Assembly (NCBI GenBank): GCA_027008705.1
Contig: JALVEB010000074.1
Location: 1-37,007, forward strand
DNA from: Sedimenticola sp.
Lineage (GTDB): Bacteria > Pseudomonadota > Gammaproteobacteria > Chromatiales > Chromatiaceae
Direction: 5' to 3'
DNA: 37,007 nt
Part shown: in pieces, positions 1 to 37,007 of the stretch
Position numbering within the stretch: the first letter of the stretch is position 1
Layout: each line of letters begins with the position of its first letter
Made by a program: the position numbers and the translations under genes
Notes under the pieces: model-generated
Databases searched by the model: none
Told to the model about the DNA's origin: nothing
What the model saw: the letters and a program-made list of their open reading frames with translations, nothing else

Positions 1-1
1 C

Positions 2-400
2 AACCTCAAGGGGCCATTCTTTCTGTCCCAGGCCTGCGCGCCCTGGTTGAAGAAGCAGCGTGGCTGCATCGTCAACATGGTCGATATCCATGGGCTTCGC
101 CCGCTGCGCAAGCATCCGGTGTATTCCATTGCCAAGGCGGGCAACGCGATGATGGTGCAGGCTCTGGCCCATGAGCTGGGACCCGAGGTTCGCGTCAATG
201 GCGTCGCGCCTGGCGCCATCCTGTGGCCAGCGCAAGGCCTGGACGATGCCGCGCGACAGCAGATCCTGGACCGGACCGCACTGAACGCGATCGGCGATCC
301 GGACGATATCGCCTGCACGATCCTGTTTCTCGTGCGCGATGCGCTCTATGTCACCGGCCAGATCATCGCGGTCGACGGCGGTCGCACAGCCCAACAATAG
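2..400 (+). CDS. Pteridine reductase-like SDR oxidoreductase (3' part)
   Basis: This is the C-terminal part of a short-chain dehydrogenase/reductase; the frame is open to the left window edge, so the 5' end is missing. Visible SDR features are NLKGPFFLSQ at the start, INMVD-type strand (IVNMVDIHG), the catalytic YxxxK (VYSIAKAG), the RVNGVAPGAI segment, and the terminal VTGQIIAVDGG. The LKGPFFL and VDIHG wording resembles the proteobacterial pteridine reductase (FolM/PTR1-like) group, which reduces dihydropterins with NADPH, rather than FabG. A TTG at 47 could be called as a start but cuts into the Rossmann core, so it is rejected. It is convergent with ispF. The SDR family is certain; the pteridine assignment is inference. 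Confidence 0.8.
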   Translation, partial: NLKGPFFLSQACAPWLKKQRGCIVNMVDIHGLRPLRKHPVYSIAKAGNAMMVQALAHELGPEVRVNGVAPGAILWPAQGLDDAARQQILDRTALNAIGDPDDIACTILFLVRDALYVTGQIIAVDGGRTAQQ

Positions 401-474
401 CGCTATCGAGGGTCTGTCTGGACGATATTGCCCCGATCGAAGAGCTATCGCCAAGGCCGCGGCGCATGTCAAGG

Positions 475-629
475 TATACTCGTCGCCCATGAATTTTCGA
501 GATCGTTCCTCGCGCCCATGGGCCAGGCGCGGAAGCGAGTCATAGCCCCTTCCATGGCGAGTTTCCGCACAACGCCCACGGGTGCGAGGGACGGTCGCAG
601 TGGCCGAAAATCCATGGGCGGCGAGTATA
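475..629. repeat. Family A MITE-like palindromic element, copy 1 (155 bp)
   Basis: The element starts TATACTCGTCGCCCATGAA and ends with the near-complementary CCATGGGCGGCGAGTATA. Between the tips are further complementary blocks (CCTCGCGCCCATGGGC with GCCCACGGGTGCGAGG, and GGAAGCGAGTCATAG with CTATGGC-like sequence), so the whole element could fold as one long hairpin. It fills the gap between the convergent SDR and ispF genes and carries no ORF of its own. The TA dinucleotides at both tips would fit TA target duplication of IS630/Tc1-mariner MITEs, but because the tip itself is TATA this cannot be proved here. Confidence 0.85.
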
Positions 630-638
630 ACACCCCCG

Positions 639-1112
639 TCAGCCTTCACACAGCAAGGCCACCGCATGGACTTCTATGCCCTCCTTGCGCCCGGCGAAGC
701 CCATGCCCTCGGTGGTCGTTGCCTTGATGTTGACCGCATCGCGGGAGACGCCGAGATCGGCGGCGATATGCTCGCGCATGCGTGGGAGGTACGGCGCCAG
801 CTTGGGCGCCTGCGCGATCAGGGTCAGGTCGACGTTCAACGCCCGCCAACCGGCTTCGGCCACCGCTTCGACCACGCGGCGCAGCAGGATACGGCTGTCG
901 ATGCCCGCGAACTCGGCGTGGCTGTCCGGGAAATGGTGACCGATGTCGCCGAGCGCGGCGGCGCCGAGCAGCGCATCGCACAACGCATGCAGGGCGACAT
1001 CACCGTCGGAGTGCGCGGCCAGCCCCTCGGGATGATCGATCTCGACGCCGCCCAGCACCAGGCGGGTGCCGCTGGCGAAGCGGTGGGCATCGTAACCATG
1101 ACCGACACGCAT
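639..1112 (-). CDS. ispF: 2-C-methyl-D-erythritol 2,4-cyclodiphosphate synthase
   Basis: IspF converts CDP-methylerythritol 2-phosphate to MEcPP and CMP, step five of the MEP isoprenoid pathway in the cytoplasm. The 157-residue protein has the usual family length. It begins [12 protein letters not shown], giving the metal-binding Asp and His of the GxDxH motif, and has the [18 protein letters not shown] segment with the third metal-binding His. The C-terminal [17 protein letters not shown] block is the conserved substrate-binding region. The start ATG shares one base with the ispD stop (TGATG), so the two are translationally coupled. Its stop lies 9 bp from family A copy 1. In a phototroph this pathway would feed carotenoid and quinone synthesis. 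Confidence 0.97.
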
Positions 1113-1813
1113 CAGTCTTTCTCCTCTTCGAGCAGGAAGGCGGCCAGCGGGAGATCCTCGGGCCGGGTGATCTTCAGATTGGCGCGGCTGCCCTCGACCA
1201 ATAACGGATGATGACCCGCCAGCTCCATCGCGCCGGCGTCATCGGTCACCAGGTGGCCGCGCGCGAGGGCGTCGCCGAGCGCGCGATGCAGCATGCCGAC
1301 GCGGAACATCTGCGGCGTCAGGGCATGCCACAGGCCCTCGCGCGGCACCGTCTCGCGCACCGCGCCATGAGCGTCGTCGCGCTTCATCGTATCGGCCACC
1401 GGCGCGGCCAGCAGGCCGCCGACCGGGTGCGCGCCGGCGCGCGCGAGGAGCCGCTCCAGGTCGGCGCGCGGCAGGCACGGGCGCGCGGCATCATGCACCA
1501 ATACCCAGTCGTCGGCGGCCTCTTGCTGTAATAACCAGTCGAGCAGACGCAACACCGAGTCCGCGCGCTCGGCGCCGCCGGCCACGGTATGCACGCGCGC
1601 ATGGCCGGCATGGGCGCAATCCGGCCAGTAGGGATCTTCCGGATGCAAGGCGACGACCACCCGGTGGATCGCGGGATGTCCGACGAAGCGCGCAAGAGTG
1701 TGATCGATGACGCGCCGGCCGCCGAGCTCCAGGTATTGCTTCGGACGCCCGGCGCGCATCCGGCGACCGATGCCGGCGGCCGGGATCGCTGCCCAACAAC
1801 GTGGCTGATTCAT
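1112..1813 (-). CDS. ispD: 2-C-methyl-D-erythritol 4-phosphate cytidylyltransferase
   Basis: IspD joins CTP and methylerythritol 4-phosphate to give CDP-methylerythritol, the step two before IspF. The protein is 233 residues, normal for the family. The N-terminal nucleotide-binding loop reads [12 protein letters not shown], followed by [11 protein letters not shown] with the conserved Lys, and [10 protein letters not shown] further on is the second conserved block. Its ATG overlaps the ftsB stop by 4 nt (ATGA) and its stop overlaps the ispF start, so ftsB-ispD-ispF is a tightly coupled run. This ftsB-ispD-ispF order is the common gammaproteobacterial arrangement. Confidence 0.96.
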
Positions 1814-2109
1814 TCGGTTTCCGCGCCGATGACCTGGATGAAGGTCTCGCCGTCACGGATCATGCCAAGCTCGGAACGCGCGCGCTCCTCGACCGCCTCG
1901 CGCCCATGGCGCAGATCGGCGACATCGGCACGCAGCGCCGCGTTGCGCTGTTTGCGACGCGCCAGACCCGCGTCGCGGCGGGCGATCTCGTGTCGCAAGG
2001 CGCTGATGCGCGCCAAACCGCCCTCGCCGACCCACAGGCGGTAGTGCAACACCAGCAAGGCCGCGATCAGCAACAGCTGAACCAAGCGCAACATCAGTGG
2101 ACCGGGCAC
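1810..2109 (-). CDS. ftsB: Cell division protein FtsB
   Basis: FtsB is a small bitopic inner-membrane protein that joins FtsL and FtsQ at the divisome. The 99-residue product has one N-terminal membrane segment (LVQLLLIAALLVLHYRLW), followed by GEGGL, a heptad-type coiled coil, and the conserved EERARSELGMIRDGETF block seen in E. coli FtsB. The longest frame starts at a GTG at 2109; an ATG at 2094 (MLRLVQ) gives a start much closer to known FtsB proteins and may be the true one. Neither has a strong ribosome site. The gene overlaps ispD by 4 nt and lies downstream of eno after a 337-bp gap. Confidence 0.92.
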   Translation of the reverse strand: MPGPLMLRLVQLLLIAALLVLHYRLWVGEGGLARISALRHEIARRDAGLARRKQRNAALRADVADLRHGREAVEERARSELGMIRDGETFIQVIGAETE

Positions 2110-2232
2110 GATGTGTTCACAACGGTTTCCATTTCGTGGAACCTGAAAAAGCGGCGAAGCGGGTTCATCCGGACCCTTCGGCCAGGAACCGCGCTGTGCT
2201 CAGGCGCGCTCCCGGAACCATGTCCGGTTCGA

Positions 2233-2332
2233 GTACCGCGGAGCCGGCCACGGCGTTGCCACGCAATAGCGCTGTTGCCCGATCCGCAGCGCTTGATCGG
2301 GCCTACGCCTTGTCAGGTCAATGGCATTTCAG
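2233..2332. repeat. Family B repeat with GTAG-type REP hairpin, copy 1
   Basis: About 100 bp beginning GTACCGCGGAGCCGG and ending near GGTCAATGGCATTTCAGC. Its core is the inverted repeat GCCCGATC/GATCGGGC at 2278-2302; on the minus strand it reads GTAGGCCCGATCAAGCGC and then GCGGATCGGGC. A GTAG tetranucleotide followed by such a hairpin is the hallmark of REP sequences mobilised by RAYT (TnpA-REP) transposases. It occupies most of the 337-bp gap between eno and ftsB, in which no gene is apparent. Copies 2 and 3 lie near 6.4 and 19.3 kb. Confidence 0.8.
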
Positions 2333-2446
2333 CACGATTGCACTGCAATGGCGGCAACCGCGCTGTATTGAGGCACCATGAGTGAATGGTTACAGAATAG
2401 GGAAGGATTCGGAACGAAGCAAGCGCCACGCCCCTCGCCCGCATGC

Positions 2447-6320
<3,874 letters not shown>

Positions 6321-6353
6321 TCATTTCGCTTGACGTTTCCTGGTTTCAAGGGT

Positions 6354-6420
6354 TTAGCGCCGCTGCCCGATCCGCTGCGCTTGATCGGGCCTACGCCTTA
6401 GGGTAATGGCATTCAAGCGC
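6354..6420. repeat. Family B repeat with GTAG-type REP hairpin, copy 2
   Basis: The core inverted repeat GCCCGATC/GATCGGGC is present at 6365-6390, followed by CTACGCCTTAGGG and TAATGGCATTCAAGCG. On the minus strand this reads GTAGGCCCGATCAAGCGCAG. The 5' part of the repeat (GTACCGCGG region of copies 1 and 3) is missing. The right end runs into the last codons of hyuA, whose TGA stop at 6413-6415 lies inside the repeat. Confidence 0.75.
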
Positions 6421-8398
6421 GATTGTCCTGGCTCGACCACGTGTCTTCGTTCCGACGCAACAGGAGATTTCCCAACGGGTCCACCCGCAGGCACCAGCCT
6501 TCCGCCAACCACAGGGTGGCCACCGTCTCGGTGATCATCGCCGGCCCGGCGATGATCTGGCCGGGCGCGAGCGCTTCGCGGTCGTAGACCGGCACCGCGC
6601 CGTCGGGGGTATCGCTGTGGGTGTACGGCGCGGCATCGGCACGCGCCGACAGCGCCGGCAGGGCCGGCTCCCCGGCCCTGCCGGTGATCCGCAGGCGCAG
6701 GTTGACCAGTTCCACCGGGGCGTCGATGCGATGGCCATAACGCTGCTCATGGCCTGTCTCGAACGCCACCGCCACCTCGTCGATCCGTCCCCGCCACGGC
6801 ACCTCCAGGGTGGCCGACTGCCCGAGGTAGCGCAGGTCCAGGCTGGGTTCGAGCATCAGGCTTTCCTCGCGCTGACCCTCGGCGAGCAGCGCCTCCCGAC
6901 CCTGTTCCGCAAGCCGCGAAAAACCTGCCTCGATGGCGGCGATATCGAGCGCTTCGAACCGCCCCTGAAGCGCGTGCGACAAGGCCCGGCCGGGCGGCGT
7001 GGCCAGCATCCCGAGCGCCGACAGAACGCCGGCGTCGACCGGCGCCATCGCTTCGCGCACTCCCAGTGCGTCGGCCAGCGCGCAGACATGCAAGCCGCCC
7101 GCGCCACCGAACGAGACCAGGGTCAGTGTGGCAGGATCGGCGCCCCGCTCGATCGAGATCCTGCGCAATGCCCGCGCCATGTGTTCGTCGGCGACGCGCA
7201 CGATGCCGCGCGCGGCCTGTTCCAGGCTCATCCCCATGGCTTGCGCGAGCGGCTCGAGGGCGGCGCGCGCGGCGGCGGGATCGAGATGCATCCGGCCACC
7301 GAGGAACGCGGTCGGCAACAGACGGCCCAGTACCAGGTTGGCGTCGGTGACGGTGGGTTCTTTCCCGCCACGCCGATAGCAAGCCGGCCCCGGGTCGGCT
7401 CCGGCCGATTCCGGGCCGACCCGCAACATGCCGCCGGCGTCGAGGCGGGCGAGCGAGCCGCCGCCCGCGCCGATGGTATGGATGTCGACCATCGGCACCG
7501 CGACCGGGTAGCGACCGATGCGCCCGCGCGTGGTCAGCGCGGGTTCGCCGTCGATCAGCGCGACATCGGCGGAGGTGCCGCCCATATCGAAGGTGAGCAG
7601 CCGCTCGCGACCGCACTGGCGTCCGATCCAGCGCGCGCCGGCGAGTCCCCCGGCCGGGCCGGAAAGCAACATGCGCACCGCCTGGGCCCCGGCCTGTTCG
7701 AGCGCGATCGTGGTCGCCGCGCTTTGCATCACGGCGATGCGCGCGCCGCGCAAGCGTTCCCGCAACCGCCCGAGATAGCCAGCCACCAAGGGTCCCACCC
7801 AGCTGTTCAACCAGGTGGCGATGCCGCGCTCGTATTCGCGGATCTCCGGCAGTACCTCGCTGGAAAGGGAAACGAACAGATCGTCGGGCAGAGCCTCGCG
7901 GATGCGGCGCTCGGCGTCGTCATCCAGCCATGAGAACAGCAGATTGACGGCGACGGATTCAGGCTTCAGGCACGCCACCTCGGCACGCAATCGCGCGAGA
8001 TCGGATTCACTGAGCGGATCGAGCCAACGACCATCGGCGGAGAGCCGGCCTCCGGTCTCGATGCACAGTTCCGGGGGGACCGGCGGCGCCTGCGGCGACG
8101 GGCGCAGTTCGTAGAGCTCGGCGCGCGCCTGACGGCCGATGGTCAGGAGATCGCCGAAGCCCCGGTTGCCGATATACAGGGTACGCGCGCCCTTGCCTTC
8201 GAGCACGGCGTTGGTGGCCACCGTCGAGCCATGCACGATACGCAGCCGCGCCGCCTCCAATCCCAGCTCGCGCACACCCTGGGCGATCGCGCGTTCCGGC
8301 TCCCGGGGCGTCGAGAGCACCTTGTGCACGCGCATGCGACCGTTTTCGAGCAATACGAAATCGGTAAAGGTTCCGCCGGTATCGACGCCAAGCAGCAC
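6413..8398 (-). CDS. Hydantoinase/oxoprolinase subunit A-type ATPase (HyuA family)
   Basis: Members of this ASKHA-fold family use ATP to open or carboxylate substrates such as 5-oxoproline, N-methylhydantoin, acetone or acetophenone, normally with a HyuB-type partner. The protein has the N-terminal GVDTGGTFTDF nucleotide motif, HGSTVATNAVLEGKGA, the central LLSGPAGGLAGARWIG and FDMGGTSADVALI phosphate motifs, and a C-terminal region ending with EGWCLRVDPLGNLLL. I place the start at a GTG at 8398, preceded by GAGGG at good spacing (661 aa); a TTG at 8428 would add 10 residues. No hyuB gene lies next to it: downstream is a REP repeat and then pyrG. It follows a FixJ-like regulator by 51 bp, which suggests joint transcription. 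Its substrate cannot be told from sequence. Confidence 0.88.
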   Translation of the reverse strand: MLLGVDTGGTFTDFVLLENGRMRVHKVLSTPREPERAIAQGVRELGLEAARLRIVHGSTVATNAVLEGKGARTLYIGNRGFGDLLTIGRQARAELYELRPSPQAPPVPPELCIETGGRLSADGRWLDPLSESDLARLRAEVACLKPESVAVNLLFSWLDDDAERRIREALPDDLFVSLSSEVLPEIREYERGIATWLNSWVGPLVAGYLGRLRERLRGARIAVMQSAATTIALEQAGAQAVRMLLSGPAGGLAGARWIGRQCGRERLLTFDMGGTSADVALIDGEPALTTRGRIGRYPVAVPMVDIHTIGAGGGSLARLDAGGMLRVGPESAGADPGPACYRRGGKEPTVTDANLVLGRLLPTAFLGGRMHLDPAAARAALEPLAQAMGMSLEQAARGIVRVADEHMARALRRISIERGADPATLTLVSFGGAGGLHVCALADALGVREAMAPVDAGVLSALGMLATPPGRALSHALQGRFEALDIAAIEAGFSRLAEQGREALLAEGQREESLMLEPSLDLRYLGQSATLEVPWRGRIDEVAVAFETGHEQRYGHRIDAPVELVNLRLRITGRAGEPALPALSARADAAPYTHSDTPDGAVPVYDREALAPGQIIAGPAMITETVATLWLAEGWCLRVDPLGNLLLRRNEDTWSSQDNRA

Positions 8399-8449
8399 GT
8401 TTTCGCCCTCGAGCAAGAGAAGAAACAAGCAAACGAAGGGGAAACGGCC

Positions 8450-9073
8450 TCAGCTGGCCAGGATCGCCATCCGCACCAGCTCGGCCAGCGAGCGCGCCGA
8501 CATCTTTTCCATGACCCGCGCGCGATGGGCCTCGATGGTCTTGGAGCTGACGCCGAGCAGGTTGGCGATCTCCTTGTTGGACTTGCCTTCGGTGACCATC
8601 GCCATGACCTCGCGCTCGCGCGGGGTCAGGCAAGCCAGGCGGGCCGCGATCTCGGCGCGGACCGCCTGATTGTCGCGGTACTCGCGATCGCGTTGCATGG
8701 CGTCACGGATGGCGTCGAGCAACAACTCGTCGTTGAAGGGTTTTTCGATGAAGTCGTCGGCGCCGGCCTTCATCGCGCGCACCGCCATCTGGACGTCGCC
8801 GTGGCCGGTGATGATGATGATCGGGATATGGATCTGGTTTTGGTTGAGGTATTCCTGCAACTCCAGGCCGCTCATGCCCGGCATGCGCACATCGAGCAGC
8901 AGACAACCCGCCCGCCCCGGCACATAGCGTTGCACGAATTCGTCGGCGGAGGCGAACACCTCCACCGGCATGCCGATCGATTCGATCAGCCAGCGCAGCG
9001 AGCTGCGCATGGCGCTGTCGTCGTCGACGACGAAAACGGTCCCGTTCTGGACCGGTTCCTGCTGTGTATTCAT
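8450..9073 (-). CDS. FixJ-family response regulator
   Basis: A 207-residue two-domain regulator. Residues about 10-125 form a receiver domain with the acidic DDD cluster near 17-19, phospho-acceptor Asp61 (LLLDVRMPGMSG) and the conserved Lys in EKPF. The C-terminal LuxR-type helix-turn-helix has LTPREREVMAMVTEGKSNKEIA and SSKTIEAHRARVMEKM, typical of FixJ/TtrR/StyR-type regulators. The frame is open further upstream, but the ATG at 9073 overlaps the kinase stop by 4 nt and gives a normal length. It is surely partnered with the kinase encoded just upstream; the target genes are unknown, though hyuA immediately downstream is a candidate. Confidence 0.94.
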   Translation of the reverse strand: MNTQQEPVQNGTVFVVDDDSAMRSSLRWLIESIGMPVEVFASADEFVQRYVPGRAGCLLLDVRMPGMSGLELQEYLNQNQIHIPIIIITGHGDVQMAVRAMKAGADDFIEKPFNDELLLDAIRDAMQRDREYRDNQAVRAEIAARLACLTPREREVMAMVTEGKSNKEIANLLGVSSKTIEAHRARVMEKMSARSLAELVRMAILAS

Positions 9074-11655
9074 ACCGCGAGCGAGCCCTCGATCTCCAGG
9101 GTGATGGCGGGCAGCCGGATGATGAACTCGGCGCCCGCGCCGGGGGCGGAATCCACCTCGATCCCGCCCTTGTGGTCCTGCACAATGGTAGCACTGATTG
9201 CCAGCCCCATGCCCATGCCTTCCTCCTTGGTGGTGAAGAAGGGATCGAACAGCTGCTGCATGCGTTCGGGCTCGATGCCGGCCCCGTTGTCGCAAACCCG
9301 GATGGTGACCTCGCCCGGACTTTCCTCGGCACAGCTCAGGCGCACCCAACCGTCCTCGACAGCGGAGCCGGCCACCGATTCCAGCGCGTTCTTCAACAGG
9401 TTCAGCAAGACCTGTTCCATCTGCACGACATCGGCGCTGATATACAGCGGTTGCGCGGGGAGATCCAGACGCACCGACACGCCACTCTGCTTGACCTCGA
9501 ACTCGAGGAAGGAAACCACCTCCTTGAGCATCTGGCTGACCTCGACGCGCTCGCGCATCGGCGCATTGTTGCCGATCATCACGCGCAGGCGGCGAATGAT
9601 CTCACTGGCGCGCTGCGATTGCTGGCCGATCCGTTCGAGCGCCTCGATCAACTCGTTCTCGCCGCCGATGCCGGCCTTCATCCGCCGGATGCAGCCGTTG
9701 GCATAGTTCGAGATCGCCGACAGCGGCTGGTTGAGCTCATGAGCGATGCCGGTCGCCATCTCACCCATCGTACTGAGACGGCAAACCTGCACCAGCTCGG
9801 TCTGGTGACGACGCGCGATCTCCTGGGCGACATGCATCGCGGTGACATCGCGCGCATAGACATTGACATAGCCGGATTCCATCACCGGGGCCAGCAACAC
9901 CGAGTAATGCCGTTCGTCGTGCTGGATCTCCCGTTCATGACTGCGCCCGCGTCGCAGTGCCTGGGCAATCAGCTCGCGCCAATACTGCGGCAGGGTCTGC
10001 GACAACTCACAACCCCAATAGTCGAGCAGCGGGCGGCTCGCGCGATTGGCGTAGATCACCACGCCCTGACTGTTGACGCGCAGCACCGGTTCCGGGCTTT
10101 CACCGGGGAAACGGGCCAGATCGGCGATCTCGCGCTCCTGGCGCACCCGCGTCGAGATATCGTGCAGATAGACGGTGAACAGGCGTTTGTCGGCCAGCTC
10201 GATCGGCTTGATCGAGACCTCAACCGGGAAGATCCGCCCCTCCTGATCGACCGCTTCCATCTCGACCCGGCTGCTGTTGGCGCAATCACTGGCCTTGGCG
10301 CATTCGAAGATCGCATCGAACAGCACATGGCTGTCGTGTTCGAGCAGGGTCTCTGCCAGTCGCCGGCCGATCAGTTCGTCGCTGCGATAGCCGAACTGCT
10401 CTTCCGCGGTGGGGTTGAAATCGACGATCACGCCGTTTTCATCCACCGTAATGATGGCGTCCAGCGAACTTTCCAGTACCGCGGTCTTGATTGCCTCGGT
10501 ATCCTTGATCTCGGACTCGTGACGCCGGCGCATCTCTTCGCGCGCTTGCAGAAAAAGCCGGACCATCTGCTTCATCCACTCTTCCAACAGCACGATCTGA
10601 TTGCCCTCGGGCGCGACCGGCTGACTGATGCCGAGCGCGCGCTGGGAGAAATCGGCGATCCGTCGGATCGAACGATTCACGCGCGACGAGATCAGGTAAG
10701 CCAGCAACGAGAACAGCGCGACGAACACCAGAGTGCCGATCAGGCGCTGCCAGCGCTCCAGTTCGACGAATTTGTCGCGCGCGCTGAAGATGCTCGCCTT
10801 CGGCAACAACACCGCGAACAGCAGGCTGATATCGGAGCCTTCGTAATCGAACAGCGAATGCGCCGACATCACATGGTCATCGCGCAGACCGTCGACCAGC
10901 GCGCTGTCCGGCACCTTTTCCGGATCGCTGCTGGCGAGGATGCGCTGTTCATCGACATCCAGCAGCGCCACCACCGCGTCGCCGGTCAGCGATTGCTCAG
11001 CCACGCGCAGCAGACGGTCGTCGATCGGCACCACCAGCAACAAGGTGCCGCTGCGGGTTCCGACACGGTCGCGCACCGCCTGGCCGATCAACAGATAGGG
11101 CTTGCCGTCGAGCAGAAAATGGACCGGCCGGATGCGGCTTTCCTGGACATAGGTCTGATCGATGCTGTCGAACTGCACTGGAACGAACGGATATCGCGCA
11201 TCGCGCTGCACCGCGCGGATATGGCCCTGCTCATCGTAGACCAGGATATAGCGAGGCGGCACCGAGGTCGCGATCAGGGCCTCGCGTCGCACCCAGCCCA
11301 GCGAGGTGGTCAGGCGAGGCTCGGCGGGCGCCTCGTCGGACCAGGATTCCAGATCCATCCAGTCGAACATCCACTCATGCCATGCGATCAGACGGACCAC
11401 ATGCTTGTACTCGTTCAGGTAGCTGTCGTAACGCAACAAGGCCTCGCTGGCACGCTGATCCTGCTGACGCTGGACCTCTTCATCGTAGAGACGCTCGAGT
11501 ACCGAAGTCTGAATCTTATCGAGCACCACCCACAGAATGACCGCGCTGAGCAAGCCGGCCACCACCGCCAGAAACGGCAGCGAAAGACGGCGAAACAGGC
11601 GCTGGACCCCTTTGCGCACAACCGGCGCCGGCGGCCGGATCGGTTCGATCTTCAT
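9070..11655 (-). CDS. Membrane PAS-domain sensor histidine kinase (FixL/DctB-like)
   Basis: With the ATG at 11655 the protein has 861 residues. Order: basic N-terminus, membrane helix about 26-46, an extracytoplasmic sensor region of about 255 residues that includes the LIAWHEWMFDWMD segment reminiscent of CHASE4 domains, a second helix about 305-323, a HAMP-like linker, PAS1 about 390-500 (SSLDAIITVDENGVIVDFN), PAS2 about 515-600, HisKA with His639 (GIAHELNQPLSAISN), and a HATPase domain with NLLKNALES, DNGAGIEPE, FFTTKEEGMGMGL. This layout belongs to kinases that pair with FixJ-type regulators, as seen here. A GTG at 11721 would add 22 residues; neither start has a clear ribosome site. The signal sensed is unknown. 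Confidence 0.92.
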   Translation of the reverse strand: MKIEPIRPPAPVVRKGVQRLFRRLSLPFLAVVAGLLSAVILWVVLDKIQTSVLERLYDEEVQRQQDQRASEALLRYDSYLNEYKHVVRLIAWHEWMFDWMDLESWSDEAPAEPRLTTSLGWVRREALIATSVPPRYILVYDEQGHIRAVQRDARYPFVPVQFDSIDQTYVQESRIRPVHFLLDGKPYLLIGQAVRDRVGTRSGTLLLVVPIDDRLLRVAEQSLTGDAVVALLDVDEQRILASSDPEKVPDSALVDGLRDDHVMSAHSLFDYEGSDISLLFAVLLPKASIFSARDKFVELERWQRLIGTLVFVALFSLLAYLISSRVNRSIRRIADFSQRALGISQPVAPEGNQIVLLEEWMKQMVRLFLQAREEMRRRHESEIKDTEAIKTAVLESSLDAIITVDENGVIVDFNPTAEEQFGYRSDELIGRRLAETLLEHDSHVLFDAIFECAKASDCANSSRVEMEAVDQEGRIFPVEVSIKPIELADKRLFTVYLHDISTRVRQEREIADLARFPGESPEPVLRVNSQGVVIYANRASRPLLDYWGCELSQTLPQYWRELIAQALRRGRSHEREIQHDERHYSVLLAPVMESGYVNVYARDVTAMHVAQEIARRHQTELVQVCRLSTMGEMATGIAHELNQPLSAISNYANGCIRRMKAGIGGENELIEALERIGQQSQRASEIIRRLRVMIGNNAPMRERVEVSQMLKEVVSFLEFEVKQSGVSVRLDLPAQPLYISADVVQMEQVLLNLLKNALESVAGSAVEDGWVRLSCAEESPGEVTIRVCDNGAGIEPERMQQLFDPFFTTKEEGMGMGLAISATIVQDHKGGIEVDSAPGAGAEFIIRLPAITLEIEGSLAV

Positions 11656-11839
11656 GGAGGCATCATCGCGAAAACCCGAGACGACGGCAATACCGGCGGA
11701 ACGCCGGGGTTCGGGGATCACGGGAAGGAATCGGGACGATCCTTACTGCAAGCGAAGAATCAGCCGGGGACCGCCGGACGACAGACGGGCTGGAGCCGGA
11801 CCCGCCGGGCAGCGCCCCGACCCGGCCGTCCGCGGGCGC

Positions 11840-12187
11840 TCAGGCCGAAAGCCGCTCGGCTTGCGGCAAAAAAAAGCGCGGCGTGGTGAAGCGCGCAAGC
11901 ATCTCCGCGCACTCCGCCGCGTCCGCGTTATGGAAACGGATGGCGACACCCTGTTCGGTACATCGAACGACCACCCCACGCAGCGAAATATGACGAGGCT
12001 CGCCATGCGCATCGCAGACGAACGCCGCATGCACTTCGGCCCCTTTTGGTATACTGGCGAAATCGGTTTCGACGAACAGACCGTTGGCGCTCATGTTCAC
12101 GGCGGTGCCGCGCACCAGGCCAAAACCTTCATAGCCCAGGACGACATCGAAACCCACGTTGTAACGCTGTTGATTACGCTGGTTCAC
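11840..12187 (-). CDS. PilZ-domain cyclic-di-GMP receptor
   Basis: A 115-residue single-domain PilZ protein. Both c-di-GMP binding motifs are visible: RxxxR at Arg4-Arg8 (RNQQR) and NxSxxG at Asn31-Gly36 (NMSANGLFVE). The start is a GTG at 12187 placed after a very strong AAAGGAGG site; the frame is open further upstream but that stretch lacks PilZ homology and a ribosome site. Stand-alone PilZ proteins relay c-di-GMP level to motility, polysaccharide or pilus machinery; no such machinery is nearby, so the partner is unknown. It is divergent from the RDD gene and lies 184 bp upstream of the histidine kinase gene on the same strand. Confidence 0.9.
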   Translation of the reverse strand: MNQRNQQRYNVGFDVVLGYEGFGLVRGTAVNMSANGLFVETDFASIPKGAEVHAAFVCDAHGEPRHISLRGVVVRCTEQGVAIRFHNADAAECAEMLARFTTPRFFLPQAERLSA

Positions 12188-12324
12188 TCCGGCCTCCTTT
12201 GGTGACTGGTCCGGGAACTCTGACGGCCCACCTGAACCAATTCGCCGATTATGGTCGACAACCACGCCGGCGAAAATCCGGAGCGACACCCAAACGACCG
12301 GGGGTAAACCCCATAACGGGCATC

Positions 12325-12336
12325 GTATACTCGTCG
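12325..12336. repeat. Terminal fragment of family A (TATACTCGTCGC)
   Basis: The 12 bases TATACTCGTCGC match the tip of family A exactly, but the following sequence departs and no matching right arm is found. It lies 15 bp before the RDD start codon, so TATACT may act as a -10 box for that gene. It could be a relic of the element or coincidence. Confidence 0.4.
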
Positions 12337-12350
12337 CTACAGGAGCCCCA

Positions 12351-12845
12351 ATGCCCAGCCAATCTACCCAACCGGCGCCCACGGCCATGAACGGCACCCG
12401 GCAAACCACGCCCCAGCCACGCGCGCCGGAGCTGTGGCGCCTTCTGATCGCCATGGTCTATGACAGCCTGCTGGTCGTTTCGATCCTGATCGTCGCCTCC
12501 GCGATCGTGGTCGTGCCCTTCGGCCTGATCACCGGCGCGGCGATACCCGGCAACCATCCGTTGTTCCGCCTGTGGCTGGCGACAGCGGTCGCCGCGTTCT
12601 TCCTGTGGTTCTGGGTTCACGGCGGCCAGACGCTGGGCATGCGCGCCTGGCGCATGCGCGTGGTGCGCATGGACGGTCAGTCCCTGCGCTGGCGGGACGC
12701 CATCGCGCGGCTGCTCGCCAGTCTGCTCTCATGGGCCGCTTGTGGGCTGGGCTTCGCATGGATCCTGGTCGGCCCGCAACACCGCACCTGGCACGACCGG
12801 CTGGCCGGTACCCGCTTGGTGATGGTGAAGAAAAACCGCTCATAG
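12351..12845 (+). CDS. RDD-family integral membrane protein
   Basis: A 164-residue protein with the RDD layout: an Arg/Asp pair in the first helix (LWRLLIAMVYDSLLVV), a hydrophobic stretch through about residue 60, a second helix LWLATAVAAFFLWFW followed by the loop GGQTLGMRAWRMRVVR, and a last helix LLSWAACGLGFAWILVG followed by RTWHDRLAGT. The loop GQTLGxRxxxxRVVxxDG and the HDRLAGT tail are the family's signature. The ATG at 12351 has AGGAG about 7 bp upstream. RDD proteins are thought to be transporters or ion exchangers, but the function here is unknown. The gene converges on pflA with only 19 bp between stops. Confidence 0.9.
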   Translation: MPSQSTQPAPTAMNGTRQTTPQPRAPELWRLLIAMVYDSLLVVSILIVASAIVVVPFGLITGAAIPGNHPLFRLWLATAVAAFFLWFWVHGGQTLGMRAWRMRVVRMDGQSLRWRDAIARLLASLLSWAACGLGFAWILVGPQHRTWHDRLAGTRLVMVKKNRS

Positions 12846-12864
12846 ACACCGCTTCGGAGCAGGC

Positions 12865-13659
12865 TCAATAGAGGGTCGAATGGCCATATGCCTCGAGGAT
12901 CGCGGCAATCCGTTGCAGCGTTTCGCGCGGCGGCGGCCTCGTCCCCTGCAACGGATAGGCGTGCCCCATCGCCTCCCACTTGTGGCGACCCAATTCGTGA
13001 TAGGGAATCAGCTCGACGCAGACGATGTTGTCCATGTCGGCGAGGAACTGGCCAAGACGATGCGCCGAGGGTTCGTCATCGGTAAACCCCGGCACCACGA
13101 CATAGCGGATGCGGGTTTCCTGCCCACGCGCGTGCAAGCGCCGGGCGAAAGCCAGGATATGGCGATTCGGCGCGCCCACCAGCTCGCGGTGGATGTCCTC
13201 GTCGATCTGCTTCAGATCCAGCATCACGAGATCGGTCACATCGAGCACCGCGTCGATCAGCGGGGAATGACGACGGGTTACGCCATTGGTGTCCAGGCAG
13301 GTATGCAGCCCTTCGGCCCGGGCCGCTGAAAACAGCGCGCGAACGAACTCCGGCTGCAACATCGGCTCGCCGCCGGAAACCGTGATTCCGCCGCCGGACG
13401 CCTTCATGAAATGGCGGTAGCTCAGGGCCTCGTCGAGGATCTCGGCGACGCTCGCCTCGCGCCCGCCGCGAAGATCCCAGGTGTCGCGGTTGTGGCAGTA
13501 CTGGCAGCGCAGCAGACAGCCCTGGGTAAACACCACGAAGCGGATACCCGGGCCATCCACCGCGCCGCAGGACTCGAACGAATGGATGCGTCCGCGCGTC
13601 GCCCGCAGCGCGTCGGCGGACGGGCTACAGCGATTGGGTGAAGGTTCTTGCAATGACAT
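12865..13659 (-). CDS. pflA: Pyruvate formate-lyase activating enzyme (radical SAM)
   Basis: PflA uses a [4Fe-4S] cluster and S-adenosylmethionine to create the glycyl radical on PflB. The 264-residue protein has [20 protein letters not shown] and the radical SAM cluster CX3CX2C at Cys48, Cys52 and Cys55 (CLLRCQYC), then [17 protein letters not shown] and LDTNG, LDLKQID blocks. The N-terminus is about 15-20 residues longer than typical PflA, and the first 35 bp of the gene overlap the end of pflB. No Shine-Dalgarno site precedes the ATG, so translation is probably coupled to pflB. It would work only without oxygen. Confidence 0.96.
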
Positions 13660-15901
13660 CGAGGTGCTGATCGCGCGTCAATGAATTGAAGCGCACGGCA
13701 TAGCCCGAGACGCGAATCGTCAGCTGCGGGTAGTTCTCGGGGTTTTCCATGGCATCGAGCAGCATCTCCCGGTTCATGACGTTGACGTTCAAATGCTGTC
13801 CGCCCTCGATCCCAGGTTCGTTGTGAAAATAGCCATCGATCAATCCGGCCAGGTTGGCCCGCTGCGTGGCGACCTGCTTGCCCAGGGTGTTCGGCACGAT
13901 CGAGAAGGTGTACGAGATGCCGTCCTTCGCATGAGCGTAAGGCAGTTTTCCGACCGAGGTCAGCGAGGCCACCGCGCCCTTGCGGTCACGCCCATGCATC
14001 GGGTTGGCGCCGGGCGCGAAAGGCTCGCCGGCACGGCGACCGTCCGGGGTGTTGCCGGTTTTCTTGCCATACACGACATTCGAGGTGATCGTCAGCACCG
14101 ATTGGGTCGGCACCGCGTCACGGTAGAAGCGATGCCGGCGCAGCTTGCCCATGAAGCGCTCGACCAGCTCGCAGGCGATGTCGTCGACGCGGGCATCGTT
14201 GTTGCCGAAGGTCGGGAAATCCCCTTCGATCTCGAAATCGACCGCGATACCCTGCTCGTCACGGATCGGGCGCACCTTCGCGTACTTGATCGCCGACAAG
14301 GAATCGGCCACGACCGACAAACCGGCGATGCCACAGGCCATGGTGCGCTTCACATCGCGATCGTGCAGCGCCATCTGGGCCGCCTCATAGCTGTACTTGT
14401 CATGCATGTAGTGGATCATGTTCAACGCGGTGACGTACTGGGTGGATACCCAGTCCATCATCTCATCAAGGCGCTGACAGACCTCGTCGTAGTCCAGCAC
14501 CTCGCCGGCCAGCGGCGCTTGCGCCGGACCGACCTGCATCTTGAGCTTCTCGTCAACGCCACCGTTGATCGCGTACAGCAGGGTCTTGGCCAGGTTCACG
14601 CGGGCGCCGAAAAACTGCATCTGCCTGCCCACCACCATCGGCGATACACAGCAAGCGATGGCATAGTCGTCGGAATCCAGATCCGGCCGCATCAAGTCGT
14701 CGTTCTCGTACTGAATCGATGAAGTATCGATCGAGACCCGGGCGCAGAAATGCTTGAATCCCTCGGGCAGGCGTTCCGACCACAACACAGTGATGTTCGG
14801 CTCCGGCGACGGCCCCATGGTGTAGAGGGTGTTGAGCACCCGGAAGCTGGTGCGCGTCACCAGCGTGCGACCGTCCTTGCCCATGCCGCCGATGGACTCG
14901 GTGGCCCAGATCGGATCCCCCGAGAACAGCTCGTCGTATTCCGGCGTGCGCAGAAAGCGCACCATGCGCAGCTTCATGACGAAATGATCGATCAGCTCCT
15001 GAGCCTGCTCCTCGTCGATCCGACCCGCCGCCAGATCGCGCTCGAAATAGATATCCAGGAAGGTGGAAACCCGCCCCAGCGACATCGCCGCGCCATTCTG
15101 CGACTTGACCGCGGCCAGATAGGCGAAATAGACCCACTGCACAGCCTCGCGCGCGGTGGTCGCCGGCCCCGAGATGTCGAAGCCGTATTTCGCCGCCATC
15201 TCCTTCATCTGCTCCAGCGCCCGGTGCTGCTCCGCCAGCTCTTCGCGAAGCTGAATCGTCATGCACAGATCCTCACCCCGCTCGACCCGCGGCTGAAGGG
15301 AATGGAACTGGGCGACCTTGTCACGCATCAGGTAGTCGACTCCATACAGCGCAACACGGCGGAAATCGGCGATGATGCGACCACGGCCGTAGGCATCCGG
15401 CAGACCGGTCAGAATCCCCGCCTTGCGGCACTTGAGGATATCGGGGGTATAGACGTCGAAAACACCCTGATTATGGGTCTTGCGATACTCGGTGAAGGTT
15501 TTCTTCACCGCCGGATCGAGCTCGCGGCCATAGGCCTTGCACGAAGCTTCGACCATGCGTACCCCCCCGTTGGGCATGATCGCGCGCTTCAGCGGCGCAT
15601 CGGTTTGCAGGCCGACGATGGTTTCCAGCTCCTTGTCGATATAGCCCGCCTCGTGCGAGGTGATCGTCGATGGCACGGCGGTATCGAAATCCAGTGGCGC
15701 GTGAGTGGCGTTTTCCTTCTTGATCCCTTCCATGACCTGCCGCCACAGACGCTGCGTCGCCGCGGTGGCGCGCTCCTCGAGAAAGGCATCATCGCCCTCG
15801 TAAGGCGTGTAATTCTTCTGGACGAAATCACGGACATTGACTTCATTCTTCCAGTCCCCCGGGACGAAACCGTCCCAGGCGCGTGCAAACTGCTCTTCCA
15901 T
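13625..15901 (-). CDS. pflB: Formate C-acetyltransferase (pyruvate formate-lyase)
   Basis: PflB splits pyruvate with CoA into acetyl-CoA and formate by glycyl-radical chemistry. The 758-residue length is close to E. coli PflB (760). The paired catalytic cysteines appear in [10 protein letters not shown], and the radical-bearing glycine is Gly733 in the C-terminal [16 protein letters not shown] block. The start [12 protein letters not shown] matches the PflB N-terminus. The gene is followed by pflA with a 35-bp overlap. In a sulfur bacterium this gives fermentative use of pyruvate or stored glycogen in the dark without oxygen. No formate channel (focA) gene accompanies it. Confidence 0.97.
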
Positions 15902-16326
15902 ATTTCATCACCTGCTTAACAACCGACTTCGATTCAACCTCCCCATGCTCCCGACTCGACCGGGCATCCGGATTCCCCGCATGCATGCCCGCTCCCGACA
16001 GGAAGCGCCGCCGAACCCACAGGGGGGATTCAGGGCATTTTTCGGAAGGAGCAGCCAATCGCGGCATCTGCGTGGTAATGAGGCGCCATTATTGACGATG
16101 AAGTTACCCCGCATTGCCCGACGGGTCATGGGAACGCATCGAATACTACCGCTAGAAAACAGGTGGCATTACGTCAAAATTGTGAACTATTGTGAAGCAT
16201 CCGACATCCGAGAACCGGCGCACAACTTTTGCGCGAGAGCATGAGGACGTTGGCCCAGCTTACGCAAACCTCGGCAAATCCTTTCGTCTTGCTCCTGTTG
16301 CGCATCGTGGCTTGAGGAGGGGACAT
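15902..16326. other. Divergent intergenic region between pflB and pgm, left part
   Basis: These 425 bp hold no credible gene. Visible details are a 10-bp direct repeat (ATTGTGAACT, ATTGTGAAGC at 16180-16199), a small hairpin GCGCA/TGCGC near 16217-16233, and an FNR-like half site TTGACGATGAAGTT near 16093 that lacks the second half. The pflB promoter must lie here, but no -35/-10 pair is strong enough to call. Family A copy 2 begins at 16327. Confidence 0.5.
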
Positions 16327-16489
16327 TATACTCGTCGCCCACGAATTTTCGGCCACTGCGACCGCCCCTCGCACCCGTGGGCGTTGTTGCGGAAACTCGC
16401 CATAGAATGAGCTATGACTCGCTTCCGCGCCTAGCCCACGGCGCGAGGAACGGTCTCGAAAATCCGAAAATTCATGGGCGACGAGTATA
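16327..16489. repeat. Family A MITE-like palindromic element, copy 2 (163 bp)
   Basis: Full-length copy: left tip TATACTCGTCGCCCACGAA, right tip TTCATGGGCGACGAGTATA. Internal complementary blocks include GCACCCGTGGGC with GCCCACGGCGC and TGCGGAAACTCGCCATAG with CTATGACTCGCTTCCGC, with the tip of the fold near 16403-16411. It is in the reverse internal order compared with copy 1. It lies in the divergent pflB-pgm gap, 122 bp before the pgm start. Confidence 0.87.
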
Positions 16490-16592
16490 GAACAGGAGAT
16501 TTTTCAGTGAACTTCGGAAACCCCATTGCCCCGCCCTGCTGACCCGGATCAATATACGGAAACCGCCTCGTTACTATAGAATCCCCGAATGA

Positions 16593-18251
<1,659 letters not shown>

Positions 18252-18283
18252 CCCGGAAAATTCATGAATCACACGCGCCCTAC

Positions 18284-18393
18284 TATACTCGTCGCCCATG
18301 AATTTCCCGCTACCGCGACCGTCGGCGTCATTGCGAAAACCCCCATAGACCGAGCCATGACGCGTTTCCGCGCCTGCCCCATGGGCGACACAT
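18284..18393. repeat. Family A MITE-like element, copy 3 (decayed, about 110 bp)
   Basis: The left tip TATACTCGTCGCCCATGAA is intact and the apical CCATAGACCGAGCCATGACGCGTT part is recognisable, but one internal stem block is missing and the right tip has drifted to CCATGGGCGACACATAAC. Just upstream, at 18255-18265, a GAAAATTCATG string resembles the inside of a right tip. The copy separates pgm from the FNR promoter of the next gene. Confidence 0.7.
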
Positions 18394-18418
18394 AACATTA
18401 CCCCAGTCAAGGAATAAC

Positions 18419-18432
18419 TTGACCTGGATCAA
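18419..18432 (+). promoter_or_regulatory. FNR/Anr binding site
   Basis: TTGACCTGGATCAA matches the FNR consensus TTGAT-N4-ATCAA at nine of ten positions. Its centre (18425.5) lies exactly where a class II FNR activator site should be relative to the AATAAT box at 18455-18460: a start at about 18467 puts the site at -41.5. It points to oxygen-controlled, anaerobic activation of the hemerythrin-like gene. Confidence 0.8.
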
Positions 18433-18454
18433 GTCCCGGAATCCCGCGCAGCGT

Positions 18455-18460
18455 AATAAT
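18455..18460 (+). promoter_or_regulatory. -10 box of FNR-dependent promoter
   Basis: AATAAT (within TAATAAT) lies 23 bp after the FNR site, giving a predicted transcript start near 18467 and a leader of about 100 nt. There is no -35 box, as expected when FNR overlaps that position. Confidence 0.65.
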
Positions 18461-18567
18461 CATTTCAAGGGTCCATGCCGCCCGGCGTCGTTTTATCCAA
18501 TAACAAGAATCCAGTGGCGCCGAGAGCCAGGGCTTTCCTTTACATTGCACCAAGGAGGATAACTGTC

Positions 18568-19014
18568 ATGGTTACCTATGAAGAACTCCACACCCAGAAC
18601 CACAAAATCACCGAACTGACCAACATCCTGTCGCGCTTGCTCGAAGACCGCACGCTCTGCGATTCCGAGGTCACATGCGACCTGTTCTACCGCTACGTGG
18701 AAACCGTCAAGGAGCACTTGAACACCACCGACGCGGGCCTCTACGCCCGTCTGCTCTCCGCTGGAGACCAGAAGGCAGCCAACACCGCGCGGAAATTCAT
18801 GAGCGGCTCGCAAGAGATCAAACGCATCTTCGCCAGCTACCTGAAGAAATGGTGCGAGCCAAAGAACCGCAAACTGATCATTCGCGACCACGATCGTTTT
18901 CTGAACGAAACGGAAGAGATGTTTCAAATGGTGCTGGATCGCATCCTCGACGAAACCGAGCACCTCTACCCGCTGATTCGCGAAATCACCGGTGACGAGG
19001 TGAAGGCCGCCTGA
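18568..19014 (+). CDS. Hemerythrin-like (HHE) helical protein
   Basis: A 148-residue soluble, all-helical protein that looks like a single HHE (hemerythrin-like) domain. Possible metal ligands are His12 (NHKITEL), His50 with Asp55 (VKEHLNTTDAGLY), His108 (RDHDRF), and Glu131/His132 in DETEHLYPLI, the last being the typical closing motif. Such proteins bind a di-iron centre and sense, store or detoxify O2 or NO, or repair Fe-S clusters. The ATG at 18568 follows a strong AAGGAGG; an ATG at 18475 in frame has no such site. An FNR promoter upstream and two hairpins downstream make it a single-gene transcript. The ligand pattern is not canonical, so the family call is likely but not certain. Confidence 0.7.
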   Translation: MVTYEELHTQNHKITELTNILSRLLEDRTLCDSEVTCDLFYRYVETVKEHLNTTDAGLYARLLSAGDQKAANTARKFMSGSQEIKRIFASYLKKWCEPKNRKLIIRDHDRFLNETEEMFQMVLDRILDETEHLYPLIREITGDEVKAA

Positions 19015-19030
19015 GGCCCGCCGCGACCGC

Positions 19031-19057
19031 GGGCCGGAACACTGCTTTTTCCGGCCC
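19031..19057 (+). terminator. Hairpin downstream of the hemerythrin-like gene
   Basis: Perfect inverted repeat GGGCCGGAA/TTCCGGCCC with a 9-nt loop, 16 bp after the stop codon. No T-run follows, so it may block 3' exonucleases rather than end transcription. An overlapping alternative pairing GGCCCGC/GCGGGCC exists at 19016-19034. Confidence 0.45.
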
Positions 19058-19070
19058 GGACGCCACATCG

Positions 19071-19096
19071 AACGGAGGCTGACCGCCTCCGTTTTT
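19071..19096 (+). terminator. Rho-independent terminator
   Basis: Stem AACGGAGGC/GCCTCCGTT with a 5-nt loop is followed directly by a T-run ending TTTTTC. It ends the transcript of the hemerythrin-like gene just before family A copy 4. Confidence 0.8.
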
Positions 19097-19098
19097 CG

Positions 19099-19233
19099 TA
19101 TACTCGTCGCCCGTGAAGCTTCAGTTGTTCGAGGTCGTTCCTCACGCCCGTGGACCAGGCGCGGAAACGCGTCATGGCCCGGTCTATGGGAGTTTTCGCA
19201 ACGACGCCCAGGGGGAGCGAGGGGCGGTCGCAT
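19099..19233. repeat. Family A MITE-like element, copy 4 (right arm missing)
   Basis: Begins TATACTCGTCGCCCGTGAA and aligns along its length with copy 1 (for example GTTCCTCACGCCCGTGG, GGCGCGGAAACGCGTCATGG), up to GGGCGGTCGCA near 19231. The right terminal arm is absent, and family B copy 3 begins within a few bases, so a second repeat seems to have replaced or deleted it. Confidence 0.75.
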
Positions 19234-19235
19234 AA

Positions 19236-19336
19236 GTACCGCGGAACCGGTGCGGCGGTGCCGAAAAACTGCGCCGTTGCCCGATCCGCGACACTTGATC
19301 GGGCCTGCGCCTCGTCAGATCAATGGCTTTTCAATG
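19236..19336. repeat. Family B repeat with REP hairpin, copy 3
   Basis: Starts GTACCGCGGAACCGG like copy 1, contains the inverted repeat GCCCGATC/GATCGGGC at about 19279-19304, and ends CAGATCAATGGCTTTTCAATG. On the minus strand the tetranucleotide is GCAG instead of GTAG. The stop codon of the DUF6455 gene (19320-19322) lies in the repeat. Confidence 0.75.
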
Positions 19337-19706
19337 CGGTCGCCCTGGCGCGGGCCGTGACCAGCTCTTTCAACGAGTGTTCGTTCTCGCAGTAGCCGAT
19401 CTCATCCACGCTGACATCGCCGGTGGCGAGCTTTTCGTCACAGGCATCGGTGTGGCCGCAAGCGGCGCAACGCCGCATCTGCGCGTCGATGTCGGTGATG
19501 CGGCCGTGATGCACATAGGCATCGACGTTTACGCCCAGCGCCGCGAGCATGCGGCCAAGGCGCAGTTGGTCGACCCGCGCGGCAAGCGCCTCGCGGTATT
19601 TCAGGCCGGCTCTCATGTTGAATACGATGGCGATCGGCAACAGCACGATGAATGCCAGCAAAGCGATACCCAATACGGCATAGGCAACGTAGCCAAGGAT
19701 TTCCAT
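19320..19706 (-). CDS. DUF6455-type small membrane protein with four-Cys cluster
   Basis: A 128-residue protein with one N-terminal membrane helix (residues about 5-30), a basic linker, and a cytoplasmic or periplasmic domain starting GRMLAALGVNVDAY. Four cysteines at 80, 83, 89 and 106 (RRCAACGHTDAC and GYCEN) fit the DUF6455 pattern and could bind a metal or form disulfides. The start ATG has GGAGG at good spacing. The last codons are encoded by family B copy 3, so the C-terminus may have been altered by the repeat. The upstream 127 bp are very AT-rich and probably hold its promoter. Function is unknown. Confidence 0.75.
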   Translation of the reverse strand: MEILGYVAYAVLGIALLAFIVLLPIAIVFNMRAGLKYREALAARVDQLRLGRMLAALGVNVDAYVHHGRITDIDAQMRRCAACGHTDACDEKLATGDVSVDEIGYCENEHSLKELVTARARATALKSH

Positions 19707-19833
19707 ACCTGCCTCCGGTTGTGGATTTATCCTGTACCTTAGCTCATCGAAGCGATAAAGAAAATAAAAAATCCATTTAAATCATCATGTTAAAATAACT
19801 ATATATGCTGATTCCCTGATTCCGGACGGAGGC

Positions 19834-21588
19834 TTATCGTTTCTTCGGCGGCAGGATGTCGGTAATGCTGCCCTCGGCGACCTCGGCGGCGAAGCACAGG
19901 GTTTCGCTGAGCGTCGGGTGCGGGTGGATGGTCAGGCCGATATCTTCCATGTCGGCGCCCATCTCCAGCGCAAGCACGGCTTCGGCGATCAGTTCGCCGG
20001 CGTTGACGCCGACGATGCCGGCACCGAGGATGCGTCGGGTCTCGGGATCGAACAGCAGCTTGGTCAGACCCTCGTCGCGGCCGATGCCGAGCGCGCGTCC
20101 GCTGGCGGCCCAGGGGAAAACGGCCTTTTCGTAAACCACGCCTTTTGCCTTGGCTTCGGTCTCGGTGAGGCCCATCCAGGCGATCTCGGGGTCGGTGTAG
20201 GCCACCGAGGGGATGGTCATCGGGTCGAACACCGCTTTTTGGCCGGCGATGACTTCGGCGGCGACCTTGGCTTCGTGGGTGGCCTTGTGCGCCAGCATCG
20301 GGTTGCCGACGACATCGCCGATGGCGAAGATGTGCGGAACGTTGGTACGCATCTGCTCATCGACCGGGATGAAGCCGCGTTCGTCGACCTGTACGCCGGC
20401 CTTGTCGGCGTCGATCGAGGCGCCGTTGGGCCGCCGGCCGACGGCGACGAGCACGCGATCGTAGCTGCGCGGACCGTCCTGCGGGGCGTTGGCGCCGTCG
20501 AACGTGACTTTCAGGCCGTTCTTCAGCGCTTCGATGGCGGTGACCTGGGTCGATAGCATGATGTCGCCGACGCGGCCCTTCAGGCGCTTTTGCAGCGGTC
20601 GCACCAGGTCTGGGTCGCAACCCGGGATCAGGCCGGGCTGCATCTCGACGATGTCGATATGGGTGCCGAGGGTGCTGTAGACGGTGGCCATTTCGAGGCC
20701 GATGATGCCGCCGCCGATAACGAGCATGCGTTTGGGCACATCGGCCAGCGCGAGCGCGCCGGTGGAGTCGATCAGGCGCGGGTCGTCGTTCGGAAACGAG
20801 GGGATGCGCACCGCGCTGGAGCCACAGGCGATGATGGCGTGCTCGAAACGGATGCGGGTGGTGCCACCCTCGCCTTCGACGAGCAGGGTGTGCGGCGATT
20901 CGAAGCGCCCGACGCCGGTGACGACCTCGACCTTGCGTTGCCGGGCCAGGGCCTTCAGGCCACCGGTGAGACGGCCGACGACCTTGTCCTTGCCGGCGCG
21001 CAGCGCGTCGAGATCGACCTTCGGCTCGGCGAAGGTGACGCCCATGTGGCTCAGTTCGGCGGCTTCGTTGATGACATCGGCGGTATGCAGCAGGGCCTTC
21101 GATGGGATGCAGCCGACGTTCAGACAGACGCCGCCGAGCGCGGAATAGCGCTCGACGAGGGCGACCTTGCGCCCGAGGTCGGCAGCGCGGAAGGCAGCGG
21201 TGTAGCCGCCGGGGCCGGCGCCCAGAACCAGCACCTGGACATTGAGATCGGCTTCTCCGGCGGCGCTGGCCGGTGCGCTGGCGGTTGGCTTCTCGCGCGC
21301 CGGCGCATCTTGCCCGGCAGCGGACCCGGCCTGGTCTTGGGCTTCGTCATCGCTTTCCAGCGTCAACAGCAGGTCGCCTTGCGAGACCTTGTCGCCGACC
21401 GCGACTTTCAGCTCTTTGACGCGCCCGCCTTGCGGTGACGGGATCTCCATCGTCGCCTTGTCGCTCTCGAGGGTCAACAAGGAGTCCTCGGGCTGCACCT
21501 GATCGCCGGGCGAGACCAGGAGCTCGATGATCTCGACGCTGTCGAAATCGCCGATGTCGGGCAGGGTCACATCAACCGTTTGCGTCAT
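19834..21588 (-). CDS. lpdA: Dihydrolipoyl dehydrogenase (E3) with N-terminal lipoyl domain
   Basis: E3 reoxidises the dihydrolipoyl arms of pyruvate dehydrogenase with NAD+. The 584-residue protein is longer than plain E3 because it begins with a lipoyl domain (residues 1-80, lipoyl Lys44 in ESDKATME), joined by an Ala/Pro-rich linker (82-112). The flavoprotein part has the FAD motif LVLGAGPGGYTAAF, redox cysteines Cys155 and Cys160 (GGVCLNVGCIPSKALL), the NAD-binding GGGIIGLEMATVY, and the C-terminal His-Glu pair in HPHPTLSE. It is the third gene of the aceE-aceF-lpdA operon, 30 bp after aceF. Lipoyl-carrying E3 enzymes are known in Neisseria, Pseudomonas relatives and other proteobacteria. 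Confidence 0.96.
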   Translation of the reverse strand: MTQTVDVTLPDIGDFDSVEIIELLVSPGDQVQPEDSLLTLESDKATMEIPSPQGGRVKELKVAVGDKVSQGDLLLTLESDDEAQDQAGSAAGQDAPAREKPTASAPASAAGEADLNVQVLVLGAGPGGYTAAFRAADLGRKVALVERYSALGGVCLNVGCIPSKALLHTADVINEAAELSHMGVTFAEPKVDLDALRAGKDKVVGRLTGGLKALARQRKVEVVTGVGRFESPHTLLVEGEGGTTRIRFEHAIIACGSSAVRIPSFPNDDPRLIDSTGALALADVPKRMLVIGGGIIGLEMATVYSTLGTHIDIVEMQPGLIPGCDPDLVRPLQKRLKGRVGDIMLSTQVTAIEALKNGLKVTFDGANAPQDGPRSYDRVLVAVGRRPNGASIDADKAGVQVDERGFIPVDEQMRTNVPHIFAIGDVVGNPMLAHKATHEAKVAAEVIAGQKAVFDPMTIPSVAYTDPEIAWMGLTETEAKAKGVVYEKAVFPWAASGRALGIGRDEGLTKLLFDPETRRILGAGIVGVNAGELIAEAVLALEMGADMEDIGLTIHPHPTLSETLCFAAEVAEGSITDILPPKKR

Positions 21589-21618
21589 TCTCGCGTACCT
21601 CGGTTCGGTTGCGGCCGT

Positions 21619-22929
21619 CTACAGCAGCAGGCGGCGGATGTCCGACAGCAGGCCGGACAGGCAGGTGGTAAAACGGACGCCCTGGGCGCCGTCGATGACA
21701 CGGTGGTCATAGGAGAGTGCCAGCGGCAGCATCAGGCGCGGTACGAATTCGCTGCCATTCCAGACCGGTTTCATCGCCGAGCGGCTGACGCCGAGGATTG
21801 CGACCTCGGGGGCGTTGACGATGGGCGTGAACTGGGTGCCGCCGATGCCGCCAAGGCTGGAGATGGTGAAGCAGCCGCCTTGCATGTCGCCGGGAGCGAG
21901 CTTGCCGTCACGCGCCTTCTGGCTGATCTCCATCAATTCGCGGGCCAGCTCGAGGACGCTCTTGCGATCGACCTCGCGCACCACCGGCACGACCAGGCCG
22001 TTGGGGGTATCGACGGCCACGCCCAGGTTCAGGTATTGCTTCAGGATGAGGTTTTCCCCATCCGGGCTCAATGAGGCATTGAACTCGGGCATCTCGCGCA
22101 GCGCCTGGGCAACGGCCTTCATCAGGAAAGGCATGAGGGTCAGGCGCAGGTCCTGCTTCGCGGCGCTTTCCTTTTGTTGCTTGCGAAAGGCCTCCAGCTC
22201 GGTGATGTCGGCCTCGTCGAACTGGGTGACATGGGGCACCGCGAGCCAGGCGCCATGCAGGTGCGCGCCGCTGCGTTTCTTGATCCGCCCGAGGGGGCGG
22301 ACCTCGATCTCGCCGAACTGGCTGAAGTCGATCCGCGGCGCTTGCGGCAGGCCCGGCGCGACAGCGCCCGGCGCCGCCTGGACGCCGCCGGCGAGCGTGG
22401 ATTTGACGAAGCGGCGCACGTCGTCGCGAGTGATGCGGCCCTTCAGGCCGGTGCCGCCGACAAGGCTCAGGTCGACCCCCAGTTCACGCGCGAAACGCCG
22501 CACCGAGGGGCTGGCGTGAGGCTTGCGCCCGCTGCCGCTCGGCTCCGGCGGCACCGGGGCCGGGCGCGCCGGCGGTTCGCCGGCGGGTACCGGCGGCGGA
22601 CTCTCCGGCTCGGGTTCCAGCTCGGCTTCCGGAAGCGCTGGATGCCCGGCGTCGGGCGCATCGCCCGCGGGCGCGGTCTCCGCCCCGGCCTCGACCTCCA
22701 TCAGCGCGATCAGGTCGCCGACGTTGATCTTATCGCCCACATCGACCTTCAGCGCGACGATGCGCCCGGCCTCCGGTGCCGGGATCTCCATCGTCGCCTT
22801 ATCGCTTTCGAGCGTCAGCAGCGAGTCCTCGGCGGCGACTTCGTCCCCTTCCGAGACCAGCAGCTCGATGACCTCGACATCCTTGAAATCGCCGATGTCC
22901 GGCAAGCGCACTTCTTTTTGTACTGCCAT
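21619..22929 (-). CDS. aceF: Dihydrolipoamide acetyltransferase (E2) of pyruvate dehydrogenase
   Basis: E2 forms the core of pyruvate dehydrogenase and passes acetyl groups to CoA. The 436-residue protein has only one lipoyl domain (residues 1-80, lipoyl Lys44 in ESDKATME), a long Pro/Glu/Ala linker, the peripheral subunit-binding domain ([20 protein letters not shown]), and the acyltransferase domain ending with the active-site motif [11 protein letters not shown]. The ATG at 22929 is preceded by GAGGGG; an upstream start at 22947 would overlap aceE. Its lipoyl domain is nearly the same as that of lpdA. It lies 14 bp after aceE. Confidence 0.97.
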
Positions 22930-22943
22930 CTGGATCCCCTCGA

Positions 22944-25619
22944 TCAAACAGTGACCGGATTCGGCTTGTCCGGGTCGATGTCATACTGGGCGATGGCCTG
23001 CCTGACCACCGCGGACTCGAGTTCGCCGAGGTCGGCCAGCGCCTTCAGCGCAGCGACGACGACATAGTGACGATTGACCTCGAAGAACTCGCGCAAGGCC
23101 GCGCGCATGTCGCTGCGACCAAAGCCGTCGGTGCCCAGCGTGACATAGTGCTGATGCAGGTAGGGACGCACTTGGTCGGCGTAGTTGCGCATGTAATCGG
23201 TGGCGGCGATCACCGGCCCCTTGCGATCCTTCAGCATCGCGGTGATATGAGGCACCCGTGGCGTGGCCTCGGGGTGCAGCAGGTTCCAGCGCTCGCAATC
23301 GATGCCGTCGCGACGCAGCTCGTTGAAGCTGGTGGCGCTCCAGACATCGGCCGAGACGCCCCAATCGCTTTCGAGCAACGCCGCGGCCGCGATCACCTCG
23401 CGCAGGATGGCGCCGCTGCCAAGCAATTGCACGCGCTTCTTGCGCCGGCCGCCGGCCTGGAACAGGTAGAGTCCCTTGAGGATGTCTTCTTCGACACCGT
23501 CCGGCATCGGCGGCTGGATGTAGTTCTCGTTCATCGCGGTGACATAGTAGAACACGCCCTCCTGCTCCTGGTACATGCGGCGCATGCCGTCGCGCAGGAT
23601 CACCGCCAGTTCGTAGGCAAAGGTGGGATCATAGCTGACGCAGTTCGGCACCGTTTGCGCGGCAAGCAGGCTGTGGCCGTCCTGGTGTTGCAGCCCCTCG
23701 CCGGCGAGCGTGGTGCGCCCGGCGGTGCCGCCGATCAGGAAGCCGCGCGCCTGCATGTCGCCGGCGGCCCAGATCAGGTCGCCGACGCGCTGGAAGCCGA
23801 ACATCGAGTAGAAGATGTAGAACGGGATCATGTTGACCCCGTGGTTCGAATAGGCGGTGGCGGCGGCGATCCACGACGAGATCGCGCCGGCCTCGTTGAT
23901 GCCTTCCTGCAGGATCTGGCCTTTTTTGTCCTCGCGATAGTACATCACCTGGTCGGAATCCACCGGCTCGTAGAGCTGGCCGACCGAGGAATAGATGCCG
24001 AGCTGGCGGAACATGCCTTCCATGCCGAAGGTGCGCGCCTCGTCGGGCACGATCGGCACCACCAGCTTGCCAATCTGCTTGTCGCGCACGAGCAGGGTGA
24101 GAAAACGCACGAAGGCCATGGTGGTGGACATCTCACGCTCGCCGCTGCCTTCGAGCAGGGTCTTGAAGGTGGACAGCGGCGGCACCGGCAACGGCTCGGC
24201 ATCGGCATGACGCGCCGGCAGCGGACCGCCGAGCGCCTCGCGGCGCTCCTTCAGGTATTTCGCCTCGGGGCTGTTTTCGTCCGGCTTGAAGAACGGCGTC
24301 GAGGCGATCTGCTCGTCGCTGATCGGGATGTTGAAACGATCGCGGAAGGCGCGCAGCGCGCGTTCTTCCATCTTCTTCTGCGAGTGGGTGATGTTCTGCC
24401 CCTCGCCGGCCTCGCCCATGCCGTAGCCCTTCACCGTCTTCGCCAGGATCACGGTCGGCTGGCCCTTATGCTCCATTGCCGCCTTGTAGGCAGCGTAAAC
24501 CTTGTGCGGATCGTGGCCGCCACGGTTCAGGCGCCAGATGTCCTCGTCGGAAAGGTTCGCGACCAGATCGAGCAGCTCCGGGTACTTGCCGAAGAAATGC
24601 TTGCGCACATAGGCGCCGCCCTTGGCCTTGTAGGCCTGATAGTCGCCGTCGACGACCTCTTCCATGCGCTTCACCAGCAGACCGCTCTTGTCGCGCGCCA
24701 GCAGCGGATCCCAATAGCTGCCCCAGATCACCTTGATGACGTTCCAGCCGGCGCCGCGAAACACCGCTTCCAGTTCCTGGATGATCTTGCCGTTGCCGCG
24801 TACCGGTCCGTCCAGGCGTTGCAGGTTGCAGTTGATGACGAACACCAGGTTGTCGAGCTTCTCTCGCCCGGCGAGCGAGATCGCGCCGAGCGATTCCGGC
24901 TCGTCGGTCTCGCCGTCGCCGAGAAAGGCCCAAACCTTGCGTTGGCGGGTATCGGCCAATTCGCGGTCACGCAGGTAGCGCATGAAGCGCGCCTGGTAGA
25001 TCGACATGATCGGGCCGAGTCCCATCGACACCGTCGGGAACTGCCAGAAGCCCGGCATCAGCCACGGATGGGGATAGGACGACAATCCCTTCTCGTCCTC
25101 CGCGCGATAGAAATTGCGCGCCTCCTGACGGAAGTTCTTCAGGTTCTTCTCGCCGATGCGGCCCTCGAGAAAGGCGCGCGCGTAGATGCCCGGCGCCGAA
25201 TGTCCCTGGAAATAGACCAGATCCCCGCCATGGCGCTCGCCGCGCGCGCGGAAGAAGTGGTTCATGCCGACGTCGTAGAGCGTGGCCGCCGAGGCGAAGC
25301 TGGCGATATGCCCGCCGAGCTCGGTCGACAAACGGTTGGCATGCACCACCATCGCCATCGCGTTCCAGCGCACCAACGAGCGGATGCGCCGCTCCATCGC
25401 CTGGTTGCCAGGGTAAGGCGGCTGACGGTTCACCGGGATGGTGTTCAGGTAAGCGGTATTCGGTGTGTAGGGGAGATAGGCGCCCGAACGCCGCGCCTTG
25501 TCGATCAACTTCTCGATCAGAAAGTGCGCGCGCTCCGCGCCTTCGTTCTCGATCACCGCGTCGATGGCCTCGAGCCATTCCTCGGTTTCCTGGGGATCGA
25601 TATCCTGCATCTTCGTCAT
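22944..25619 (-). CDS. aceE: Pyruvate dehydrogenase E1 component (homodimeric type)
   Basis: E1 decarboxylates pyruvate with thiamine diphosphate and loads acetyl on lipoate. The 891-residue length fits the AceE family of Gammaproteobacteria. The thiamine diphosphate motif runs from [10 protein letters not shown] to [14 protein letters not shown]. Other conserved blocks are [26 protein letters not shown], and [20 protein letters not shown]. The ATG at 25619 ([10 protein letters not shown]) is preceded by GAGAAAG; the open frame upstream is not family-like. First gene of aceE-aceF-lpdA. Together with pflBA the cell can make acetyl-CoA from pruvate-type substrates under oxic or anoxic conditions. 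Confidence 0.97.
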
Positions 25620-25770
25620 CGGGTCTTTCTCTCGTGGCGTCCGGCGAACGCCAGACGGGATCACCGCTTGGCGGACGGCCGGAAAAAACGGCCATTAAAC
25701 GATCCAGCGACCGAAAATTCAAGAAATTTCGCGACTCGCAGCGACTTTTTGAGGTGGCTTCAGACACTAA

Positions 25771-25800
25771 AAAGCGCGCACCCGGAGGCACGCGCTCTTT
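25771..25800 (-). terminator. Terminator downstream of the sulfur globule genes
   Basis: Inverted repeat with GCGCG/CGCGC arms, flanked by AAAA on one side and TTTT on the other, so it can act in both directions. On the minus strand the second arm runs into CGCGCTTTTTAG, 37 bp after the stop of the 25.8-kb sulfur globule gene. It separates this gene from aceE. Confidence 0.7.
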
Positions 25801-25837
25801 TCGATCGGCTACCCCGTCAACCGGGGCGACGGCGGTC

Positions 25838-26524
25838 TCAGGAGCAGTTCTTACCGCTGGTCGAGGCATCGACCTTGTGATCGAAGGCCGCCTTGCGAGC
25901 CGCTTCCATCTTCTTCTCCATCTCGGCGCGACGCGCTTCCATGTCGGCCATGGCCTTTGCCTGGCGGGCCTGCATCTCTTTCAGCATCTCGTCCCGCTTG
26001 GCCTGCATCTTGGCCAGCTCAGCGGAGAAATCCGGCGCCTTGAATTCCGGCATGGCCGGCGGCTGCGGCATCGCCGGCGCGGTGAATTGCGGCATCGCCG
26101 GCGCGGTGACCTGTGGCATCGCGGGAGCCGCCGGACGCGCGGCCATCATCTGCGCGGCCATCTTGCGCTGGGCTTCGATGGCATCCTGATAAGCCTTGGC
26201 CTGGGCTTCCATTGCGGCCTTCTGCTCTTCGCTCAGCGCCGGAGCGGCAACCGGAGCGACCGCCGCTGGATAGGGGGCATAGCCGTACGGAGCATAACCA
26301 TTGTAGCCAGAGCCGTAGTAGTTGCCGTTTCCGGCGCCGTAACCATGGCCGCGACCATGGCCACTGAAGCTCATGCTGAACGAGCCATCGACCGCGCCGT
26401 CGCCATAACCATTGCCGCTGCCCCAGCCGTTTCCGTTGCCGTATCCATTGTCGCCCCACCAGGCGCTGGCGGCGGTTGCGCTGGTCAGCGCCACTACTGC
26501 TACTGCAATTGCAATCTTTTTCAT
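25838..26524 (-). CDS. Sulfur globule protein with C-terminal helical extension
   Basis: A 228-residue exported protein. Residues 1-21 are a signal peptide (MKKIAIAVAVVALTS, cleavage after ASA). The mature start WWGDNGYGNGNGWG and the motif VDGSFSMSFSGHGRGHGYG (46-63), then YNGYAPYGYAPYP, match sulfur globule envelope proteins (Sgp) of Chromatiaceae. Unlike small Sgp proteins it continues with a Met/Ala/Gln segment (95-132), three repeats of TAPAMPQ type (134-160), and a charged Met/Lys/Glu/Arg-rich helix, probably a coiled coil (166-214). A. vinosum SgpD is also a coiled-coil globule protein, so this could combine both types. A 24-bp repeat in the gene at 26064-26111 encodes the TAPAMPQ units. 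Two cysteine-free domains precede the single Cys227. Confidence 0.85.
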   Translation of the reverse strand: MKKIAIAVAVVALTSATAASAWWGDNGYGNGNGWGSGNGYGDGAVDGSFSMSFSGHGRGHGYGAGNGNYYGSGYNGYAPYGYAPYPAAVAPVAAPALSEEQKAAMEAQAKAYQDAIEAQRKMAAQMMAARPAAPAMPQVTAPAMPQFTAPAMPQPPAMPEFKAPDFSAELAKMQAKRDEMLKEMQARQAKAMADMEARRAEMEKKMEAARKAAFDHKVDASTSGKNCS

Positions 26525-26561
26525 CACATACTCTCGAGTTTTCTTGGTTATTGATATCGCG

Positions 26562-26623
26562 GTCGCCGCCGACCACAAGCCCCTTGCAAAAGGGGATGCC
26601 TGGGGCTTGTGGTCGGCGGCGAC
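26562..26623 (-). promoter_or_regulatory. Long hairpin between the two sulfur globule genes
   Basis: Two 22-base arms (26562-26583 and 26602-26623) are perfectly complementary and enclose an 18-base loop; a smaller CCCC/GGGG pairing is possible inside. It lies 106 bp after the stop of the upstream sgp gene and 37 bp before the start of the next. No T-run follows on the minus strand, so simple termination is less likely than partial termination or protection of the upstream message from 3' decay. Confidence 0.75.
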
Positions 26624-26729
26624 GCGGCTTTGTTCGTCATTGCGGGCTCCCGACCGACGGAAGCCTTTCGGGGCGCTTCCCTGCGCCCTCCCCCCCGGGT
26701 CGATCTGGAGGGATTCGCCTTGCGGATGC

Positions 26730-27140
26730 TTACTTCGCGGCGGCAGCCTGAGCGCAGGGGGAACCAGCCGGAGCGGTCGGAGCGGCCTGTACGGCGGGAG
26801 CCGGCATGGCCATGCCCGGAGCGACGGGGGCTACCGGAGCAACGGGAGCGACCGGCGGGTAACCGTAGCCATACGGAGCACCGTACGGAGCGTAGCCGTT
26901 GTAGCCATTCCAGCCGTTGTAGCCGTAACCGCTGCCGTAAGCGTCGCCACGGCCATGGCCGCTGAAGCTCATGTTGAAGGAGCCGTCCATGTCACCGGCG
27001 CCGTTGCCCCAGCCCGAGCCGTTGCCCCAGCCGTTGTTGTTGCCGTAACCGCCGTCGTTCCACGGACCCCACCAGGCGTTGGCGGAAGCGGAAACACCGA
27101 GGATGGCTGCGATAGCTGCGATTTTGACGATCTTGTTCAT
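26730..27140 (-). CDS. Sulfur globule protein (small, Sgp CV1/CV2-like)
   Basis: A 136-residue exported structural protein. Residues 1-22 are a signal peptide with cleavage after ANA. The mature part starts WWGPWNDGGYGNNNGWG, followed by MDGSFNMSFSGHGRGDAYG (51-69), a Tyr/Asn/Gly tract to residue 92, and a Pro/Val/Ala tail with three PVA repeats and Cys129. This composition is that of the proteins which coat periplasmic sulfur globules in Allochromatium vinosum and relatives. The ATG at 27140 has GGAGAAG upstream; the longer open frame runs into the promoter. It carries its own TATAAT box and a 5' hairpin, consistent with heavy expression. The next sgp gene lies downstream on the same strand. 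Confidence 0.92.
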   Translation of the reverse strand: MNKIVKIAAIAAILGVSASANAWWGPWNDGGYGNNNGWGNGSGWGNGAGDMDGSFNMSFSGHGRGDAYGSGYGYNGWNGYNGYAPYGAPYGYGYPPVAPVAPVAPVAPGMAMPAPAVQAAPTAPAGSPCAQAAAAK

Positions 27141-27180
27141 GAATCTTCTCCAGATACAGTTTTCATTGAGATTGGGTGGA

Positions 27181-27208
27181 AGAAAGTGTTTGCTGCCTGT
27201 CACTTTCT
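27181..27208 (-). promoter_or_regulatory. 5' leader hairpin of the small sulfur globule gene
   Basis: Perfect 8-bp inverted repeat AGAAAGTG/CACTTTCT with a 12-nt spacer. With the TATAAT box at 27217-27222 the transcript would begin at or just before this hairpin, which would place a stem at the very 5' end of the mRNA. Such stems are known to stabilise abundant envelope protein messages. Confidence 0.55.
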
Positions 27209-27216
27209 GGAATGGA

Positions 27217-27222
27217 ATTATA
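27217..27222 (-). promoter_or_regulatory. -10 box of the small sulfur globule gene
   Basis: Read on the minus strand this is a perfect TATAAT within CTTATATAAT. The -35 region (near 27240-27245, TTTCTT) is weak, so an activator may be needed. The leader to the ATG would be about 70 nt. The 9-mer CTTATATAA recurs upstream of the OmpA-like gene at 33.7 kb. Confidence 0.6.
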
Positions 27223-27255
27223 TAAGCAATTTCTAAAATAAGAAAATTCATTTAA

Positions 27256-27281
27256 GCTATCAGACGATATCATCCGATAGC
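27256..27281. other. 26-bp interrupted palindrome between mlaA and the sgp promoter
   Basis: GCTATC and GATAGC ends with GATATC in the centre give a symmetrical 26-bp sequence with only two mismatched pairs. It lies 12 bp after the mlaA stop and about 35 bp upstream of the sgp -10 box. It may be the mlaA terminator (a weak T-rich tract follows on the minus strand) or an operator for the sgp gene. Confidence 0.5.
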
Positions 27282-27292
27282 CTTTTCAAATA

Positions 27293-28021
27293 CTATTCCG
27301 GAAAGTCATCTTCGAGCGGCGGGTTGCCGTCATAGACCTCGTAGCGGCGTTTTTGCAGGTAGGCGTCGCGCACGAATTCGTAACGATCCAGTGCCGCCTG
27401 GTCGAGCACCCGGCTGGCGCCGAGCAGGTCGGCGCGAAGGTCGATCAGTTCCACGCCACGCAAGCCCCAGCTGACACTGGCCGGTTCTACATAGGTGGTC
27501 GGGTTGGTCAGCCAGTCACCGATGAAGCCCACGCCATCGCGCGCGCTGCTCGGGCCGATGACAGGCAAGACCAGATACGGACCCGGAGCGATGCCCCAGG
27601 CGCCGAACGCCTGACCGAAATCCTCGTCATGTCGCGGCAGGTTCATGTTGGTGGCGACATCGAAGAAGCCCAACAAGCCGACGGTGGAATTCAAGGTCAC
27701 CCGGCCGAAATCGGAGGCGGCGTGGCGGAGTTTGAATTGCAGCAGGTTGCTGACGATCGAGGTGACATCGTCGAGATTGGTAAAGAAGTTGGTCACGCCC
27801 CGGTCGAGCAGCTCGGGCATGACTTTCTTGTAACCACGGGCCAGCGGCTTCAGAAAGGTTTGGTCGACGCTTTCGTTGAACGCGAACATGTCGCGGTTGT
27901 AGCGCTCCCAAGGGTCACGCGGATCCGCAAAGGCATCTTTCTCTTTCTGTGGCCCGATGCCGGCGCAGCCGTTCAGCAGCAAGGCAACGGCGATCACGCC
28001 CATCGTCGACTTGTCGTTCAC
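27293..28021 (-). CDS. mlaA: Outer-membrane lipid-asymmetry lipoprotein MlaA (VacJ)
   Basis: MlaA sits in the outer membrane and removes mislocalised phospholipids from the outer leaflet for return by the Mla system. I choose a GTG start at 28021, which has GGGAG upstream and gives 242 residues beginning MNDKSTMGVI, with a lipobox LLLNGC (lipidated Cys19). Diagnostic blocks are DPWERYNRDMFAFNESVD, FFTNLDDVTSIVSNLLQ, NSTVGLLGFFDVA, HDEDFGQAFGAWG and GPYLVLPVIGPSSARDGVG. The frame is open upstream to 28270 but without lipobox logic. No mlaBCDEF genes are nearby, which is common for mlaA. Confidence 0.95.
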   Translation of the reverse strand: MNDKSTMGVIAVALLLNGCAGIGPQKEKDAFADPRDPWERYNRDMFAFNESVDQTFLKPLARGYKKVMPELLDRGVTNFFTNLDDVTSIVSNLLQFKLRHAASDFGRVTLNSTVGLLGFFDVATNMNLPRHDEDFGQAFGAWGIAPGPYLVLPVIGPSSARDGVGFIGDWLTNPTTYVEPASVSWGLRGVELIDLRADLLGASRVLDQAALDRYEFVRDAYLQKRRYEVYDGNPPLEDDFPE

Positions 28022-28161
28022 CCGAGTTCTCCCATTACGTCCACTTCGGACCCAGACCATCTCCCGCTCCGACGGATTGCCGGCGGAACGAAGGATAACG
28101 GAAAGCCCGCGCCCGTGCATCCATGACCGGCGGGAAACGGTATTCGTTTCCGTGGAGATGG

Positions 28162-28184
28162 CCTGCCCGCGTTCATCGGGCAGG
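28162..28184. terminator. Hairpin between rhodanese gene and mlaA
   Basis: Perfect CCTGCCCG/CGGGCAGG stem with a 7-nt loop, about 37 bp after the rhodanese stop (minus strand). There is no T-run on the minus strand, so it may be a weak or Rho-aided terminator. The remaining bases to the mlaA start show no gene. Confidence 0.4.
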
Positions 28185-28220
28185 CGCGGACGGTTTTCAG
28201 AAGGATGAGACAGCGGACCC

Positions 28221-28694
28221 TCAGGCCGGCTGACGCTGATCCTCGCGCAGCTTGCTGGTGAAGAATTCATCGATCTCGTCGGGGTCGACGAGCTTGCCGT
28301 TGGCGTCGACCATCGGCTGGTCGAAGTCGTTCCAGCCGCGCAGGCCGGTCTTCAAGGATACCACCCGCGGGTAGTCGAGCACTTGCAGGGACCACGCCGA
28401 AAGCAGGCTGCGATGACCGGATCGACACACCACGACGACATCGCGATCACCGTTCTCGCGCGCCCGCACGAGCTCGGGAACGGTTTCGTCGAAGTTCCAC
28501 TCGGCGGCCGATTCGAGGATCCCGCGCGGGATGTTCAGCGAGCCGGCGATATGGCAGAAGGCGAACTCGTCCGGCTCGCGCACGTCGACGATCAGCGCGT
28601 CGGGATGCGCCTGGAGGCGCTCCTCGAGATCCCACGGCATGTCTTCCGGCACGTCTTTCAGCAGGTCGCGGATCTTCTCGATGAATCGCATCAT
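28221..28694 (-). CDS. Rhodanese-domain sulfurtransferase
   Basis: A 157-residue single-domain rhodanese. The active-site loop is CRSGHR with Cys90, after the strand DVVVV; other marks are ALIVDVREPDEFAFCHIAGSLNIP and VVSLKTGLRGW. No signal peptide is seen, so it should act in the cytoplasm, moving sulfane sulfur from persulfides or thiosulfate. It starts 6 bp after the narL-like stop and is probably cotranscribed with narX and narL. In a sulfur oxidizer it may handle persulfides, but the link to the two-component pair is only positional. Confidence 0.93.
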   Translation of the reverse strand: MMRFIEKIRDLLKDVPEDMPWDLEERLQAHPDALIVDVREPDEFAFCHIAGSLNIPRGILESAAEWNFDETVPELVRARENGDRDVVVVCRSGHRSLLSAWSLQVLDYPRVVSLKTGLRGWNDFDQPMVDANGKLVDPDEIDEFFTSKLREDQRQPA

Positions 28695-28700
28695 GGTCGC

Positions 28701-29354
28701 TTACCCTTTTCTGGAACACAGGTTCTGTTCGACCGCCATCACCGCGGCCTCGACGCGCGAGTGGACATCGAGCTTGCGCAAAATGGCCTTGACATGCAGC
28801 TTGACGGTGCCGTCGGAGATGCCCAAATGGCGGGCGATGACCTTGTTGCTCTGGCCTTCGGCGAGGTGGCACAGGATCTCGTGCTCGCGCGGGGTCAGAT
28901 CGTCGAAAGAGGAGCCGCCCCGTCCGCGCGCGCGCGCATCGTCGCCACTGACCGCGCGCGCGAGCACGCCGGTGAGCTCCGGCGCGACGACGTTCTGCCC
29001 GCCGATGATGTCGTCGAGCGCGCGGATCAGGTCGTCCGGCTCCATGTCCTTGAGCAGATAGCCCTGGGCGCCGTTGCGCAACGATTCGATCACGTCCTTT
29101 TCCTCGCGGCTGGTGGTCAGCATCACGATCGGCATGCCGAGGCCGCGCGCGCGCAGCTGTTTCAGCACCTCGATGCCGCTCATCTGCGGCATGCGCATGT
29201 CCAGCAGGATCACGTCCGGCTCGCTCTCGGCGGCCTGGCGCATGCCTTCTTCGCAGTCACCGACGGCATCGATGACCTCGATGCCCCGCCGTTCGAGCAG
29301 CTCGCGCAGGCCGATGCGAAACAGCGCATGATCGTCGATCAACAAGACGCGCAT
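28701..29354 (-). CDS. NarL-family response regulator
   Basis: A 217-residue receiver plus LuxR-type DNA-binding protein. The receiver has Asp7/Asp8, phospho-acceptor Asp52 (LLDMRMPQMSG) and the conserved Lys in LLKDMEP. The C-terminal helix-turn-helix reads LTPREHEILCHLAEGQSNKVIA, SDGTVKLHVKAILRKL, very close to NarL, including the KVHVK-like recognition helix. A Gly/Arg-rich linker (AVSGDDARARGRGG) separates the domains. It follows the narX-like kinase by 11 bp. Likely a nitrate/nitrite or redox regulator; the true stimulus is open because the kinase lacks the usual sensor. Confidence 0.92.
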   Translation of the reverse strand: MRVLLIDDHALFRIGLRELLERRGIEVIDAVGDCEEGMRQAAESEPDVILLDMRMPQMSGIEVLKQLRARGLGMPIVMLTTSREEKDVIESLRNGAQGYLLKDMEPDDLIRALDDIIGGQNVVAPELTGVLARAVSGDDARARGRGGSSFDDLTPREHEILCHLAEGQSNKVIARHLGISDGTVKLHVKAILRKLDVHSRVEAAVMAVEQNLCSRKG

Positions 29355-29365
29355 GATCTTCTCCT

Positions 29366-31000
29366 CTATTCGGTGCCGGTGGCTTCATAGGGTTCGCTGA
29401 GACGGGCGTCCGGCTTGTAGGTCAATTCGACCCGGGTGCCCTCGCCCGGTTCGCTCTCGATGCGCAGGATGCCGCCGAGCCGGTGGGCACGCTCCTGCAT
29501 GATCGACAGCCCGATGTGCTCGCCCGGACGCCCGTCGCGCTGGGCGTTGTCGAAACCGACGCCATCATCCTCGATCAGCAGCACATAGACATCGTCGGGA
29601 TGGCGCGAGAGCAGGATGCGCACGGTATGCGCCTCGGCGTGCTTGCGGATATTGGCCAGCGCCTCCTGCACGATGCGCAGGATCTGCATCTCCTCGCTGG
29701 CGCTGAGGCTGGTCTGGGCGCAATGGCGCTGGAAGAAGACGTGCAGGCCGGTTTCCTCCTGATAACGCCGGGCGAGTTTCTCCAACGCCGGGATCAGGCC
29801 GCGCTGGTCGATCGGCGCACGGAAACTGTTGAGCAGTTCGCGCAGCTCGACATGGGCCTCGTCGAGGGCGTTGCGGATGCGCTCGATATCGCGCATCGCC
29901 TCGGCGCCGGCATCGGATTTGGCCAGGCCGTCTTGCAGCATGCGCACCTGAAAACGCAGGCTCGCCAGGGTCTGGGCCAGGGAATCATGCAGCTCGTGAG
30001 CCAGGTTGGTGCGCTCCTGGATGATCGAAAGCCGACGCGCATCGGCGTCCGAACGCTGCTTGGCGATCGCCATGCCGAGGTGGCTGCCGATGGTCTTGAG
30101 CAGATCCATGACGTCCTCGCGCTGCGATACCCCGGGCTTCTCGACGAAGATGTTGTACAGGCCGAGGGTCTGGCCATGGTAATCCAGCGGCACGCTGATC
30201 AGCTCCACGCGGTCTGCGCCGAACATCTCGCGCCGGTTCATCTCGGCACAGCGGTTGGGATCGTGCTCGCAGAGGATGTCGCCCGGCGACAGCGCCTTGC
30301 CACACACGCACAATCGCACCGGCAGCAACTCGTGCTCGAGCAACACCTCGTTGTCAAGACCGATGCTGCCGACCAGGCGCAAACGCTTGTCCGGCATCAC
30401 CAAGCGCACGGTGGCGGCGCGCCCGTTGACCATCTCCTTGAAGATGCGCAGGAACTGGATCAGCAGATCATCGAGATTCTGCGCCTGATTGATGCTTGCG
30501 GCGACGTCGTAGAGGATCTTCAGCGAGGCGGTCTTCTGCGCCAAACGCGTGGTATGGCGCGCGACACGGCTGTCCATGTCCTCGTAGAGATCGGTCAACT
30601 CCTCGTTCAGGCTGTCGATATCACGGATCATGCCGTCGAGCACGCCGGCGTTCTCGAGCTCCAGATGCGCGCCCGGATCGCCCTCGGTGACATGGGCGAT
30701 CGAATCCTCGAGCAGCACCAACGGCTTCAACAGCTTGGCGCGCAGGCGGATGCCGACGAACACCAGGCCGACCAGCGACACCAATACCGACAGCAACAAC
30801 AGGCGATGGATACCCGGGCCGTCGTGACCGCCGACGAAAATCACGCCGACCGCGAAGGCGCTGATGCCGAAACCGGCGACGAGCGCGGCGATCGGCCACA
30901 CCAGGCCGGCGCTGAGCAGCAGGCGCAGGATGCGCTTGCGCACGTTCAGCTTGCGCTCGCGCGCGGCCTGGGTCTGCTCAAACAGGGATCGGCTGTTCAT
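29366..31000 (-). CDS. NarX-like histidine kinase without periplasmic sensor domain
   Basis: A 544-residue kinase. Two membrane helices (about 30-56 and 65-85) are separated by only some ten residues, so the roughly 110-residue periplasmic nitrate-binding domain of NarX is absent. Next come a HAMP-like region and coiled coil (86-160), a GAF domain (161-320) with a Cys cluster at 231, 233, 244 and 251 (CVCG, DILCEHDPNRC), HisKA_3 with His338 (HELHDSLAQTLASLR), and a HATPase with EALANIRKHA, EDDGVGFD, GLSIMQERA. The Cys cluster resembles that in the central part of NarX. The ATG at 31000 has no Shine-Dalgarno site and lies 11 bp from family A copy 5. Confidence 0.9.
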   Translation of the reverse strand: MNSRSLFEQTQAARERKLNVRKRILRLLLSAGLVWPIAALVAGFGISAFAVGVIFVGGHDGPGIHRLLLLSVLVSLVGLVFVGIRLRAKLLKPLVLLEDSIAHVTEGDPGAHLELENAGVLDGMIRDIDSLNEELTDLYEDMDSRVARHTTRLAQKTASLKILYDVAASINQAQNLDDLLIQFLRIFKEMVNGRAATVRLVMPDKRLRLVGSIGLDNEVLLEHELLPVRLCVCGKALSPGDILCEHDPNRCAEMNRREMFGADRVELISVPLDYHGQTLGLYNIFVEKPGVSQREDVMDLLKTIGSHLGMAIAKQRSDADARRLSIIQERTNLAHELHDSLAQTLASLRFQVRMLQDGLAKSDAGAEAMRDIERIRNALDEAHVELRELLNSFRAPIDQRGLIPALEKLARRYQEETGLHVFFQRHCAQTSLSASEEMQILRIVQEALANIRKHAEAHTVRILLSRHPDDVYVLLIEDDGVGFDNAQRDGRPGEHIGLSIMQERAHRLGGILRIESEPGEGTRVELTYKPDARLSEPYEATGTE

Positions 31001-31011
31001 ACGAGCGAGTA

Positions 31012-31115
31012 TATACTCGTTACCCATGAATTTTCGGCCACCGCGACCACCCCGCCTGACCCACGGGCGCGAGGAATGGTCTCGAAAATCCGAAAATTCA
31101 TGGGCGGCGGGTATA
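31012..31115. repeat. Family A MITE-like element, copy 5 (104 bp, internally deleted)
   Basis: Both tips are present (TATACTCGTTACCCATGAA and TTCATGGGCGGCGGGTATA) with one inner arm (CCCACGGGCGCGAGGAATGG), but the apical 60 bp found in copies 2 and 6 are missing. It lies between the PEBP gene and narX. The left tip together with adjoining bases forms the palindrome ACGAGTATATACTCGT-like sequence directly in front of narX. Confidence 0.85.
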
Positions 31116-31162
31116 AGCGCGATAGCCCTGGCAAGGCCGGGGATCACCCGGCGGAACCGGAT

Positions 31163-31708
31163 TCAGCGTGAATAAAGCCCGGTCAGCGTGGCGCGCGCCA
31201 GCGCGTGCTGATTCAGGTAGTAACCGACCATCGCCGCCGGAGCGTTCTGATCCAGCGGCAGGCTCGGGGTGTCCAGCGCATAGAGGGTCAGATGGTAATG
31301 GTGGGTGCCGTGGCCCTTCGGCGGGCAGGGGCCGCCATAGCCCGGCTTGCCGAAATCGGTGCGCGACTGCACCACGCCAGCCGGCATCCGGCGCAACGCG
31401 GGATCACCGGCGCCGGCCTCCAGCTCGTGCACCGAGGCGGGAATGTTGAACACCACCCAGTGCCACCAACCACTGCCCGTCGGGGCGTCCGGATCATGCA
31501 TCGTGATCGCGAAGCTCTTGGTCGCGCCCGGCTCGCCGGACCAGTGCAGCGCCGGCGAGACATTGCCGCCGGTGCAGCCGAAACCATTGAACACCTGCTT
31601 CTCGGGGATACGCTGGCCATCGACGATGTCCGGGCTGTGGAGTTCCAGCGCTTGCACGGCGCCGACCAGCATCAGGCCGAGCAACAACCAGGATGCGCGC
31701 GCGACCAT
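31163..31708 (-). CDS. Secreted PEBP (YbhB/YbcL-type) protein
   Basis: A 181-residue member of the phosphatidylethanolamine-binding protein family. An N-terminal signal peptide (SWLLLGLMLVGAVQA) suggests periplasmic location. The two family motifs are present: MHDPDAPTGSGWWHWVVFNIP and GPCPPKGHGTHHYHLTLYAL, forming the anion-binding pocket. Two additional cysteines (FNGFGC, GGPC) may pair in the periplasm. Function of bacterial PEBPs is poorly known. Its ATG shares a base with the DUF937 stop (TGATG), so the two genes are coupled. The gene pair is bordered by family A copies 5 and 6. Confidence 0.92.
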   Translation of the reverse strand: MVARASWLLLGLMLVGAVQALELHSPDIVDGQRIPEKQVFNGFGCTGGNVSPALHWSGEPGATKSFAITMHDPDAPTGSGWWHWVVFNIPASVHELEAGAGDPALRRMPAGVVQSRTDFGKPGYGGPCPPKGHGTHHYHLTLYALDTPSLPLDQNAPAAMVGYYLNQHALARATLTGLYSR

Positions 31709-32289
31709 CAGAGGAACCTCCGCGCCATATTGAAGAGATCGTCCATCACCGAGCCGTCGTTGTCGGCATCGATGAAATCGGTCAGCATATCGGTCAAACC
31801 ACCGGACGACGGGCGCGATCCGGCACCGACACGGCTGAAATCGATGCCGGAACGGGAAGGCGCCGATGACCCGCCACCCAGTAGTTTCTTGCCGAGCATG
31901 CCCATCATCATGCTGGCGATCACCGGCAGCATCTTCTTCAGAATGCTGTCGCTGATGCCGGTGGAACTCGCGGCGCGCGCGGCGACCTGGCGGCTGACCT
32001 CCTTCGAACCGAAAAGATGGCCGAGAATGCCTTCGCCCTCGCGCGCGGCCTCGCCATCGGCGAGGGCGGAGAGATCATCGAGATAGCGCGCGTGGTTGCC
32101 GTTGCGCAAGGCGTTCAACAGCGATTCCTCCCCGCGCACCTCGACATTGGTCTGCACGCCGCGGCTCAGCGCCGGCGCGAGACTGCCGATCGCGTCCCGA
32201 ACCTGGCGCTCGTCGAGCCCGAACTGTTCGCCGAGCTGGCTGACCAACCGCCCGTTGTGCGCATTGAAGATTTCGTCGAGTGCGTTCAT
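31708..32289 (-). CDS. DUF937 protein
   Basis: A 193-residue protein of the DUF937 family (YidB-like surroundings). It starts MNALDEIFNAHNGRLVSQLGEQFGLDERQV, has SLAPALSRGVQ, a GEGILGHLFGSKEVSRQVAARAA block, and LPVIASMMMGMLGKKLLGGG, typical of the family. The C-terminal GLTDMLTDFIDADNDGSVMDDLF looks like an acidic loop that may bind calcium. The ATG at 32289 follows GGAGG by 7 bp; a TTG one codon earlier is less likely. It overlaps the PEBP gene at TGATG. No biochemical role is established for the family. Confidence 0.88.
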   Translation of the reverse strand: MNALDEIFNAHNGRLVSQLGEQFGLDERQVRDAIGSLAPALSRGVQTNVEVRGEESLLNALRNGNHARYLDDLSALADGEAAREGEGILGHLFGSKEVSRQVAARAASSTGISDSILKKMLPVIASMMMGMLGKKLLGGGSSAPSRSGIDFSRVGAGSRPSSGGLTDMLTDFIDADNDGSVMDDLFNMARRFL

Positions 32290-32319
32290 CAATCGTCCTC
32301 CGTGTAAGCTGCTGGGTTA

Positions 32320-32483
32320 TATACTCGTCACCCATGAATCTTCGGCCACTGCGACCGCTCCTCGCGCCCGTGGGCGTCGTTGCGGAAACTCGCCATAGTC
32401 CGAGCTATGACTCGTTTCCGCGCCTGGCCCACGGGCGCGAGGAACGGTTCCGAAAATCCGGAAATTCATGGACGACGAGTATA
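32320..32483. repeat. Family A MITE-like palindromic element, copy 6 (164 bp)
   Basis: Full-length copy with tips TATACTCGTCACCCATGAA and TTCATGGACGACGAGTATA. Inner pairings are CTCGCGCCCGTGGGC with GCCCACGGGCGCGAG and GCGGAAAC with GTTTCCGC, and the apex is CATAGTCCGAGCTATG. It has the same internal order as copy 2 and sits between the OmpA-like gene and DUF937, leaving the DUF937 ribosome site intact. Confidence 0.88.
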
Positions 32484-32726
32484 CATCGTACTCGAGTTCG
32501 TCGGCGCGCATCACGCGCTGTGGCAGAAAAGCGCAGCCGTCTTCCTTTCAGGAATACCAGGGATTCGCTGACCACCTCGGCGTGGATGAAAACGGAGGCC
32601 CGCAACAGGCAAGCCAGCAGAGGATGTTGGAACGATTCCATGGCATCACTCAATGCCGTGATCGCTCAGGGGGCCTCGCCTCCAGAACCGGCCCGGGCGG
32701 CGCCCCACCCGAACCGTTTCAAAGGC

Positions 32727-33665
32727 TCAGCCGTCGACGCGCACCAGTTCGACACGACGATTCATCGCCTTGCCTTCCGGCGTGTCATTCGAGGTGATCG
32801 GCTGTTCTTCGCCATAGCCTTTCGCGCGCATGTTCCCGGCCTTCACGCCCTTGGAGGCCAGGTAGGCCATCACGGCGTTCGCGCGGCGCTGCGACAGATC
32901 CTTGTTGTAGGCGGCATCCCCATCGGAGTCGGTATGGCCGGCCACTTCGACCTTGATCTCGGGGTGCGCGCTCAAGGTCCTGGCGACACGGTCAAGGATC
33001 GCGGTCGACTCGTCAGTGAGCTTGTCTGAATCGGTATGGAAGTTCACGCCACGCAGCACGATCGTCGCGCCCTGTGGGCAACCGAAGGCGTCGACCTGAC
33101 TGGCGGCCGGGGTGTCGGCGCACAGATCGAAGGGGTCGGCGACGCCATCGCCATCGCTGTCAAGCGACGGCGGCGCAACCTCGACCTTGGCGGTCGCCGC
33201 CGGCGCGGCGGCCGGCGCCACGCGCGGCGCAACCGGCGGCAACGGTGGATAGGGGTAGTATCCGCGGCGATAGCCCCAGCCGTTCCAACCATTGCCCCAG
33301 AAATCAGACATCATGTTGGTCAGGCCACGCGCCTTGAAATCGACATCGACGTTAACCTCGGTGCTGCCGTCGACCAGGCCGGTCATGGTATCCATCATGT
33401 CGCCCCAATCGTTGTTGCCCCAGTGATTGCCCCAGGGGCGCCAGCCGTTGCCCCAGGGCGCACCGCCCCACGGGCCACGGCTCCACGGCGCGCGCCAACC
33501 ACGCCAGGGGCGATAGTAGCCGCCTCGCCAGGGAGCCGGGACGGGCGCCGGCGCGGCAACACGCGGCGCGGCGCCGCTGCACCCGCTGCCGGCGGCATGG
33601 ACGAGAGGAGTGGCCATCAGCACACTGGCGATGGCGGAACCGATCAGGCTTGGTTTGATGTTCAC
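32727..33665 (-). CDS. OmpA-family cell-wall-binding protein with sulfur-globule-protein-like N-terminus
   Basis: A 312-residue exported protein. A GTG start at 33665 with GGAGAAAG upstream gives a signal peptide (1-24, cleavage after VHA). Residues 46-140 are Trp/Gly/Asn/Arg/Pro-rich (PWGNHWGNNDWGDMM, WGNGWNGWGYRRGYYPYPP) with VDGSTEVNVDVDFKARG at 98-114, which parallels the VDGSFSMSFSGHGRG motif of the sulfur globule proteins. A Pro/Ala linker leads to a thrombospondin type 3-like calcium loop (DSDGDGVADPFDLC, 169-182) and an OmpA C-terminal domain (198-310) with the peptidoglycan-binding Asp246 (GHTD) and Arg260/261 (LSQRRANAV). It should be soluble in the periplasm and cling to peptidoglycan. 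Confidence 0.9.
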   Translation of the reverse strand: MNIKPSLIGSAIASVLMATPLVHAAGSGCSGAAPRVAAPAPVPAPWRGGYYRPWRGWRAPWSRGPWGGAPWGNGWRPWGNHWGNNDWGDMMDTMTGLVDGSTEVNVDVDFKARGLTNMMSDFWGNGWNGWGYRRGYYPYPPLPPVAPRVAPAAAPAATAKVEVAPPSLDSDGDGVADPFDLCADTPAASQVDAFGCPQGATIVLRGVNFHTDSDKLTDESTAILDRVARTLSAHPEIKVEVAGHTDSDGDAAYNKDLSQRRANAVMAYLASKGVKAGNMRAKGYGEEQPITSNDTPEGKAMNRRVELVRVDG

Positions 33666-33748
33666 TGTCTTTCTCCGGGTTCGATTGTCGGGATACTTCT
33701 TGGCAGGCAAGCGCGATCGCCCTGCACTTCTTTGGTTTAATAATTACT

Positions 33749-33778
33749 TATATAAGTCAATTATGATATATATCGCAA
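33749..33778 (-). promoter_or_regulatory. Putative promoter of the OmpA-like gene
   Basis: On the minus strand TTGCGA, an 18-bp spacer and TATATA lie in a strongly AT-rich block unlike the surrounding DNA, giving a leader of about 75 nt. The -10 region contains CTTATATAA, as in front of the small sulfur globule gene. Confidence 0.4.
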
Positions 33779-33803
33779 AAAAAATCCACCGGCGGAAAAG
33801 AGT

Positions 33804-34304
33804 TCACCGGTATCCGGCCACCGCATCGAGAAAAGCCGTCCGTCTCCGCTCATCATTCAGGCCGTGCTCGTCGATCAGCGGCAGGGAGGGAAGCAACTCG
33901 CGCAGCACGGCGACGAACAGGCCCGCCGCCTCTTCCCGACCCAACGGCTCGCCACGCGCATCGAACAACGGTGCGTCACCGACGGCGCAACTCGGTGAGC
34001 GGCTCTTCGACACCAGACCGCCGAGATCGGGGTGGCAGGCCAGCCAGGCGCGCGCGCAGGCCCGCATCGCGGCGCTGTGGTCGCGCGTGGGATCCGTGCA
34101 ATCGGCCAAGCGGATGCGGCCATCGATCCGGTAGAGTTGGATCGGCGCGCGTGGCACGCCAAGCCCGATGCCGATCTCGGGGCATACCGGAAGCACGCGA
34201 AACCCGGCAAGCCATTCCCGCAGGCGCGCCTCCCGTTTCTGCCGGCCATCATAGCGCACCGGTTCGCCGAGCAGGCAGGCGGAAACCGCGATCGTCGCCC
34301 TCAA
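33804..34304 (-). CDS. DUF523 family protein
   Basis: A 166-residue protein of the DUF523 family. It begins with the family's hallmark SACLLGEPVRYDG, then PVCPEIGIGLGVPRAPIQL, and KSRSPSCAVG; the conserved cysteines in SACLLG, PVCPE and SPSC could bind a metal or cluster. I choose the TTG at 34304 as start because it places SACLLG near the N-terminus, as in the family, and overlaps the gpmI stop by 4 nt (TTGA). The open frame reaches further into gpmI but is not family-like. Function unknown; some relatives are fused to DUF1722. Confidence 0.85.
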   Translation of the reverse strand: MRATIAVSACLLGEPVRYDGRQKREARLREWLAGFRVLPVCPEIGIGLGVPRAPIQLYRIDGRIRLADCTDPTRDHSAAMRACARAWLACHPDLGGLVSKSRSPSCAVGDAPLFDARGEPLGREEAAGLFVAVLRELLPSLPLIDEHGLNDERRRTAFLDAVAGYR

Positions 34305-35851
34305 ACCGCGACCGCATCCTCGCCGGGCCACAGCGAGCGGCCACTCATGCCCTCGGGAACCGGCAGCCCCATCAGTTCGAGGACGGTCGGCGCGACATCG
34401 CTCAACCCGCCTTCCGGAAGCAAGGCATCGATCTCGCTGTCGAACACCAGGCAAGGCACTGGAAACAAGGTGTGTTGGGTATGCGGTTCACCGGTCTCCG
34501 GATCCACCAGCAGGTCGCAGTTTCCATGGTCCGCCGTGACCAGCGCCGACCAGCCGTGCTCGGCGCAGGCGTCAAGCACCCGCCCGACTTCGCGGTCGAG
34601 GGTCTCGACCGCCTCGATCACGGCCTCGCGCACCGCGGTATGACCCACCATGTCGCCATTCGCGAAGTTGACCACGATCAGCGCGTACTCGCCCCGCGCG
34701 ATCTCTTCGATGACGGCATCGGCCACCTTCGAGGCGCTCATTGCCGGGGCCTGGTCATAGGTGGCGACGCGCGGCGAATCGATGATGCGGCGCCCCTCGC
34801 CCGGCAGCGGCTCACTGCTGCCGCCGTTGAAGAAAAAGGTCACATGGGCGTATTTCTCGGTTTCTGCGCAATGGAACTGGCGTAGCCCGGCGGCACTGAC
34901 GACCTCCGCCAGGGTGGTCGCCGGGCGCTCCTGATCGAACGCGAACGGCAGGCTGTAGCGCTGGTCGTACTCGGTCATCGTGGTCAGTTGCACGCTGCGG
35001 TAGGCGCCCCGGTCGAAGCCTTCGAAATCCTTACAAAACAGCGCCTTGGCGAGCTGGCGTGGACGGTCGCGGCGGAAGTTGAAAAACACCACCGCATCCT
35101 CAGGAAGCATCGGCTCATGCTCGTTGAGCACCGTCGGCGGCAGGAACTCGTCGTCGACCCCCTGGGCGTAGGCGCGCTCGATCGCGGCATCCAGATTTGG
35201 CGCGCGCTCGCCCTCGCCGCGCGCCATCGCCCGCCACGCCGCCTCGGTACGATCCCAGCGGGTATCGCGATCCATTGCGTAATACCGACCGCTGACCGAT
35301 GCCAGGCGCCCGGCTCCGGCGGCCAGCGCGGAAACCAACGGCGCGAACTGCTCGTGTGCCGAGCGCGGCGCGACATCGCGACCGTCGCTGATCGCATGCA
35401 CCAGCGGCTCCACCCCGTTTGCGCGACACAGCTCGATCAAGGCCAGCAGGTGACCGATATGGCTGTGCACGCCCCCGTCGGAGACCAACCCGACCAGGTG
35501 CAGCGGGCGGCCCCGTGAGCGCGCATGCCGCACCGCGTCGAGCAGACTGGGGTTGCGAAAGAAATCACGGTTCGCAATCGCCTCGTCGATCAGCACCAGA
35601 TCCTGACGCACGACGCAACCGCTTCCGAGCGTCAGGTGCCCGACCTCGGAGTTCCCCATCTGCCCGTCCGGCAGACCGACCGCGGCCCCGGACGCCCGCA
35701 GGCGGTTGTGCGGACACCGCGCGAACCACGCATCCAGCCGGGGCGTGCGCGCCAGCGCCACGGCATTGTTCAGGCGATTCGGATTGCTGCCCACGCCGTC
35801 CATGATGACCAGGACGACAGCTTTGCGGGGCACGGGGTTGGGGTCTGACAT
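34301..35851 (-). CDS. gpmI: 2,3-bisphosphoglycerate-independent phosphoglycerate mutase
   Basis: GpmI interconverts 3- and 2-phosphoglycerate with two Mn ions, the step just before enolase. The 516-residue protein belongs to the alkaline phosphatase fold: VVLVIMDGVG at the start with the first metal Asp, catalytic Ser68 in GQMGNSEVGH, SDGGVHSHIGHL, HAISDGRDVAP, FFNFRRDRPRQL, NFANGDMVGHT, and VTADHGNCD. The ATG at 35851 (MSDPNPVPRKAV) has AAGGAG about 10 bp upstream; the longer open frame to 36340 overlaps dsbC and is not family-like. It overlaps DUF523 by 4 nt. Confidence 0.96.
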   Translation of the reverse strand: MSDPNPVPRKAVVLVIMDGVGSNPNRLNNAVALARTPRLDAWFARCPHNRLRASGAAVGLPDGQMGNSEVGHLTLGSGCVVRQDLVLIDEAIANRDFFRNPSLLDAVRHARSRGRPLHLVGLVSDGGVHSHIGHLLALIELCRANGVEPLVHAISDGRDVAPRSAHEQFAPLVSALAAGAGRLASVSGRYYAMDRDTRWDRTEAAWRAMARGEGERAPNLDAAIERAYAQGVDDEFLPPTVLNEHEPMLPEDAVVFFNFRRDRPRQLAKALFCKDFEGFDRGAYRSVQLTTMTEYDQRYSLPFAFDQERPATTLAEVVSAAGLRQFHCAETEKYAHVTFFFNGGSSEPLPGEGRRIIDSPRVATYDQAPAMSASKVADAVIEEIARGEYALIVVNFANGDMVGHTAVREAVIEAVETLDREVGRVLDACAEHGWSALVTADHGNCDLLVDPETGEPHTQHTLFPVPCLVFDSEIDALLPEGGLSDVAPTVLELMGLPVPEGMSGRSLWPGEDAVAV

Positions 35852-35991
35852 TGAGCGGAATACTCCTTGAGAATGCAAACATAGCGGGTAACTGACAAAG
35901 ACGGCGGCACAGCCGGAAACTGAAGAGATCCGGGCGCGCGGCGACACGCGTCCGGACGCGATCCGGCGCGCGTGCGACACCGGCTCACCGG

Positions 35992-36744
35992 CTATCGGTC
36001 GAACTTGTCGCGCAGGTATCTTGCCAGGCGCGCGGGCGGGATATAGCCGGGGATCGCTTCGCCGTCTTCCAGCACCATGTACGGGGTACCGTTGACGCCG
36101 ACCATCTGCCCCAACCTGTAGTGTTTCGCAACCGGATTGTCGCATTGCCGGGAAGGCAGCGTCTTGCCGCTCTTCAACTCGGTCAGCGCCTGCTTGCGGT
36201 TGTCCGAGCACCAGGCGGTGACCGCCTTGTCGTAGGCCGAACTGCCGATCCCGGCGCGCGGGTAGAACAGGTAGCGTATGCGTATGCCCTTGTCCAGGTA
36301 TTCCGGCATCTGACGATGCAGCTTGCGACAGTAACCGCAATCGACATCGGTGAACACGTTGACGGTATGCTTCGGCTTCTTCGGCTCGTAAACGATCATG
36401 TTCCGTTCGCCAACGGCGTCGATCGCGGCAATACGCGCCTTCCGTTCCGCCGATTCGGTCAGATCCTTGCCGCTACGCAGATCCAACAGCGAACCCTGCA
36501 ACAGGTAGTTGCCATCGGCCGAGGCGTAGAAGATCCGTGGGCCGACGGTAACCTCATAGACGCCCGCCATCGGGCTGTTGCGGATCTCGCCGACCTTCAG
36601 ATCCGGCGCGACGCGCGCGATGCCGTTGCGGATGCGTTGTTCCACCGCCGCGTCGATACCCAGGGCCGTCGAGGTGGTGAAGGCAAGCAGAAAACCGGCC
36701 ACGAGCGCGCGTCGCCGGGAAGAATGGTTCGATAAATGGTGCAT
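35992..36744 (-). CDS. dsbC: Thiol:disulfide interchange protein DsbC
   Basis: DsbC is a periplasmic dimeric disulfide isomerase. The 250-residue protein has an N-terminal signal peptide (residues about 8-30, RRRALVAGFLLAFTTST), the dimerisation domain (IARVAPDLKVGEIRNSPMAGVYEV), and a thioredoxin-fold domain with the active site Cys136-Gly-Tyr-Cys139 (FTDVDCGYCRKLH) and cis-Pro loop NGTPYM. A second Cys pair (AWCSDN and RQCDNP) matches the structural disulfide of E. coli DsbC. The ATG at 36744 gives the normal length. It may help fold cysteine-bearing envelope proteins. The 263 bp upstream to the window end show no complete gene; a TTGACA at 36945-36950 (minus strand) lacks a good -10. Confidence 0.95.
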   Translation of the reverse strand: MHHLSNHSSRRRALVAGFLLAFTTSTALGIDAAVEQRIRNGIARVAPDLKVGEIRNSPMAGVYEVTVGPRIFYASADGNYLLQGSLLDLRSGKDLTESAERKARIAAIDAVGERNMIVYEPKKPKHTVNVFTDVDCGYCRKLHRQMPEYLDKGIRIRYLFYPRAGIGSSAYDKAVTAWCSDNRKQALTELKSGKTLPSRQCDNPVAKHYRLGQMVGVNGTPYMVLEDGEAIPGYIPPARLARYLRDKFDR

Positions 36745-37007
36745 GGGTTGTTTCGTCTCTGAAAATGGAGGATTTGCAGCGGAGAGCCGTCGTCGGGCCG
36801 ATCCGCCCGAGATGGCGGCACAAGGCCCACCCGCCGAGGATGACCCGCCGATGCGCGCATCGCTTGCACGCGCCGATCCGAAGCCGGTCCTTCCTTTCAG
36901 ACCCGCCAACGGCGAAATCGATCCATTCGCTAAGGGCATCGTGATGTCAAGGCTGCTTGGCCCGGCAAAACGGAAATCGCGCCACGAGGCAGGGGCCTCC
37001 CCGCGCC

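Follow-up and report, generated by a model that had tools for sequence, protein, structure and literature searches.

In silico analysis of the window, a stretch of 37,007 nucleotides from Sedimenticola sp. (GenBank assembly GCA_027008705.1, contig JALVEB010000074.1), has revealed a gene for a fusion protein in which an N-terminal half resembling the sulfur globule proteins (SGPs) is followed by a C-terminal OmpA domain with conserved diaminopimelate-contact residues. The protein belongs to an orthologous group, whose members co-occur with SGP matches. With a probability of roughly 0.48, judged from sequence, it may be a soluble periplasmic linker that connects the coat of the globules with the cell wall and so helps to determine their position or the site at which they begin to grow. 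The features considered are as follows:

32727..33665, minus strand: SGP-OmpA fusion gene for 312 aa, start codon GTG at 33665, stop at 32727
33673..33676, minus strand: GGAG, likely ribosome-binding site, read from the sequence, seven bases 5' of the GTG
33594..33665, minus strand: predicted Sec-type signal peptide, residues 1-24, by the A-x-A rule, without lipobox
33579..33581, minus strand: Cys29, close to the predicted mature N-terminus
33375..33548, minus strand: Pro/Trp/Gly/Asn-rich stretch, residues 40-97, read from the sequence
33189..33434, minus strand: PF17228 SGP domain match, residues 78-159, 29.6 bits domain-scored, 17.1 bits whole-protein
33243..33374, minus strand: SGP-like core, residues 98-141, from VDGSTEVNVDVDFKARG to YYPYPP, by sequence with shuffle and reversal controls
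33078..33161, minus strand: one TSP3-type calcium loop, containing Cys182 and Cys196, residues 169-196
32757..33041, minus strand: OmpA C-terminal domain, residues 209-303, PF00691
32928..32930, minus strand: Asp246, putative equivalent of A. baumannii OmpA Asp271, by alignment with PA0833 (available part of PMC5974059)
32883..32885, minus strand: Arg261, putative equivalent of A. baumannii OmpA Arg286, by the same alignment and source
about 26730..27140, minus strand: free-standing sgp gene, PF17228, 64.5 bits, start placed by eye
about 25838..26524, minus strand: free-standing sgp gene whose product has a long charged extension at the C-terminus, PF17228, 56.9 bits, start placed by eye

The open reading frame, described in the earlier note without its strand as coding for an exported protein with a Trp/Gly/Asn-rich half, a calcium-type loop and an OmpA domain, has been confirmed on the minus strand, and Asp246, Arg260 and Arg261 stand in the 312-aa translation at the positions given there. 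The segment VDGSTEVNVDVDFKARG comprises residues 98-114 and WGNGWNGWGYRRGYYPYPP residues 123-141. Cleavage of the signal peptide has been placed by the A-x-A rule; on inspection by eye, 24 of the 25 orthologues have a signal-like start and the remaining row is incomplete there, and this N-terminus suggests that the fusion protein is exported. A cysteine at residues 28-37 occurs in 19 of the 24 complete fusion orthologues and is absent from the g63 row and all four of g77; some free SGPs of the window's genome have a cysteine near the C-terminus. Terminator-like sites have been found upstream of the gene (33818-33806) and downstream of it (32615-32597, two overlapping), three against 1.4 expected by chance, which speaks weakly for a single-gene unit. 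No sigma-70-like promoter has been found.

It is unlikely, though the reading carries some weight, that the product is an ordinary OmpA-type envelope protein serving envelope integrity, with a low-complexity Trp/Gly/Asn/Pro arm that is SGP-like by composition or old ancestry. Such a reading is favoured by the whole-protein search, in which the window copy matches PF17228 at residues 78-159 (E=0.0098, 17.1 bits) below the cut-off of 26.7 bits; a whole-protein scan gives PF17228 at E<=0.01 in 7 of 25 orthologues. Domain-scored in a six-frame search of its own genome, however, the window arm reaches 29.6 bits and exceeds the curated cut-off, as do the fusions of five more genomes (G002 33.7, G077 30.7, G148 30.1, G209 38.7 and G215 29.5 bits), so that with the window's genome, G000, six genomes of four genera count against an envelope protein alone. 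The search that yielded the five further genomes took in 17 genomes, 14 of them carriers, and all five over-cut-off matches in frames of at least 300 aa were OmpA fusions. Below the cut-off fell the fusions of G128 (21.8 bits), G198 (11.9) and G195 (11.7), and a partial second copy in G127 (10.8), located at a contig end (contig 295, 2-964); at E<=10 no PF17228 match was obtained in the fusions of G003, G012, G066, G111 and G188, nor in the intact G127 copy.

The arm has also been scored with an SGP profile of 29 distinct free-SGP cores from 35 loci (L058, L062 and L068 left out owing to a wrongly chosen frame). The default bias correction of HMMER was erratic with these SGP profiles, and shuffles and reversals were scored without it. 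Residues 26-168 of the window protein then score 36.6 bits, a value equalled by none of 500 full and by one of 500 local (12-residue) shuffles, and 21.9 bits when reversed. With a profile lacking the SGPs of the protein's own genome, two of 500 local shuffles match the window score, and the forward and reversed values are 26.3 and 24.1 bits, a margin of about 2 bits; with bias correction on, this profile gives 2.9 bits forward and 6.6 reversed. The arm of the window copy exceeds its composition, though some controls barely separate the two.

Across the group, reversal of the N-terminal half costs at least 10 bits in 14 of 25 orthologues: 14.7 in the window copy, 34 in G002, 21.5 in G012, 10.9 in G077, 13-23 in four g8 rows, 22-37 in four g77 rows and at least 10 in two of the three g2 rows. 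This direction-specific signal, up to 37 bits in g77, argues against likeness by composition. Reversal leaves the scores undiminished in six g21 rows and in G066, and in the three g30 rows the forward minus reversed difference ranges from -4 to +2.6 bits, two of them scoring lower with the main profile than when reversed. Among 28 other OmpA proteins, from the family and the class, whose N-terminal parts gave a score, the highest value with that profile is 4.1 bits.

A stricter comparison is provided by an unrelated Trp/Gly/Tyr-rich exported ORF of the same genome, which is located on a different contig and lacks the core. Without bias correction it scores 34.7 bits against 33.7 for the window frame, and this failure of raw scores to separate the two sides with an ordinary envelope protein. 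On the other hand, the ORF is not among the six PF17228 candidates of its genome at E<=10 and scores about the same in either direction (36.5 bits forward, 38.1 reversed), so the window arm is the better SGP match by Pfam and by reversal, but not by raw score. The sulfur-globule-like/OmpA hybrid suggested in the earlier note is accordingly supported for the group, where the SGP kinship of the arm appears well supported by the cut-off and reversal results; for the window copy alone it appears less so, its margins being small in some controls.

The envelope-protein explanation gains further from the predicted structure and from core loss. An AlphaFold2 model built from four sequences has a mean pLDDT of 49, with a moderately confident OmpA domain (blocks of 62-87) and values under 50 for residues 1-162, and the N-terminal half is thus predicted to be disordered. 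By eye, the SGP core is present in 17 of the 27 orthologues identified (g1, g8, g11, g30, g63 and g77), the three g2 orthologues are divergent, and the core is absent from seven, namely that of G066, with a row incomplete at its start, and six proteins of genus g21. The seven coreless proteins keep the OmpA half and the P-x-W-V repeats, and their genomes have SGP matches. The repeats, of the form P-x-W-V-x-x-R-R and in part near-identical tandem units, lie ahead of the SGP/OmpA part in several genera (L086-L092, L093-L096, L103-L105) and persist where the core is lost. They have been considered as an SGP trait and rejected; outside the fusions, L159 and L160 matched in the 17 genomes searched: L159, in G012, is a 191-aa frame with the repeats and a Tyr/Pro-rich tail, and L160 is a match in a G077 frame of ambiguous make-up.

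The orthologues have been identified by searching 210 genomes of the family with five query rows and again with 25 rows. Scoring covered the best eight and then the best seven candidates per genome, and the best four in the samples of the class and the phylum, a depth at which divergent fusions could escape notice. They occur in 27 of the 210 genomes and in 9 of 61 genera; 26 genomes match beyond the OmpA domain at E<=1.6e-92, and the 27th, G157 (1.3e-65), ends at a contig edge inside the SGP core. Complete fusion rows span 309-648 aa. PF17228 matches are present in at least 193 of the 210 family genomes, and over the cut-off in at least 188. All 26 carriers besides G157 have a PF17228 match at E<=0.01, a count that can include the fusion itself, and dsrA exceeds its cut-off in 23 of these 26; the three carriers without dsrA over the cut-off (G003, G066 and G209) are genomes 80-89% complete.

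In a class sample of 369 genomes, an alignment search found other TSP3-OmpA proteins in 84 genomes at E<=1e-45, some matches reaching the linker columns, and none of the class TSP3-OmpA loci fetched and scored from this sample has an SGP arm. PF17228 exceeds its cut-off in at least 55 of the 369 genomes, four of those listed belonging to the window's family; in frames of at least 300 aa, the matches listed comprise only the fusion of the window's genome and a free sgp gene with a long open frame. The phylum sample of 398 genomes yielded three others at E<=1e-62, in the OmpA part only, and neither this sample nor that of the class has shown a second SGP-OmpA fusion. In the class genome G404, which also has PF17228 matches of its own, the tree places one protein among the orthologues; its N-terminus is repeat-like and has no core. 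The genome survey called for earlier thus places the fusion, in the samples searched, within the family so rich in SGP matches; homologues are not common, as sampled, in bacteria without sulfur storage, a distribution that speaks against an ordinary envelope protein. The coreless orthologues, together with 183 family genomes that yielded no orthologue, suggest that sulfur can be stored without this protein.

A tree of 88 OmpA domains (148 columns) joins 25 fusion rows and G404 in one group with an SH-aLRT of 92, under the starred threshold of 95 of the tool, and its inner forks are unsure owing to the few columns. Fusion labels are far more clustered on this tree than shuffled ones, no shuffle of 500 being as low. 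These results suggest a single origin of the fusion OmpA domains; in the simplest history, the SGP core would afterwards have been lost, or have decayed, in G066 and g21. Co-divergence between the core of the fusion and the SGPs of its own genus has been rejected as general evidence, since it is clear only in g77, where own-genus free SGPs rank 1 of 20 in all four rows; elsewhere they rank 4-7 (g8), 16 (g11) and 7-15 (g2), and the g1 ranks of 4 and 1 of 20 are unreliable, the reference set having included one non-SGP ORF and two duplicated SGPs that displaced two others.

The two sulfur globule proteins noticed earlier in the window, with VDGSFSMSFSGHGRG and MDGSFNMSFSGHGRG, have been verified at about 25838-26524 and 26730-27140. 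Their closeness to the fusion gene has no counterpart in the sister genome or in the other genera examined, and because the surroundings of the fusion differ between genera it is probably incidental. No operon of the fusion with sgp genes occurs in the neighbourhoods examined, and sgp linkage has been discarded as functional evidence, as no sgp-linked arrangement recurs in 13 fusion neighbourhoods compared by blastp clusters. In G002, grouped with the window's genome in one genus, the sgp genes are on contigs other than that of the fusion. A 2-thiouracil desulfurase (PF04463) gene upstream of the fusion and DUF937- and PEBP-like genes downstream are common to G002 and the window, the G002 neighbours being identified by likeness to window proteins. 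The only neighbour clusters common to different genera are broad ones, namely ParA/MinD-type ATPases (g8, g77), two-domain signalling-type proteins (g8, g21) and a g11-g1 cluster.

Several further observations concern these loci. Directly downstream of the G002 fusion lies a gene for a second OmpA-domain protein of about 577 aa (contig 138, 3339-3770, L147), which is absent from the window. Four of the 13 neighbourhoods compared, three of g77 and one of g8, have a ParA/MinD-type ATPase gene at most a few kb away from the fusion (L139 5055-5759; L141 10130-10987; L146 4063-4872; L152 11532-12302); the g8 and g77 ATPases are about 25% identical, and the proximity may be due to chance, such genes being common. 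Beside the sgp gene at 26730-27140 lies a minus-strand gene (27293-28270) for MlaA, of outer-membrane lipid transport (PF04333, E=1.1e-77). An MlaA gene or fragment within about 1.5 kb of sgp was found at 14 of 90 SGP loci, a count including the window's own pair (two) and two short fragments, against none of 109 control loci; this linkage recurs, e.g. at L197, L193, L072, L079, L196, L195, L205, L206, L192 and L204. In G000, a coreless Trp/Gly/Tyr-rich exported protein (WWGDDWDGPWDGGPYWGGPYWGG...) is encoded on the plus strand at L017 (contig 122), with a free sgp gene no more than about 1.5 kb away.

The C-terminal half matches PF00691 at residues 209-303 (E=3.5e-25, 88.6 bits against a curated cut-off of 27.2), and the OmpA domain is found at E<=0.01 in 25 of 25 orthologues. 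Asp246, Arg260 and Arg261 are invariant in all 25 aligned fusion orthologues, as are D169, D171, D173, D180, C182 and C196 of the calcium loop in all 25 rows, while the Pfam TSP_3 match stays below its own cut-off. The best solved structural relative is the OmpA-family protein 5wtl (E=5.8e-23), which also has a TSP3-like loop ahead of the OmpA domain. Asp246 and Arg261 align with the PA0833 residues matching A. baumannii OmpA Asp271 and Arg286; according to the available part of PMC5974059, the latter two contact diaminopimelate and PA0833 retains both. A C-terminal domain with both contact residues is a feature in common with PA0833, OprF and Omp38, and the domain presumably binds peptidoglycan. 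In contrast to these proteins, the fusion has an SGP-like N-terminal half and not a barrel, a lipid anchor or a TSP3 array. No NCBIfam model reaches its cut-off for the window protein among the best 25 of 40 matched; the best is NF053612, the PA1041 lipoprotein family (residues 169-307, E=6e-38, 131 bits against a cut-off of 250), from which the fusion differs also by the lack of a lipobox. By the lipobox motif as generally recognised, no lipobox is present, as Cys29 follows G-S-G, and the contexts of the N-terminal cysteines in the orthologues (e.g. GEGC, VEKC, QQDC, GSEC, ANEC, NPEC) also misfit; the fusion protein is therefore probably soluble.

The N-terminal half, with its putative export signal, resembles SgpA-D of Allochromatium vinosum and PF17228 in its Gly/Tyr/Trp/Asn-rich composition. 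Most fusions, like the free SGPs, have an acidic-Gly stretch followed by alternating hydrophobic residues and then by Gly-Arg/His-Gly. The available text of PMC10386293 describes A. vinosum globules as periplasmic, within a coat of Sgp proteins, with tagged SgpD on the globules; SgpD resembles the fusion in its regularly spaced prolines. The same text gives SgpA-C as 11-13 kDa, whereas the complete fusions are longer proteins ending in OmpA, and the free SGPs examined here, unlike the fusion, have no wall-binding domain.

The proposed linker would act as follows. The signal peptide would send the protein out of the cytoplasm, the OmpA domain would hold peptidoglycan through Asp246 and Arg261, and the disordered SGP-like half would join the periplasmic globule coat by self-association, as in the Sgp coat; a globule coat tied in this way to the wall could have its position, or the place where its growth begins, set in part by the fusion. 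Both incorporation into the coat and tethering are suggested by the architecture. The closest alternative to tethering is seeding at the wall, from which it is indistinguishable by sequence: as a wall-bound nucleator, the SGP half would seed the coat or capture polysulfide, so that globules start at the wall, and the link need not last. This explanation, which is quite improbable, shares the architecture of the tether, and the cysteine near the mature N-terminus, in the 19 rows that have it, could by its presumed chemistry react with sulfur chains; the lack of this cysteine in the g77 and g63 rows speaks against it, and nothing in the sequence favours seeding over tethering. That the protein holds sulfur at the outer membrane or beyond the cell, for access to external sulfur as the earlier note had also envisaged, has very little probability. 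Many OmpA-family proteins are located at that membrane, but nothing in support was found here: neither a beta-barrel family nor a lipobox, and hence no membrane anchor, is seen, and the peptidoglycan-contact residues indicate the periplasm.

To our knowledge, what positions periplasmic sulfur globules in the cell is not explained. The placement of globules is random in many species and polar in Thiovulum, as stated in the available part of PMC10386293, and that of PMC6413534 lists an OmpA MotB protein (AUB79657.1) among the differentially expressed proteins of Thiodictyon. No description of an SGP-OmpA fusion has been found in the open-licence literature on sulfur globules, OmpA, peptidoglycan and cell-wall anchors, and the available parts of PMC6908572, PMC6524685, PMC12285230, PMC7787665, PMC12481199 and PMC10892978 describe no such fusion.

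The periplasmic linker tying coat to wall remains the preferred reading. It is conceivable, if somewhat doubtful, that in several genera an SGP-OmpA linker ties the globule to peptidoglycan, and that the globule, rather than being a free inclusion, forms an organised periplasmic compartment linked to the wall. The presence of a coat-like segment and a wall-binding domain in one protein offers a single gene for probing globule placement. If the reading is true, the sulfur globule would be a storage inclusion with a tether to peptidoglycan, which is unusual as far as is generally known.
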